This document shows, in pieces, positions 1 through 60,741 of a stretch of DNA of 60,741 bases. Made by a program: the position numbers and the translations under genes. The stretch comes from Pelotomaculum sp. PtaU1.Bin035 (lineage in GTDB: Bacteria; Bacillota; Desulfotomaculia; Desulfotomaculales; Pelotomaculaceae), in contig MVRN01000043.1 in the NCBI GenBank assembly GCA_002067965.1, positions 1 through 60,741 on the forward strand, written 5' to 3'. The notes under the pieces are model-generated. The model was not told the origin of the DNA and did not search any database. It was given only the letters and a program-made list of their open reading frames with translations. Within the stretch, counting starts at the first letter, position 1. Each line of letters starts with the position of its first letter.

Positions 1-1
1 C

Positions 2-136
2 CCGACCATGGGTATAATTGCCGGCCAGTTCGCCTTCTTGATACCGGTGCTTTACTTGAATACTTTCTTCGATAAATGGCCGCTGGTGCGCAAAGAGCCT
101 GTGGCGGCAAGCCAGGGAGAAACAATAGCCAAATAG
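2..136 (+). CDS. C-terminal end of an unrecognised membrane protein
   Basis: An open frame enters from the left edge and ends at TAG 134-136, giving 44 residues. It begins with a hydrophobic stretch (GIIAGQFAFLIPVLYL) that looks like a last transmembrane helix, followed by a short charged tail (FDKWPLVRKEPV) as expected for a cytoplasmic C-terminus. A rho-independent terminator lies about 95 bases downstream, which supports a real gene end. The family cannot be named from this fragment. Confidence 0.5.
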   Translation, partial: PTMGIIAGQFAFLIPVLYLNTFFDKWPLVRKEPVAASQGETIAK

Positions 137-229
137 GGAAGAGCGGCGCCATATTATGGATATGAGCTTCAAGCTATTTATATTTATGGCAAAGGGATTA
201 AGCCCAATCCATGAATTCTAAATATTTTA

Positions 230-275
230 CCCCGGATTATGGATAACAATTTGTCTGTCCATATCCGGGGTTTTT
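230..275 (+). terminator. Rho-independent terminator of the left-edge gene
   Basis: Stem CCCCGGATTATGGA (230-243) pairs with TCCATATCCGGGG (258-270) with one bulged base, and is followed by TTTTT (271-275). It also lies downstream of the convergent PilZ gene, but the T-rich side on that strand is weaker. Confidence 0.75.
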
Positions 276-373
276 GTTGGCGGCGGCGCACAAGCGGAGT
301 AATTGCCGGCAGGTTGCAGGGAAGGGCTGAAGCCTGCCGGAGTTTCCAGTTCCGGAAGTCTTGCCCTGCTTTG

Positions 374-1048
374 TTAACGGGGTAGCTTCTTGGATTTGGC
401 CGACGCATTTAATATGAAGTGGACGATCATGTCCTGCTGTTTGCTGGTGATATCTGTAAATTCTATCGCCACGTGAGTGGCGTCAACGGTATTGGTTTCA
501 CTGGAACGTACCACCCTTCCGGAGACAGCGATTTCTTCGGTTTTATTTTTCACGGGTATAAAAAATTTCAGGAGTAAAATGGTGTGTTCGGGGTACATTT
601 TGCCGGTTAGTATCCTGGCGCCGCCTCCGCTGATATCCAGAGTACAAGATTTAATAAATTCCGGAACTTTATTTTTTTCCGGGTCTTCCTCATCTTTTTC
701 CGGCATTTCGGCGAAAAAGATATCCATCATAATTGGTAATCTTACGAATTTACGATGTTGAACGCGGGTATATTTGTCAGGCTTGGATAGGACAAAGAGC
801 GGTATATTATCGAACTGCCGCCCGAGCACGGTACTTTTGAATTCGATCCTGGCACTTTGCACTATTATGTTCATTTTTACACTATCGCCTTTATTTAGTA
901 TCAATGGAACAGATTTTTGGTAGGGTATGCTTATAAAAATTCCCCTTTCTTTGATATCCTGAATGCTGGAATCGTACCAGTCTTCTTTTGCCTCATCCAG
1001 GGAAATTCTTACACGCTGATTTATTTTTATCTACTTTTCAATCGTCAT
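374..1048 (-). CDS. YcgR-like PilZ (c-di-GMP-binding) protein with an in-frame TAG at codon 6
   Basis: The C-terminal half has PilZ hallmarks: an R-rich segment (QHRKFVRLP) and DISGGGARI, matching the RxxxR and D-x-S-x-x-G c-di-GMP-binding motifs. The upstream N-terminal YcgR-like beta domain is also present in the same frame back to an ATG at 1048. That ATG has a strong Shine-Dalgarno (AGGAGGGG), but codon 6 is TAG (complement of 1031-1033). The longest uninterrupted frame starts only at a TTG at 904, in the middle of the N-terminal domain and without a ribosome site. So the gene is either freshly broken, read through, or affected by a base error. An intact protein would be 224 residues and would sense c-di-GMP, probably for motility or surface behaviour. 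Confidence 0.7.
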
Positions 1049-1172
1049 TTTTCCCCTCCTGAATAATGGGAACTGTATGAGCATAATACAATTTGAGCAT
1101 TCTTTTGATGAAAAAAACCCATTATAAAGTATCCTTCATACATGTGTTTTTGTCAATAAAAATTTATAGCTC

Positions 1173-1219
1173 AAAAAAACAATGGCGGCAAGCGCTTCCA
1201 TTCCCGGAAACCTTGCCGC
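1173..1219 (-). terminator. Terminator of the tRNA operon
   Basis: Read on the minus strand, GCGGCAAG (complement of 1212-1219) pairs with CTTGCCGC (1185-1192), with an inner TTTCC/GGAA pairing. It is followed after a few bases by seven U residues (complement of 1173-1179). It sits just past the 3' end of tRNA-Lys. Confidence 0.75.
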
Positions 1220-1231
1220 TCCTTACTATTT

Positions 1232-1307
1232 TGGTGGACCATGTAGGAATCGAACCTACAACCTGACGATTAAGAGTCGCCTGCTCTACCAATTGAGCTA
1301 ATGGTCC
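1232..1307 (-). tRNA. tRNA-Lys (anticodon CTT)
   Basis: On the minus strand the 7-base acceptor stem GGACCAT (1307-1301) pairs with ATGGTCC (1242-1236), followed by discriminator A and an encoded CCA (1234-1232). The anticodon loop CTCTTAA gives CTT, and the T-arm contains GGTTCGATTCC. It is the last gene of a three-tRNA operon. Confidence 0.95.
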
Positions 1308-1319
1308 AATAAATACTTG

Positions 1320-1404
1320 TGGTGGAGGGGGCTGGATTCGAACCAGCGAAGTCGTCGACGGCAGATTTACAGTCTGCTCCCTTTAGCCACTCGGGAACCC
1401 CTCC
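1320..1404 (-). tRNA. tRNA-Tyr (anticodon GTA)
   Basis: Acceptor stem GGAGGGG/CCCCTCC with encoded CCA. The anticodon loop CTGTAAA gives GTA. The long variable arm is typical of bacterial class II tRNA-Tyr. It is the middle gene of the minus-strand tRNA operon. Confidence 0.95.
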
Positions 1405-1427
1405 ATATAGACACTAAATACAATACC

Positions 1428-1505
1428 TGGTCGGGATGGAGGGATTTGAACCCCCGGCCTCTTGCTCCCAAGGCAAGCGCGCTAGCCAAACTGCGCTACA
1501 TCCCG
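1428..1505 (-). tRNA. tRNA-Pro (anticodon TGG)
   Basis: Acceptor stem CGGGATG/CATCCCG with encoded CCA. The anticodon stem CTTGC/GCAAG closes the loop CTTGGGA, giving anticodon TGG. It is the first gene of the operon and lies just downstream of a consensus promoter. Confidence 0.95.
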
Positions 1506-1524
1506 TAAATCTTGGGCAAGAATA

Positions 1525-1553
1525 ATTATAACTAAATCATGAGTGAGCGTCAA
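1525..1553 (-). promoter_or_regulatory. Sigma-A promoter of the tRNA operon
   Basis: On the minus strand there is TTGACG (-35, complement of 1548-1553), a 17-base spacer and TATAAT (-10, complement of 1525-1530). The start of tRNA-Pro follows about 20 bases later. Confidence 0.8.
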
Positions 1554-1577
1554 GCTACGTTTATTAATAAAACGAAT

Positions 1578-1666
1578 AAAAAAAAGTCCAGCTTATGCTG
1601 GACGGGGAGAGATAGAACTCACCAAAGCTTGACCAAAGAGGAGTATTACTATTATGCTCGATGGAA
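1578..1666 (-). ncRNA. Candidate small RNA with CU-rich seeds and an intrinsic terminator
   Basis: A minus-strand stem GTCCAGC-ATAA-GCTGGAC (1603-1586) is followed by eight U residues, a canonical terminator, yet no minus-strand gene lies upstream to be terminated. A TATAAT (complement of 1673-1678) stands about 70 bases upstream of the hairpin, with only a weak -35. The roughly 90-base RNA this implies contains pyrimidine-rich segments (ACTCCTCTTTGG and CTATCTCTCCCCG) that could pair with ribosome-binding sites. The terminator is clear; the RNA is an inference. The rest of 1667-1903 holds short hairpins and the leader of acsC, with no convincing gene. Confidence 0.4.
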
Positions 1667-1903
1667 AAAGTAATTATACTTAAATAATGAATATTTAATG
1701 AAAGATATATTATTATTGCCGGTGGCAGAATCTGTCCGGCTCCTGCCGAATAAGTATGACTCCGGCACTTAATGACTGTTGAACCCGCATGGCGGCAGGA
1801 AATCGCGCGGCATATATAGAAATAATACTTGTTCCTTCAAAAATAATTATGTGCCGTTAAAAAACTGTTTTTATAAATAATTTAGAAAGGCTGAAATTAA
1901 TTA

Positions 1904-3241
1904 ATGGGATTAACAGGATTGGAGATTTTTAAACAACTTCCCAAAACCAACTGCAAAGATTGCGGCCAAGCCACCTGTCTGGCTTTCGCCATGGCTCTCG
2001 CAACCAGCAAGATCAGCCTGGACAAGTGTATTCACCTTACTGACGCTGCCAGGGAAGCATTGGATTCAGCTTTTGCTCCTCCGGTGGCCCTTGTTAAAAT
2101 CGGGGTTGGCGATAAACAAGTCGAACTGGGCAACGAAACCGTGCTATTCCGCCATGATAAGCGGTTTGAACACCCCACGGCTATTGCTGTCTCAGTTAGC
2201 GATTCTCTAAGCAATGATGAGATCGTTGCGAAAGTAGATGCAATTAACAACTTGGTTTTTGACCGGGTCGGAAATACTTATAGCGTTGATCTGGTTGCGG
2301 TTGACAACTGCTCCAATGATGCCGCCAGGTTTGCTGAGGCGGTAAAAGTTGTTGCGAATAGTACCGGATTGCCTCTTGTTATAATGAGCGAGGATGTAGT
2401 TGCCGCAGAAAGGGCCCTTGATGTGGCAGCGGCTGGGAAGCCGTTGTTATGTGGCGCCAACGTTTTAAACTACGCTGCGATGACTGCGCTGGCCAGGAAG
2501 TTCGAAGTTCCTCTGGTAGTAAAGGGAGCCGGTTTGAACGAACTGGCTGACATTGTAGAGAAAGTGCTGGCGCTGGGATGGCAACAGCTTATTTTAGACT
2601 CCGGCGCGCGGGCGGTGGGGCAGGTTTTAGCAGATCAAACCCAGATCCGGCGACAAGCGCTGAAAAAGTTCCGCCCCTTCGGCTACCCGGCCATTGCCTT
2701 TGCCACCAATGCAGACCCGGTGCAGGCAGTAGTAGACGCGGGTGTTTATATCGCCAAGTATGCGGGCGTGGTTGTAGTGGATAGTGCCGACCCGGCTGAC
2801 ATCCTGCCGCTGATTACGCTGCGCTTAAACATTTACACTGATCCGCAGAAGCCGCTTGCCGTGCAATCCAAAGTTTACGAAATCTTGAACCCCGGCGCTG
2901 ATTCCCCGGTATATGTTACTACGAACTTTTCACTCACCTATTTTTGTGTCGCGGGTGATATTGAATCTTCACGAATTCCGGGCTATATCCTGCCGGTGGA
3001 TACTGATGGCACCTCTGTTCTCACCGGTTGGTCGGCGGGCAAGTTCACTCCGGAGAAGATCACTGAGATGCTCAACAATAGCGGCATCGCCGACAGAGTA
3101 TCCCACCGGAAAGTGATAATCCCCGGCGGTGTTGCCGTGTTAAGCGGAAAACTACAGGAAGTTTCCGGATGGGAAGTGCTTGTTGGCCCGCGTGAGTCGG
3201 CAGGTATTCCCTCCTTTGTGAAGCAATGCTGGAAACAATAA
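1904..3241 (+). CDS. acsC: Corrinoid iron-sulfur protein large subunit (acetyl-CoA pathway)
   Basis: The gamma subunit of the corrinoid/iron-sulfur protein carries the methyl group from methyl-tetrahydrofolate to acetyl-CoA synthase. The N-terminus holds the [4Fe-4S] motif with Cys17, Cys20, Cys25 and Cys42 (NCKDCGQATC followed by DKC). After it comes a TIM-barrel body and a C-terminal cobalamin-binding region (FSLTYFCVAGDIE onward, with IIPGGVAVLSGKL). Its 445 residues are close to the usual family length. A purine-rich AGAAAGG precedes the ATG. It opens an operon with the activator, acsD and acsE. The catalytic subunits acsA and acsB are not in the window. Confidence 0.93.
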   Translation: MGLTGLEIFKQLPKTNCKDCGQATCLAFAMALATSKISLDKCIHLTDAAREALDSAFAPPVALVKIGVGDKQVELGNETVLFRHDKRFEHPTAIAVSVSDSLSNDEIVAKVDAINNLVFDRVGNTYSVDLVAVDNCSNDAARFAEAVKVVANSTGLPLVIMSEDVVAAERALDVAAAGKPLLCGANVLNYAAMTALARKFEVPLVVKGAGLNELADIVEKVLALGWQQLILDSGARAVGQVLADQTQIRRQALKKFRPFGYPAIAFATNADPVQAVVDAGVYIAKYAGVVVVDSADPADILPLITLRLNIYTDPQKPLAVQSKVYEILNPGADSPVYVTTNFSLTYFCVAGDIESSRIPGYILPVDTDGTSVLTGWSAGKFTPEKITEMLNNSGIADRVSHRKVIIPGGVAVLSGKLQEVSGWEVLVGPRESAGIPSFVKQCWKQ

Positions 3242-3272
3242 TGACAGTTTAGAAAGGGATATTGTTAGGATT

Positions 3273-5213
3273 ATGGCGGATTATACGGTGCGTTTCTTTC
3301 CCGGCGGCAGGCAAGTTGTGATAGGAGAATACGAAAGCCTTATTAAAGCAATGACTAAGGCGAATATTCCCATTGTTGCTTCCTGCGGCGGGGAAGGGGT
3401 ATGCAGCCGCTGCAAGGTGTTGATTAAAGAAGGACAGGTGAAGTCACTGTCAACTGGCAAGCTAACCGGGGAGGAGCAAGAGCAGGGGTATGTCCTGGCC
3501 TGCCGGAGTTTCCCCGAAAGTCACCTTGTTGTAGAAGTTTCTGAAGAATCGAAACTAGGCGTGCATCAGGTTGTTTTAGGCGAAGGCGGGGGTAACCTGA
3601 AAGGGCGGGCGGACGGGAGTAAGCCCGGAGACAGTATTCTTTCCGGAAGTAATGGTTTGTGCGCCGGTGGCTCAGGTGTACCCTTGTTTAGAAAATTGTG
3701 CCTGGTGATGCCCGAACCTGATATTAACGACAGCGAAGACGATCTGGGCAGGCTGGTCAGGGTAATCCGCAGTGTAACGGGTATTAAGCATTTGCAGACC
3801 AACCTGGATGTCTTGCGTACCCTGCCCCAGGTTTTAAGGCAGTCCGGGTGGAAAGTGACCGTGTCCCTGACTGGGGATGGTAGATACCAAGCTGTTGAGA
3901 TCACTGAAGTTGAACCCGGCCACACTGCCGGACAGTATTACGGACTGGCGGTGGATATCGGCACGACCTCGGTGGTGGCGCAATTGGTTGACCTTGAAAA
4001 CGGCCGGGTTGTAGGGATAAAAGGTACTTACAACAAGCAGGCTGCTTTTGGAGACGACGTAATTTCCAGGATTATTTTCGCGAGCGAGGGCGGCTTGGGG
4101 GAACTCCAAAAGGCAATTGTGGACACGATCAATGAGTTGATTGAGGAACTGGCCAAAGAGCAAAAGATCAAGCCGGTAGACATTAGGGCGGTGGTTTGCG
4201 CCGGCAACACGACCATGTCCCACCTGTTCCTGGGCATTGATCCTACTTTCATCCGGATCGAGCCTTATACTCCGGCAACGAACAGTATACCGGCGGTACG
4301 GGCCGGTCATGCCGGGTTGAATACTCATCCCCTGGCTTTGATCCGGTGCTTGCCGGGTATCGGCAGTTATGTCGGCGGGGATATTACCGCCGGAGTATTG
4401 ATTACCGGAATGGCATTTTCCGGCAAGTTAACCCTTTTTATTGATATCGGCACCAATGGGGAGATAGTGCTGGGCAATCAGGAATGGCTGATATCCTGCG
4501 CCTGCTCTGCAGGCCCGGCCTTTGAGGGGGGTGGGCTCAGGCACGGGATGCGGGCCATGCGAGGTGCGATTGAACACATAAAAATTGCCTCCGGTGGAGC
4601 TGACGTGGAGTATAAAACCGTGGGGGGCGCGCCACCGGTTGGTATTTGTGGCTCCGGGCTGATTGACTGCGTCGCCGGGCTGTACCGGGCTGGAATTATT
4701 GACCGCGGCGGCAATTTTATTACCGCCGGATCCACGCCGCGCCTCCGCGAATCCATAGAAGGAATGGAATTTGTCGTATCCTGGTCCGGTGAATCCGGGG
4801 GGCGGGTGGATATAACAATATCTGAAGCGGAGGTTAAAAACCTGATCCGGTCCAAGGCGGCTGTTTACGCTGGAATCAGATGCATGTTGCAAACGGTCGG
4901 TTTGCCCGCCGAAGCGATTGACCGGATAATTATAGCCGGAGGCTTCGGGCAGTATATCAATGTCAGGGATGCCGTCAATATCGGTCTTCTGCCGGATGTG
5001 CCGGTAGAGAAGTATAGCTACGTCGGCAACAGTTCGGTCAAGGGTGCTCAGACGGCCCTTATATCCGGACGGGCGTGGGAAGAGATCGATGAGATAATTC
5101 ATAAAATGACTTATATGGAACTAAGCGCCGGCAGCACGTTCATGGATGAGTTTGTTTCCGCATTATTTATTCCGCATACGGATCTAAACCTGTTTCCATC
5201 GGCACAAAGCTGA
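3273..5213 (+). CDS. acsV: Corrinoid reductive activator (RACo-type, DUF4445 ASKHA ATPase)
   Basis: This ATP-dependent activator re-reduces Co(II) corrinoid to Co(I) in the corrinoid iron-sulfur protein. Residues 1-95 form a [2Fe-2S] ferredoxin domain with Cys38, Cys44, Cys47 and Cys77. A linker follows. From about residue 225 an ASKHA-type ATPase fold appears (VDIGTTSVVAQLVDL, then GNTTMSHLFLGI, DIGTNGEI, GGFGQYINVRDA). The 646-residue length matches the family. It lies 31 bases downstream of acsC and 53 bases upstream of acsD, which ties it to this corrinoid protein and not to a methylamine or methanol system. Confidence 0.88.
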   Translation: MADYTVRFFPGGRQVVIGEYESLIKAMTKANIPIVASCGGEGVCSRCKVLIKEGQVKSLSTGKLTGEEQEQGYVLACRSFPESHLVVEVSEESKLGVHQVVLGEGGGNLKGRADGSKPGDSILSGSNGLCAGGSGVPLFRKLCLVMPEPDINDSEDDLGRLVRVIRSVTGIKHLQTNLDVLRTLPQVLRQSGWKVTVSLTGDGRYQAVEITEVEPGHTAGQYYGLAVDIGTTSVVAQLVDLENGRVVGIKGTYNKQAAFGDDVISRIIFASEGGLGELQKAIVDTINELIEELAKEQKIKPVDIRAVVCAGNTTMSHLFLGIDPTFIRIEPYTPATNSIPAVRAGHAGLNTHPLALIRCLPGIGSYVGGDITAGVLITGMAFSGKLTLFIDIGTNGEIVLGNQEWLISCACSAGPAFEGGGLRHGMRAMRGAIEHIKIASGGADVEYKTVGGAPPVGICGSGLIDCVAGLYRAGIIDRGGNFITAGSTPRLRESIEGMEFVVSWSGESGGRVDITISEAEVKNLIRSKAAVYAGIRCMLQTVGLPAEAIDRIIIAGGFGQYINVRDAVNIGLLPDVPVEKYSYVGNSSVKGAQTALISGRAWEEIDEIIHKMTYMELSAGSTFMDEFVSALFIPHTDLNLFPSAQS

Positions 5214-5266
5214 TTTAAAAAACAGGAATCTATAATAAGGTTGCTTAATAAAAAGGAGCAGGAAAA

Positions 5267-6214
5267 ATGACTGTTACAATAGCAAAGGAAAAATGGGCCG
5301 GCAAAGTTGTAGAAATGGTCATTGGACAGGGACCTAACGCCATTAAGGTCGGCGGGGAAAATACGCTTCCCTTTCTGCGCTTTGAAGGTGAAATACCTAA
5401 TGAACCGGTGGTGGCCCTGGAAGTGTGGGATACAGAACCACCGGACTGGCCTGACGTCTTAGCTTCAGCTTTTGACGGGGTGATGGGTGACCCGGTAGCC
5501 TGGGCTATGAGATGCGTGGATTACGGAGCCGATCTGGTTTGCCTGAGGCTGGCAGGCGCTCACCCTGATAATAAAGACGCTTCCCCCGCGGAGGCGGCGG
5601 CGACCGCCAGGGCAGTGGCAGGGGCTGTAAATATTCCTCTTATGGTAATTGGCTGCGGCATTGATGAAAAAGATGCCGAGGTCCTGCCGGCGGCTGGCGA
5701 GGCGCTTGCCGGAAAAAATGCTTTGCTCGGCTGTGCTACCATAAATAATTACAAGGCTGTTACTACTGCCTGCGTGTTGCATGGACACAGCGTTATCGCG
5801 ACCAGCCCTCTTGACATTAACTTGGCTAAGCAGTTGAACATATTAATAAATGAAATGGATCTCCCTATTAACCGGATTGCCATGGACCCACTGGTAGGCG
5901 CCCTGGGATACGGTATTGAATACGCCTACTCGATCATGGAGCGCACCCGCCTGGGTGCTCTAACCGGCGACAAAATGCTGGCTATGCCGGTGGTATGCTT
6001 TGTTGGCCAGGAAACCTGGAAGTCCAGAGAAGCGAAGACTGCGGACAGCGATGAATGGGGCGCTCAGGCCCACCGCGCCGTTTTATGGGAAGTAATTACA
6101 GCTACCAGCCTGGTCCAGGCGGGGGGCTCTGTCTTGGTCCTGCGCCACCCGGAGTCTATGAAGCAGCTTAAAAACCACATTACGGCAATGATAAAGGAGG
6201 CAGGCGGAAAATGA
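5267..6214 (+). CDS. acsD: Corrinoid iron-sulfur protein small subunit
   Basis: The delta subunit partners AcsC and is a TIM barrel related to methyltransferases. Sequence features include EGEIPNEPVVALEVWDTEPPDW near the N-terminus and PLDINLAKQLNILI and DPLVGALGYGIEYAYS in the barrel. At 315 residues it has the expected size. An AAAGGAG Shine-Dalgarno precedes the ATG. The stop overlaps the start of acsE (ATGA at 6211-6214), which suggests translational coupling. Confidence 0.92.
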   Translation: MTVTIAKEKWAGKVVEMVIGQGPNAIKVGGENTLPFLRFEGEIPNEPVVALEVWDTEPPDWPDVLASAFDGVMGDPVAWAMRCVDYGADLVCLRLAGAHPDNKDASPAEAAATARAVAGAVNIPLMVIGCGIDEKDAEVLPAAGEALAGKNALLGCATINNYKAVTTACVLHGHSVIATSPLDINLAKQLNILINEMDLPINRIAMDPLVGALGYGIEYAYSIMERTRLGALTGDKMLAMPVVCFVGQETWKSREAKTADSDEWGAQAHRAVLWEVITATSLVQAGGSVLVLRHPESMKQLKNHITAMIKEAGGK

Positions 6215-7005
6215 TACTCATTGGTGAGCGGATCAACGGGATGTTTAAGGATATTGAAGAAGCCATCCTGAACAGAGATCGGAGCAGAATAGAATATTGG
6301 GCAAAGCGCCAAACCGACAAAGGGGCCCATTATCTTGATATCAATACCGGCCCTGCGGTAGCAAAGGAAGATCAGCCCGCCGTCATGGAGTGGCTGACCA
6401 AAGTTGCCCAGTCGGTCAGCCCGCTGCCGTGCTGCCTGGATTCGGCCAGCCCCGATGCTATCGAAGCCGGTCTTAAAGTACACCGGGGTAAAGCAATTAT
6501 TAACTCAACGACCGCCGATGAGTGGAAGATGGATATATATTTTCCTATGGCAGTTAGATATAACGCTTATCTGATCGGTCTGACCATGAATGAGAAAGGT
6601 GTGCCTAAAAGCGCGGCTGAACGAGTCACCTTAGCTGTGGAATTGACGGTTGGCGCCGATCTGCATAACCTGCCCCTGGAAGACCTGATCATCGATCCCC
6701 TTGTACTGCCCACCAACGTAGCTCAGGATCATGGCCCGGAGGTAATTGAAGCCCTGCGCCAAGTCAAGGTGCTGACAGATCCGCCTCTGCGTACTGTCAT
6801 AGGCCTCTCCAATGTTTCTCAGCGTTGCGCTGAGCGGAACCTGCTGAACCGCACCTATATGTTGATGTGCATGGCCGCAGGCCTTGACTGTGCGATTGTA
6901 AACATGGATGATGAACTGCTGGTGGACGCCGCCGCTGCCGGGGAAATCCTGCTAAACCAAAATATCTATTGTGATGCTTTCCTGAAGACATTCAGAAAAC
7001 GTTGA
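6211..7005 (+). CDS. acsE: 5-methyltetrahydrofolate:corrinoid/iron-sulfur protein methyltransferase
   Basis: This enzyme transfers the methyl group of 5-methyl-tetrahydrofolate to Co(I) of the AcsCD protein. It is a pterin-binding TIM barrel of 264 residues, close to the known family size. Recognisable segments are ILIGERINGMFKDI at the start, HYLDINTGPA, CLDSASPDAIEAGL, INSTTAD, DPLVLPTNVAQDHG and GLSNVSQRCAERNLLNR. It overlaps acsD by four bases. It is the last recognised gene of the corrinoid operon. Confidence 0.93.
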   Translation: MILIGERINGMFKDIEEAILNRDRSRIEYWAKRQTDKGAHYLDINTGPAVAKEDQPAVMEWLTKVAQSVSPLPCCLDSASPDAIEAGLKVHRGKAIINSTTADEWKMDIYFPMAVRYNAYLIGLTMNEKGVPKSAAERVTLAVELTVGADLHNLPLEDLIIDPLVLPTNVAQDHGPEVIEALRQVKVLTDPPLRTVIGLSNVSQRCAERNLLNRTYMLMCMAAGLDCAIVNMDDELLVDAAAAGEILLNQNIYCDAFLKTFRKR

Positions 7006-7159
7006 TAGATGAAAATAGCGCTACCGATTTTTATTGTTTATGATGGAGGAAATTTATTCTTTTGAAAACTACGGAGGGCCGCATTATAAAAGCCAGAAAT
7101 ACAAGCACCTATTTATCAGGAAAAACATATATTAAAAAAAAAATAAGGAGGCAGCAGTT

Positions 7160-7255
7160 ATGGAAGGTAAAGCTGAAGGCTTGTTCGGTTCTGGCTTTTT
7201 CATTTTTCTGATCTTTATCTTGCTAATTTTCGGTTGCTGTATTTGCTTTATTTAA
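7160..7255 (+). CDS. 31-residue single-helix membrane peptide
   Basis: A perfect Shine-Dalgarno (AAGGAGG) precedes an ATG that opens a 31-codon frame. The peptide has a short polar start (MEGKAEGLFGSG) and then a hydrophobic helix ending GCCICFI. This resembles the YjcZ-type small glycine-rich sporulation membrane peptides of Firmicutes, but the match is by style only. A terminator hairpin follows within 20 bases. The 155 bases between acsE and this gene hold no other convincing frame. Confidence 0.6.
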   Translation: MEGKAEGLFGSGFFIFLIFILLIFGCCICFI

Positions 7256-7270
7256 TGGTAAAAACAAGCA

Positions 7271-7303
7271 GGAAAAGGCTTCCAAATCGAGGCCTTTTCT
7301 CTT
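7271..7303. terminator. Bidirectional terminator between the small peptide gene and gap
   Basis: GAAAAGG (7272-7278) pairs with CCTTTTC (7293-7299). T-rich sequence flanks both sides, so it can serve the plus-strand peptide gene and the convergent gap gene, whose stop codon starts at 7306 on the minus strand. Confidence 0.6.
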
Positions 7304-8644
<1,341 letters not shown>

Positions 8645-9481
8645 ATGGCTGCACAGCATAACGAGAAGATCATCAAATGTGACCAGAAGGTCAACATTAC
8701 AGCCACTTTCGGATCGGACCTGGTGCTTGAGGGGGCAACTTCTATTCCCAATATTCTTTTAAAAACATATAATCAAATTGGTATTTCCGATTTTCAGATG
8801 CTTCTGCTAATTCAAATGATCAGGCTTAACGTGGAGAAAAAAGAGTATTACCCCAACCCTGAAATGCTGGCTGAATATATGGAAGCGGATCCCCCCAGAA
8901 TTAATAGGGAGATATCCATTTTACTGGAAAAAGAAATTATCACTACCAGTGAATATTACGATAGCGGGCGCAAGGTAATCTTTAAGGGATATGATTTTGA
9001 ACCGCTCTTTTTAAAGGTTTCCGATATATGGGCGGGTATTAGAGCCAGGGAAATCGAAGAGTCCGAGAAATTGTTAAAAATAATGGTTAACAGCCGCGAT
9101 TTTACTGATATAAAGTTTCATAATAAAACAGTTGGCTTAATTCCGATATTTGAAAACGAATTTGGCAGAGCGTTGTCTCCGATTGAAGTAGAACAAATTG
9201 AACAGTGGGCTGAAGAAGCTGAGGCCAGGCTGATTGTCGAAGCGTTAAAACAGGCTGTGTTAAGGGGAAAGCATAACTTTAAGTACATTAACAGCATCCT
9301 GGCTGAGTGGAAAAGGAACAACCTCCAGACGCTTGAGGCTATTGCTGAATATGACCGGGAGTTTCAGAACCGCCGCTCCGGCCGCGCCATCCGGGGAGGC
9401 GAGGCAGGAGCGGGTACTGTGGCAGCGGGTAACAAAAATAATTCCAGAAAAAAAGAGTTTATAAAAACACTATATATATAA
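8645..9481 (+). CDS. DnaD-family replication protein
   Basis: The protein resembles DnaD, which acts in helicase loading and replication restart. Its N-terminal part (residues about 30-125) looks like a winged-helix domain (ISDFQMLLLIQMIRLN, then MLAEYMEADPPRINREISILLEKEII). The region around residues 165-240 matches the DnaD C-terminal helical domain (FENEFGRALSPIEVEQIEQW, then KYINSILAEWKRN). The start at ATG 8645 follows GGAGG at 8630-8634; a second, better-spaced site serves a GTG out of frame. It is 28 bases upstream of a DnaI/DnaC-type ATPase gene, the typical partner. Confidence 0.83.
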   Translation: MAAQHNEKIIKCDQKVNITATFGSDLVLEGATSIPNILLKTYNQIGISDFQMLLLIQMIRLNVEKKEYYPNPEMLAEYMEADPPRINREISILLEKEIITTSEYYDSGRKVIFKGYDFEPLFLKVSDIWAGIRAREIEESEKLLKIMVNSRDFTDIKFHNKTVGLIPIFENEFGRALSPIEVEQIEQWAEEAEARLIVEALKQAVLRGKHNFKYINSILAEWKRNNLQTLEAIAEYDREFQNRRSGRAIRGGEAGAGTVAAGNKNNSRKKEFIKTLYI

Positions 9482-9509
9482 AATTATTTTAAAAGAAGAG
9501 AGGTAGGGA

Positions 9510-10250
9510 TTGTTGAACACGGCTTGCAACCTGTGCAGGGATAGCGGAATTATCCTCAAGGGAGAAGTGGCGGTACCCTGCAGTTGCATCAGGAAAAAAG
9601 CTGTGGTCAAGCTTTTAAAAGATTCCCGCTTGCCAAAAAAGCTTTTAAACTGTACACTGTCGGGATTTGATTTTAAATATTATGCGAAAGACTGCCTGGA
9701 CATTGAAAAAGGTGTTTCTTATTATGATCTTGCCAAACTCGCGTTTCAGGCGGCCAAGAACTTTATATCAAAATTTTTGCAGGATTCGAATACGGACGGT
9801 TTGATGTTTGCCGGCCAAGTGGGAAGCGGCAAAACATTTCTGGCCTGCAGCATTGCCAATGCATTATTAAAGAAGGAGAAGGTAGTGCTTTTTGTAGTAG
9901 TACCTGATTTGTTGGATCAGATCCGGTCAACGTATGATACTGCCCGCAATCCAGGCGACTATACTGAATTTGACCTGGTAGACGCCGCACGTCAGGTTCC
10001 CTTGCTTATTTTGGATGACCTTGGCGCGCATAACTATACGGAATGGACCCGGAATAAAATCTATTCCATCATCAACTACCGTTTAAACCATTGTTTGCCA
10101 ATTGTTGTTACTACAAACATCACCCCCGAGGATCTTGAAGAACACCTGGGAGAAAGAACGACATCCCGCTTGCTGGAGATGTGCAAGCCTTACCGCCTGC
10201 TGGTAGATATGGATATACGCGCCATGCAGCGCAAGGAAAAGGATTCTTAA
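9510..10250 (+). CDS. DnaI/DnaC-type helicase loader ATPase
   Basis: An AAA+ ATPase expected to load the replicative helicase. The N-terminus carries a cysteine cluster (CNLCRDSG followed by CSC) suitable for zinc binding, as in DnaI. Walker A is GQVGSGKT (residues about 102-109), Walker B is LLILDDLGAH, and sensor 1 is VVTTNITPEDL. The arginine-finger region is RTTSRLLEMC. It starts at TTG (9510 or 9513) after AGAGAGG. It is the second gene of the dnaD-dnaI pair and is closed by a terminator. Confidence 0.85.
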   Translation: MLNTACNLCRDSGIILKGEVAVPCSCIRKKAVVKLLKDSRLPKKLLNCTLSGFDFKYYAKDCLDIEKGVSYYDLAKLAFQAAKNFISKFLQDSNTDGLMFAGQVGSGKTFLACSIANALLKKEKVVLFVVVPDLLDQIRSTYDTARNPGDYTEFDLVDAARQVPLLILDDLGAHNYTEWTRNKIYSIINYRLNHCLPIVVTTNITPEDLEEHLGERTTSRLLEMCKPYRLLVDMDIRAMQRKEKDS

Positions 10251-10280
10251 ACCCCGCTTCCCGCGCAAAACGGGGTTTTT
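10251..10280 (+). terminator. Terminator after the dnaI-like gene
   Basis: ACCCCG (10251-10256) pairs with CGGGGT (10271-10276), followed by a T run. It starts one base after the stop codon. Confidence 0.8.
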
Positions 10281-10327
10281 GCTTTATTAACCGGGCCGAA
10301 TGCCTGCCATAGAGTGATTTTATTACC

Positions 10328-10361
10328 AAAAAGTACCCTTTTGTGCAAGAGGGTATTTTTT
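10328..10361 (+). terminator. Second terminator-like hairpin
   Basis: AAAAAGTACCC pairs with GGGTATTTTTT across a 12-base loop. It lies between the first terminator and the SleB-like gene and could act as a backup terminator on either strand. Confidence 0.5.
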
Positions 10362-10462
10362 CTTTCTAATATGGTAATAATTAATAACGGTGGATAAAAA
10401 TGAATGTATACAAAGCTAATAGATGTGCAAAATATTTTTTGGATTCGGGAAAGGAGGAGAAA

Positions 10463-11155
10463 ATGAGTAATATTGTTCCCAAGCTTGCCGTAAAGCTTAT
10501 TATATTGGCGTTGGTAACAATTGTTATTATAAACGTCAGTGTATTAGGCGGCGAGTGCTCCCAGGACTTAAATGCTCAATTTACAGGCCAATCCGATTCC
10601 ACTGTGGTAAATTATATTATTCAGGAGGGTGATACTCTCTATGCTATCGCTATGAGTTACCAATTGCCGGTCCGTGAATTGATGAGGGCCAACAATCTGG
10701 CCGATAGCTTGATCAAGCCGGGGCAAGTACTGATTTTGCCGGAGAAACCAGCGAAAGAAGGGTACTTATCCCGGGGAGACATTTCCAGGGAAGAATTAAT
10801 GCTTTTGGCAAGGCTGATTTACGCGGAAGCGAGGGGAGAGAGTTTTGAAGGGCAGGTCGCTGTCGGCGCTGTGATTTTAAACAGGTTGGCTAGCCCGCAC
10901 TTTCCAAAAACAATCCATGAAGTAATTTACCAAAAGAACAGCCGTGTATATCAGTTCTCACCGGTAGGAGATGGTTCTATCAACCTTGAGCCCAATGAAA
11001 GGGCCGTTCAAGCGGCTGTTCAGGCGCTCCAGGGAAAAGACCCCACTGGGGGCGCGTTATTCTTTTACAACCCTGAAATAAGCAGGGACCAGTGGATCCG
11101 AACTTTGCCGGTGATGACCAGGATTGGCAATCATGTATTTGCTACAAGTTTATAA
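10463..11155 (+). CDS. LysM plus SleB-type cell wall hydrolase
   Basis: A secreted or membrane-anchored peptidoglycan hydrolase of the cortex-lytic type. From the ATG at 10463 (preceded by AAGGAGG) there is an N-terminal hydrophobic anchor (KLIILALVTIVIINVSVLGG). A LysM domain comes next (YIIQEGDTLYAIAMSYQLP, ending KPGQVLILPE). The C-terminal domain is SleB/Hydrolase_2-like (ARLIYAEARGESFEGQVAVG, then AVILNRL and GGALFFYNP). The catalytic glutamate is probably the one in AEARGE. An upstream in-frame ATG at 10400 lacks a comparable ribosome site. It suits a role in spore cortex or germination. Confidence 0.85.
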   Translation: MSNIVPKLAVKLIILALVTIVIINVSVLGGECSQDLNAQFTGQSDSTVVNYIIQEGDTLYAIAMSYQLPVRELMRANNLADSLIKPGQVLILPEKPAKEGYLSRGDISREELMLLARLIYAEARGESFEGQVAVGAVILNRLASPHFPKTIHEVIYQKNSRVYQFSPVGDGSINLEPNERAVQAAVQALQGKDPTGGALFFYNPEISRDQWIRTLPVMTRIGNHVFATSL

Positions 11156-11195
11156 TAAGCAGTATAATATACATCGGAAATATTCCCGATTGAGT

Positions 11196-11220
11196 GAGGC
11201 AACCATCAACTGGTTGCCTC
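11196..11220. repeat. Perfect 10-bp hairpin holding the stop codon of the next gene in its loop
   Basis: GAGGCAACCA (11196-11205) and TGGTTGCCTC (11211-11220) form a perfect stem with loop TCAAC. The loop contains the minus-strand stop codon at 11206-11208. No T run follows on either strand, so it is a 3'-end stability or processing structure more than a classical terminator. Confidence 0.6.
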
Positions 11221-12051
11221 TGTTGTCGATTTCGAAAAGCTTAAACCCTTGACTAGAATATTTACTTCTTTTACCTGGAGGCCGGTCATGTCTTCCACTG
11301 CCTTTTTAACCCGGGACTGGATCTGATGTGCAACCTCATGCAAAGGTAAGACGTAAGAGATTGTTGGTGAGATATCGATTGTTACAGTGCCTTCCTCCTT
11401 CGCATCTACAGTGATTCTCCCGGTGTTCGTAACACCCGCGACAGTCAAGGCGGCGTGACTGGCAATGGCGCTGATGGCACTGTCGGCAATAGTCAATTTG
11501 CCGTTAAATGTATATGTGGGACGTATAACGGACTGCTCAAGCCAGTCTTTTTTGCCGGAAGCTTCTTTTTTTCGTAAAAATATATGCAGTGGGTCGACAA
11601 GGATGCCGGGAAAACTTCTTTTTACTTCCAGGGTAGGGGCTGGGATAACGTGTTTACTAAAGTGAGTCCGGTGGAACTTGGCCTTTCTAATCTCCTTTTC
11701 ACTGGCGAAGTCTTCGATTTTCATTATTGTTAGCGGTAAAGGCAACCCGAGGCGGGTAGCTATACGCTTTGCCATTCCAGCCGAAGTACCCAGAATTAGA
11801 ATTTTTTCAGGGGCTATACGTTGTATCGCCTCTCTTATTTCATGCGCTAGTGTATCGTCCATAAAAAGTGCGGCTTTTATGGCGCCTATTCTGGTAGGCT
11901 GGCGCTTAGCCGAGGAACCTGCAATAATGCGGTTTCCCTGGATCAGGAGGCCGTCGTCTATTATAGCCTGCGCCTCAAACTGGTGGGCTACAACAGTGGC
12001 ACGGTGGCTTTTACCCGTACCGCTGGGACCGACAAAAGCGTAAACTTCCAA
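11206..12051 (-). CDS. P-loop NTPase fused to an Asp23/Gls24-like domain
   Basis: The N-terminal part begins with a Walker A motif (VGPSGTGKS, residues 7-15) in a kinase-like fold (QAIIDDGLLIQGNRIIAG, then ILILGTSAGMAKRIATRLGL). The C-terminal part, from about residue 180, looks like an Asp23/Gls24 (alkaline-shock, DUF322) domain: KLTIADSAISAIASHAALTV, GTVTIDISPTISYVLPL, then QSRVKKAVEDMTGLQVKEVN. Asp23 proteins are usually separate and membrane-associated, so the fusion is unusual. The function is unknown; a nucleotide-dependent envelope stress role is conjecture. It is 104 bases downstream of rarA on the same strand. Confidence 0.65.
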   Translation of the reverse strand: MEVYAFVGPSGTGKSHRATVVAHQFEAQAIIDDGLLIQGNRIIAGSSAKRQPTRIGAIKAALFMDDTLAHEIREAIQRIAPEKILILGTSAGMAKRIATRLGLPLPLTIMKIEDFASEKEIRKAKFHRTHFSKHVIPAPTLEVKRSFPGILVDPLHIFLRKKEASGKKDWLEQSVIRPTYTFNGKLTIADSAISAIASHAALTVAGVTNTGRITVDAKEEGTVTIDISPTISYVLPLHEVAHQIQSRVKKAVEDMTGLQVKEVNILVKGLSFSKSTTEATS

Positions 12052-12155
12052 AATTACACCTCTAAATTATATTTTACTTTTTTTAGCATATGCGCAAAGG
12101 TTATATAAGTCAAGAAAAAACCTGGCAATATTCGTATAGCGGCTATCTTCCATAA

Positions 12156-13472
12156 TCAATGATCTTGAGGTCCACCCTGCCTTTTCTGTATTTCCGCCTC
12201 CAGGCCATTCCCTGAAGGTTTGTAAAATATTTTTCTTTCTATGTTACCCGGCAGGTAACTTTGTTTAACGTAATTACCGGGATAATCATGGGGATATTTA
12301 TAGCCCTTGCCGTGTCCCAGCTCAATCGCGCCTTTATAACCAGTTCCCCTTAGATGGGGCGGGACTGGTTCCGTTCTTTTTTTCTCGACTTCGGAGAAGG
12401 CCGCGTTAATTCCCTCTACGACCGAGTTGCTTTTTGGAGCAGTGGCAATATATAAAGCCGCCTCAGCCAGCACGATCCTGGCCTCCGGCATACCAATCCG
12501 CTCAACAGCCAGGGCGGCGGAGGTCGCTACAACCAGGGCCTGGGGATCCGCCAAGCCGACGTCTTCGGCGGCGTGGATCATTATCCGGCGGCAGATGAAC
12601 TCGGGATCTTCGCCTGCGTACAGCAGCCTTGCCAGCCAGTAGAGGGTGGCCTGAGGATCGGAACCCCTCATACTTTTGATAAAAGCGGAGATAACATCGT
12701 AATGTTCGTCATTCCGGTTATATTGTAAAACCCGCTTTTGAACCGCTTCTTCGGCTATTGCCAGGGTAATCCGCCGGACTCCTCCGGATCCGGGCGGGGT
12801 AGTAACGACGGCCAGTTCCAGGGCATTCAGGCCTGTCCGGGCATCACCGTTGGCTATTTCCGCCAGGTGGTCCAGTGCATCCGGTTCTATTTCCGTGTGG
12901 TACATGCCCAGCCCTCTTTCTGTATCCTGTAGAGCCCGCACAAGTAAGCGGCGTAGCGCTTCTTTGGATAGAAGCTCAAACCGGTAGAGTTGAGAGCGGG
13001 AAATGAGGGGGCGATTTATAGCAAACATGGGGTTTTCGGTTGTTGAGCCGATTAAGATTATCAGACCGTTTTCTACAAATGGGAGTAAGGCGTCTTGTTG
13101 GGCTTTATTGAAACGGTGAATTTCATCTATAAATAGAACGGTTTTTTCATTATATAAAGAAAGCCTTTCTTTTGCCTCATCAACTACCCGCCTGATATCT
13201 GCCACTCCAGCCATTACCGCGTTTATTATTTCGAAATGTGCTTTTGTAATGCCTGCAATGATCAAGGCCAGGGAGGTTTTACCCGTGCCTGGAGGACCAT
13301 AAAAGATTGCCGACATTAGCTTGTCTGACTCAATTGAACGCCTTAATAAAGTCCCGGCTCCCACCACGGGTGTTTGTTCTTCAAATTCGTTCAGCGTTCT
13401 GGGGCTCATCCGCCTAGCCAGTGGGGCGGTCTTAACCATACTTTTTTCCATGGCTTGTTCGAAAAGATTCAC
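12156..13472 (-). CDS. rarA: Replication-associated recombination protein A (RarA/MgsA)
   Basis: AAA+ ATPase of the clamp-loader family that acts at stalled replication forks. Walker A is GPPGTGKTSL, Walker B is VLFIDEIHRF, and sensor 1 is GSTTENP. The C-terminal tetramerisation domain includes DVISAFIKSMRGSDPQATLY and the conserved end (HLRGTGYKGA, YKYPHDYPGNY). At 438 residues it is full length. It lies in the aspS-6S-rarA neighbourhood known from other Firmicutes, with trxA inserted. Confidence 0.95.
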   Translation of the reverse strand: MNLFEQAMEKSMVKTAPLARRMSPRTLNEFEEQTPVVGAGTLLRRSIESDKLMSAIFYGPPGTGKTSLALIIAGITKAHFEIINAVMAGVADIRRVVDEAKERLSLYNEKTVLFIDEIHRFNKAQQDALLPFVENGLIILIGSTTENPMFAINRPLISRSQLYRFELLSKEALRRLLVRALQDTERGLGMYHTEIEPDALDHLAEIANGDARTGLNALELAVVTTPPGSGGVRRITLAIAEEAVQKRVLQYNRNDEHYDVISAFIKSMRGSDPQATLYWLARLLYAGEDPEFICRRIMIHAAEDVGLADPQALVVATSAALAVERIGMPEARIVLAEAALYIATAPKSNSVVEGINAAFSEVEKKRTEPVPPHLRGTGYKGAIELGHGKGYKYPHDYPGNYVKQSYLPGNIERKIFYKPSGNGLEAEIQKRQGGPQDH

Positions 13473-13495
13473 CGGTGACCTCCTTAAATAAATTA

Positions 13496-13540
13496 GGACG
13501 GAACTGCTTTAATATATACTTTATCTAAGCAGTACCGTCC
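13496..13540 (-). repeat. Long hairpin in the rarA leader
   Basis: GGACGGAACTGCTT (13496-13509) pairs with AAGCAGTACCGTCC (13527-13540), 14 bp with one mismatch. It lies between trxA and rarA, just ahead of the rarA ribosome site. There is no strong U run, so it may be a weak trxA terminator or a leader structure. Confidence 0.5.
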
Positions 13541-13591
13541 ATAAATCAAATATTTCCAAGTAATTAAACAAAAAACATGCTGGTTTGCATT

Positions 13592-13921
13592 TTATAAGTG
13601 TTTAGTTAACCAATTGCGGACTTCATTTTTCGTTTTATAGCCAACTGACCGATCTACTTCTTGACCGCCTTTAAAGACTATTAATGTCGGGATGCTTCTT
13701 ATTTTCAGGCTGGCCGGAATACTCTGGTTCTCATCAACATTGAGCTTGCCTGCCTTGACTTTTCCATCAAATTCCACTGCAATTTCTTCCACCACCGGGG
13801 CGATCATTTTACAGGGTCCGCACCATGTTGACCAAAAATCTACCAGCACCGGGATGGTGGATTCATTGATCAACTTATTAAAATCGGCATCTTGCAAAGA
13901 AAGGACTCTCTCGCTGGGCAA
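13592..13921 (-). CDS. trxA: Thioredoxin
   Basis: Small cytosolic dithiol reductant of 109 residues. The active site is WCGPC at residues 33-37, followed by KMIAPVVEEIA. The cis-proline loop is SIPTLIVFKGGQ. The start is TTG at 13921 with an AGGGGAGA site upstream. It is a complete, ordinary TrxA. Upstream lies the 6S RNA gene on the same strand. Confidence 0.95.
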   Translation of the reverse strand: MPSERVLSLQDADFNKLINESTIPVLVDFWSTWCGPCKMIAPVVEEIAVEFDGKVKAGKLNVDENQSIPASLKIRSIPTLIVFKGGQEVDRSVGYKTKNEVRNWLTKHL

Positions 13922-14180
13922 AGTACTCTCCCCTTTCTTATTTTACCTAATAATAAAATAATAAATATTAATTATTATAGAATTAATGTAATTATATAAA
14001 ATACTTATAGCTTCCGTTGTAGATAATTATAATTCTTGCTAAAGCTACTTGTCAATTACTAACATTTATCTTTTTTCGGCGGCGCTCAATAAGTTCAATG
14101 GACCCTTCCTTGAAATCAAAAGGTTTCCAGGCACCGGCTATTAAACCAACCGTAAACTGAAAACCGTATTATCATTCAAC

Positions 14181-14372
14181 AAAAAACCCCACACATGCCG
14201 TGAACCCCCAAAGTTCGAACCTGTTCTCACAGGTGGGTGCCCTCCTGGATGATTTTCGTTTCCTCTACTGGGAGGCATGCAAGCCACATCCAGAGTCCGG
14301 ACTCCCTTTTTTATGGTGTTGGCTCAAAACTTCAAGGTTGATCACGCACACAGCAGGGTATTTTTTTTTACA
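14181..14372 (-). ncRNA. ssrS: 6S RNA
   Basis: The two ends of this roughly 190-base minus-strand segment form a long imperfect closing stem: ACCCTGCTGTGTGCGTG near the 5' end faces CACGGCATGTGTGGGGT near the 3' end. The interior is a largely unpaired rod with the Firmicute-like segment GTTTTGAGCCAACACC. The RNA ends in a T run (complement of 14181-14186). A plausible promoter (TTGTAA, 17 bases, TAACAT) lies just upstream. The position between aspS and rarA matches a known 6S location in Bacillus (next to aspS). It binds sigma-A RNA polymerase in late growth. The adjoining 14373-14558 holds only its promoter and no gene. Confidence 0.82.
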
Positions 14373-14558
14373 CACTTATGTTAACATATCAATCGTCCAT
14401 TTACAAGGGGGCGGTTATCAGACAATTGAACTTGATTACTCTGTCCATTTACGGCGGCAAGTTTGTTCTTTCTCATATTATGACGAATATTTATCTTTAA
14501 TGATATATTTCCGGCGAAAGTCTAAAGTAAGTTTATCTTAAGACAGAATGTCAAGGCT

Positions 14559-16358
14559 TTACGGGGTGGCCGCCTTTTTTATAAAATCAAGCTTAATATT
14601 TAATTCTTTCAGTTGAGCAGGTGCGACAACGTCCGGCGCCTGGGTCATCACGTCGACAGCGCTTTGTGTTTTGGGAAATGCAATAACATCCCTGATGGTC
14701 TTCTTCTTGGCCAGGAGCATGATTAACCGGTCGAACCCGAAGGCGATGCCTCCGTGCGGCGGAGTGCCGAATTCAAATGCTTCCAGCATAAACCCGAACT
14801 TTTCTGCCGCTTCTTCCCTGCTAATACCGATAGCTGCGAACATTTTTTCCTGAATGTCCCTGCGGTGATTCCGGATGCTGCCGCCGCCTATTTCAACACC
14901 ATTCAGGACAATATCGTACGCTTTGGCGAGTACCTTGCCCGGATCGGTTTCCAATAGGGAAAGGTCGGTTTCACGCGGAGAGGTGAAGGGGTGGTGCATC
15001 GCCACATAACGGTTTTCTTCCTGGTTGTATTCCAGCAGGGGGAAGTCAACCACCCATAAAAAGTTATAAGTATTTTCGGGAATCAGCCCCAGAAGCTCAG
15101 CCAGGTGCAACCGCAACGCTCCCAGGGAGTCCGCCGCAACCTGTGGTTTGTCCGCGACAAAAAGCAGCAGGTCCCCTGGCTTGGCTTCCATCCGGGCGAG
15201 GATGGCGTCAAGTTCTTGCTCATTAAAGAACTTGGCGATGGTTGATTTGACTCCGTCATCGGTGACGATAAAATAGGCTAACCCCTTGGCCTTATATATC
15301 GCGGCGAAAGCGGTCAGGTCATCTATTTCCTTGCGGCTGAAAGAGCCGCACCCTGTAGCGTTAATCCCCTGAACCTGTCCTCCTTCAGCCACAACTGATG
15401 AAAACACCTTAAACCCGCACGTCCCCGCAATATCTGAGATATCCTTCAACTCGATGCCAAAACGGGTGTCAGGTTTATCTGACCCAAAGCGGCTGATTGC
15501 TTCACGGTATGAAATCCGGGGAAAGGGGCGGGGTACGTCCAGTCCGACTGTCTCCCGGCATAAATATGCCACCATCTCTTCCATCAGGCACAGAATGTCA
15601 TCCACATCTACAAAAGACATTTCTATGTCGATTTGCGTAAATTCTGGTTGGCGGTCTGCCCTGAGGTCTTCGTCCCGGAAACAGCGCACGATCTGGAAAT
15701 ACCTGTCCAATCCGGACACCATCAGGATCTGTTTGTAAAGTTGCGGCGACTGGGGCAGTGCATAAAACTTGCCTGGGTTGACCCGGCTGGGTACAAGGTA
15801 GTCCCTCGCCCCTTCCGGGGTGCTTTTCTGGAGCATCGGTGTCTCCACATCCAGAAAGCCGTGCTTGTCAAGAAAATCACGGATTGACTTGGCGGCCCGG
15901 TGGCGCAGTACCATCGCTTCCTGCATCTCTGGCCGGCGCAGGTCCAGATAACGGTAGCGCAGACGCACGTTTTCATCCACATCTATACCGTTTTCAATAT
16001 AAAAAGGCGGTGTTTTAGACTGGTTCAAAACACGCAATTCGCGGGCAAGCACTTCTATCAGCCCTGTTGCCAGGTTGGGGTTGGCAGTGCCTTCAGGGCG
16101 TACCCGTACCATTCCGGTTACAGCCAGAACATATTCGTTGCGTACCTCTTCGGCTTTATGAAAAGCCTCTTCATTCTGTTCGGGGCTAAAAACTACCTGC
16201 ACCAGGCCGGACCGGTCCCTGAGATCGATGAAAATCAGGCCGCCGTGGTCGCGCCTTCGCTGTACCCAGCCCATCAGGACTACTTGCTGGCCGGCCTGGC
16301 CATTCCGCAGGGCGCCGCAATAGTGACTGCGTTTCAATCCGCTCATGAAATCAATCAT
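14559..16358 (-). CDS. aspS: Aspartyl-tRNA synthetase, bacterial type, probably non-discriminating (Asp/Asn)
   Basis: A 599-residue class II synthetase with an N-terminal OB fold, catalytic motifs 1-3 and the bacterial GAD insertion. Motif 2 includes [16 protein letters not shown]; motif 3 includes GIAFGFDRL. In the anticodon-binding domain the loop reads RRRDHGG with His at residue 38, and the later segment is RPEGTAN with Gly90. Known non-discriminating enzymes carry His and Gly at these two places where E. coli AspRS has Leu and Lys. It probably also makes Asp-tRNA-Asn for the GatCAB route. Its ATG overlaps the hisS stop by four bases. Confidence 0.95.
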
Positions 16359-17656
16359 TTTATTGTGTCCTCCTGTAAATATGTATTATGTCTATATTTC
16401 ACTTTATCCGCCAAATAATCCACTACTTCGCCTGAGGTTACGGTTACCTGCTCTTTGGAATCCATATTCCGCACCCGGGCAACTCCTTGTGCCAGTTCCT
16501 CCTCGCCGATAATAACCACAAATTTCGCTCCTGCTTTACCGGCGTATTTCATCTGTGCTTTGAGGCTGCGGTTTAGATAATCTTTGTCGGCGGAAATACC
16601 GGAGCCACGAATTTTAAAGAGAAGGCGAAACGCTTCGCTTGCAGCTGCCTGCCCGGCTGTAACAACAAACACGTCAGGCCCGGATATTCCGGGTGTTGTA
16701 ATCCCCTGGCTCTTCATTGCCAGGATGATCCGCTCCATGCCAAGAGCGTAGCCGATGCCCGGTGTGGAAGGCCCCCCGCAGGTTTCCACCAGCCCATTGT
16801 AGCGGCCGCCGCCGCCTATAGAACTCTGGGCGCCGATGTCCCGGGCCATTATTTCAAAAGCTGTGTGCGTATAGTAGTCAAGGCCGCGCACCAGCCGGCG
16901 GTTTACCTGATAAGGCAGATCCAGTAAATCGAGATGCTTTTTGACTGACTCGAAGTGGCTGTGGCAGTCTTCACATAGACAGTCAACAGTGGCAGGAGCG
17001 TTCGCTCCAAGCTTGCGGCAAGGGCCTTCCTTGCAATCAAGGATCCGGAGCGGGTTTTTCTCAAATCTATCCCGGCAATTCGGACATAGCGCACCAATAT
17101 GCGGGAGAAAAAATTCTCGCAGTTTGCTGCGCAGCGCCGGGCGGCAGGCCGGACAGCCGACGCTGTTGATATGTAGTTCCAAACCCTTAAGAGCCAGCCG
17201 GCCATAGAAATCCATGGTCATAGCCATTACTTCGGCGTCAACCGCCGGGTCGTGAGAACCAAAGACCTCGGCCCCGAACTGGTGAAACTGGCGGAAACGG
17301 CCGGCCTGGGGGCGGTCATAACGGAACATCGGCCCGGTGTAAAATAACTTTACCGGCTGCGGGCCGGCGTACAGCTTGTCTTCCAGGTAAGCCCTCACGG
17401 CGGATGCGGTGCCTTCCGGCCGTAGGGTAATACTGCGGTCTCCTCGATCAATAAATGTATACATTTCTTTTTCCACAATATCGGTGGTATCACCCACACC
17501 ACGTAAAAACAACTCCGTATGTTCAAAAACCGGTGTCCTGATTTCGGCGTAACCGTACTCACTGCAAATGCGGCGAACCTCTCTTTCAAGGTATTGCCAA
17601 GTTTCAACTTCGCCGGGTATGATATCACTGGTGCCGCGTGGCCGCGTTGTTAGCAT
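16355..17656 (-). CDS. hisS: Histidyl-tRNA synthetase
   Basis: Class II synthetase of 433 residues. It begins [16 protein letters not shown]. Motif 2 is [19 protein letters not shown], and the HisA motif is [15 protein letters not shown] with [12 protein letters not shown]. The anticodon-binding domain fills the last 100 residues. It is the first gene of a hisS-aspS operon controlled by a T-box leader. An internal cysteine cluster ([24 protein letters not shown]) around residues 170-230 is the insertion common in Firmicute HisRS. Confidence 0.96.
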
Positions 17657-17671
17657 TAATACCCCCCCCCT

Positions 17672-17950
17672 TTAAAAACAAACCCGTCCCTGGCCTATGC
17701 GTCAGCATTGCCAGGGACGGGTTTGTTGCCCGTGGTGCCACCCTGTTTGGATAATAATGATGTAATATCCCTCTTAGCCTTTAACGGGGCTTTCCGGGCC
17801 GGCCTACTGGTGCCGTGAACTGCACGTTTGGCGGCCGCTCCCGGGAGTTTTTCAATACCTGTTTTTGAGGAAGGCTTTCAGTCGACGGCCTCCCCTCCCT
17901 GCCAAAAACTCAAATATTTACTCGGCCCGGTCATCGCTTTCGTTTGCTGA
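17672..17950 (-). promoter_or_regulatory. T-box leader of hisS-aspS, predicted to read tRNA-Asn
   Basis: The hallmark AGGGTGGCACCACGG lies on the minus strand (complement of 17730-17744). A terminator stem follows: AAACCCGTCCCTGGC (17680-17694) against GCCAGGGACGGGTTT (17710-17724), with a U run. The Stem I start GATGACC and its AGTA bulge are visible near 17920-17940. Opposite AGTA, the 3' strand reads GAAAAACU, offering AAC (complement of 17847-17849) as specifier. The acceptor-pairing bulge is UGGC, which needs discriminator G. That fits tRNA-Asn or tRNA-Asp and not tRNA-His, whose discriminator is C. The specifier assignment is by hand folding. Confidence 0.85.
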
Positions 17951-17955
17951 ACATT

Positions 17956-17984
17956 ATTTTATGCAAAATAGATACTTTTGTCAA
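17956..17984 (-). promoter_or_regulatory. Sigma-A promoter of the hisS-aspS operon
   Basis: TTGACA (complement of 17979-17984), exactly 17 bases, then TAAAAT (complement of 17956-17961). The T-box leader starts a few bases downstream. Confidence 0.8.
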
Positions 17985-18145
17985 TTAAAGGCCTTACAAA
18001 AAACTATTGATCCAACGGTATGCAACCGCCTATTAACATGATTCGCCGGCTTTTACCCTAATGGACAAATGGACTGTTTTTAGCACTACGTAAATTATCA
18101 AGATATTGAGCTGTTTTATTGAGTGAGCAACGAATTGCGCAAACC

Positions 18146-18973
18146 TTACCGCCAGGTGATTGCGGCTTTTTTTCTTAATGGAATGCGGTGATACCGGTAT
18201 TGCGGGTAACCGACCATCATTGCGCCAAAGCATTGGTGGCCATCCGGCAGATTGAGGGCTTCCGCCATTGGGGGGTAATGACTGGCGGCTGCGCCGAAGT
18301 AACCTGCCCAACAAGCTCCCAAGCCTTTTGAAAACGCGGCTAGTTCCAAATAGGTCAGGGCAATGGTACAGGCCGATTGAGCGCTGGCGATTGCTTTCGG
18401 GGCGTGAGCAACGATGACATGCGGCGCTCCGCGGCAGATTTTGTCGTCACCGTTGTCCCAATCGGCTACAAACCGTTTCAAATGCATACTTTTCGCTATA
18501 TCAGGCTGTTCTTTAATCATATAACGCATCCAGTCGATTACCAGTCCTGCTAGACGGCTGATCTCCCCGGCGTCTTCAATGACCAGCCAGTTTACTGGCT
18601 GCAGGTTATGTCCGGTCGGGGCATAACGGGCGGTATCGATTATTTCGGATAAAGTTGCACGGTCCACAGGCTGCGTTTTGTAAGTGCGAATGGATCTACG
18701 GGCGGTGAGGAAGAGCTTGGCTTGATCCGCGGTGGGCAGGAGTTTCTTGTTAACCGGAGCGCATTCTTCCGGGTCCATTGTATTAAGGGTAAATGCTCCA
18801 TAAGGGCAAACCGCGACACAATGCCCGCAGTTGAAACATTGTTTTTCTGCTCTGTCAATCGGGATGGGGAGTTTATCTTCTTCGTTTAACGTGATTAGTT
18901 TCGATGGGCATGCCGCAACACAAATACCATCGTGTTTGCACTTGTTTGGGTCAATTTCAAATAGATTATTCAA
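18146..18973 (-). CDS. Nitroreductase-family protein with N-terminal 2[4Fe-4S] ferredoxin domain
   Basis: Residues 1-70 form a two-cluster ferredoxin (CKHDGICVAACPSKL and CFNCGHCVAVCPYGAF). The rest is an FMN-dependent nitroreductase fold, with RRSIRTYKTQPVDRATL near its start and ARYAPTGHNLQPVNWLV. The 275-residue layout is common in anaerobes, where these proteins are poorly characterised ferredoxin-linked flavoenzymes. The substrate is unknown. It is monocistronic and divergent from topB. The 170 bases between its stop and the hisS promoter hold no gene. Confidence 0.85.
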   Translation of the reverse strand: MNNLFEIDPNKCKHDGICVAACPSKLITLNEEDKLPIPIDRAEKQCFNCGHCVAVCPYGAFTLNTMDPEECAPVNKKLLPTADQAKLFLTARRSIRTYKTQPVDRATLSEIIDTARYAPTGHNLQPVNWLVIEDAGEISRLAGLVIDWMRYMIKEQPDIAKSMHLKRFVADWDNGDDKICRGAPHVIVAHAPKAIASAQSACTIALTYLELAAFSKGLGACWAGYFGAAASHYPPMAEALNLPDGHQCFGAMMVGYPQYRYHRIPLRKKAAITWR

Positions 18974-19265
18974 AGTAATTGCCTCCTTGATAGTCCTGAC
19001 AATACGTAAATTTCGTCTTTAGCGCGGCAACTCCTCCTAAATGAAACAATAAAATATTATGATGCGCAGGTATGGTTTCAGGCTATCCATGTCCGGTTAG
19101 CCTTATAATTTTAAGCTTTTCTATAAAAAACAATTGTACTATAATGATATGGTAAATACTGCGGCAATCATAAAGCGTTGCGGAAGACATTTTTCCGGAG
19201 GGATAAATTTTCAGCGCTTGTGTTATATAAGCAGAAAATTAAGTGAGTGGACTGAGGATGAAAAA

Positions 19266-21350
19266 ATGAAATCACTTGTGCTGGCGGAAAAGCCCAGCGT
19301 GGCCAGGGAAATTGCCAGAGTTTTAAAATGCACAGGTAAAAGAAAGGGCTATTTTGAAGGGCCTCAATATGTGGTGACCTGGTCGTTGGGACATCTGGTT
19401 ACTCTTGCCGAACCGGAGGATTATGATCACAAGTATAAGCAGTGGAGCCTGGAAGATTTGCCGATGCTGCCTGCCGGTATGAAATTAAAGGTAATCAGAC
19501 AAACTTCCCACCAGTTTCAAGTGGTTAGGAATCTAACGAAGCGGGAAGATATTCATCAATTGGTGATAGCTACCGACGCCGGCCGGGAAGGGGAACTGGT
19601 GGCCCGGTGGATAATGGTCATGACCAATTGGAGAAAGCCTTTTAAGCGCTTGTGGATCTCCTCACAGACTGATGATGCTATCCGGGAGGGTTTCGCTAAT
19701 TTAAAAGCCGGGTCTGCCTACGACAACTTATACGATGCAGCCGTGTGCCGGGCGGAGGCTGACTGGCTGATCGGGTTGAATGTAACCCGCGCCTTGACAT
19801 GCAAGTTCAATGCCCAGTTGAACGCCGGCAGGGTGCAGACTCCCACTTTGGCTATGATTGTAAACCGGGAGGCGGAAATTAAACAATTTGTTCCGGTGGA
19901 TTTTTGGACCGTCAGAGTGGATTTTGGGGACTATTTTGGTGACTGGCGGGACAAGTCCGGGCACAGCCGGATATTTGATTTGACAAAGGCCGAAGAAATC
20001 AGCGCCAGAATTAGAGGACATCACGGGGTGATCAAAGAAGTCAGCACGGAGAGCAAGAGTGAACCACCGCCCCTGGCCTACGATTTGACGGAGTTGCAGA
20101 GGGACGCCAATAAGCGGTATGGATTTTCAGCTCAAAAAACCCTTTCTGTTTTGCAAGATTTGTATGAGCATCATAAGCTGGTTTCCTACCCGCGAACTGA
20201 TTCACGTTATATCACCACGGATATTGTGCCTACGCTGCCGGCCCGGTTGAAAAGCATTGCCGCCGGGCCATATGCCGGATTGGTGAAGCCTCTATTACTA
20301 AAAACATTAACCCCGACAAAACGATTTGTGGATAATAACAAGGTTTCCGACCACCATGCGCTCATTCCTACCGGGCAGCCTTTGCTATTGGCGAACTTGG
20401 CAGCGGATGAAAGGAACCTTTACGACTTGATTGCCAGGCGTTTTATCGCCGTTTTGTACCCTCCATACCGATACGGCAAGATTACCCTGATCACGGAAAT
20501 AAACGGCGAGAATTTTTACTCCCGGGGCAAAGTGGTCAAAGATCCCGGCTGGCGTGCCGTAACTGCCGGGGCAGCAGAAAAGGAAGAATCAAATGAAGAT
20601 GTGTTGCCTGAGCAGACATTGACCCTGCAAAGAAAAAGCGATCAAAAACAGGTAAAAAGTTTCAAGATCAACAAGTCTAAAACAAAGCCGCCGGCCCGTT
20701 ATACCGAGGCCACCTTGCTGACAGCCATGGAGAACCCCGGCAAGTTCATTGAAGATGAAGATATGCGCGAGTCCATGAAAGGGAGCGGCCTGGGTACGCC
20801 GGCTACAAGGGCTGATATTATCGAAAAATTACTTCACACAAGTTATATTGAGCGGCATGGTAAAGAACTGGTCCCTACGTCCAAGGGACAGCAATTAATA
20901 ACACTGGTTTCTCCGGCGTTAAAGACACCTGAATTGACAGCCTGCTGGGAACAAAGGCTTACTGATATTGCCAGGGGCAGGGACAGCAAGAAAGACTTCT
21001 TAGCCGGCATCCGGAAAAACGCCCGGGAATTAGTTGAAAGTGTCATTGCGGATACCGCCGTCTATAAAGCAGATAACATTTCAAAAACCAAATGTCCCGC
21101 CTGCGGCAAGTTCATGCTGCTGGTTAACTGCAAAAGAGGGAAAACGCTGGCCTGTCCCGACCGGGTCTGCGGACACAGGCAGCCGGAAAAACAAGATGAT
21201 TTTGGAGTGTTTAGAAGTTCCAAAAATGCCAGCAGGGTCAATCAAAAATTAATTGCCCAGTTTAGTGATCAGGGTTCTATCGGGCAGAATGTGGGAGAAT
21301 TGTTAAAAGCAGCCCTGGCAAAGAAATCTACTGAGGAAAATTTACCTTGA
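19266..21350 (+). CDS. topB: DNA topoisomerase III (type IA)
   Basis: A 694-residue type IA topoisomerase that relaxes and decatenates DNA. The Toprim domain starts KSLVLAEKPSVAREIARVL and contains ATDAGREGELVARWI. The catalytic tyrosine lies in SYPRTDSRYIT, about residue 316. A C-terminal cysteine cluster (CPACGKFMLLV then CKRG and CPDRVCGH) may bind zinc. The start at ATG 19266 follows a weak GAGGAT; an upstream in-frame ATG (19134) would add 44 unrelated residues. A short piece of a second topB copy lies at 32.1 kb. Confidence 0.95.
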   Translation: MKSLVLAEKPSVAREIARVLKCTGKRKGYFEGPQYVVTWSLGHLVTLAEPEDYDHKYKQWSLEDLPMLPAGMKLKVIRQTSHQFQVVRNLTKREDIHQLVIATDAGREGELVARWIMVMTNWRKPFKRLWISSQTDDAIREGFANLKAGSAYDNLYDAAVCRAEADWLIGLNVTRALTCKFNAQLNAGRVQTPTLAMIVNREAEIKQFVPVDFWTVRVDFGDYFGDWRDKSGHSRIFDLTKAEEISARIRGHHGVIKEVSTESKSEPPPLAYDLTELQRDANKRYGFSAQKTLSVLQDLYEHHKLVSYPRTDSRYITTDIVPTLPARLKSIAAGPYAGLVKPLLLKTLTPTKRFVDNNKVSDHHALIPTGQPLLLANLAADERNLYDLIARRFIAVLYPPYRYGKITLITEINGENFYSRGKVVKDPGWRAVTAGAAEKEESNEDVLPEQTLTLQRKSDQKQVKSFKINKSKTKPPARYTEATLLTAMENPGKFIEDEDMRESMKGSGLGTPATRADIIEKLLHTSYIERHGKELVPTSKGQQLITLVSPALKTPELTACWEQRLTDIARGRDSKKDFLAGIRKNARELVESVIADTAVYKADNISKTKCPACGKFMLLVNCKRGKTLACPDRVCGHRQPEKQDDFGVFRSSKNASRVNQKLIAQFSDQGSIGQNVGELLKAALAKKSTEENLP

Positions 21351-21499
21351 AATTTTTTTATAATTCTTTATAAAGGGGTATTGGAATTTATGGGAAAATG
21401 AATTTGCATGGCATTATCATTCGGAATGTCAAAAGAGGAAAAACTATGGGGCGTTAAGATGGAGAAATTGAATTGTTAGTAAGTTTTAGAATATGACTG

Positions 21500-21548
21500 C
21501 GGCATTTTGTTTTATCGTGTTGGTATCTCAAAATGCCGGCTTCTTTTA
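21500..21548 (+). terminator. Terminator of topB
   Basis: CGGCATTTTG (21500-21509) pairs with CAAAATGCCG (21529-21538) and is followed by a T-rich stretch. It separates topB from the molybdenum/formate block. Confidence 0.6.
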
Positions 21549-21622
21549 TAAGAAAACTTGATTCCTGACTTGTGGGCGTTAATTGTTTGAAATTAATTTG
21601 TGTTTTATGGGGAGCGGTTTAG

Positions 21623-22123
21623 GTGGAAAGGTCTGTCCCGGTAATTGGTCTGGCCGGTTTTTCCGGTTCTGGAAAAACCACGTTTCTTGAAAAGCTGATT
21701 GTTGAGCTAAAGCGCCGCGGCTACCGGGTTGGTGTAATAAAACACACGCATCACCCGGTGGAATTTGATCAGCCGGGTAAAGATACCTGGCGGCACGCCC
21801 GGGCCGGTGCGGATGCTGTGGCCTTGGCGGCGCCGGGTGGTGTGTGGCTGGGCAGAAAATTTGAATCAGAACCCGGGCCGGAACAAGTAATTTCTTTGAT
21901 TCGCGGGGTAGATATAATTGTTATTGAGGGGTACAAAAAAGGCAAGTGGCCAAAAATAGAAATTTATCGTTATGGAGCAACTGAGAGGCCTGCCGTCCTT
22001 GAGGATGAACTTCTTGCCGTTGTAACTGACGCGTGCCCGTGCGCTGAAGTCCCGCACTTTGGTCTGGACGATGCGGCGGGGGTGGCTGATTTGATTGAGC
22101 GGATAATTATGAAAAAGCTTTAA
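21623..22123 (+). CDS. mobB: Molybdopterin-guanine dinucleotide biosynthesis adapter MobB
   Basis: A small GTP-binding P-loop protein of 166 residues that assists attachment of GMP to molybdopterin. Walker A is GFSGSGKTTFLEKL near the N-terminus, followed by the family segment VGVIKHTHHPVEFDQPGKDT. Later motifs are GADAVALAAPGGV and IIVIEGYKKGKWPKIEI. The start is GTG at 21623 with GGGGAG upstream. It opens the run mobB-fdhD-fdhA-moeA, consistent with supplying the formate dehydrogenase cofactor. Confidence 0.92.
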   Translation: MERSVPVIGLAGFSGSGKTTFLEKLIVELKRRGYRVGVIKHTHHPVEFDQPGKDTWRHARAGADAVALAAPGGVWLGRKFESEPGPEQVISLIRGVDIIVIEGYKKGKWPKIEIYRYGATERPAVLEDELLAVVTDACPCAEVPHFGLDDAAGVADLIERIIMKKL

Positions 22124-22145
22124 GGATAACTAAAATAATACAATT

Positions 22146-22193
22146 CTCCATGCCCGGTAAGCCCGCCGCAAATCCGGCTGCCGGGCAAGGGGG
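22146..22193 (+). promoter_or_regulatory. Structured RNA element ahead of fdhD (riboswitch candidate)
   Basis: CTCC (22146) faces GGGGG (22189-22193), GCCCGG (22152-22157) faces CCGGGC (22181-22186), and AGCC faces GGCT inside. Together these form a strong multi-part hairpin. A second stem, CTTGTC with GGACAAAG, lies near 22227-22246. No U run follows, so it is not a simple terminator. Its place between mobB and fdhD makes a molybdenum or tungsten cofactor riboswitch possible, but I could not match a consensus. Confidence 0.3.
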
Positions 22194-22322
22194 TATTCGG
22201 GAACCAATGATTGATTTTGTAAAGCTTGTCACTGGATGGACAAAGTTTTATTTCCAAAACGATTAGCCGGGTTGGCTGAAATTGGCGCGATGGAAAGTGT
22301 TTTAGAAAGGAGCGGCGAATAA

Positions 22323-23114
22323 ATGACTTTCCACCCAATCTATCGAAATTGCGTGATAACCGCCTATAACAAGGGTAATATGCAGTCTGTTAGCGCCTTT
22401 GTTGTAAATGAAATACCGCTGACAATATTTTTAAACGATACCGAACTGGCTACTTTAATCTGTTCACCCGGCGCTTACAAGGAATTAGCAGCGGGATTTT
22501 TGCTCAGCGAGGGGTTGGTCAAAAATCTTGCGGACATTAAGGAAATCATCTTTAACGATAATGATGGGTTGCTGTGGGTGGAAACGACCCATCCGGTGCC
22601 TCGGGCGGAAAGTTTCTTGCGCCGGCAAATTGCCAGCTGCTGCGGCAAAGGGCGCGCATCGCTGTATTTTGTCAACGATGCCAGCCAATTGCAGCCGGTG
22701 CAGTCTTCAAATCAGTTTGCCGCTCCTCGCCTGTCGCGCCTGATCGGTTTGCTGGAAGAGGGATCAGCCGTTTTTCGTAAAACTGGCGGGGTGCACAGCG
22801 CGGCCCTGGCTGATAATACGGAATTACTGGTTACGTACGAGGATATCGGCCGCCACAATGCCGTGGACAAGGTCTTGGGCCACGTATTATTGAACCGGAT
22901 CGTGACTGGCGACAAGTGTTTGCTGCTCAGCGGGCGTGTATCCTCGGAAATCGTCATTAAAGCCTGCCATAGCGGCGTTCCTCTGGTGTTGTCGCGTTCC
23001 GCGCCCACGTACCTTGCTGTGGAACTGGCCGACGAGTTTGGTATTGCCCTGGTGGGCTTTGCACGCGGGGAGAGTTTGAATATATACAGCCATAGTGAAA
23101 AAGTGAATATTTAG
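22323..23114 (+). CDS. fdhD: Formate dehydrogenase sulfurtransferase FdhD
   Basis: FdhD passes sulfur from a cysteine desulfurase to the bis-MGD cofactor of formate dehydrogenase and is essential for its activity. Key segments are the paired cysteines in ASCCGKGR, TGGVHSAALAD and YEDIGRHNAVDKVLGH. The 263-residue length is usual. The ATG follows AGGAGCGG. It lies 80 bases upstream of fdhA in the same direction, as expected for a dedicated maturation factor. Confidence 0.95.
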   Translation: MTFHPIYRNCVITAYNKGNMQSVSAFVVNEIPLTIFLNDTELATLICSPGAYKELAAGFLLSEGLVKNLADIKEIIFNDNDGLLWVETTHPVPRAESFLRRQIASCCGKGRASLYFVNDASQLQPVQSSNQFAAPRLSRLIGLLEEGSAVFRKTGGVHSAALADNTELLVTYEDIGRHNAVDKVLGHVLLNRIVTGDKCLLLSGRVSSEIVIKACHSGVPLVLSRSAPTYLAVELADEFGIALVGFARGESLNIYSHSEKVNI

Positions 23115-23194
23115 TTTTGTTGAAAAGCACTTTAGCCTTCGGGCTTAAGGGAATAAATCATGGATTAATTTTTGAAATGCTTTTGGAGGGAGAG

Positions 23195-25906
23195 ATGATC
23201 ATGGATTTTGTAAAATTTACTATCAACGGAAAAGAGGTGGAAGTCCAGGCGGGGATATCGATCATAGATGCCGCCGAGCAGGCGGGGATCGACATTCCGC
23301 GGCTTTGTTACGATAAGGACCTGAGCCCGGTTGGCGCGTGCCGGTTGTGCGTTGTTGAAGTAAAAGGCGCCCGTAGTCTGGTGCCCTCTTGCGTTTCGCC
23401 CGTGACACCGGGCATGGTGGTGGAGACTCATTCACCGGCCGTAATTAAAGCCAGGCGGAAAGTCCTGGATTTGCTGATTTCCAACCACCCGCTGGATTGC
23501 CTCACCTGTGAGAAGGCGGGAGATTGTAAACTGGCGGATTACTGTTATGAGTACGGGGTCAAGGAAAGTTCATTTGAAGGTGAGAGACATAATTACGCAA
23601 TTGAAGAGAGCAACCCCTTTATCGTCCGCGATCTCAACAAATGTATTCAATGCGGCCAGTGTATCCGGGCTTGTGATGAGTGGACAGGTATTCATAACCT
23701 GAACTTCGCCTATCGGGGTTTTGACAATAAGCCGTCAACATTTGATGACTTGCCATATGTGGAATCTGAATGTGTTTTCTGCGGCAACTGTGTTTCTGTC
23801 TGCCCGACCGGGGCTTTGACCGAAAGGCAGATGAAGCATAAAGGCCGCCGCTGGGAAATGAAAAAAGTCAAAACGACCTGTCCCTTCTGTGGCACCGGCT
23901 GCAACTTCGACCTGAATGTTAAAGACGGAAAAGTAGTCGGAGTTACGGCAAACCGGGCTAGTGCTGTAAACGGCAGGTCCCTTTGCGTCAAGGGTCACTT
24001 TGGCTGGGACTTTGTGCATGACGAAAGGCGGCTTACAACCCCTTTAATAAAAAAGGATGGAGAGTTCTTGCCCGCTTCCTGGGACGAGGCCCTGGACCTG
24101 ATTGCCACCCGGTTTAAAGGGATCAAGGATCAGTACGGGGCGGATGCCTTTGCGGCGCTGAGTTCCGCCAGGTGTACCAATGAAGAAAATTATCTGGTCC
24201 AAAAATTTACAAGGGCGGTGATGGGCACAAATAGCGTTGACCACTGTGCCCGCACCTGACATGCGCCCACTGTGGCCGGTCTGGCCACAACTTTCGGCAG
24301 CGGCGCAATGACCAACTCCATCAATGAAATTCCAGACGCTGAGATGTTGTTTTTAATCGGTACCAATACCACGGAAGCACACCCGGTCATCGGCTATAAA
24401 ATGAGGCGAGCTAAACGAAAAGGCGCGAAACTCGTCGTGGTTGACCCGCGCCGCACTGAACTGGCAGAAATAGCCGACTACTGGCTGCGTCTTAAGCCTG
24501 GCACGGATATTCCTTTATTGAACGGGATTATGCATGTTATTATAAGAGAAGGACTCCATGATCAGGATTTCATCAAAGAGCGAACCGAGAATTTTGAAGC
24601 GCTTGAGGAAACAGTTAAAAATTATACACCTGAAAGTGTTTCCGTCCTGACCGGTGTTCCGGTGAACGATATCTATGCCGTGGCCCGCCTTTACGCAACC
24701 ACGGACAAGGCTATGCTGTTCTATACCCTGGGTATAACAGAGCATGTTTGCGGGACCGACAATGTGATGAGTGTGGCCAACCTGGCCATGTTAACAGGGC
24801 ACCTGGGACGGCCCGGCACCGGGGTAAACCCGATCCGGGGGCAAAACAATGTCCAGGGCGCCTGTGACATGGGTGCCTTGCCTAACGTCTTTTCAGGCTA
24901 CCAGAAAGTCATCGACCCGGCTGCCAGGGAGAAGTTTGAAAAGGCCTGGAGGGTTTCGCTGCCTGAAAGTCCTGGTTTGATGATCGCTGATATGATTGAA
25001 AAGGCCCACGCGGGAGAGCTAAAGGCCATGTACATCCTCGGCGAGAACCCTGTCCTGACCGACCCCAATAGCAATCATGTCCGGTTGGGTTTGGAAAATT
25101 TGGAATTTTTGGTGGTTCAGGAATTATTTCTGACCGAGACCGCGGAATACGCGGATGTAATCCTGCCGGCCGCCAGTTTTGCGGAGACCGATGGGACTTT
25201 TACCAGCACTGAGCGACGTGTGCAGCGGGTCCGCAAGGCTATTGAGCCGTTGCCGGGCATGGCTAATTGGCAGGTCATAATCGAGCTGAGCAAGCGGATG
25301 GGATACCCGATGGACTATACCAGCCCCGAGGAAGTGTGGACGGAGATGGCTTCCCTCACTCCGAGCCTGGCCGGTGTCAGCTATCACAGGCTCGAAGCGA
25401 AAGGAGTTCAATGGCCCTGTCCAAACAGTGAGCATCCGGGGACGCCTGTTTTGCACACCGGTTCTTTTACCCGGGGTAAAGGTTACTTCCAGGGTATCGA
25501 TCATATTCCCCCCGGAGAACTGCCGGATCAGGAATATCCGTTGCTGCTCTCAACCGGCAGGATCCTGTACCATTATAATGTTACCACGCCATACTCGGCG
25601 GGGATTCAAAGCATGTGGCCGGAGGAGGCTTCCGAGTTAAATCCCGATGATGCTGCAAGACTGGGTGTTGAAACCGGGGACAAGGTTAAGGTGGCCTCCC
25701 GGCGCGGTGAATGCGTCACCAATATCTTGGTTACGGACAGGGTTCCGCCGGGAATGCTTTGGATGTCTTTCCATTATAAAAACAGCCCGGCCAACGCGCT
25801 TACCAGCGCGGCCCTGGATCCGGTCACCAAAACCGGCGAGTACAAGGTTTGCGCTGTCAAGGTTGAAAAAATCCAGGAGGTTGGCACATGCGGAGGGTAC
25901 ATGTGA
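23195..25906 (+). CDS. fdhA: Selenocysteine-containing formate dehydrogenase catalytic subunit (NuoG-like N-terminus)
   Basis: A 903-residue molybdo- or tungsto-enzyme interconverting formate and CO2. The frame reads through an in-frame TGA at 24257-24259 (residue 355) in the context DHCART-U-CAPTV, where known enzymes place Sec. An immediate downstream hairpin supports this. The N-terminus has a [2Fe-2S] domain (CYDKDLSPVGACRLC), a further Cys cluster (CLTCEKAGDC), and two [4Fe-4S] motifs (CIQCGQCIRACDE, CVFCGNCVSVCP). The FDH [4Fe-4S] motif is CPFCGTGCNFDL. The C-terminal end is the MGD-binding domain. GGAGGG precedes ATG 23195, with a second ATG at 23201. This multi-cluster form usually passes electrons to a hydrogenase- or NuoF-type partner; the hnd operon is 8 kb away. 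Confidence 0.94.
24257..24290 (+). promoter_or_regulatory. Sec codon and bacterial SECIS hairpin of fdhA
   Basis: After the TGA (24257-24259), GTGGCC (24272-24277) and GGCCAC (24283-24288) form a perfect 6-bp stem with apical loop GGTCT. The GGTCT loop matches that of the E. coli fdhF SECIS bound by SelB, and the spacing of 12 bases from the UGA is suitable. Confidence 0.88.
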
Positions 25907-26919
25907 CGGAGTCGGCAGGCATGGTTCTCTGCCACGACATCACCAGAATAATCCCCGGCCGTGAAAAAGGCCGGGCCTTCTGGAAAGGTCAGATCATCAA
26001 ACCCGGAGATATACCAAAGCTCCTGGACTTGGGGAAAGAACATATTTATGTTTGGGAACCGGAAACTAATCTTGTCCACGAAGATGACGCGGCTTTGCTT
26101 CTGGCCCGGCTTGCCGCCGGGCCAGGACTGGACTGGGATGAGCCAAACCAGGGTAAAGTAAACCTTCGGGCCGCCCATGACGGCCTCCTGAAGGTGCGGG
26201 TCGGACAGCTGAACCGGATCAACGGTCTGGACGGGGTAGTCATGGCGACGGCGCACAACAACCGGAGAGTGTTTAACGGGCAGGTCGTTGCCGGCACCAG
26301 AGTTATCCCTCTTGCTATTCAGCGTCATATCCTGGATAGGGCGGAAGAAGCATGCTGCGGACCGGGCCCATTGTTGTCGGTAAAACCTTTTCAGCCGCTC
26401 TGGGTCGGGGTTATAACTACCGGGACCGAGGTTTATTCGGGGCGGATCAAAGACGGTTTTTCCGGCATAGTCCGCAAGAAAACCGCGCCTTTTGGCGCAC
26501 GGGCGCTTGGGCATGTGATTGTGCCCGATGACCCGCACCTTATATCCACGGAAATCCGGCGGATGATCGGAGAAGGAGCGGATTTGGTTATTGTTACCGG
26601 AGGCATGTCGGTAGATCCCGATGATGTGACACCGGCAGGGATCAGGGCTGCCGGGGCCGATGTCGTCTCATACGGTGCGCCGGTACTGCCGGGATCTATG
26701 TTTATGCTGGCTTACCTCGGACATGTGCCGGTTTGCGGCCTGCCCGGTTGCGTGATGTTTAACCGGACGACTATTTTCGACCTGGTGCTGCCGCGTATTT
26801 TTGCCGGGGATCGTTTAAACAAGGCTGATATTGTAGCTTTTGGGCACGGCGGTCTCTGTGAAGAATGCGAGGTTTGCCGTTATCCGGCCTGTTCCTTTGG
26901 CAAGGCCGCAGAAATTTGA
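25888..26919 (+). CDS. Molybdopterin-binding (MoeA/MogA-domain) protein
   Basis: A 343-residue protein with an N-terminal part of the type seen in FDH-linked molybdopterin-binding proteins (RRVHVTESAGMVLCHDITRI, then GREKGRAFWKGQII). The C-terminal half is a MoCF_biosynth domain: VGVITTGTEVYSGRI, GADLVIVTGGMSVDPDDVT and GLPGCVMF. It ends with a cysteine-rich tail (CEECEVCRYPAC). It overlaps the end of fdhA by 19 bases. A role in handling the cofactor for this formate dehydrogenase is likely but unproven. Confidence 0.82.
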   Translation: MRRVHVTESAGMVLCHDITRIIPGREKGRAFWKGQIIKPGDIPKLLDLGKEHIYVWEPETNLVHEDDAALLLARLAAGPGLDWDEPNQGKVNLRAAHDGLLKVRVGQLNRINGLDGVVMATAHNNRRVFNGQVVAGTRVIPLAIQRHILDRAEEACCGPGPLLSVKPFQPLWVGVITTGTEVYSGRIKDGFSGIVRKKTAPFGARALGHVIVPDDPHLISTEIRRMIGEGADLVIVTGGMSVDPDDVTPAGIRAAGADVVSYGAPVLPGSMFMLAYLGHVPVCGLPGCVMFNRTTIFDLVLPRIFAGDRLNKADIVAFGHGGLCEECEVCRYPACSFGKAAEI

Positions 26920-26940
26920 TTGTGGGGCGGGAGAAGACTG

Positions 26941-28164
26941 GTGCTTGAAAATGTAGAATTAGAAAAGGCGCAGGAGCTTATCCTGAGCGAAGTTGCATCC
27001 TTGCCGGACGAGTCCCTGCCTTTGTTGCGCGCGTTGGGCCGCGTTATTTCCGTAGATATTTTCGCGGATCACGATATTCCACCTTATGCGCAGTCGGCAG
27101 TAGACGGGTACGCCATACCCGCGGGCGGCTGCAGCCTCTATCAGGTAAAGGAACGCCTCCTGCCGGGAGAAATGCCCGCTTCCCCGCTTGGTCCAGGTCA
27201 TGCCGCCGGAGTTGTAACAGGCGGTCCTTTACCTGACGGCGCGGAAGCAGTTATTCCGCAAGAGGCAGCCGGCTTAAGCGGAGAGAGCGGAGAATTCGTT
27301 ACTTATTATGAGGAGATTGTTCCGGGCAGCAATGTCAAATTTCCGGGTGAGGATTTCCGGAAAGGCGACCTCCTTGTACGCCGGGGCGCCTGCCTCAGAC
27401 CTGGCATAGCCAGTGTCCTGGCAGCATATGGCAGGAATGAAGTGGCCGTGTTCAGCCGGCCCAGGGTAGCTATTCTAGGCCTGGGGCCAGATATTGTTTC
27501 TTGTCATGAAACACCGGCGCCGGGGCGGATGCGGGACAGCAACGGCGTCCTCCTGGCGGCGCTGGCGCAGCGTGACGGGGGGCAGGTTACAGGTGTTGAG
27601 GCCGCCGGCGCGGGCAGCTCATTTCAAGTTAATTACAGTTTGCAACGATTGCTTCAGTTGTCCGACATCGTGCTTACTACCGGCGGGACAGCCCACGGAG
27701 TCCGTGATCAGGCTGTTTCCATAGTAAGGCGTAGTGGGGCGGACTTGTTGTTCTGGGGACTCAGGATTAAACCGGGCAGCCACAGCGGCGCTGCCGTGTG
27801 TGGTCATAAGCTGATAGTTTCTCTTTCCGGAAACCCGTCAGCCTGTGCGGTGGGGTATTACCTGCTGGTTGCTCCGGTTATGCGCGCATTGCAGGGCCTC
27901 GATCCATACCCGCAACGACTTTCCGCGGTTAGTGCCGACGCTTTCTTAAAAAAAGGAGGCCCCCGCCGCTTCTTGCAGGCAGTTGCGGCATGCAGTCAAG
28001 AGGGTTGGGGTGTAAAAATATTGCCGGGTCAAAAATCCAGCATGATGCGGCCTTTTCTCAGCGATTGCAATGCTTTAATCGACCTTCCGGAGGGACACCC
28101 GCCTATAGAAAAAAGTGCGGAGGTGCCGGTTATTCTCCTGAACTGTTTATGCGCGGTGGGGTAA
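26941..28164 (+). CDS. moeA: Molybdopterin molybdenumtransferase MoeA
   Basis: MoeA inserts molybdate (or tungstate) into adenylated molybdopterin. The N-terminal motif is PPYAQSAVDGYAI, followed by GGPLPDGAEAVIPQE and PGSNVKFPGEDFRKGD. The MoCF domain includes LTTGGTAHGVRDQ and LSGNPSACAVGYY. The GTG at 26941 is chosen because GGGAG lies eight bases upstream; a TTG 21 bases earlier has none. Some motif positions differ from classical MoeA (GLGPDIV where GTGDEL is usual), so the substrate may differ. It is immediately downstream of another MoCF-domain gene. Confidence 0.88.
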   Translation: MLENVELEKAQELILSEVASLPDESLPLLRALGRVISVDIFADHDIPPYAQSAVDGYAIPAGGCSLYQVKERLLPGEMPASPLGPGHAAGVVTGGPLPDGAEAVIPQEAAGLSGESGEFVTYYEEIVPGSNVKFPGEDFRKGDLLVRRGACLRPGIASVLAAYGRNEVAVFSRPRVAILGLGPDIVSCHETPAPGRMRDSNGVLLAALAQRDGGQVTGVEAAGAGSSFQVNYSLQRLLQLSDIVLTTGGTAHGVRDQAVSIVRRSGADLLFWGLRIKPGSHSGAAVCGHKLIVSLSGNPSACAVGYYLLVAPVMRALQGLDPYPQRLSAVSADAFLKKGGPRRFLQAVAACSQEGWGVKILPGQKSSMMRPFLSDCNALIDLPEGHPPIEKSAEVPVILLNCLCAVG

Positions 28165-28258
28165 AATAATAAAAACATCCTGATTTTTAAGGTGATTTTC
28201 GGACAACCTTTAATAAAAAAGCGGTAAGAAAATAATTCAGCTTTGTTCAGCCAGTGTC

Positions 28259-28298
28259 CTGGAGTAATCCATGCTCATGTCGGCATGGATTACTCCAG
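28259..28298. repeat. Perfect 16-bp inverted repeat between convergent moeA and regulator genes
   Basis: CTGGAGTAATCCATGC (28259-28274) and GCATGGATTACTCCAG (28283-28298) are exact reverse complements with an 8-base loop. No T run follows on either strand. The likely role is a bidirectional 3'-end barrier. Confidence 0.7.
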
Positions 28299-28351
28299 AT
28301 AGTAATTAATCTTGCTCCGTATTCGATATTTAACCGCGTCTCACAAAACGA

Positions 28352-29320
28352 TCACACTTCAGCCACGATTTTTCCCAGTTCGGTTAGATCATAATCTCCA
28401 AGTCCCTCAAGTTCAGCCCGGAATTCTTTTGATTCAAGGACTTCAAGAACGGCTTGAAACTGGGGTTTTTCCAGGTCGTCTCTCTTAATAACAAGTTCAT
28501 AGCGCTCTTTTTGCAGGGGGACAAAATCAATATTGCGGACTTGAAAGGATGCTTTTTGGTTTCCCAAGCCCGCGTCGGCTTCTCCACGGGCAACGGCGCT
28601 GGCTATGGAAAGGTGGGAAAACTCTTCTCTTTCGTAACCGGCGATTAATCGCCTGTCAACGCTCAGCTTCCGTAGCCGTTCGTCCAGCAGGACTCGTGTG
28701 CCGCAGCCTTTTTCCCTGTTTATAAAACGAATGCCGGGGCGGGTCAAGTCGTCCCAATGGATAATTTTCTTGGGGTTTCCCCCGGCTACGTAGAATCCCT
28801 GTGTCCGGCAGGCCAAATGAATTACGGCCGCTGGGATACCGGGGAGCAGGCGGCGCACGTACGGGATGTTATAGATCCCTGTATCTTCATCCCAAAGATG
28901 AATTGCGGCTATATGGGCTTTTCCATGGTAAACAGCCATAAGGCCGTCAAAACTGCCCACGTATGACCGGAAGGTGCCTATTCTGTAAGGATGCCGTTCG
29001 ATATGAAGAGCCAGTATATCCAAAATAATATCCTGGCCGCAGATCACGAGGTCCTGGTAATAATTAGCTGTATCTTTTTTTACAGGCATCTTCATCTGAA
29101 GAGGGTGGGGCTCATTTGATGACAGGGTGCTTGAGCGCGGCCTTCCCGATTTCTTGCGTTGATTTTTGTAAGCATCAACGTCACGCGGGTCAACCCGGAT
29201 TTTTCGGCCAACCCGGTATGCCTCAAGATCACCCCGTTTAATTAATTCATAAACTGTGTTCTTGGCGATTTTTAGTATACCCGCGACATCTTCGGGAGTT
29301 AAAGAAGCCACTTCTTTCAC
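28352..29320 (-). CDS. One-component regulator: excisionase-type HTH plus periplasmic-binding-like domain (molybdate-type)
   Basis: Residues 1-55 form a helix-turn-helix of the HTH_17/excisionase kind (LTPEDVAGILKIAKNTVYEL, GDLEAYRVGRKIRV). Residues about 95-310 match the PBP_like sensor domain (GSFDGLMAVYHGKAHIAAIH, INREKGCGTRVLLDE, ASAVARGEADAGLGN). Such proteins sense molybdate or a related oxyanion and control nearby transport genes. It is divergent from modABC, with a 430-base control region between them. Function is assigned by domain and position. The ligand is inferred. Confidence 0.82.
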   Translation of the reverse strand: MKEVASLTPEDVAGILKIAKNTVYELIKRGDLEAYRVGRKIRVDPRDVDAYKNQRKKSGRPRSSTLSSNEPHPLQMKMPVKKDTANYYQDLVICGQDIILDILALHIERHPYRIGTFRSYVGSFDGLMAVYHGKAHIAAIHLWDEDTGIYNIPYVRRLLPGIPAAVIHLACRTQGFYVAGGNPKKIIHWDDLTRPGIRFINREKGCGTRVLLDERLRKLSVDRRLIAGYEREEFSHLSIASAVARGEADAGLGNQKASFQVRNIDFVPLQKERYELVIKRDDLEKPQFQAVLEVLESKEFRAELEGLGDYDLTELGKIVAEV

Positions 29321-29470
29321 CTTAATCTTTCCTCCTCAAATGTTCTGATGATTATTATATCTCATTCTTGCGTTATTGGTAGTCATTTTTTATTGTGTCA
29401 AGTTGATTTATGGTTGGTACGGATTGTGCGAAGTTGAATTGTATAACGGGCAAAAGTAGTACTTTTTGTA

Positions 29471-29499
29471 TTGACTTTGCGTGCGCGCGTAAATTATTA
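29471..29499 (+). promoter_or_regulatory. Sigma-A promoter for modABC
   Basis: TTGACT (29471-29476), 17 bases, then TTATTA (29494-29499). It lies in the divergent spacer about 250 bases upstream of modA. Confidence 0.55.
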
Positions 29500-29519
29500 T
29501 TAGTTTGCATGCAGTTAAT

Positions 29520-29547
29520 TTATGTTAACTTAAGTTATGTTAAGTTA
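29520..29547 (+). promoter_or_regulatory. Repeat cluster, candidate operator of the molybdate regulator
   Basis: TTATGTTAA occurs at 29520-29528 and 29535-29543. The perfect palindrome TAACTTAAGTTA lies at 29526-29537, and TTAAGTTA recurs at 29540-29547. The cluster starts about 20 bases after the -10 box of the modABC promoter, a suitable place for repressor binding. The remaining spacer (29321-29752) has no gene. Confidence 0.5.
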
Positions 29548-29752
29548 TTTTTTATTGGTAGTATTCGTAGTCCGAATGCGTGACTGGGAAGCTGTGCATT
29601 GTTTCGGGTTTCATTATGTTCCATTAGTCTCTGTCATGTTGAGAACAGTTTGCTTGTTTTTTAACCCGTTAATATGTTCTAATGTTTTTATTAAGAGGGG
29701 GGGCTATAATTTTATACAGTCTAGCAGAGCATGGAGGAGAAAGGTGGTTGAA

Positions 29753-30541
29753 ATGAAAAAAATATTGGTTTTTTGGGCGCTTACGTTATTTGTCGCCGCA
29801 GCCGCCGCCGGCTGCGGAGGCGCACAAGAGCGGCAGGAGGCTAAAGCCGGGCCTGTGAACTTAACTGTTTCTGCCGCGGCAAGCCTGAAGGACGCCGCGG
29901 AAGAATTAAAAGCCATTTATGAAAAGCAAAATGCTGGTTTGACGATAGAATATAATTTCGCAGCCTCAGGAACATTGCAGAAGCAAATTGAAGAAGGCGC
30001 TCCGGCAGATTTATTTATTTCCGCCGGCAAGTCCCAGATGGATGCCTTAGCTAAGAAAGGCCTGATTGTGGACGCTTCCCATAAAGACCTGTTGGGGAAT
30101 GAACTGGTGCTGATAGCCGGGAAAGACAGTAAATTAACGGGTTTCGAGGGTCTGACCGGCGAAAGTGTTAAAAAAATCAGTATAGGCACACCAGAGACGG
30201 TGCCCGCAGGCCAGTACGCCAAAGAAACATTGACAAGCCTCAAGCTCTGGGATCAGCTTCAGCCCAAGATGGTTCTGGCCAAAGATGTGCGCCAGGTGCT
30301 TACCTATGTGGAAAGCGGTAATGTGGACGCGGGCCTGGTTTATCGTACCGACGCTATAGCCGGAAAGGAAATTAAAATTGTAGCGGCCGCCCCGGTTGGC
30401 TCCAATCAGCCCATTGTTTATCCAATGGCCGTGATCATGAGCACTAAACACCAGAAAGAGGCTGAAGAATATGCCAAATTTTTACAGAGTGACGACGCGG
30501 TGAAGGTATTCGAAAAATATGGCTTTAAAGCACTTAAGTAG
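29753..30541 (+). CDS. modA: Molybdate ABC transporter substrate-binding lipoprotein
   Basis: Extracellular oxyanion-binding protein of 262 residues. A lipoprotein signal ends at Cys21 (AAAAAGC). Typical ModA segments are LTVSAAASLKDAAEEL, NFAASGTLQKQIEEGAPAD and AKDVRQVLTYVESGNVDAGLVY. The start at ATG 29753 is chosen because it gives a normal signal peptide and follows AGGTGG; a frame upstream to 29537 has no such features. It is first in modABC and probably feeds the formate dehydrogenase cofactor pathway next door. Tungstate is an alternative substrate. Confidence 0.93.
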   Translation: MKKILVFWALTLFVAAAAAGCGGAQERQEAKAGPVNLTVSAAASLKDAAEELKAIYEKQNAGLTIEYNFAASGTLQKQIEEGAPADLFISAGKSQMDALAKKGLIVDASHKDLLGNELVLIAGKDSKLTGFEGLTGESVKKISIGTPETVPAGQYAKETLTSLKLWDQLQPKMVLAKDVRQVLTYVESGNVDAGLVYRTDAIAGKEIKIVAAAPVGSNQPIVYPMAVIMSTKHQKEAEEYAKFLQSDDAVKVFEKYGFKALK

Positions 30542-30556
30542 CGGCAAGGAGTTGTG

Positions 30557-31228
30557 ATGTTCATGGAATTGATTGACTGGCGCCCGGTACTTCTTTCTAT
30601 CCGGGTGGCAGTCATCGCAACGGTGGTTGTTACATGTCTTGGTTTGCCATTGTCCCGGTTGCTGGCCCGCGGGGAGTTTTTCGGTAAAGACGCTTTGGAA
30701 TCGGCAATTACGCTGCCCCTGGTGCTGCCGCCCTCTGTAGTCGGCTACGGACTGCTGATGTTGATTGGTAAAAATGGCTTACTGGGCAAAGTTCTGGCTG
30801 ATATGGGCGTTACTTTGATCTTTTCATGGTGGGCGGCTGTTCTGGCTTCTATCGTAGTGTCCTTTCCTCTGATGTATCAAAGCTCCAAGGCAGCGTTTAA
30901 AAGTGTTGATGTTAGCTTCGAGAAAGCAGCCAGGACCTTGGGGGCAAATGAAGTGAGGATTTTTTTCACGGTTACGCTGCCCCTGGCTTGGCCCGGCGTT
31001 CTCGCCGGCCTGGTGCTGACCTTTGCCCGCGCTGTCGGTGAATTTGGCGCCACTTTGATGGTGGCGGGCAATATTCCGGGACAGACTCAGACTATGCCCC
31101 TGGCTATTTATTTTGCGGCGGAATCGGGAGACAACACCACAGCCGGGACGCTGGTCGCAGTAATTACAATATTCAGCTTTGCCGTTATTTTTTTGGCGAA
31201 CCGCTGGTCTAAAAAACATCGCAATTGA
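30557..31228 (+). CDS. modB: Molybdate ABC transporter permease
   Basis: Membrane permease of about 223 residues with several hydrophobic helices (VAVIATVVVTCLGLPLS, SAITLPLVLPPSVVGYGLLM). The EAA loop reads EKAARTLGANEVRIFFTVTL, which contacts ModC. ARAVGEFGATLMVAGNIPG is typical of ModB. The ATG at 30557 has AAGGA seven bases upstream; 30554 and 30563 are alternative starts. It lies 15 bases after modA. Confidence 0.93.
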   Translation: MFMELIDWRPVLLSIRVAVIATVVVTCLGLPLSRLLARGEFFGKDALESAITLPLVLPPSVVGYGLLMLIGKNGLLGKVLADMGVTLIFSWWAAVLASIVVSFPLMYQSSKAAFKSVDVSFEKAARTLGANEVRIFFTVTLPLAWPGVLAGLVLTFARAVGEFGATLMVAGNIPGQTQTMPLAIYFAAESGDNTTAGTLVAVITIFSFAVIFLANRWSKKHRN

Positions 31229-31251
31229 GTCGTGTGATATGGGTGGTATAC

Positions 31252-31914
31252 ATGCTGGAATTCTGGATTACTAAAAAACTATGGCATTTTAACCTGGACC
31301 TGCATGTGAAAATCGGCAGTCAGATCTTGGTTTTGTGCGGTCCCTCCGGCTCAGGGAAGACCACGGTTTTACACTGTCTGGCCGGCTTGCTGAAGCCGTC
31401 CGCCGGTTTTATCAAGCTCAATGACCGGTTTCTTTTTTCCTCCGGCGAAAAAATCAATATCCCCACCCGGTTAAGAAATACCGGCTACCTTTTTCAGGAC
31501 TATGCCCTTTTCCCGCACATGACCGTGAGGCATAATGTTATGTACGGGCTTAAGAGAAAAAGGCGGGCAGGCGCTAACGTAGACGCTGTTGAACTGCTCA
31601 AATCATTTGGTGTGGGGCATCTGGCCGACCGGTATCCCGGCCAGCTTTCCGGGGGGGAGAAACAGCGGGTGGCCCTGGCCAGGGCGCTAGCAGTCCAGCC
31701 GCAGCTGCTCTTGTTGGACGAGCCGTTTAGCGCCCTGGATAAAAGCACCGGGGAAAGCTTAAGGCAAGAGGTGAAAAAACTGCACCGGCAGTGGAAGATA
31801 CCCTTTGTTTTGGTCTCCCATGATGAGGAGGACGCCCAGTTTTTAGGGGATGTTATCGTTTCGCTGGAAAATGGGCAGTTAAGAGGATGTTCCCTGCAGG
31901 CTGTTTCAGGGTAA
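31252..31914 (+). CDS. modC: Molybdate ABC transporter ATP-binding protein (short form)
   Basis: ABC ATPase energising ModB. Walker A is GPSGSGKTT, the signature is LSGGEKQRVALARAL, Walker B is LLLLDEPFSALD, and the H-loop is LVSHDEEDA. From the ATG at 31252 (after GGGTGG) it is 220 residues and ends soon after the ATPase core, so it lacks the C-terminal Mop/TOBE domain found in E. coli ModC. That may leave control of uptake to the HTH/PBP-like regulator. The 31915-32071 spacer has a small hairpin (GTGCGA/TCGCAC, 31973-31990) and no gene. Confidence 0.92.
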   Translation: MLEFWITKKLWHFNLDLHVKIGSQILVLCGPSGSGKTTVLHCLAGLLKPSAGFIKLNDRFLFSSGEKINIPTRLRNTGYLFQDYALFPHMTVRHNVMYGLKRKRRAGANVDAVELLKSFGVGHLADRYPGQLSGGEKQRVALARALAVQPQLLLLDEPFSALDKSTGESLRQEVKKLHRQWKIPFVLVSHDEEDAQFLGDVIVSLENGQLRGCSLQAVSG

Positions 31915-32071
31915 TATCCCTCTGTGTTGGTGTTATTGGAACAAGATATTCTAAGGAAGGATTTTATGATCGGTGCGAGTGAAATCGCACATGGAGCTAA
32001 ATTCACTTTAGTATGCAAAACTACTTAGGCGGACCTTATTTTTGTCTTGATGTGCGTAGTTTTATTAAACC

Positions 32072-32100
32072 TTGACAACAATATGTAAAATATATATCAT
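32072..32100 (+). promoter_or_regulatory. Sigma-A promoter upstream of the GHKL ATPase gene
   Basis: TTGACA (32072-32077), 17 bases, TATCAT (32095-32100). Its start CTTGACAACAA is shared with the hydrogenase promoter at 32884, suggesting joint evolution or control. Confidence 0.7.
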
Positions 32101-32127
32101 ATAGTAATTGAGTGGCAGGGTAAATAA

Positions 32128-32226
32128 TTGATCCCTGATTCCAAAGGGGTGCAATTAATAAAACTGGTTTCCCCGGCTTTAATAACACCTGAATTAACAG
32201 CCAGGGACGATAATTCAGGAAAATAA
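32128..32226 (+). pseudogene. Fragment of a topB (DNA topoisomerase III) gene
   Basis: About 80 bases here match topB at 20871-20952 at roughly three of four positions, in the same reading frame. The frame reads IPDSKGVQLIKLVSPALITP and then diverges and stops. In the intact gene the corresponding stretch is VPTSKGQQLITLVSPALKTP. Nothing else of topB is present nearby. It is a remnant of a duplicated or replaced copy, lying between the hydrogenase-region promoter and the ATPase gene. Confidence 0.75.
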
Positions 32227-32247
32227 GGATCAAAACGGGGCAATACT

Positions 32248-32796
32248 ATGCTTGAACTTTCTCATCATATTTTAGATATCATCGAAAACTCGCTGGCTGC
32301 CGGCGCATCCGCCATCAAGATAACGGTTATTGAAGACAATTCCAGGGATATTTTGAGTTTTGAGGTTGCCGATAACGGTGCGGGATTAAGTGTAGAAGAA
32401 ATAGGCCAAGTTTGCGATCCTTTTGTAACCAGCCGGCGTTTAAGGAGGGTTGGCCTGGGTATACCTTTACTTCAGCAGGCGGCGCGTGCTTGTGAAGGTG
32501 ATCTGGTTATCAAGTCAGAAAAAGGGAAAGGGACAGCCGTAAAGGCAACCTTTCAGCTTTCGCATATTGACCGGATGCCCTTGGGGGATGTAGCCTCTAC
32601 CCTAGTGGCTACGGTAGCCGCCAAACCGGATATAGATTTATTGTACAATCATCTGGTTGATGGACGGGAGTTTGTTTTTAACACCGGTTGGCTGGTAAGT
32701 GAGTTTAAGGAACTTCCCTTGAATGAGGTTAGAGTTTTAAGCTGGATAAAAAGTTATTGCCGTGATGGTATTAAAAAATTATACTTGAGTGAATGA
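32248..32796 (+). CDS. GHKL-type ATP-binding protein linked to hydrogenase genes
   Basis: A 182-residue protein with the ATP-binding fold of histidine kinases but no phosphoacceptor domain. Its N box is DIIENSLAAGASAIKI, followed by VADNGAGLS (G1) and RRVGLGIPLLQQAA (G2). The last 70 residues are unlike kinases (TVAAKPDIDLLYNHLVDGRE). Small proteins of this kind stand next to multi-subunit [FeFe] hydrogenase genes in anaerobic Firmicutes, but their job is not established. It has its own promoter. Confidence 0.75.
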   Translation: MLELSHHILDIIENSLAAGASAIKITVIEDNSRDILSFEVADNGAGLSVEEIGQVCDPFVTSRRLRRVGLGIPLLQQAARACEGDLVIKSEKGKGTAVKATFQLSHIDRMPLGDVASTLVATVAAKPDIDLLYNHLVDGREFVFNTGWLVSEFKELPLNEVRVLSWIKSYCRDGIKKLYLSE

Positions 32797-32883
32797 TTTA
32801 TGAAACAAAATGACTCAGTTATTACCCATAGTGTCTTTTTTAAGTTTTCTGGAGTTTTGCTAATTAGTCCTGCCAATAAATAC

Positions 32884-32912
32884 TTGACAACAAATAGTGA
32901 AATGTTTATGAT
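32884..32912 (+). promoter_or_regulatory. Sigma-A promoter of the hydrogenase operon
   Basis: TTGACA (32884-32889), 17 bases, TATGAT (32907-32912). It is about 225 bases upstream of hndA. The 32797-33135 spacer also contains the candidate Rex site and no gene. Confidence 0.75.
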
Positions 32913-32959
32913 CCTAGATGAGGAAGCATGAAATGTAAAGCTGGTGAGGGTGCCATTAT

Positions 32960-32977
32960 TTGTGAAATATTGAACAA
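32960..32977 (+). promoter_or_regulatory. Candidate Rex (NADH/NAD+ sensor) operator
   Basis: TTGTGAAATATTGAACAA resembles the Rex consensus TTGTTAA-N4-TTAACAA and is symmetric at seven of nine base pairs. It lies about 40 bases after the predicted transcription start, where a repressor would block elongation. Rex control of hydrogenase genes is known in Clostridia. Confidence 0.5.
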
Positions 32978-33135
32978 GGTAAGAGTTAAATAATTAATAT
33001 AACAATTTTTGATTAATTAGAGAATTGTTTTTAAAATTAATAAGAAATATCCTTATCATGAGCTATACAGGCAATTTATAGTTCAAAATAAGGATTCTTA
33101 TAATTAAACTGAACCAAAGGTAAGGAGGAGAACTA

Positions 33136-33627
33136 ATGGAGGCAAAGAGTATTTGCCGGTGTGATCTGAATGCTGAGCTGGAAAAAGTGATTGCCCAGCA
33201 TGAAGGAAAAAAGGACGATTTAATCGAGGTGTTGTATTGGGTTCAGGAGAATTACGGTTATGTGCCAAAAGATGTGCAGCAAATAATTGCTGACAAAATG
33301 AACGTGCCCTTAAGCACTATTTATGGAGTTATTACGTTTTACCATCTTTTTTCATTAAAGCCAAAAGGCAAGTATGGGATTTCCCTCTGTAAGGGTACTG
33401 CCTGTTATGTGCGGGGAGCGCCGCAAGTATTGGAGCGGTTTGAAAAGGAATTGGGAATCAAACCGCATGACTCTACCGACGACAATATGTTTTCCCTCGA
33501 AGTGGTCAGGTGTCTGGGAGCCTGCGGGCTGGCGCCGGTTATGACAATTAATAAAGAGCCGCGGGTCAGGATGAAGCCTGATCTTGTCCCAGGAATTATT
33601 AATGAGTGTAGAAATGCCGATAAATAA
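33136..33627 (+). CDS. hndA: NAD(P)-linked hydrogenase subunit A (NuoE-like, [2Fe-2S])
   Basis: A 163-residue thioredoxin-like ferredoxin subunit of a multimeric [FeFe] hydrogenase. The four cluster ligands are Cys85, Cys90, Cys126 and Cys130 (CKGTAC and CLGAC). The N-terminal helical region (DLIEVLYWVQENYGYVP) is standard NuoE. AAGGAGGAG precedes the ATG. It opens hndABCD and passes electrons between the flavin subunit and the hydrogenase subunit. Confidence 0.93.
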   Translation: MEAKSICRCDLNAELEKVIAQHEGKKDDLIEVLYWVQENYGYVPKDVQQIIADKMNVPLSTIYGVITFYHLFSLKPKGKYGISLCKGTACYVRGAPQVLERFEKELGIKPHDSTDDNMFSLEVVRCLGACGLAPVMTINKEPRVRMKPDLVPGIINECRNADK

Positions 33628-33695
33628 ATCTATTTTCAGGGTCCATGACAGATAGGCCACAATTGTTTTGTTGAAAAATTATACCGGGGTGATTG

Positions 33696-34073
33696 ATGAT
33701 GAAACAGATTAAGTCAGTTGATGAACTGATGAAATTCAAAGAAGCCGCGCTGGATAAAATCAAGGAGCGGAAGGCAGACGGAAAAACAACAATAGTGGTG
33801 GGAATGGGAACCTGTGGAATAACCGCCGGGGCGCGGGAGGTAATGATGGCAATTATCGATGAAATAGATAAAAGAAATCTTTCTGATGTAATTGTCACCC
33901 AGACAGGCTGCGCCGGGATGTGCCAGCACGAGCCCATAGTGGAAGTAAACAAGCCGGGCACACCCCAGATTGTTTACGGCCATCTGGACGAAGACAAAGC
34001 CCGGCGGCTCGTGTTTGAACATGTTATTAACGGCAACGTGATTAGTGAATGGGCGCTGGTGCAGCGAGATTAA
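33696..34073 (+). CDS. hndB: Hydrogenase subunit B ([2Fe-2S] thioredoxin-like ferredoxin)
   Basis: A 125-residue protein with the thioredoxin-like ferredoxin pattern TCGITAGA near the middle and TGCAGMCQHEP further on. It belongs to the HndB type that accompanies NuoE- and NuoF-like hydrogenase subunits. The start is set at ATG 33696 (GGGG six bases upstream), with 33699 as the alternative. It lies between hndA and hndC. Confidence 0.85.
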   Translation: MMKQIKSVDELMKFKEAALDKIKERKADGKTTIVVGMGTCGITAGAREVMMAIIDEIDKRNLSDVIVTQTGCAGMCQHEPIVEVNKPGTPQIVYGHLDEDKARRLVFEHVINGNVISEWALVQRD

Positions 34074-34100
34074 TTGAAACAGTGAGAGGAGGGTACGATT

Positions 34101-37100
34101 ATGCATTATTATCGGGCACATGTGTTGGTTTGTATGGGATCAGGCTGTGTTTTGTCAGGAGCCCCCGCCGTCAAAGAAGCGATTTTAGAAGGGATAAAAG
34201 AAAATAAACTGGAATCAGAAGTTCAAGTTATTGAGACCGGTTGCATGGGTATTTGCGACCTGGGCCCGCGTTTAATCATATATCCCGAGGGAGTGGTTTA
34301 CTGCCGGGTTCAGGCTGAGGACGCGGCAGAAATCGTCAGTGAGCACCTGTTAAAAGGCCGGATTGTCGACCGGCTGGTTTACCGGGATCTGGAAACAAAG
34401 AAACCGATTCCTTTGATGAAAGACTTCCCGTTTTTATCCAAGCAATTCAAAATCGCTTTGCGCAACGCAGGCTTTATTAATCCGGAAGATATTGAAGAAT
34501 ATATCGCCAGTGAAGGATATACCGCGCTGGCCAAGGTTTTATCCACCATGGCACCCGAGGAAGTAATCGCCGAACTAAAAAAATCCGGCTTGCGCGGACG
34601 CGGCGGCGCGGGTTTCCCGACCGGCATGAAATGGGAGTTTACCGCCAAAGCCCAGGCGGACCAAAAGTATGTGGTATGCAACGGCGACGAGGGAGACCCG
34701 GGCGCTTTCATGGATAGGTCCGTTTTAGAAGGAGACCCGCATAGTATTATTGAGGCCATGTCCATTGCCGGCTACGCGGTGGGCGCCAGCAAGGGTTATA
34801 TTTATGTTAGAGCGGAATACCCCCTGGCTGTGGAAAGACTGAGACAAGCCATCAGCCAGGCCCGAGAGTATGGTTTATTGGGAGAAAATGTTTTAGGAAC
34901 GGGATTTGCTTTTGACCTCAATATCCGGGTCGGCGCAGGCGCTTTTGTCTGCGGCGAAGAAACAGCCTTGCTGGCCTCTATTGAAGGACGCCGCGGCGAA
35001 CCCCGGCCGAGACCCCCCTTCCCGGCCAACGAAGGCCTGTGGGGCAAGCCCACTTTGTTGAATAACGTGGAAACCTATGCCAACATACCGCCGATTATCA
35101 TTAAAGGCGGAGACTGGTACGCTTCCAGGGGAACAGAGAAAAGCAAGGGCACCAAAGTGTTTGCCCTTACCGGGAAAGTGAATAATACCGGCCTGATTGA
35201 AGTGCCGCTTGGCATACCCTTAGGAGAAATAGTTTACGATATCGGCGGCGGCATCATCGGCGGCAAGAGGTTTAAAGCGGCCCAAACAGGCGGCCCTTCA
35301 GGCGGCTGTATCCCGGCGGAGCACCTTAATGTCGGCGTTGATTATGAGTCACTGGCGGAACTGGGCGCGATTGTGGGGTCCGGCGGACTGATTGTCATGG
35401 ACGAAGACACCTGTATGGTCGACCTGGCCAAGTTCTTTGTTGAATTCTGCCAGGAAGAGTCATGCGGTAAATGCGCTCCCTGCCGCATCGGCACCAAACG
35501 GATGCTGGAAATACTGGAACGGATCACCCATGGTGAAGGACGAGAGGGAGATATCGAAAAACTGGAGGATCTTTGTTATTTTATTAAAGACGCTGCGTTG
35601 TGCGGTTTGGGACAAACCGCGCCCAACCCTGTGCTGAGCACGATACGCTATTTCAGGCATGAATACGAAGCGCATATCCGGGATAAGCGTTGTCCGGCTT
35701 CCGTCTGCGCGACTTTGTTCAATTCACCCTGTCAAAATACCTGTCCGGCCGGAGTGGATGTGCCGATCTACCTCGACCACATCCGGAACGGGCAATTCAG
35801 CGAAGCATATATGGAAGTGAAGCGGGAGAATCCCTTCCCGGCAGTTTGCGGCCGCGTGTGCCACCACCCGTGTGAAGGCAAGTGCAACCGCGCGAAGCTG
35901 GATGAGCCCCTGGCCGTCAGGACATTGAAGCGCTACGCCGCCGACTGGGTGTATGAGCAGAACAACGGATTCCCCGTTGAGACTCCCGGAGCCGCGACCG
36001 GCAAGCAGGTGGCAATAATCGGCGGTGGTCCGGCTGGCCTGACAGCGGCCTACTACCTGGCTAAAGCCGGCCACAAAGTTACCGTATTCGAATCCCTGCC
36101 GTTTGCCGGCGGCATGCTCAAAGTGGGAATACCCGATTACCGCTTGCCCGCCGACATCCTGGCGGCTGAAATAAAAGCCATTGAAGAAATGGGAGTGACT
36201 ATTAAGACCAACACCCGTTTTGGCAAAGACGTTACCTACGCCGATTTGGAGAAACAAGGCTTCAACGCGGTGTTCATCGCCGTCGGCGCCCACGCCGATC
36301 AGAAACTGGGCGTTCCAGGCGAGGAACTGGAAGGTGTTATCTCAGGCATCAGCTACCTGCGTGATATAAAACTGGGACAGGCCGCCGACGTAAAAGGCAA
36401 GACCGTGCTGGTGGTAGGCGGCGGCAACGTGGCCATAGACAGTGCCCGCTCAGCTTTCAGGAACGGAGCCAAAGAAGTTCAAGTCGTTTACCGGCGCCGC
36501 AAAGAAGACATGCCCGCCTTTGAAGAAGAAATTATGGAAGCAGAACACGAAGGCGTAAAGTATACCTTCATGACCGCTCCCGTAAGCGTGCAGGGAGCCG
36601 GCGGCCGGGTAACCGGGCTGGAATGCCAGCAATCAGTGCCCGGCGACTTCGATAAGAGCGGCCGCAGGCGGCCGGTGCCGGTGGAAGGCTCCAACTTCGT
36701 CATACCGGCGGATGTGGTAATAACGGCAATCGGGCAAAACGTCCAGCTGGACGGCATCACCGAAGCCGGCGTGCAGACAGCCCGCGGGCTGGTTGTGGTG
36801 GATCCCGCCAGCATGGCCACCAGTATACCATATATATTCGCCGGCGGAGACTGCGCATCCGGGCCGGATACGGCAATCGGCGCGATTGCCCACGGCAAGA
36901 AAGCGGCGGCGGCTATTGATAAATTCCTCGGCGGTACTGGCGTTGTCGTTAAGCCGCGGGTGCTCACGCGGGAAATCACCGGCGAGATTATTGAGGATAA
37001 GATGGCGAGAGAAAAAGAGGCGTGCCTGCCGTTAGCCAAACGTCAGTCCTTTGCCGAAGTGGAAAATGGTTTCACCAAAGAGCAGGCCATAGCCGAGGCT

Positions 37101-37130
37101 ACCCGTTGCCTGCGCTGTGATGTGAAATAG
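34101..37130 (+). CDS. hndC: Fused hydrogenase subunit C: NuoF-like flavoprotein joined to a GltD/NfnB-like NAD(P)H oxidoreductase
   Basis: A 1009-residue fusion. Residues 1-100 are a thioredoxin-like [2Fe-2S] domain (VCMGSGC, GCMGICDLGP). Residues about 120-530 are NuoF: NADH/FMN-binding GRGGAGFPTG (about residue 165), GDEGDPGAFMDRS, an SLBB region, and the [4Fe-4S] motif ESCGKCAPCRIGTKRM. From about residue 535 comes a GltD-type module: a cysteine-rich cluster domain (CPAGVDVP, CGRVCHHPCEGKCNRA), FAD-binding VAIIGGGPAGLTAAYYLAKA (about 636), and NAD(P)H-binding VLVVGGGNVAIDSAR. The tail is TRCLRC. HndC is usually just the NuoF part. The fusion could link H2, NAD(H), NADP(H) and ferredoxin in one complex. 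Confidence 0.9.
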   Translation: MHYYRAHVLVCMGSGCVLSGAPAVKEAILEGIKENKLESEVQVIETGCMGICDLGPRLIIYPEGVVYCRVQAEDAAEIVSEHLLKGRIVDRLVYRDLETKKPIPLMKDFPFLSKQFKIALRNAGFINPEDIEEYIASEGYTALAKVLSTMAPEEVIAELKKSGLRGRGGAGFPTGMKWEFTAKAQADQKYVVCNGDEGDPGAFMDRSVLEGDPHSIIEAMSIAGYAVGASKGYIYVRAEYPLAVERLRQAISQAREYGLLGENVLGTGFAFDLNIRVGAGAFVCGEETALLASIEGRRGEPRPRPPFPANEGLWGKPTLLNNVETYANIPPIIIKGGDWYASRGTEKSKGTKVFALTGKVNNTGLIEVPLGIPLGEIVYDIGGGIIGGKRFKAAQTGGPSGGCIPAEHLNVGVDYESLAELGAIVGSGGLIVMDEDTCMVDLAKFFVEFCQEESCGKCAPCRIGTKRMLEILERITHGEGREGDIEKLEDLCYFIKDAALCGLGQTAPNPVLSTIRYFRHEYEAHIRDKRCPASVCATLFNSPCQNTCPAGVDVPIYLDHIRNGQFSEAYMEVKRENPFPAVCGRVCHHPCEGKCNRAKLDEPLAVRTLKRYAADWVYEQNNGFPVETPGAATGKQVAIIGGGPAGLTAAYYLAKAGHKVTVFESLPFAGGMLKVGIPDYRLPADILAAEIKAIEEMGVTIKTNTRFGKDVTYADLEKQGFNAVFIAVGAHADQKLGVPGEELEGVISGISYLRDIKLGQAADVKGKTVLVVGGGNVAIDSARSAFRNGAKEVQVVYRRRKEDMPAFEEEIMEAEHEGVKYTFMTAPVSVQGAGGRVTGLECQQSVPGDFDKSGRRRPVPVEGSNFVIPADVVITAIGQNVQLDGITEAGVQTARGLVVVDPASMATSIPYIFAGGDCASGPDTAIGAIAHGKKAAAAIDKFLGGTGVVVKPRVLTREITGEIIEDKMAREKEACLPLAKRQSFAEVENGFTKEQAIAEATRCLRCDVK

Positions 37131-37147
37131 AAGGAGGGGTGAGATAA

Positions 37148-38884
37148 GTGCCAATGGTTACTTTAACAATTGACGGAAAAGAAGTGCAGGTGGAACAGGG
37201 CACAACTATTCTTGATGCTGCCAAGAAGGTTAATGTAAGTATACCGACTTTGTGCTATTTAAAGGATATAAATGTTATCGGGGCTTGCCGGATTTGTGTA
37301 GTTGAAGTCAAGGGCGCCCGCGCCCTGCAGGCTGCGTGTGTAACCCCGGTTGCCGAAAATATGGTTGTCCTGACCAATACCCCGGCGGTGCGCAATTCAC
37401 GCCGGATGACGCTGGAACTGATTTTGTCCAACCACCCGTTTGAGTGTCCGACTTGTATTCGCAATCAGAATTGCGAGCTGCAAGCCCTGGCGGAGGCGTT
37501 CGGAATCCGGGAAGTCCGTTATACAGGCGCGAATCCCGAGCATAATAAGGACGATTCCAGCGTATCCTTGGTTCGCGATCCCGATAAGTGCATCCTGTGC
37601 AGGCGCTGCGTCTCGGTATGTGAAAAAGTGCAGACGGTAAACGCGATCGGCCCGCAGGGGCGCGGTTTTGACACTGTTATAGCGCCGGGTGTGGACATGG
37701 GGTTGGCCGAATCCAATTGTGTTAACTGCAGCCAGTGTGTTCTGGTTTGCCCGACAGGAGCTTTACACGAGCGGGATCAAATTAAGGAAGTCTGGGCCGC
37801 CCTGGACGATCCCAAAAAACATGTCGTGGTCCAGACCGCCCCGGCGGTGCGTGTCGCCATCGGTGAAATGTTCGGCATGGAGCCGGGCAGCGTCGCGACC
37901 GGACAAATGGTTGCCGCGATCAGGAAGCTCGGTTTCGATAAAGTTTTCGACACCGACTTTACCGCCGACCTGACCATTATGGAAGAGGGCAGCGAGTTGC
38001 TCGAAAGGGTCAAGACCGGTGGCGCCTTGCCGCTGATCACTTCGTGCAGCCCCGGCTGGATCAAATTCATTGAACACTTTTACCCGGCGCTGTTGCCGCA
38101 TGTGTCCACATGCAAGTCGCCGCAGCAGATGTTCGGCGCCCTGGCCAAAACCTTCTACGCCGAAAAAGCGGGAGTGGACCCGGCCGACGTCTTTTCAGTG
38201 TCGATCATGCCCTGCACCGCCAAGAAGTTTGAGGCGCAGCGCCCGGAAATGAATGCGAGCGGCTACCAGGACGTGGATGTAGTGTTGACCACCAGGGAGC
38301 TTGGCCGCATGTTCAAGCAGGCGGGCATAGATTTCAACGAACTGCCTGAAGAAAATTACGATGACCCGCTGGGCATCTCGACCGGCGCGGCGGTAATCTT
38401 CGGCGCGACCGGCGGCGTGATGGAAGCCGCCCTACGTACTGTTTATGAAATAGTCACCGGGAATACCCTTGCGTCGGTAGACTTTGTAGACGTGCGCGGT
38501 TTGGAAGGGGTCAAGGAAGCCATTGTCAAAGTCGGCGACCTGGACGTAAAAGTAGCTGTCGCGCACGGGCTCGGCAACGCCAGGAAGCTGCTGGACGCCC
38601 TGCAGGCCGGCGAAGCGGACTACCATTTCATTGAGATCATGTGCTGTCCGGGCGGCTGCATCGGCGGCGGCGGCCAGCCAATCCCTACAAACTATGAAAT
38701 CAGGCAAAAGCGAATTAACGGCACATATGCCGCAGACGAAGCGATGGCATTGCGGAAATCCCACGAGAACCCCGCGGTTCAGCAGCTGTACAAAGAATTT
38801 TTGGAAAAGCCGCTGGGGCATAAATCTCATGAGTTGCTGCACACTAAATACACTCCTCGAGGGAAGTTTAATAGCGCAGTTTAA
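37148..38884 (+). CDS. hndD: [FeFe] hydrogenase catalytic subunit
   Basis: A 578-residue hydrogenase that produces or consumes H2. The N-terminus has a [2Fe-2S] domain (CYLKDINVIGACRICVVE), a His/Cys cluster region (HPFECPTCIRNQNC), and two [4Fe-4S] motifs (CILCRRCVSVCE, CVNCSQCVLVCPTG). H-cluster motifs are TSCSPGWIKF (L1), MPCTAKKFE (L2) and EIMCCPGGCIGGGGQP (L3). The C-terminal small-subunit-like domain is attached. GTG 37148 is the start, with AGGAGGGG eight bases upstream. It is a trimeric or tetrameric group A [FeFe] hydrogenase, probably electron bifurcating or confurcating. Confidence 0.95.
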   Translation: MPMVTLTIDGKEVQVEQGTTILDAAKKVNVSIPTLCYLKDINVIGACRICVVEVKGARALQAACVTPVAENMVVLTNTPAVRNSRRMTLELILSNHPFECPTCIRNQNCELQALAEAFGIREVRYTGANPEHNKDDSSVSLVRDPDKCILCRRCVSVCEKVQTVNAIGPQGRGFDTVIAPGVDMGLAESNCVNCSQCVLVCPTGALHERDQIKEVWAALDDPKKHVVVQTAPAVRVAIGEMFGMEPGSVATGQMVAAIRKLGFDKVFDTDFTADLTIMEEGSELLERVKTGGALPLITSCSPGWIKFIEHFYPALLPHVSTCKSPQQMFGALAKTFYAEKAGVDPADVFSVSIMPCTAKKFEAQRPEMNASGYQDVDVVLTTRELGRMFKQAGIDFNELPEENYDDPLGISTGAAVIFGATGGVMEAALRTVYEIVTGNTLASVDFVDVRGLEGVKEAIVKVGDLDVKVAVAHGLGNARKLLDALQAGEADYHFIEIMCCPGGCIGGGGQPIPTNYEIRQKRINGTYAADEAMALRKSHENPAVQQLYKEFLEKPLGHKSHELLHTKYTPRGKFNSAV

Positions 38885-38920
38885 TAAGATATACGGTATT
38901 TCAAATGATGGCCGACATGA

Positions 38921-38945
38921 AGAGCCTCCGACCGGGAGGCTCTTT
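38921..38945 (+). terminator. Terminator of the hydrogenase operon
   Basis: AGAGCCTCC (38921-38929) pairs with GGGAGGCTCT (38933-38942), followed by TTTG. Confidence 0.75.
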
Positions 38946-38986
38946 GCTTGTGCTCAAAAAGCTGGCATGACAATAATTATCAAGCA

Positions 38987-39036
38987 TAAAATCCCAAATT
39001 TCGTCTTCAGGCGGTAACGAGGATTTCGGGATTTTA
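38987..39036. repeat. Inverted repeat downstream of the hydrogenase terminator
   Basis: TAAAATCCC (38987-38995) is the reverse complement of GGGATTTTA (39028-39036), with AAAT/ATTT continuing inward. It may terminate the convergent phosphoesterase gene or act as a backup terminator. Confidence 0.5.
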
Positions 39037-39135
39037 TTGGCATAAACAAGGTAGTGATTTAGATTTAATTATGTGGATATCGTTGCGAAAATACTGGTGA
39101 AAGTACCGCCGGTTAAGTACTGACCAGGATAGGAT

Positions 39136-40545
39136 TTACTTGCCTTCCCTGATAACCCGGGCATTTACGCTGTAGCGGGAAAATATCTGACGGCGTGCTT
39201 GAGCAGCCAGATGCAGCAATTCGTGGCGGCCCAGGATGACTTTGTACTTGCCGGTTTCAGCGGGTGCCATGCTGGCTCCGTTAAAAGACTGGGCATGTTC
39301 GTATAATCTTACAGCCCTTGTTTGGTCTGCTATAACCGATAATTCATACTGTTCAGGGCGGTACAACCTGCCGTTGAAATAAGAAAAACTACGGTCGCCG
39401 ATGCCGCCAAAACTATACCATGTATAAATATCCCTACCCCTATGTTTTAAGATAAACCTTTCACGGGACATTTCTGCTAAATCCAACCTGCTTACTTTGT
39501 ATGAATTATATTCAAAACCATTTTCGTATACCCGTACTATGGCATAGGAACAGGGAAACTGTACGGTTGCGGCTACTTCCACGTAAGGAAGGTTTCCGGT
39601 TGTCAACTGGTTGGTCGTTATCTTATTTCGGTGTATATGACCTGAAAAAACACTCTGAACGCCGGGGAAACACTTAATAACCTTTTGGAGATCCCTGTAA
39701 TTTTTCGTCCCAAACCACGTATCCAAACCGTTGCAGGGATGATGTAGGAATAGAAAGGAGGGGTTGCCTCTGCCTTTTTTTAATATACTTTCAATCCATT
39801 GCAGTTGGGTGGAATCGATGTGTCCCCAATTGTCATTTTGTCTACAGGAATCAATCAGAAGAAACTGATAATCCCTGAACATTATATTTGCGTGGGTATT
39901 TTCCCGGTTGGCCACATAGCTGAGGAAACCTTGCTTGCCCATTCCGGAATCGTTTACATAGCAGTCGTGGTTGCCAATACAGAGAAAATAAGGTGTATTG
40001 CCAAAGCATGGCAGCAGTTGGTTGCGCAAACCCAAATACTGCGGCTGGCGGGCTGAATCAGTCAGGTCGCCCGTAATTACAGCCAGATCGATGTTCCGTT
40101 TCTTGCTGTCCGCAATGCATTGTATTAAAAGATCACCCGAGTACTCGACAAGTTTGCCAAAATATTTCTCATTTATATCATCCGTAGATTCTCCATAGGA
40201 AATGTGTGTGTCGCTTAACAGCGCGAAGCTGAACAGGTACTTTCCTTCCGGCCGGGGTAGGGTTGTAAAAGAATTGAGAGAGCCGTGAGCGCCGTTGCAT
40301 TCTGCTTGATACCAGTAGCGTGTGGAGGGTTTCAGGTTAAATACTTCAGCCCAGTGAAATTCAGTATTTGATCCAAAAGTATGTTTTACTAAGTTTAGTG
40401 AATCTTCTCCAATACATATAGTTGTATTTGCCCGCTGTTTGGGAGTAACCCAGGTTATTACGGCGTGGTTGCTGCTCACGGTACACAATTCTTCGTTTTT
40501 AATTATCGTACCGGATAACATAATTCTTGATATTTCCCCCATCAA
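39136..40545 (-). CDS. Metallophosphoesterase with N-terminal fibronectin-like domain
   Basis: A calcineurin-like phosphoesterase of about 469 residues. An N-terminal beta domain of the purple-acid-phosphatase kind (AVITWVTPKQRANTTICIG, LKPSTRYWYQAE) is followed by the metal-binding blocks LLSDTHISYG, VITGDLTD, CIGNHDCY, LHHPCNG and SGHIHRNK. No signal peptide is seen. The substrate is unknown. The start is unsure: ATG 40542 or 40521 (no site has ideal spacing). It is convergent with the hydrogenase operon and has no obvious partner gene. Confidence 0.82.
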   Translation of the reverse strand: MMGEISRIMLSGTIIKNEELCTVSSNHAVITWVTPKQRANTTICIGEDSLNLVKHTFGSNTEFHWAEVFNLKPSTRYWYQAECNGAHGSLNSFTTLPRPEGKYLFSFALLSDTHISYGESTDDINEKYFGKLVEYSGDLLIQCIADSKKRNIDLAVITGDLTDSARQPQYLGLRNQLLPCFGNTPYFLCIGNHDCYVNDSGMGKQGFLSYVANRENTHANIMFRDYQFLLIDSCRQNDNWGHIDSTQLQWIESILKKGRGNPSFLFLHHPCNGLDTWFGTKNYRDLQKVIKCFPGVQSVFSGHIHRNKITTNQLTTGNLPYVEVAATVQFPCSYAIVRVYENGFEYNSYKVSRLDLAEMSRERFILKHRGRDIYTWYSFGGIGDRSFSYFNGRLYRPEQYELSVIADQTRAVRLYEHAQSFNGASMAPAETGKYKVILGRHELLHLAAQARRQIFSRYSVNARVIREGK

Positions 40546-40743
40546 AACAGTTTAGAAAACTAACGCGGGTGTTTTATCCTTGATATTAATAATTTAGAAT
40601 ATTTTATGTATCGCAGTGTTAACTGGTCACTGTGCAAATAGTGCTCACCGCTGTAAGCAGGATCGGGGATAGTATTAATAGGGTCCTTGATTCAAGCAAA
40701 TGCGAAAAAATGCATTATCATGTTAATATGTAGCAAAGTCCTA

Positions 40744-40772
40744 TTTACATTGGAACAAAAGTACTATATAAA
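40744..40772 (+). promoter_or_regulatory. Sigma-A promoter of the riboswitch-led operon
   Basis: TTTACA (40744-40749), 17 bases, TATAAA (40767-40772), immediately before the riboswitch. The part upstream (40546-40743) holds no gene. Confidence 0.65.
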
Positions 40773-40775
40773 TAA

Positions 40776-40880
40776 TTTAACTGGAAAGGCAAATATAACA
40801 AAATCCGAAAACGCATAGCTACGGGTATGAAGTGCCAATAGTAGTGTTAGATGTTCGGGCTGCCGGGGAAATAAATAGAT
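40776..40880 (+). promoter_or_regulatory. GEMM-I (c-di-GMP-type) riboswitch
   Basis: Conserved blocks occur in the right order: AAAGGCAAAT (40785-40794), then ACGCATAGCTACGGG, where the consensus is GACGCAAAGC-TACGGG, and then CGGGCTGCCG, the usual closing block. The outer pairing ATTTA/TAAAT frames them. Two bases differ from the common consensus (AACGCATAGC), so ligand preference, c-di-GMP or cyclic GMP-AMP, is open. A terminator follows directly and serves as expression platform for the kinase/activator genes. Confidence 0.78.
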
Positions 40881-40887
40881 TGTTGAA

Positions 40888-40918
40888 AAAATGCCCCGCT
40901 TACCTGCGGGGCATTTTT
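40888..40918 (+). terminator. Riboswitch-controlled terminator
   Basis: AAAATGCCCCGC (40888-40899) pairs with GCGGGGCATTTT (40906-40917). It ends the riboswitch leader 130 bases before the kinase start and has T runs on both strands. Confidence 0.82.
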
Positions 40919-41050
40919 ACGGCCAATGTAAACACCAATACCAGGGAATTTATTTCTGGGCTATGGATGCGACAGTAAAAATAATTTTTGTCAGGAAATA
41001 TACTATAGGTTAATCCGAGAAGCATGCAAGTAGTGCTGGAAAGGAAATAC

Positions 41051-42604
41051 ATGAGCAAAACACCCGTGCGAATAAATAAATCTACCATATTGGTTATTGG
41101 AGACAACAAGGCCACGAGGCAGCTGCTGCGCCATGTCCTTGAAAGTGACGGCTATGCGGTAATAGAGGTAGAGGATGGTACGCAGGCACTGTCTGTTTAT
41201 GATCAACTGCGGCCGGACCTTATCTTAATGGATGCTATGGACGGTATTGCTACTTGTGCCCGGCTGCGGGAACTGCCCGGTGCCAGTCGTGCGCCGGTAC
41301 TGGTGATAACAGAAGTTGAAGATGATGAAACCGTTGTTTTTGCTTTTAAAGCCGGAGCTTCCGACTATATTGTCAAGCCGATTAGCGTAGGGGTGCTGCG
41401 ACAGCGTGTGAGTCGCTTGCTGCATGCCAGGCAAACCGCGTTATTGCTTGAACAAAGTGAGACAGAATACAGGCAGGCTGAGATTGAAATGCGTATGACG
41501 GCAAAAGTGTTTGAGAGCATCGCGGAAGGGATTGTGGTCACTGACACCAACGGTATCATCGAGTTAGTCAACCATGCTCTCACTGTAATCACTGGCTACA
41601 GCGAGAAAGAAGTTGTAGGCAAACACATACAATTTTTGGAATCAGACGAAGTAAAATTTTATAATATTATTTATGAATCCCTGCAGGCAACAGGACAATG
41701 GCAGGGGGAATATTGGCTCAAATGCAAGAGTGGCGAGGCTGTTCAGGTTTGGCTGTCTAAAAGCGCCATCAAAGACGATTGCGGAGAAACAGTGCAGTTT
41801 GTCGGCATCTTCATCGATATGACTGAACAAATAAGGGTGAATGAGGAGCGGCAGCGGCTTCAGGAGCAGGCGGCGCAAGCACAGAGGCTGGCTTCCCTGG
41901 GTATTATGTCGGCCGGCATCGCCCATGAAATAAACCAGCCGCTAAACTCCATAAAAGTATTGGCCGACGGTATGCTTTACTGGCATAATAGAGGTCAAAC
42001 CCCGAATCTGGAAAAAATTATCGGCAACTTACAAAAAATCTCGGCTCAGGCCGGGCGGATTGACGAAATTATAAAACACATGCGTTCTTTTGTCAGCAAT
42101 AAGCCTACGGCTCAACTCGCGCCCTGCGGTTTGAACGAAGCTGTGCTCGGCGTGCTGGATATGCTCGGCCGGCAGTTTTCATCTCACGGAATTATCGTAG
42201 AAAAAGCTCTTTCGGACAGCTTGCCGGCGGTATCTGGCAATGCAAGCAGGCTGGAGGAAGTGATAATCAACTTGCTGGTCAACGCGATGCAGGCCTTGGA
42301 TGCGGTTGGCCGTACTGAAAAAGTAATATGTTGCTCAACATGGCTTGAAGAGGAAAAGGTGGTTCTTGAAGTCAGCGACAATGCCACCGGGATTAGTAAC
42401 GAGATAAAAAAATATATATTTGAGCCGTTTTTTACGGCTAAAAAGGCCGGAGAAGGAATGGGTTTAGGCCTGTCAATCGTTCAGTCTATTATTTTCAGTT
42501 TCAACGGTGAGATTAAGGTGATGAACAATGAAAAAGGCGGGACATCCTTCAGAATAGAACTACCGGCCATAAAAAACCAGGCTGAACGGGGTGATCACCG
42601 TTGA
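41051..42604 (+). CDS. Receiver-PAS histidine kinase
   Basis: A soluble sensor kinase of 517 residues. Residues 12-130 are a receiver (phosphoacceptor LILMDAMDG, Asp61), although the acidic pocket reads IGDNK, so it keeps only one of the two usual acidic residues. A PAS domain follows (ESIAEGIVVTDTNGIIELVN, then WQGEYWLKCKSGEAVQVW and VGIFIDMTEQ). The HisKA box is GIAHEINQP with His292, and the ATPase has VSDNATGI and GLGLSIVQSI. The ATG at 41051 follows GGAAAGG. It has no transmembrane segment. It is expressed behind the riboswitch and overlaps the activator gene. Confidence 0.9.
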   Translation: MSKTPVRINKSTILVIGDNKATRQLLRHVLESDGYAVIEVEDGTQALSVYDQLRPDLILMDAMDGIATCARLRELPGASRAPVLVITEVEDDETVVFAFKAGASDYIVKPISVGVLRQRVSRLLHARQTALLLEQSETEYRQAEIEMRMTAKVFESIAEGIVVTDTNGIIELVNHALTVITGYSEKEVVGKHIQFLESDEVKFYNIIYESLQATGQWQGEYWLKCKSGEAVQVWLSKSAIKDDCGETVQFVGIFIDMTEQIRVNEERQRLQEQAAQAQRLASLGIMSAGIAHEINQPLNSIKVLADGMLYWHNRGQTPNLEKIIGNLQKISAQAGRIDEIIKHMRSFVSNKPTAQLAPCGLNEAVLGVLDMLGRQFSSHGIIVEKALSDSLPAVSGNASRLEEVIINLLVNAMQALDAVGRTEKVICCSTWLEEEKVVLEVSDNATGISNEIKKYIFEPFFTAKKAGEGMGLGLSIVQSIIFSFNGEIKVMNNEKGGTSFRIELPAIKNQAERGDHR

Positions 42605-44064
42605 ATATTTTACTTGTCGATGATGACCATGCCGGCCGTGCGTACCTAGGCGAGTTTTTGCGTGAAATCGGCCATATAGTGTTGGAAAGCGCCGATGGGT
42701 ACGCCGCCCTGGACGCTTTTCTCTCCAAAGAGTTCCACCTGGTGCTTAGTGATATCAGGATGCCGAAAATGTCCGGGATCGAGCTGCTGCAAAAGATCCG
42801 CGGCCTGCCGGGCGGGCAGAGTGTGGACATTATCCTGATCACCGGAGACGGTGAACTGCAGACGGCCATTGATGCCTTGCGCGCCGGCGCCTATGACTAC
42901 CTGCTCAAGCCAATTAATATTGAGGAACTTGTAAAAGTCACCGAACGGGTGGCTGAGCACCAGGCTTTAAAGCGGGAAAACGAAGCTTTGACCGGTAGAT
43001 TTGTAGATGTGGTCAAAGCGGTTACAGAAGAAACAAGGCAGGAATTGTCACGCTTCAAAAAAGCTTATTATGAATCAGTAGGTTTAGGCCAAATAGGCGT
43101 ATTTTCAGAAGCCATGAAAAAGGTTATCCAACTGGCGCAAAAGCTACGGACCGACAGTTCTGTTCCCGTCTTAATTCAGGGAGAGACGGGCACCGGGAAG
43201 GAGGTAGTCGCCAGGTACATCCATTACGGGGAAGGAGTTGCGGCCGCTCCTTTTATTGATATAAATTGCGCGGCGATTTCACCCGGTATTTTTGAAAGTG
43301 AATTATTTGGTTACGAAGCGGGGGCTTTTACTGGCGGTCTTGCCAAAGGACAAAAAGGAAAACTCGATATTGCCATGGGAGGTACTCTTTTTCTTGATGA
43401 GATAGGTGAGATACCAACCGACTTGCAAGCCAAATTACTGCGTGTTATCCAGGAAAAAGAATTCTACCGGGTTGGCGGCCTAAAAAAAATAAAAACCGAT
43501 ACACGTATTATCTGTGCCACTAATATCGAAATTGAGGAAAAAGTAAGACAAGGGAAGTTTCGCCGGGATTTATACTATCGGCTAAATGTCGGGAGGGTTT
43601 ACCTTCCGCCGCTGAGACAGCGGACAGAGGACATTCTTCCTTTAGCAAGAATGTTCCTGACCCGGTTTACCCGGGAGAAAGGAAAGCGTTTTGAGGGGAT
43701 TGGCGAAAAGGCGGCAAATGTTTTGTTGTCATACCAGTGGCCGGGGAATGTTAGGGAGTTAAAAAACGCCATGGAATGGGTAGTATTGATGTGGGACGAT
43801 GTTGAAGTAAAACCCGCCCACCTTGGTATTATACAGAGAGCTGGTACTTGCATTGTTCCCGGTAAGGCTGCGGAAGCCGGGATACTGGACCATAAAAATT
43901 TCACCCTGCCGCCTGACAGTCTGCCGCTGGAAGAATACACCAATAATATTATACTGAAAGCGTTGCGTATGCATAGAGGAAACAAAACAGAAACTGCCAA
44001 GTACCTTGGTATCTCGCGCCGCTCTCTGTATAGCCGGCTAAAATACCTTATGCCCGGCGGATAG
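42601..44064 (+). CDS. NtrC-type sigma-54 response regulator
   Basis: A 487-residue activator of RNA polymerase sigma-54. The receiver has Asp51 (LVLSDIRMPKMSG). The AAA+ domain has Walker A GETGTGKEVVARYI, the sigma-54 contact loop GAFTGG, and Walker B GGTLFLDEIGE. The C-terminus has a Fis-type HTH (GNKTETAKYLGISRRSLYSR). The start is TTG 42601, overlapping the kinase stop by four bases. The kinase is its likely partner, and a -24/-12 promoter lies just downstream, upstream of cheY. Confidence 0.93.
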   Translation: MNILLVDDDHAGRAYLGEFLREIGHIVLESADGYAALDAFLSKEFHLVLSDIRMPKMSGIELLQKIRGLPGGQSVDIILITGDGELQTAIDALRAGAYDYLLKPINIEELVKVTERVAEHQALKRENEALTGRFVDVVKAVTEETRQELSRFKKAYYESVGLGQIGVFSEAMKKVIQLAQKLRTDSSVPVLIQGETGTGKEVVARYIHYGEGVAAAPFIDINCAAISPGIFESELFGYEAGAFTGGLAKGQKGKLDIAMGGTLFLDEIGEIPTDLQAKLLRVIQEKEFYRVGGLKKIKTDTRIICATNIEIEEKVRQGKFRRDLYYRLNVGRVYLPPLRQRTEDILPLARMFLTRFTREKGKRFEGIGEKAANVLLSYQWPGNVRELKNAMEWVVLMWDDVEVKPAHLGIIQRAGTCIVPGKAAEAGILDHKNFTLPPDSLPLEEYTNNIILKALRMHRGNKTETAKYLGISRRSLYSRLKYLMPGG

Positions 44065-44140
44065 CAAGGTACCTTTGCAAGTGGGGGCGGTTCCTGACTT
44101 GCTATGTACCAAAATGTCCATTTGTGCTATTTGGTGTACC
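44065..44140 (+). promoter_or_regulatory. Cluster of GTAC-type half sites, candidate enhancer for the sigma-54 activator
   Basis: CAAGGTACCTTTG (44065-44077) is nearly palindromic. TGTACCAAAATG (44105-44116) and ATTTGGTGTACC (44129-44140) form an inverted repeat. The group lies 150-225 bases upstream of the -24/-12 promoter, the usual distance for an NtrC-type binding site. Confidence 0.45.
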
Positions 44141-44192
44141 ATTACGATCACTTTAAAAATCATAAAAAGGCATATTTTGCTTTTGGTATTTA

Positions 44193-44216
44193 GTCCACCT
44201 CAGGTGGATTTTTTAA
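44193..44216 (+). terminator. Terminator of the kinase-activator operon
   Basis: GTCCACCT (44193-44200) pairs with the GGTGGA following CA (44203-44208), then TTTTTTT. Confidence 0.75.
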
Positions 44217-44289
44217 TTTTTATTAATAAATCGCGATTATTAGAAATTTTTCGAAAAATTATTTGCAAAATTAAGAAATAATTGGATTA

Positions 44290-44305
44290 AGGCATGTGTT
44301 TTGCA
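44290..44305 (+). promoter_or_regulatory. Sigma-54 (-24/-12) promoter of the chemosensory operon
   Basis: AGGCATGTGTTTTGCA has GG at 44291-44292 and GC at 44303-44304, separated by exactly ten bases as in TGGCACG-N4-TTGC. The predicted start is about 44316. The cheY Shine-Dalgarno (GGAGGTG) follows at 44332. The expected activator gene is directly upstream. Confidence 0.72.
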
Positions 44306-44343
44306 CAATATATTTGTGTAGAAATAAAACCGGAGGTGATTGA

Positions 44344-44721
44344 TTGTTGGGTAAGCGGATCCTGATCGTAGACGATGCGGCGTTTATGCGAATGATGATT
44401 AGAAGTATTGTTACGAAAAACGGCTATGAGGTTGTTGACGAAGCCGGTAATGGACAGGAGGCGGTAGAATTGTATAAACTGCATAAGCCGGATCTGATAA
44501 CCATGGATATCACTATGCCGGATATGAACGGGATCGAGGGAGTCAAGGCAATTCGCAGCGTCGATCCTGGCGCCAAAATTATTATGTGCAGCGCCATGGG
44601 CCAGCGGCATATGGTAATGGAGGCTATTGAGGCGGGTGCAAAAAGTTTTATAGTAAAACCTTTTAAGCAGGGACAGTTGCTTCAAACGATTGAAAAAGTT
44701 TTGGCAAGGGACGGCTTGTAA
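44344..44721 (+). CDS. cheY: CheY-type response regulator
   Basis: A stand-alone receiver of 125 residues. It has the acidic pair in ILIVDDAAFMR, the phosphoacceptor in LITMDITMPDMNG, the conserved CSAMGQ switch threonine/serine region and the lysine in FIVKPFK. Start TTG 44344 or 44347, after GGAGGTG. It is first in an operon of chemosensory genes and is the probable output of CheA. Confidence 0.92.
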   Translation: MLGKRILIVDDAAFMRMMIRSIVTKNGYEVVDEAGNGQEAVELYKLHKPDLITMDITMPDMNGIEGVKAIRSVDPGAKIIMCSAMGQRHMVMEAIEAGAKSFIVKPFKQGQLLQTIEKVLARDGL

Positions 44722-44741
44722 CAGAATTGGGAGGCGGGAGT

Positions 44742-45227
44742 ATGAATATTTTACTGATCGATGATGACGGGGATTGTTTGGATGGTCTGGCCACCGCGCT
44801 TGAACCGGCAGGGAACCGGTGCGATAAGTTCACCGCTCCCGGGGAAGCCGTGGAAGCTTACCAGCAAAACCAATATGATGTAGTCATTACTGATATGAAA
44901 ATGCCCGGTATGAATGGAATTCAAGTATTAAAAAAGATCCGTTCACTCAATCCGGAAGCAAAGGTAATCATTAATACCGGTTACGGGGATGTGGATACTG
45001 CTATTGCTGCAGTTAATAACGGGGCATACGCATTTTTTGGCAAGCCGATTGATTTGGCCGATTTAATGGAAACCCTTGAAAAAATTGAACGTGAAATCGG
45101 CGGAAAAAAGAGGGCTGAATTCGAGCACGCCCGCCTGGCCATGGAATACGCGCGGTTGAAGCAGGCTTACGAGGATCTTGCAAAAGCTATTGAAGAAAAA
45201 CGCAGGCAAATAAGGGGCACTATGTAA
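44742..45227 (+). CDS. Response regulator with C-terminal coiled coil
   Basis: A receiver (LLIDDDGDCLDG, then VVITDMKMPGMNGIQVLKK, GKPIDL) followed by about 45 residues of charged helix (EFEHARLAMEYARLKQAYED) likely to form a coiled coil. The total is 161 residues from ATG 44742 (after GGGAG). It has no DNA-binding or enzymatic output domain. It may be a phosphate sink or an adaptor in the CheA pathway. Confidence 0.85.
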   Translation: MNILLIDDDGDCLDGLATALEPAGNRCDKFTAPGEAVEAYQQNQYDVVITDMKMPGMNGIQVLKKIRSLNPEAKVIINTGYGDVDTAIAAVNNGAYAFFGKPIDLADLMETLEKIEREIGGKKRAEFEHARLAMEYARLKQAYEDLAKAIEEKRRQIRGTM

Positions 45228-45241
45228 AAAGGTGGTTAACT

Positions 45242-47548
45242 ATGGTTAACGGTGATTTTGATGAAAAACTGGAAATGGTTAAGTACTTTGTTAACGACAG
45301 CCGGGAACTGTTAGACGATGTGGAGCCGCAAATCATCGCCATGGAGGAGAAAGCGCTTTCCAGCGGGAAAATCGACGAGGAAATTCTCAACGCGATTTTT
45401 CGCCTTTTCCACTCGCTGAAAGGCTCAGCTTCTTTTTTAGATCTGCAAACAATTATTAGTGTAACGCATGAAGCGGAAACCCTGCTGGATATTTTCCGTA
45501 AAGGCCAGACTGCCGTGGAACCCGGTTACGTCGACCTGCTTATCCGTACCAGTGACTTTATCAGGAATATTTTGGACACAGTGGAGCGGCAGTTGAACGA
45601 TAATGGTTATGAATCCGGCGCCGCGGTTATTATTGAAGATCTACAGAAAACTATCGCAGCAGTTAGCTTGAGTCAAGGGAATTCGGGTAATGTAGAGGCG
45701 GCAGGCTCAATTCCTTCAGAGGAAGCCATGGATGAACCGGCAGACGCTGCTGAATTTACTATATCCGGCAACCTGGAAGAGATGAGTTTGGCTATTACTC
45801 CGGAAATGACCCAGCGTTTTGTTGAAGAAAATCTCGAACTATTGGATGATGCGGAAAAAACGTTGCTCGCGTTGGAGAAAGAACCCGGTGATTTAGAAAG
45901 CGCGGGGCAAGCTTTCCGCGCGCTTCACAGTTTTAAAGGAAATTCGGGCTTTTTGGGGTATGCGGATCTGGAAGAATTGAGCCATCATGCGGAAACCTTG
46001 CTTGATAAAATTCGGGAAGGCGAGAAAGTTTGTGATTCTGTGGCAATATCCTTCCTGCTTATTGCTGTGGATGCGTTAAGGGATGGGATACTTCAGATTA
46101 ATCAGGGCATTTCCTTGGAGATACCTGGACAGGTTGAAATAATTACCCACCTGGACAAGCTATCCGGTGATACTGACGGAAGTTTGGACAAAGGAGGGCC
46201 GGAACAGAAATGCCAGGCGCTAGAAGTAGCGGGCGGATTTGGACAAACACACGCAGATGAAATTCCAGAGAAAAGGCCGGATCAAGCGGAAGAAAGCCGG
46301 AAACCCTTAAAGGAGCCGTTCAAAGAAGAAAATGCGGTAAAGAATAGGGGTGAAAAACAACCACCTTCCGGACAACAACAGGCAATCCGGGTAGATATTG
46401 AAAAGCTGGATAAACTTCTGGACCTGGTGGGTGAGTTGGTAATCTCAGAAGCAATGGTTGCCAACAACCAAGATTTAAAAGGGTTGCAGTTAGACAGGTT
46501 TGAAAAAGCTGTTTTGCAGTTGGATAAAATCACCAGAGACATTCAGGAAGTAGCGATGTCCATGCGGATGATCCCGCTTGCTGGCACTTTCCGTAAAATG
46601 GTGCGTCTGGTGCGTGACCTTTCTCAAAAAGCAAATAAAAAAGTTAGTCTGGAAATAATCGGCGAAGAGACTGAAGTAGATAAAACAATAATCGAGCAGA
46701 TTTCCGACCCTTTGGTGCACTTAATTCGCAACGCTGTGGACCATGGCCTCGAAAGTCCCGAAGATCGCCTGGCTGTGGGAAAACCGGAATCGGGGCGGGT
46801 AACAATCGAGGCAAAGCACTCGGCTGGTGAGGTTTGGATTATTGTAGAAGATGACGGCCGGGGTCTGGACAGGGAAAAGATTTTAAAAAAAGGGATAGAG
46901 CGCGGGTTAATCAAGAACGAAGACCGGGATTTTAAGGATGAAGAGGTGTGGCGGCTGATCTTTGAGCCGGGCTTTTCTACTGCGGAGAAGATCTCCAATA
47001 TATCCGGCCGTGGTGTCGGTATGGATGTGGTGAGCCGCAATATTGAAAAACTTCGGGGCAAGGTCGATGTTCGCAGCAGGCCCGGCATCGGGACGATGAT
47101 CGCCCTTCGTATTCCCCTGACCCTGGCTATTATCGAGGGGATGGTGGTCAGAGTCGGCCATACGCGCTATACTATTCCAATTAATTCGATCAAGGAGTCT
47201 TTGCAGCCTAAAAATTGGCAAATTACCTTTACTCCGGACAACTTGGAAATAATTAGTATTCGCGGGGAGCTTTTGCCGGTAGTACGCTTGCATGAGCTGT
47301 ATAACGTGCAGCCGGACTGCCGGTTGCTGACCGACGGTATCCTTGTTGTTGTGGAAAGTGAAGAAAAAAAATCTTGCCTGTTCGTTGACGAAGTAGTCGG
47401 CCAGCAACAGATTGTGATCAAGGGGTTGTCCAACTACCTGGGACATGTCAGGAGCGTCTCAGGATGTGCTATCCTCGGTGACGGTGATATCAGTATGATC
47501 CTGGATGTATCTGATTTAATAAACTCAGTAGAAGGCGCATCGGCATAA
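45242..47548 (+). CDS. cheA: Chemotaxis histidine kinase CheA with two Hpt domains
   Basis: A 768-residue kinase. Two Hpt domains carry phosphohistidines in FRLFHSLKGSASF (about His57) and FRALHSFKGNSGF (about His229). After a low-complexity linker come the dimerisation domain (IRVDIEKLDKLLDLVGELVI), the ATPase (HLIRNAVDHGLESP, VEDDGRGLD, GRGVGMDVV), and a CheW-like domain at the C-terminus. Duplication of the Hpt is seen in alternative (non-flagellar or multi-output) systems. It follows the receiver gene by 14 bases. Confidence 0.95.
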   Translation: MVNGDFDEKLEMVKYFVNDSRELLDDVEPQIIAMEEKALSSGKIDEEILNAIFRLFHSLKGSASFLDLQTIISVTHEAETLLDIFRKGQTAVEPGYVDLLIRTSDFIRNILDTVERQLNDNGYESGAAVIIEDLQKTIAAVSLSQGNSGNVEAAGSIPSEEAMDEPADAAEFTISGNLEEMSLAITPEMTQRFVEENLELLDDAEKTLLALEKEPGDLESAGQAFRALHSFKGNSGFLGYADLEELSHHAETLLDKIREGEKVCDSVAISFLLIAVDALRDGILQINQGISLEIPGQVEIITHLDKLSGDTDGSLDKGGPEQKCQALEVAGGFGQTHADEIPEKRPDQAEESRKPLKEPFKEENAVKNRGEKQPPSGQQQAIRVDIEKLDKLLDLVGELVISEAMVANNQDLKGLQLDRFEKAVLQLDKITRDIQEVAMSMRMIPLAGTFRKMVRLVRDLSQKANKKVSLEIIGEETEVDKTIIEQISDPLVHLIRNAVDHGLESPEDRLAVGKPESGRVTIEAKHSAGEVWIIVEDDGRGLDREKILKKGIERGLIKNEDRDFKDEEVWRLIFEPGFSTAEKISNISGRGVGMDVVSRNIEKLRGKVDVRSRPGIGTMIALRIPLTLAIIEGMVVRVGHTRYTIPINSIKESLQPKNWQITFTPDNLEIISIRGELLPVVRLHELYNVQPDCRLLTDGILVVVESEEKKSCLFVDEVVGQQQIVIKGLSNYLGHVRSVSGCAILGDGDISMILDVSDLINSVEGASA

Positions 47549-47588
47549 CTAATCACAGATATGCTGAGTGTTCGTGGAGGTGAAAGAG

Positions 47589-48086
47589 ATGAGTCTAAAA
47601 GAGAGGTTGGATGCGGATCTTCTCAATGACGAGGAGGATGATGAGGATACTCAGGAAGACAAGTTTCTGACTTTTATACTTGGTAAGGAAGAATATGGTA
47701 TAGAAATTCGTTTTGTAACTGAAATAATCGGTATTCAAAATATTACCGAGGTTCCGGACATGCCCCATTATATCAAGGGAGTAATTAATTTGCGGGGCAA
47801 GGTTGTCCCGGTTATGGACGTGCGCCTGCGTTTCGGGGTGAAGGAACGTCCCTACGATGATCGTACCTGCATTGTAGTTATTAATATTGATGATCAATCA
47901 GTTGGCTTGATTGTCGACCGGGTTTCTGAAGTGCTGGATATCCCAAAAACAGAAATTGAACCTCCCGCGAGGGTGAAAAAAGGTGAAAACAGCCGTTTTA
48001 TCCAGGGCATGGGTAGGGTTGGCGAACAGGTAAAAATACTGTTGAACGCTCATAAATTGCTTTTTGACGAAGAGCAGCAGTACTAA
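47589..48086 (+). CDS. cheW: Chemotaxis coupling protein CheW
   Basis: A 165-residue adaptor linking receptors to CheA. It opens with a highly acidic segment (LLNDEEDDEDTQED) and then has the CheW fold (FILGKEEYGIEIRFVTEIIG, PHYIKGVINLRGKVVPVMDV, VGLIVDRVSEVLDI). The ATG at 47589 has GGAGGTG upstream; a longer frame from 47568 has none. It sits between cheA and the first cheR. Confidence 0.94.
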   Translation: MSLKERLDADLLNDEEDDEDTQEDKFLTFILGKEEYGIEIRFVTEIIGIQNITEVPDMPHYIKGVINLRGKVVPVMDVRLRFGVKERPYDDRTCIVVINIDDQSVGLIVDRVSEVLDIPKTEIEPPARVKKGENSRFIQGMGRVGEQVKILLNAHKLLFDEEQQY

Positions 48087-48115
48087 ACCTCTGCCCGGCA
48101 GGAGGAAGTTAATAA

Positions 48116-48727
48116 ATGGCGTTTACTTATTTTTTCCGGGATATGCATACCCTGGAGCTAATTATTAACCACGTTGTACCGTATGTCACCGGCCGCAGCA
48201 AAATCCGGGTTTGGGATGCCGGCTGCGCCATGGGCCCGGAGCCATACTCATTGGCCATTATGTTTGCCGAAAATATGGGGCGCTTTTCGTTCCGCAACCT
48301 CCGCATTGATGCGACAGATTTGGATGGCAGCGACTTATTTGAGAAGATAATTTCCGAGGGGGTGTACCAAGAAGAAGAACTTAAGCGGATTCCGCGGGAC
48401 TTGTTTAATAAGTATTTCAAGCTGGCAGGGAATGCGGGCCGCTACAAAATTGACGAATTAATCAGAAGCCGGGTATTTTACCGGAGGCATGACCTACTCA
48501 CACTCAAACCTGCCGGAGAGGGCTTCAGTTTGATCGTGTGCAAGAATGTATTGCTGCACTTTGAGCAGGCGGAGCGGGTCGAAGTAATCAAAATGTTCCA
48601 CGCGGCACTGGCGCCGGGCGGTTACTTTGCCACGGAGCAGACGCAGAAACTTCCGGAGGAAACGGCCCGCTTGTTTGAACAGGTAGCCGCTGACGCTCGA
48701 TTATTCAGGAAAGTTGAGGTGCGTTAA
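48116..48727 (+). CDS. Short CheR-type methyltransferase without the N-terminal domain
   Basis: A 203-residue protein that begins at the catalytic part of CheR: YFFRDMHTLE, then the SAM site VWDAGCAMGPEPYSLAIMF and CKNVLLHFEQAERV. The N-terminal helical domain that reads the receptor is missing. GCAGGAGG precedes the ATG, so it is a true start and not a truncation by frame error. It could methylate receptors with altered specificity or be a regulator. A full-length cheR lies 5 kb downstream. Confidence 0.85.
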   Translation: MAFTYFFRDMHTLELIINHVVPYVTGRSKIRVWDAGCAMGPEPYSLAIMFAENMGRFSFRNLRIDATDLDGSDLFEKIISEGVYQEEELKRIPRDLFNKYFKLAGNAGRYKIDELIRSRVFYRRHDLLTLKPAGEGFSLIVCKNVLLHFEQAERVEVIKMFHAALAPGGYFATEQTQKLPEETARLFEQVAADARLFRKVEVR

Positions 48728-48786
48728 TGAAAGTCATCAGTCTCAGGAGAAACAGCAAGATCTATTGCTGCGGCGCTGGAAGAGAT
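48727..48786 (+). pseudogene. Short remnant of a gene start
   Basis: An ATG overlapping the cheR stop (TAATG) opens 19 codons reading MKVISLRRNSKIYCCGAGR. The opening resembles the N-terminus of MBL-fold hydrolases, then stops. The following bases read in another frame as LEEIINKTITNVQIVRL, again with no further gene. It is probably the residue of a lost gene. Confidence 0.35.
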
Positions 48787-48857
48787 AATTAATAAAACAA
48801 TTACTAATGTGCAAATAGTTAGATTACTAATCTGTAATGATGTGGAGGGATAAATGT

Positions 48858-51800
48858 ATGAAGTGGTTTTTAAATTTAAGGATCGGTACTAAGCTTTTAC
48901 TCAGCTTTATCATTGTTGCTTTGAGCGCCGGGCTGGCCGGCTATATGGGTATTAAAAATATCAGGTCAATCAATAAGGCCGGTATTGAGATGTATGAATA
49001 CAATACCGTGTCGATAAATCAGATCGGAAAAGTTGCCGTATCCTTTCACCAGATACGCGCTTGCTTTAGAGATATCTTTCTTGAAAAAGATAATGGGGCG
49101 AGAAGTAAATATGTTGCCGATATCAAAGAGCTTGATAAACAAATTGAAAGCAGCTTGGCTGTATTGGAAAAAACTGTTCAAACAGATGAGATCCAGCGGG
49201 AATTCAGCAGGTTAAAGGTACTCAACAATAACTTTGACTCAGTCTTGGAACGGATGATGGCTCTTGTCCTGGCAAACCAGGATGAGCAGGCGATGGCTTT
49301 GATGCGGGCCGAGGGGGCTCCTGTAACAAATGAACTTAATGCGACAATAGATAAATTGAGTGGCCTTATAGAATCCCAGGCAAAGCAAAAATCCGGGATG
49401 AACACGGCTGGTGCTAACAGCGCGGCAAATAATATGCTGATTATATTGTTTGCCAGTATGGCCCTGGCGATCTGCTTGGGTATTTTTGTGGCCCGGTTGA
49501 TTAGCCGGCCGGTGAATAAGCTCGCCGAAGCCGCTGACAAGATGGCTCTCGGTGATGTCAACGTGAATGTGGAAGCGGATACGATGGATGAAATCGGCAT
49601 GTTGTCACAGTCTTTCAAGGCTATGGTGGGAAATATCCGGGCGTCGGCACTGGCTGCCGAAAAGGTTGCGGCAGGCGATCTGAGTGTCGAGGTCAAAATC
49701 CGGTCGGACAATGACTTCCTAGGTAAGAACCTCTGCGCCATGGTCAATACGATCAAGGAAATGCTCAAAGAAACCGACGTCCTGATCCGGGCCGTCCGGG
49801 AAGGCAAGCTGGATACCCGTGGCAATGCGGCGGCCTATGCGGGCAGTTGGGGTGATTTAATCGGCGGCATGAACGGTTTGATTGAAGCCGTGGCCAGCCC
49901 GGTTAATGAAATAGCAATGGTCCTTAACCGGATGACGGTAAATGATTTTACGCAGAAGATGGTAAAAGAGTATAGTGGTGTTTGGAACGAACTCAAGAGT
50001 TCATCCGACGGTGTCAATGCCCTTATGGCGCGCGTGGTGAAGGTGGTAAATAATATCAGCGACGGTGACCTCGGAGATTTGGACGGCTTGAAGAAAATCA
50101 GGCAAAGAAGTGAAAACGACGTATTAATACCATCTTTTGTCAAGATGATGGAATCAATCCAAAGCCTGGTCACCGACACTAATGCCTTATCCGCGGCGGC
50201 AATGGAAGGCAAGCTCGACACCCGGGTGGATGAAACGAAGCACCAGGGTGATTACCGGAAAATTATCGAAGGGGTCAACAACACTCTGGACGCGGTGATC
50301 GGGCCGCTGAACGTGGCGGCGGAGTATATTGACCGGATCAGCAAGGGTGATATTCCGCCCAGGATTACTGACAGCTATAACGGCGATTTCAACGAAATCA
50401 AGAACAATCTGAATACTTGCATTGATGTGATGAATGGCCTGCTTCATGAGGCTGACAACCTGATCCAGGCCGCCCGGGCCGGCAAGCTGGATTACCGCGG
50501 CGACGCGTCAGCTTTTACAGGCGGCTGGAGTGAACTCGTTGGCGGAATGAATAACCTGATGGGGGCTGTCGAGGAGCCGGTTAGTGAACTAGTGGCAGTT
50601 CTCGCCGGGATGGCGCAAAATGACTACGGCATGGAGATAGTAAAAAGTTATAGCGGGCTATGGAACGATCTCAAGGAGGCAACTAATAATGCCAACAAAC
50701 ATAACAGGCGTATCGTTGAGGTTTTCAATAACATCGGCAACGGTGACCTTGGCGATCTGGACAGCTTTAAGAAAATAGGTAAAAGATGTGAGAAAGATGA
50801 GTTTATACCTGCTGTTATCAGAATGATGGAGACAATTAAAAGCCTCGTTGCCGACGCCGACAGCCTGGCTGTTGCGGCGGCCCAGGGCAAGCTCGACACC
50901 CGCGCCGACGCTTCAAAGCACAACGGTGACTTCCGCAAGGTCATTGAAGGGTTCAACAGGACTCTTGACGCAGTGATTGGTCCATTAAACATGGCTGCAG
51001 AGTATGTCGACCGGATCAGCAAGGGTGATATACCGCCGGTGATTACCGATACTTATTACGGCGACTTCAACGAGATTAAGAACAACCTGAACGGCTGCAT
51101 TGACGCCGTTAACGGGTTGCTGGCAGAAACCAACACCTTGATCCAGGCCGTCGAAAACGGCAGGCTGGAGACCCGCGGCAACGCCGGGGCCTTTGCCGGC
51201 GACTGGGGCCGGCTGGTGGGCGGCATGAACGGCCTGATGGAAGCTGTGGCCGAGCCGGTTAACGAACTGATCGCCATTCTTGGCCGGTATGCGGTCAATG
51301 ACATCACCATGCGGGTGAAAAAAGAATACTCCGGTGTGTGGAATGACCTTAAAGAGGCCACCAACGAAATCGGCGCCTGCTTAGAAGTAATGAATCAAAC
51401 GATAACTCATATCAGCAGAGGCGACCTTTCGGACCTGGAGGAATACAAGCGAGTGGGACGGAGAAGCGAGAACGACGAGTTGCTCCCCGGATTTATCAGG
51501 ATGATCGAGGCGATTAAAAAGCTGACCGAGGATGCTGATATGCTGGCCGGGGCGGCGGTGGAAGGCAAGCTTGACACGCGGGCCGACGCCTCTAAGCACG
51601 AAGGCGAGTACCGTAGGATTATCGACGGGGTTAATAAAATGTTGGACGCGGTAATCAATCCGATTAATGAAGCCGCCGGGTGCCTGAAGGAAATGTCCCG
51701 CGGCAACCTGGACGTGAGAGTTACCGGAAACTACCTGGGTGATCACGCGATCATTAAAGACGCTCTCAATACCACTCTTGGGGTGTTAAACGACATACTC

Positions 51801-52898
51801 AAGAAAGAGTCGGTCAGGTGCCTGCAAGAGATGGCTAAAGGAAACCTTGACGTGGCGGTCACGGGTGATTACCTGGGTGACTACGCCATCATGAAAAATG
51901 CGCTGAATACAACGATTCATGATCTGAATGAGGTTTTAAGCCAGATTTCCATTGCAATTGAACAAGTAAGCACCGGCGCGCAGCAGGTATCTGATTCCAG
52001 CCAGTCGCTTTCGCAAGGCGCCGCCGAGTCGGCCAGTTCGATGGAGCAGGTTACTTCCTCAATGCATGAAATTAACGCTCAGATCAAGCAAAATGCCGAA
52101 AACGCCGTTCAGGCCAACCAGCTTGCCACTCAAGCCAGGGTCCACGCGGAAAAGGGCGATGAACAGATGGCCCAAATGGTCAGGGCCATGGAGGATATTA
52201 ATGAATCAGCCACCAATATATCAAAAATTATTAAAGCTATTGATGAAATAGCCTTCCAGACCAATCTGCTGGCTTTAAACGCGGCGGTAGAGGCGGCCCG
52301 CGCGGGCAAGCACGGCAAAGGGTTTACCGTGGTGGCCGAGGAAGTTAGAAATCTGGCCCAGCGGAGTGCCAAGGCAGCCAAAGAAACCGCTGAAATGATC
52401 GAAGGCTCGATCAAGAAAACAGAAGTCGGCACAAGAATTGCGGAAGAAACATCAAAGGCGCTTTCAGAAATAGTATCCGGCTCGATTAAAGTGACCGACT
52501 TTATCAGTGAAATAGCATCGGCTTCAAAAGAGCAGTCTCTTGGCATCGGGCAAATCGACCAGGGCTTGAATCAGGTTGATCAGGTAACCCAGCAAAACTC
52601 GGCCAGCGCGGAAGAATTGGCCGCCGCTAGTGAGGAAATGTCCAGCCAGACTATGATGGTTAAAGAGATGCTGGAAAAATTTAAATTGAAAAGACGAGGC
52701 AATGGCTATGGGAACGTGATGACGGGCTTCCCGGTCGGTGTGAAAACCAAGAAGATGTCGCAGCGGACAACTCAGGGCAACGGACAAAAAGCTGCCAAGA
52801 CAGCTATGGCGGAAGTTGCCGCGACATCAGAAGAAAACTTTATGCAAAGGCCGGAAGGCATTATTTCTTTGGATGACACTGACTACGGCAATTTTTAG
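48858..52898 (+). CDS. Giant methyl-accepting chemotaxis protein with tandem HAMP-like repeats
   Basis: A 1346-residue receptor. A transmembrane helix (LLLSFIIVALSAGLAGYMG) is followed by a four-helix extracellular sensor of about 160 residues, then a second helix (MLIILFASMALAICLGIFVA) and a HAMP domain. Residues 305-982 are three consecutive repeats of exactly 226 residues. Two short HAMP-like units follow (SRGNLDVRVTGNYLGDHA, AKGNLDVAVTGDYLGDYA). The signalling domain has IDEIAFQTNLLALNAAVEAA and VVAEEVRNLAQRSAKAAKET. The ATG at 48858 follows GGAGGG. Poly-HAMP receptors exist, but this length and regularity are unusual. Confidence 0.94.
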   Translation: MKWFLNLRIGTKLLLSFIIVALSAGLAGYMGIKNIRSINKAGIEMYEYNTVSINQIGKVAVSFHQIRACFRDIFLEKDNGARSKYVADIKELDKQIESSLAVLEKTVQTDEIQREFSRLKVLNNNFDSVLERMMALVLANQDEQAMALMRAEGAPVTNELNATIDKLSGLIESQAKQKSGMNTAGANSAANNMLIILFASMALAICLGIFVARLISRPVNKLAEAADKMALGDVNVNVEADTMDEIGMLSQSFKAMVGNIRASALAAEKVAAGDLSVEVKIRSDNDFLGKNLCAMVNTIKEMLKETDVLIRAVREGKLDTRGNAAAYAGSWGDLIGGMNGLIEAVASPVNEIAMVLNRMTVNDFTQKMVKEYSGVWNELKSSSDGVNALMARVVKVVNNISDGDLGDLDGLKKIRQRSENDVLIPSFVKMMESIQSLVTDTNALSAAAMEGKLDTRVDETKHQGDYRKIIEGVNNTLDAVIGPLNVAAEYIDRISKGDIPPRITDSYNGDFNEIKNNLNTCIDVMNGLLHEADNLIQAARAGKLDYRGDASAFTGGWSELVGGMNNLMGAVEEPVSELVAVLAGMAQNDYGMEIVKSYSGLWNDLKEATNNANKHNRRIVEVFNNIGNGDLGDLDSFKKIGKRCEKDEFIPAVIRMMETIKSLVADADSLAVAAAQGKLDTRADASKHNGDFRKVIEGFNRTLDAVIGPLNMAAEYVDRISKGDIPPVITDTYYGDFNEIKNNLNGCIDAVNGLLAETNTLIQAVENGRLETRGNAGAFAGDWGRLVGGMNGLMEAVAEPVNELIAILGRYAVNDITMRVKKEYSGVWNDLKEATNEIGACLEVMNQTITHISRGDLSDLEEYKRVGRRSENDELLPGFIRMIEAIKKLTEDADMLAGAAVEGKLDTRADASKHEGEYRRIIDGVNKMLDAVINPINEAAGCLKEMSRGNLDVRVTGNYLGDHAIIKDALNTTLGVLNDILKKESVRCLQEMAKGNLDVAVTGDYLGDYAIMKNALNTTIHDLNEVLSQISIAIEQVSTGAQQVSDSSQSLSQGAAESASSMEQVTSSMHEINAQIKQNAENAVQANQLATQARVHAEKGDEQMAQMVRAMEDINESATNISKIIKAIDEIAFQTNLLALNAAVEAARAGKHGKGFTVVAEEVRNLAQRSAKAAKETAEMIEGSIKKTEVGTRIAEETSKALSEIVSGSIKVTDFISEIASASKEQSLGIGQIDQGLNQVDQVTQQNSASAEELAAASEEMSSQTMMVKEMLEKFKLKRRGNGYGNVMTGFPVGVKTKKMSQRTTQGNGQKAAKTAMAEVAATSEENFMQRPEGIISLDDTDYGNF
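49770..51803 (+). repeat. Three tandem 678-bp repeats inside the receptor gene
   Basis: Equivalent codons begin at 49770, 50448 and 51126, each exactly 678 bases apart. Each unit has an A half (such as GKLDTRGNAAAYAGSWGDLI) and a B half (such as GKLDTRVDETKHQGDYRK) with the DIPP segment ISKGDIPPRITDSYNGDFNE. Copies share long runs of bases but have drifted, so they are old tandem duplications. Confidence 0.9.
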
Positions 52899-52951
52899 CC
52901 AGTAAATCACCTGCCAACGGGGGTATCAACTGCAACGGAAGATGTAAAAAG

Positions 52952-52983
52952 GGGAGAGCGGATAATCAACTGTCTGCTCTCCC
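52952..52983 (+). repeat. Intercistronic stem-loop before cheR
   Basis: GGGAGAGC (52952-52959) pairs with GCTCTCCC (52976-52983). No T run follows. It may limit transcript decay or set the cheR/cheB level below that of the receptor. Confidence 0.55.
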
Positions 52984-53004
52984 ATATAAGGAGTGCAATA
53001 ATTT

Positions 53005-53838
53005 TTGATTGGCCACATCAAGATTACAAACGAAGAATTTATGCTAATCAGCAGGTTGGTCTACCAAAAATTCGGTATCAAATTGAGTGAAAAAAAGCGC
53101 GCCCTGGTTGTCAACCGTTTACACAAAGTGCTGTATTTGGGTAAATTTCACAGCTTTACAGAATATTATAATTATGTGATTCAGGAGCCCAGCGGCCGGG
53201 CATTGCTAACCCTGGTGGACCAAATATCCACAAATCACACTTACTTTTTCCGGGAGAAGGACCATTTTGATTATTTCACAACTGAAGCGCTGCCGCGGAT
53301 TACGGAAATATTGCACAAAAAGAACAAAAAGGATCTCAGAATCTGGTGCGCCGGCTGTTCTTCTGGTGAGGAACCCTATACACTGGCAATGATTATCAGC
53401 AATTATTTTAGTGATACCCATTTAAAAATTAATATTGGTATTCTGGCGACTGATATTTCCATAAGTGCTTTAGATAAAGCAAAAGCCGGTATCTATCCGG
53501 CAGACAGGCTGTCCCAGATACCTCCAGTGTACCGGCAGAGACATTTCCGCCCGCTAAGTAACGGTAGTTGGGAAGTTAAGCAGAGCTTGAGGGAAATGGT
53601 GCTCTTCCGGCGCTTGAATTTAATTCGCCCGGATTATCCGTTTAAAGGACTTTTTCAAGCTGTTTTCTGCCGTAATGTTATGATATATTTTGATCAAACC
53701 ACTCAGCAGGCGCTGGTAGAGCGTTTCCACCGGTATACCGAGCCGGGGGGATATTTGTTTATCGGGCATTCTGAAAGTATAGACCGGTCATCAGGCCTGT
53801 ATAAATATGTCCAACCTTCAATTTACCAAAGAATATAA
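53005..53838 (+). CDS. cheR: Chemotaxis protein methyltransferase CheR
   Basis: A complete 277-residue CheR that methylates receptor glutamates. The N-terminal helical domain (KITNEEFMLISRLVYQKFGI) is followed by the catalytic domain with STNHTYFFREKDHFDYF, the SAM site CAGCSSGEEPYTLAM and CRNVMIYFDQTTQ. It starts at TTG 53005 after an AAGGAG a little distant (about 12 bases). Downstream cheB begins 22 bases after its stop. Confidence 0.95.
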   Translation: MIGHIKITNEEFMLISRLVYQKFGIKLSEKKRALVVNRLHKVLYLGKFHSFTEYYNYVIQEPSGRALLTLVDQISTNHTYFFREKDHFDYFTTEALPRITEILHKKNKKDLRIWCAGCSSGEEPYTLAMIISNYFSDTHLKINIGILATDISISALDKAKAGIYPADRLSQIPPVYRQRHFRPLSNGSWEVKQSLREMVLFRRLNLIRPDYPFKGLFQAVFCRNVMIYFDQTTQQALVERFHRYTEPGGYLFIGHSESIDRSSGLYKYVQPSIYQRI

Positions 53839-53860
53839 AGTGATTAATAGGAGCCAATTT

Positions 53861-54907
53861 ATGAGAAAGATTAAAGTATTGATTATTGATGATTCAGCGC
53901 TGGTCAGGGATATTCTCGCCCGTGGACTGGTTATGGACCCGGAGATAGAGGTGGTTGGGACGGCATCCGACCCTTATGTTGCTCGTGACAAGATAGTGCG
54001 ATTGAAACCGGATGTGCTCACGCTGGATGTGGAGATGCCCAAGATGGACGGGGTGGAATTTTTACGCCGGCTGATGCCGCAGTACCCGTTGCCGGTAGTG
54101 ATGGTCAGTGCTCTTACCAAAAAAGGGGCGGTCATCACACTGGCCGCCCTGGATGCCGGCGCCGTTGAAGTTGTTGCCAAACCAAGCGCCGATATAGCGC
54201 GCGGTTTAAACTCGATGTTGGGGGAGTTGCGGGCTAAGGTTAAAATAGCTGCCAATACTAATGTTAGTGCCTGGAAAGTCAATAAGAAATCTCCCTCCAG
54301 GCTTGTTCGAGCGGAAGGGCAGGCTTTGGCCGAATCAACGGACAAAGTGGTTGCCATCGGGGCTTCAACCGGTGGTACCCAAGCAATCCGCCGGATTTTG
54401 GAGAGCTTCCCTTCCACCATGCCCGGCGTTGTGGTTGTGCAGCATATGCCAGTAGGTTTTACCAGACATTTCGCTGAGAGTTTGAATGAGATATGCGCAA
54501 TGGAAGTAATGGAAGCTAAAACCGGGGACAGGGTGCTACCCGGACGGGTGCTGATCGCGCCGGGTGACTGTCATATGCGGGTGCGCCGCTCCGGCGGCGT
54601 TTATCTGGTTAATTGCCAGCCGGGTGAGAACGTCTGTGGACACTGCCCCTCAGTGGAGGTGCTTTTCCAATCAGTGGCAAAATATGTAGGGGCCAACGCC
54701 GTCGGGGTCATGCTTACCGGTATGGGCAGTGACGGTGCCGACGGCATGGTGGCTATGCGCCGGGCCGGCGCCAGGACTATCGCGCAAGATGAAGCAACTT
54801 CGGTTGTTTTCGGTATGCCCAAGGTGGCATACGAGCGGGGTGGGGTGGACTTCCTGCTGCCGTTAAACAAGATATCGAACACTATTTGCGGCTTACTGGC
54901 AGGGTGA
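53861..54907 (+). CDS. cheB: Chemotaxis methylesterase CheB
   Basis: A 348-residue receptor methylesterase/deamidase regulated by CheA. The receiver has Asp56 (LTLDVEMPKMDG). The esterase has the catalytic Ser169 (GASTGGTQA), His195 (HMPVGFTRHFAESL) and the Asp in GMGSDGADGM. The ATG at 53861 follows AGGAG; an in-frame codon at 53807 overlaps cheR and lacks a site. It is last in the operon and is followed by a terminator. Confidence 0.95.
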   Translation: MRKIKVLIIDDSALVRDILARGLVMDPEIEVVGTASDPYVARDKIVRLKPDVLTLDVEMPKMDGVEFLRRLMPQYPLPVVMVSALTKKGAVITLAALDAGAVEVVAKPSADIARGLNSMLGELRAKVKIAANTNVSAWKVNKKSPSRLVRAEGQALAESTDKVVAIGASTGGTQAIRRILESFPSTMPGVVVVQHMPVGFTRHFAESLNEICAMEVMEAKTGDRVLPGRVLIAPGDCHMRVRRSGGVYLVNCQPGENVCGHCPSVEVLFQSVAKYVGANAVGVMLTGMGSDGADGMVAMRRAGARTIAQDEATSVVFGMPKVAYERGGVDFLLPLNKISNTICGLLAG

Positions 54908-54934
54908 AAAAGCCGCCGGAGCCGCTTTTTTTTA
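54907..54934 (+). terminator. Terminator of the chemosensory operon
   Basis: AAAAAGC (54907-54913) pairs with GCTTTTT (54924-54930), followed by more T residues. Confidence 0.75.
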
Positions 54935-54991
54935 CCTCTTCGCAGTAGCTTCGGTCAGTTATGCGGATGTTGTTGAAGTGGTTTGTGAAAA

Positions 54992-55135
54992 TTGGAAGAA
55001 GGCAGCGAGGATACTGATATCATGCGTATAACGGCAAGGAAGCATCATATTGAGGTTGTGGCAAGCGATATCGGGATGCCGGTGATGGACGGTTATGAAT
55101 TAGTAAGCCGAGTAAGCGCCGGCATCAGGTTTGCC
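54992..55135 (+). pseudogene. Receiver-domain gene fragment
   Basis: A frame starting at TTG 54992 reads IEVVASDIGMPVMDGYELVS, which matches the phosphoacceptor region of response regulators (D-x-x-MP-x-MDG). No acidic pair precedes it and no beta4-beta5 part follows, and it has no ribosome site. It is a decayed remnant beside the chemosensory operon. The bases after 55135 run into hyuB on the other strand. Confidence 0.55.
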
Positions 55136-55176
55136 CGGTTGTTGCCGCCCTATTGCGATTCCACCTGGTTGCCGGC

Positions 55177-56889
55177 TTATCCGTTGCGTTTCTTACGGGT
55201 TTTATCCTCATCAACTTGTAAGGCTTCATTAAATACAACCCCGTAATCTTCAAGCGCCGCAGTTTCTGATATCAAACCATTGACAACATCCTGCCTAACT
55301 GCAGCGGGATCTCTGCGGAGGGGGTCCCCGAAGCCGCCGCCTCCGGCTGTTTGCAGGATTATGGTTGCGCCCTTGGGCACTTCCCTGGTGAATTTACCAG
55401 GTATTTCTTTGCAATCGCTGCCCGGCATTTTAATAAAACACCGGGCACACCTTCCGGGGATCCCTTTTTGTAACCCCCAAGGATTAATAATATTTCTTTC
55501 AGTGCTTATAGAGACGGTGGCATTTTCCAGGACAGTAATCTCACGTGCCAAACCTGTTCCGCCTCTGAACTCACCCGGTCCTCCCGTGTCAGGAATTAAG
55601 CCGTATTTTTCCACCAGTAAAGGGTAATTCATTTCGATAACTTCCACCGGTGTGTTCAAAGTGTTGGTCATATTAACGTGTACCCCGTCCATCCCGTCCT
55701 GATCATATTTAGCTCCCTGGCCGCCGCCGTAGGTTTCTACATAAGAGTAATAATGATGCCGGGCATCCCTGCCGCCGATGGTAAAATTACTCATACTACC
55801 CGTGCCGGCGGCGGTTACCTTGTGGGGAACTGCCTGCGCCAGGGCTCCCAGTACTATATCGGTTATCCTTTGGGCCGTATTTATATTTGCATGAGCGACC
55901 GGCGCCGGGAAGCAGGGATTGACCAGTGTGCCGGGGGGTGTGATTATCTCTACTGCCCGGGCAATACCCTCGCTGGGCGGCAATTCGGGGTCGGCAACAG
56001 CTTTTACAGCAAAATAGGCACAGGCCAGGGTGACTCCGCGGGTGGCATTGACTGGGCCCTTTACCTGCGGGCTGGTGCCGGTGAAGTCAACTATAATCTT
56101 TTCATCTTCAACTTGTACGCGGACGGCGATTTTAATCATGTCACCAGTAATACCGTCCCCTTCCAGGTAATCACTGAATTGGTATGTACCGTTGGGGATA
56201 TTCTTTAGAGCTGCCCGGATCCTCCGTTCAGTATAATTGATAATTTCATCCATATAGTGCTTCAGGGTCTCCGTCCCCGTTTTCCGTTCCAGTTCTTCTA
56301 ATCTCTTGCCGCCAATTTGGTTGGCGGAGATCTGGGCCTGGATATCTCCGTAGAATTCACTTGTTGTTCTGACGTTGTGGGCCAGCACTTTTAACAAGTC
56401 GTTGTTAACCCGCCCCCCGCTGCTTATTTTTACGGGAGGTATCCTGATGCCCTCCTGAAAAATTTCCGTGGCCGTAGTGGACATGCTGCCCGGTACTGTG
56501 CCTCCCATATCTACGTGGTGGGCAAGGTTTGCCACGATAGCTAAAAGGCGGTTTCCGGCAAAAACGGGTGAAATGACGCATATGTCCGGCAGGTGAGAGC
56601 CGCTAATATAGGGATCGTTAATCATGATGGTGTCGCCCGGTGCAAGGTTCCGTACCGGGAAGGTTTCTAAAACTTTTTTTACGACAGTGGGCATCAACCC
56701 TAAATGTAACGGAATATGTTCAGCTTGCGCGGCCAACTCTCCCCCGGGTGTATAGATCGCTGTGGAACAGTCCCGCCGGTCCTTAATGTTGGGAGAAAGC
56801 GCGGTGCGGGTAAGTGTGACGCCCATTTCTTCGGCAATGGACTGCAAGGCGTTTCTGAGCACTTCCAGGGTAATTGGATCGGTATTCAT
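55177..56889 (-). CDS. hyuB: Hydantoinase/oxoprolinase B-type subunit
   Basis: A 570-residue subunit of the HyuB (N-methylhydantoinase B, acetophenone-carboxylase-related) family. Recognisable blocks are DPITLEVLRNALQSIAEEMG at the start, MINDPYISGSHLPD, HHVDMGGTVPGSMSTTATEI, GPVNATRGVTLACA and GGGGFGDP at the end. It begins one base after the hyuA stop. The pair hydrolyses a cyclic amide, or carboxylates a ketone-type substrate, with ATP. The true substrate cannot be read from sequence. Confidence 0.9.
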   Translation of the reverse strand: MNTDPITLEVLRNALQSIAEEMGVTLTRTALSPNIKDRRDCSTAIYTPGGELAAQAEHIPLHLGLMPTVVKKVLETFPVRNLAPGDTIMINDPYISGSHLPDICVISPVFAGNRLLAIVANLAHHVDMGGTVPGSMSTTATEIFQEGIRIPPVKISSGGRVNNDLLKVLAHNVRTTSEFYGDIQAQISANQIGGKRLEELERKTGTETLKHYMDEIINYTERRIRAALKNIPNGTYQFSDYLEGDGITGDMIKIAVRVQVEDEKIIVDFTGTSPQVKGPVNATRGVTLACAYFAVKAVADPELPPSEGIARAVEIITPPGTLVNPCFPAPVAHANINTAQRITDIVLGALAQAVPHKVTAAGTGSMSNFTIGGRDARHHYYSYVETYGGGQGAKYDQDGMDGVHVNMTNTLNTPVEVIEMNYPLLVEKYGLIPDTGGPGEFRGGTGLAREITVLENATVSISTERNIINPWGLQKGIPGRCARCFIKMPGSDCKEIPGKFTREVPKGATIILQTAGGGGFGDPLRRDPAAVRQDVVNGLISETAALEDYGVVFNEALQVDEDKTRKKRNG

Positions 56890-56890
56890 G

Positions 56891-58933
56891 CTATTGCACC
56901 TTCGTTTCTATGACTATGTTTCCCCAGCGGTCACAGCGGGCATGGTCGCCGGGCCAGATTAAAATCGTAGAACCAGCCTGAGTAATGACGGTCGGACCTT
57001 CGAAGCGAAAGCCGGGGCTAATATCCTGCCTGGCGTATACCGGTATCTCATGGTATGATCCGGAGAGATAAACTCGCCTGGTTCCGGAAATATTTGTGTT
57101 ATTGTTTCCCAGCTGGGTTCGGGAGGGTATCTTGGGGAGGACACCGGTTGCCACCAACCGCAAAGTGACAATTTCCATGGGCGCGTTTTCCCTGCAGTAG
57201 CCGTAATACTGCTGATGCAGGCGGTGAAAACGCCTGCTGATAATCCTGATATCCTCTTCAATCAGGGAGTTGCCCGGGATCGAAAGGGTTAATTCATAGG
57301 ACTGACCCTTATAGCGGATGTCCATAAACCTGGCTAGAATTATTTCCGGTCCGGTAAACCCTTCCTGGCCCAGCTCCTTTTGCCCCTGTTCAATTAGTTG
57401 CTCAAATTTGCTATTAATTTCGGCGTAAATGTCAGGAATTAAATTCACAAAGCAAGTTAAGGAATAATCATGGCGCACATCCGCGGACAACATACCCCAG
57501 GCGGAGGTAACGCCGGGGTAAGGGGGAAGCAAGATGCGGGGAATACCCAATTCCCTTGCCAGTTCAACGGCGTGTAAAGGGCCCGCGCCGCCGAACGGCA
57601 CCAAAGTGAAGTCCCGGGTATCAAATCCTTTTTGAACCGATACTACCCGCATGGCCCGGACCATGCTTGCGTTAACTACCCTGATAATACCCTCGGAAGC
57701 CTCCTCCGTTGTCAGCCCGAGGGGTTTACCGATTTTTTCACTAATGGATCGGGCAGATAGTTCGGGTTTCAACGTTTTGAGGCCGGCGAGATCAGTTGGG
57801 CTTAACCTGCCCAACAGCACATTTGCATCAGTTACCGTTGGTTCCTGTCCCCCCAAGTCATAACAAGCGGGTCCGGGGACCGAACCGGCGCTCTTGGGCC
57901 CTACCCGCAAAGCGCTGCCGGCATCTATCCAGGCAATGCTGCCCCCTCCGGCCCCGATTGTATGAATGTCCAGCATGGGCAGCCGTAATGGGTAACCTCC
58001 GATGGCGCCTTCCGTGGTAAAGCGCAACTCCCCATTATGAATAAGGCTGATATCCATGCTTGTCCCGCCCATGTCTGCTGTAATCAGGTTTTTATGCCCC
58101 GTGGAACGGGCCAGGTGAATACCGGCCAGCACACCGCCGGCGGGTCCGCTTAAAGCGATGCGGGCGCTCTGTTTCCGGGCCCGGGGCGCAGTGATTACCC
58201 CGCCGTTGGACTGCATAATGAACAGTTCGCTTTTTACGCCGGTGGAATTCAAATCTCTTTCAAGATGGCTAATATACTTGTCTGTCAGGGGCTTGACCAG
58301 GGCGTTGATAACTGTGGTGCTGGTCCTTTCATATTCCCTGAATTCGGGCAATATTTCGGAGGAAATGGTAACGGACAGGCCGGGTTGATTTTGCTTTAAA
58401 GCATTTTTGAGCAGAATCTCATGAGCTGGGTTGATATATGAGTGCAGCAGACATATTGCCGCCGATTCCACGCCGGTTTCTCTAATTTGTTCGATAATTG
58501 CATTGATTTCTTCGTCCTCAAGCTTGATCTTAACCGATCCGTCAGCTAAAATTCGCTCGTTTATTTCCAGTGCCATATTGCGGGGCAGCAATGGCGGAGG
58601 CTTTAGAGACCAGAAATTATATAGATGAGGCCGGTTCTGCCTGCCGATGTAGATGATGTCTTTAAAGCCCTTGGTAGTGATGAGCGCTAAACTTGCTCCA
58701 TTTTGTTCCAGAATAGCGTTGGTTGCTACCGTGGTGCCGTGCAGAAGCAGGTCAATTTCATGAGGTTGGATTCCTTTCTCTTGAACTATTTTTTTTATCC
58801 CTTCCAGCACTGCAAGTGAGGGGTCGTCAGGGGTTGACGGTTCTTTTGCAATATATAGCTCACCATTATTCCCCAGCAGGCAAAAGTCCGTAAATGTACC
58901 TCCGGTGTCAATGGCTAGCTTGTATGTAGTCAT
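56891..58933 (-). CDS. hyuA: Hydantoinase/oxoprolinase A-type ATPase subunit
   Basis: A 680-residue ATP-binding subunit. The nucleotide-binding start is LAIDTGGTFTDFCLLG, with LLHGTTVATNAILEQNGASL, MGGTSMDISLIHNGE and VPFGGAGPLHAVELARELG. The ATG at 58933 follows GGGAGGT; a frame 54 bases further upstream has no ribosome site. Together with hyuB it forms a two-gene operon. The family also includes acetone and acetophenone carboxylases, so the reaction is open. Confidence 0.92.
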   Translation of the reverse strand: MTTYKLAIDTGGTFTDFCLLGNNGELYIAKEPSTPDDPSLAVLEGIKKIVQEKGIQPHEIDLLLHGTTVATNAILEQNGASLALITTKGFKDIIYIGRQNRPHLYNFWSLKPPPLLPRNMALEINERILADGSVKIKLEDEEINAIIEQIRETGVESAAICLLHSYINPAHEILLKNALKQNQPGLSVTISSEILPEFREYERTSTTVINALVKPLTDKYISHLERDLNSTGVKSELFIMQSNGGVITAPRARKQSARIALSGPAGGVLAGIHLARSTGHKNLITADMGGTSMDISLIHNGELRFTTEGAIGGYPLRLPMLDIHTIGAGGGSIAWIDAGSALRVGPKSAGSVPGPACYDLGGQEPTVTDANVLLGRLSPTDLAGLKTLKPELSARSISEKIGKPLGLTTEEASEGIIRVVNASMVRAMRVVSVQKGFDTRDFTLVPFGGAGPLHAVELARELGIPRILLPPYPGVTSAWGMLSADVRHDYSLTCFVNLIPDIYAEINSKFEQLIEQGQKELGQEGFTGPEIILARFMDIRYKGQSYELTLSIPGNSLIEEDIRIISRRFHRLHQQYYGYCRENAPMEIVTLRLVATGVLPKIPSRTQLGNNNTNISGTRRVYLSGSYHEIPVYARQDISPGFRFEGPTVITQAGSTILIWPGDHARCDRWGNIVIETKVQ

Positions 58934-59384
58934 TGGGGACCTCCCGGCGGTTAAAGTAACAGCACTGATTAAACAAGCCTGTTCCAAAAATATTATAACA
59001 GCATGGAGGCCTCTTTGGATCCAAAAAAAAGTACATTATATAAAATGTCAAGGAAAGAATAATCCCCTTATGCAACGGATTAGAATATACAATCCCTGTA
59101 AGGGGTCTAGTTAGACCTGCAGTCGTTATAGGGCAACTATTTCTTGCTCTCCAATAACCCCATCCACTACTGTTATAGGTGTATGTATATGGGTGTAGCA
59201 ATCGCCGTAACAGAACCAACTTGGTTCTGTATGTATGGTTGGCAAGAGAAATGGTTGCCCTGATGAATATTATCTTTGAAATATGCAACAATTAATCCCG
59301 AACTGCTGCTCAATCACATACATAATTTCTCTTGATTTGTTCATTATAACTATTAGAACGAAAAACCACCGGAGGTTAGCAAAT
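58934..59384. other. Spacer between hyuA and the DUF3231 gene with a 21-bp palindrome
   Basis: No gene is evident. ACAGAACCAACTTGGTTCTGT at 59210-59230 is symmetric around its central base except for that base and could be an operator or a recombination site. The rest is AT-rich with several short repeats. Confidence 0.4.
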
Positions 59385-60404
59385 TTGAAATTAATTTCAA
59401 TATTACCCCCTCTTTCAAAGATAATTCCGTTTGTCAAACCAGAGACTAATAAACCTTTACATGCCGGAGAAATTTACTTCCTATGGGAAGGTTTAACGTC
59501 AGGTTATGGATTTGTTTCTATCGCTGAAACATACTTGATGAACACCGAAGATAGCGAAGTTCATCTACTTTTAGAAGCCCTAGTTAAAGGAACTTACATG
59601 AAACGTATCGCACCCCTGGAACGAATTCTGAAAGAAGAAGGTTTTACTGTTCCACCACGCCCGGCCTCAAAGGTCTTGCAAGGTAAACCTGGGGTTGGAC
59701 AAGAAGTGAAGTTGAGTGATGAAGAAGTAATTAACAATTTAATTGCATGGGGACAGGTTACATTAAATCAAAATGCCAAGGCCGTAGGGGCCATTACCAG
59801 AGAATCTGTCCGAAAGGCTTTTACCAATTTGCTTTTCGATGACATGAAGGGCTATGACACGATTATGGACTTAGCTATTAGCAGACAGTCGTTTATGCCA
59901 CCTCCTCCCGCCACTGCTAAGGATAATAGTCTAAACATTGATGAAGTAGCCAGGCTATGGGAGGAGATTCATTTAAGGCATATAAGTGTAATTAATCTTT
60001 CGATATATTTAAGTAATACAAAAGACAAAGAATTGATTAAGCTACTAAGACGAGCATTACATGAAGTGGCTCTACCTCAGCTTAATCAACTTGAAATAAT
60101 ACTTAAAAATGAAGGTTTTACAGTTCCAACTCGCCCTGTTGATAGATTACAACAAGGACCTTCTGGTCAGATGAGTAAAATCAATTTGAGCGACGAAGAA
60201 GTTCTAAGAGTGTTAATGTCAGCAGCACAAATTTCAATAATGTACCACGTTAGGGCGTATTGTGTTGCAATGAGGAAAGATATGAAAAACTTATTTCGTA
60301 ATATTACATCGACAGAAACAGAAGAGTATCAAAAATTAATACAGTTAACAACTCAACGCCATACTCTAGATAATCCTCCCGTTGTTACATCTAGGCGTGG
60401 ATAA
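59385..60404 (+). CDS. DUF3231 family protein with two tandem helical repeats
   Basis: A 339-residue protein made of two similar helical units, one from about residue 20 (LHAGEIYFLWEGLTSGYGFV) and one from about residue 190 (IDEVARLWEEIHLRHISVIN). Each ends in a matching segment: ILKEEGFTVPPRP then KLSDEEVINNLI, and ILKNEGFTVPTRP then NLSDEEVLRVLM. This fits DUF3231, a Firmicute family often grouped with ferritin-like or spore-coat-type bundles; function is unknown. TTG 59385 is chosen for the GGAGG nine bases upstream. It is more AT-rich than its neighbours, which could mean recent acquisition. Confidence 0.75.
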   Translation: MKLISILPPLSKIIPFVKPETNKPLHAGEIYFLWEGLTSGYGFVSIAETYLMNTEDSEVHLLLEALVKGTYMKRIAPLERILKEEGFTVPPRPASKVLQGKPGVGQEVKLSDEEVINNLIAWGQVTLNQNAKAVGAITRESVRKAFTNLLFDDMKGYDTIMDLAISRQSFMPPPPATAKDNSLNIDEVARLWEEIHLRHISVINLSIYLSNTKDKELIKLLRRALHEVALPQLNQLEIILKNEGFTVPTRPVDRLQQGPSGQMSKINLSDEEVLRVLMSAAQISIMYHVRAYCVAMRKDMKNLFRNITSTETEEYQKLIQLTTQRHTLDNPPVVTSRRG

Positions 60405-60618
60405 AGGCCATTGGTATAATAGATATCGTCTGCAAATAGTGGTGTTTTACGAGCCCCTATTTCGTATTTTTAACAAACTGTGTAACATCAAAGGATCACG
60501 ATCATCTATAAAACCATATGATACTGGCTCTCCGGCTTGTTTTTCTACCCTTCCTCTGGAATGATACAATAAAAGCGCACACCTTTGACAAAAATAGAGT
60601 CAAGGAGATGTTGCGAAA
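60405..60618. other. Junction between DUF3231 and an IS3-type element
   Basis: No gene is convincing here. The boundary of the insertion sequence should be inside this stretch; a possible end starts near TGGAATGATACAAT (about 60558). The second inverted repeat is outside the window, so it cannot be checked. Confidence 0.3.
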
Positions 60619-60741
60619 ATGGCAAACAAATACACAGAGGAATTCAAACAAGAAGCACTAAAAGTATGTGAGCAGCATGGAGTACGAGCGACGAGCGAGA
60701 AGTTGGGGATCCCGATCAAAACGCTGTACCTCTGGCAACGT
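60619..60741 (+). mobile_element. IS3-family transposase OrfA, N-terminal part
   Basis: An open frame from ATG 60619 (CAAGGAGATG upstream) to the window end gives 41 residues beginning NKYTEEFKQEALKVC. It contains the helix-turn-helix GVRATSEKLGIPIKTLYLWQ of HTH_Tnp_1 transposases. It is cut by the window edge. Confidence 0.88.

Follow-up and report, generated by a model that had tools for sequence, protein, structure and literature searches.

Class I c-di-GMP riboswitches (GEMM-I, RF01051), represented by Vc2 and Vc1 of V. cholerae and Bc1 of B. thuringiensis, are the closest described relatives of the leader analyzed here. The cGAMP-I riboswitches of Geobacter (GEMM-Ib), a known variant class of the same fold family, bind cGAMP and carry A at position 20, G being the c-di-GMP-type letter. 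In Vc2, the ligand is contacted by G20, A47 and C92 (PMC4744006), and some published class I aptamers of the GYRA type lack the tetraloop receptor (PMC11218506). For control by c-di-GMP above a two-component-type system there is a precedent in cmrRST of Clostridioides difficile, a two-regulator, one-kinase system under positive control of a class II c-di-GMP riboswitch (PMC8844915; PMC6200980). Literature searches on degenerate c-di-GMP riboswitches found nothing directly relevant.

The element lies in a 60,741-nucleotide stretch of Pelotomaculum sp. PtaU1.Bin035 (the window, meaning the whole of the DNA analyzed), and the coordinates of its features are collected in Table 1. With GEMM-I it shares the core blocks, the equivalents of G20, A47 and C92, helix P3, the promoter-aptamer-terminator layout and a motility or chemosensory target. 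Unlike GEMM-I, it scores below the Rfam cut-off, lacks the P2 stem, the GNRA tetraloop and the tetraloop receptor, and has U in place of A48. Like the cmrRST leader (Cdi-2-2), it stands upstream of a two-component-type system; that leader differs in its class II aptamer, its proven positive control and its combination with an invertible DNA switch. Judged from its sequence, the element is a descendant of a GEMM-I leader, yet no clean GEMM-I riboswitch, and the reading favored here (probability about 0.6) is that of a leader that attenuates transcription and derives from a c-di-GMP-I riboswitch, with control by c-di-GMP probably weak or gone.

Table 1. Positions in the window of the leader, its parts and the genes downstream.
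Feature	Position	Strand	Basis
12-mer GTCCTATTTACA; last six bases TTTACA, predicted -35 box	40738..40749	+	pattern search
Predicted -10 box TATAAA, 17 bases after TTTACA	40767..40772	+	sequence and alignment with C64 and C126 leaders; inferred
Diverged c-di-GMP-I (GEMM-I) aptamer	40778..40867	+	RF01051 and lineage model
Degenerate site of the P2 stem and GNRA tetraloop	40794..40809	+	2/6 pairs, loop AAAA
Helix P3 region, retained, without CUAAG/UAUG tetraloop receptor	40817..40860	+	model alignment
Possible antiterminator strand GCCGGGG, overlapping P1 3′ strand	40862..40868	+	folding prediction only
Intrinsic terminator, 13-bp G+C-rich stem AAAAAUGCCCCGC / GCGGGGCAUUUUU	40887..40918	+	sequence
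REC-PAS-HisKA-HATPase sensor kinase	41024..42604	+	Pfam
NtrC-type response regulator (REC, Sigma54_activat, HTH_8)	42601..44064	+	Pfam
Candidate sigma-54 promoter AGGCATGTGTTTTGCA (GG-N10-GC)	44290..44305	+	pattern search
Chemosensory operon: CheY, REC protein, CheA, CheW, CheR-like, poly-HAMP MCP, CheR, CheB	44344..54907	+	Pfam

With permissive filters, RF01051 matched the element over the full length of the model at a best score of 21.4 bits (E = 0.07 in a local search and 0.08 over the genome), under the 35 bits that Rfam sets as the gathering score. When the whole of Rfam was run against the window at gathering scores, 6S RNA, a T-box leader and tRNAs were listed and no GEMM; the 6S RNA (14182-14362, - strand) and the T-box leader (17710-17943, - strand) were both strong matches. 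The absence of a GEMM at gathering scores would, taken alone, suggest a false call; the weak RF01051 match was followed with a lineage covariance model (R1), for which 29 canonical GEMM-I aptamers from the same genome and order were used, and with a comparison of promoters. Searched over both strands of the window with filters off, R1 scored the element at 23.5 bits (E 3.6e-4) and its runner-up at 8.4 bits, and a sequence-only model gave the element an E of 5e-5; all 38 canonical aptamers aligned scored at least 59.9 bits. The genome (2.54 Mb) holds 6 good GEMM-I aptamers and 10 GGDEF matches.

The promoter region carries the 12-mer GTCCTATTNACA, which was picked after inspecting the three leaders concerned and which, as an exact pattern, occurs 3 times in the genome (window 40738, C64:25703 and C126:10206), its reversed form being equally frequent. 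Each of the three copies sits 39-40 nt 5′ of a GEMM-I aptamer, the diverged one of the element included, and the other two precede the best aptamers of the genome, C64:25743 (79 bits) and C126:10245 (76 bits). With these two leaders the element has in common GTCCTATTNACA over the -35 box, the promoter-to-aptamer spacing and a GCUACGGGU block; they differ from it in keeping P2, the tetraloop and the receptor and in having weaker terminators of a different sequence. A coincidence of the 12-mer at exactly such a place and spacing appears very unlikely, and descent from a GEMM-I leader is concluded from the lineage-model scores together with this shared 12-mer and spacing. A promoter and terminator scanner detected neither the promoter nor the terminator of the leader. 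They were identified instead by eye, using folds and an alignment of the leader with its two sisters; by this reading, transcription would start from a sigma-70-type promoter.

The motif GTCCT[AG]T is enriched in GEMM-I leaders of this order: of 28 canonical aptamers, 7 have it in the 80 nt before them, where shuffles predict 0.09. It occurs at window 40738 and upstream of GEMM-I leaders in L001, L002, L004, L074, L076, L082, L087, L127 and L128, is often half of a palindrome, AGTCCTATT...AATAGGACT, and in L002 and L125 has TGTCGAAAAA behind it, a sequence similar to a Spo0A box. The motif may be the operator of a regulator. At L127 (genus g2), a palindrome of the same type precedes another diverged GEMM-I element, the third, scoring 27.2 bits.

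On the + strand, the conserved blocks of the aptamer are AAAGGCAAA (40785-40793), AACGCATAGC (40810-40819) and CGGGCTGCCG (40856-40865), and the GEMM-I-like blocks confirmed at 40778-40867 read AAAGGCAAA, ACGCAtAGC and GGGCUGCCG. The ligand-contact equivalents are kept (G20 as G 40788, A47 as A 40815, C92 as C 40863), as is that of C93; the equivalent of A48 is U, and model position 33, in the diverged junction, has changed from G to A. The G at 40788 is not the cGAMP-type letter. Among columns conserved at 90% or more in the 38 canonical aptamers, 26 of 34 are kept, against a canonical minimum of 28. P3 retains 9/10 and 5/5 model pairs, counts that lean towards structure in an alignment fitted to the model. 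The stem at the position of P2 falls short of the 5-6 of 6 pairs found in the 38 canonical aptamers, its loop is no longer GAAA, and the receptor CUAAG...UAUG in P3 is replaced by AUGAAG...UUAG. The losses are thus seen, at the level of sequence, to be concentrated in the P2/tetraloop/receptor module. The same genome has a second GEMM-I-like element below threshold (C88:7514, L104 7514-7598; 19.2 bits), which forms 3/6 P2 pairs and is also damaged in the receptor. The sequence-only reading had named the element a GEMM-I riboswitch with a slightly unusual core and had proposed RF01051 as the check. Its conserved blocks were recovered and the family homology holds (R1 score and 12-mer); the RF01051 search gave no match at the gathering score in the window, and with the score under the Rfam cut-off and two structural hallmarks failed, a working switch is not established. 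The core does deviate, and "slightly" understates the loss of P2 stem, GNRA tetraloop and receptor.

The terminator hairpin, AAAAATGCCCCGC-TTACCT-GCGGGGCATTTTT, starts 20 nt past the aptamer. It most likely belongs to the leader, because the gene neighbor upstream (39136-40545) is divergent and no upstream + strand gene would need to end there. For the leader (40744-40925), folding gives -50.8 kcal/mol (z -3.3 relative to shuffles), of which the terminator contributes about half. When folding was carried to 40895, the predicted structure was an aptamer-like form with P1 (CUGG/CCGG; -23.9 kcal/mol); when carried to 40901, GCCGGGG was predicted to pair with CCCCGC of the terminator 5′ arm (-25.5 kcal/mol); and with the full hairpin included, the terminator fold won. 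P1 and the antiterminator are both predictions, and the aptamer-like and antiterminator folds differ by less than 2 kcal/mol. The layout would be that of an OFF switch, with small differences in energy, and the outer part of P1 may precede the point where transcription starts.

The kinase starts at 41024 or at 41051, the ATG at 41051 having the better ribosome-binding site. Its N-terminal receiver reads VIGDN where receivers usually carry an acidic pair, and phosphorylation may be impaired. The regulator combines REC, AAA+ Sigma54_activat and HTH_8 domains, and a sigma-54 gene is encoded in the genome, as expected of a sigma-54-dependent NtrC-type regulator; its sigma-54 contact loop, like that of most orthologs, is GAFTGG rather than GAFTGA, differing in the last residue, and the loop of the homolog in L048 reads GAYNGV. 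The 280-base gap between the regulator gene and CheY contains AGGCATGTGTTTTGCA at 44290, and in four orthologous loci the stretch from the regulator to the CheY or REC-CheA genes has a similar GG-N10-GC site (L041 at 5315; L114 at 7517, - strand; L049 at 9512; L015 at 2952). The pattern is not enriched window-wide (20 observed, 33 expected), and its weight lies, on this pattern evidence, only in its position in the orthologous gaps. Given these sites, the regulator would likely drive the chemosensory operon. The chemoreceptor of the operon (48837-52898, 1353 aa) has seven HAMP_2 repeats and a four-helix-bundle sensor domain. Canonical GEMM-I leaders in the same genome precede a flagellar operon and HD-GYP genes (identities read from sequence rather than from a family search), and given these and the GGDEF matches a chemosensory target is normal for the regulon. 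Of what the sequence-only reading had said about the region past the aptamer, the strong terminator was borne out as a 13-bp G+C-rich hairpin, and the regulatory genes as a histidine kinase followed by a response regulator that has a domain for interaction with sigma-54. Its remark that the arrangement is not the common one was partly right: cmrRST is a precedent, and motility and chemotaxis genes are ordinary GEMM targets, in this genome as well.

No GEMM was found upstream of the kinase in the orthologous kinase-regulator loci examined (L041, L114, L115, L117, L118, L049, L053 and others; L015 is truncated by a contig end on its upstream side), which leaves no phylogenetic covariation to draw on for the leader. 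Searching the DNA of 60 relatives with the leader as query returned chance-length matches only; neither the same leader in any close relative searched nor a conserved look-alike family in the 60 was found, among genomes that included no other member of the same genus. In G029, a regulator homolog near a contig end has a strong GEMM-I (77.5 bits) shortly downstream. Because the orthologous kinase genes examined lack a GEMM upstream, recruitment of the leader probably took place in this lineage, perhaps from a duplicated GEMM-I promoter-leader unit, and the leader would have diverged since. Tandem GEMM-I aptamers about 180-200 nt apart were observed in L075, L081 and L092.

In the favored explanation, a sigma-70-type promoter would give a transcript with a GEMM-I-derived aptamer region followed by the intrinsic terminator, and read-through would allow expression of the sensor kinase and the NtrC-type activator, which would switch on the chemosensory operon from the putative sigma-54 promoter. 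The folding predictions suggest an ancestral OFF switch, in which bound ligand would stabilize the aptamer and P1 so that the terminator forms, and in which, with ligand absent, GCCGGGG would pair with the terminator 5′ arm so that transcription continues. The present copy would act mainly as a fixed or partial attenuator, and control by c-di-GMP is considered probably weak or gone because the P2 stem, tetraloop and receptor that preorganize the aptamer are lost. The homology, the spacing of the 12-mer, the kept pocket nucleotides and P3 pairing beside the loss of the module, the terminator with no upstream gene to end, the good GEMM-I aptamers and GGDEF matches of the genome and the diverged copies at C88 and L127 all argue for such an attenuator. 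Against it, the pocket nucleotides and P3 are better conserved than uniform decay predicts, and a minimal aptamer might still work.

That the leader is still a working, strongly diverged c-di-GMP-I riboswitch, in which pocket and P3 suffice, docking of P2 and the tetraloop is dispensed with and c-di-GMP still switches the terminator, is possible but doubtful: the retained G20, A47, C92 and C93 equivalents, the pairing of P3, the possible competition of P1, antiterminator and terminator, the typical GEMM targets downstream and the precedent of receptor-less GYRA-type aptamers speak for it, but must be set against P2 reduced to 2/6 pairs, the lost tetraloop and receptor, the change of A48 to U and a score far under that of every canonical aptamer aligned. 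An aptamer that has shifted to another cyclic dinucleotide or an unrelated molecule would fit the diverged junction (A48U, G to A at model position 33) beside a retained P3, and variant GEMM classes exist (RF03167); with G in place of the cGAMP-type A at position 20 and no look-alike family in the 60 relatives, a changed ligand is highly improbable. Least probable, and largely refuted, is a chance resemblance in an unrelated leader with an ordinary attenuator, a view that the RF01051 score under the gathering score would allow but that the lineage-model E value, the distance to the next match and the 12-mer common to two real GEMM-I leaders at the same spacing contradict. What would be new in the attenuating leader described here is the P2-less form and the putative cascade; it is unlikely that a natural c-di-GMP-I aptamer working without P2 and tetraloop docking, or shifted in ligand, stands atop a cascade from leader RNA through kinase and NtrC-type activator and sigma-54 to a chemosensory operon.

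The occurrence of GTCCTAT before several GEMM-I leaders hints at a DNA-binding regulator acting on the same genes. A leader that still responds would demonstrate with how small a part of the GEMM-I fold c-di-GMP can be sensed, and the second messenger would then stand over a cascade of two-component system, sigma-54 and chemosensory genes. An unresponsive one would exemplify a step in riboswitch turnover at which the sensor is lost and promoter and terminator are kept.
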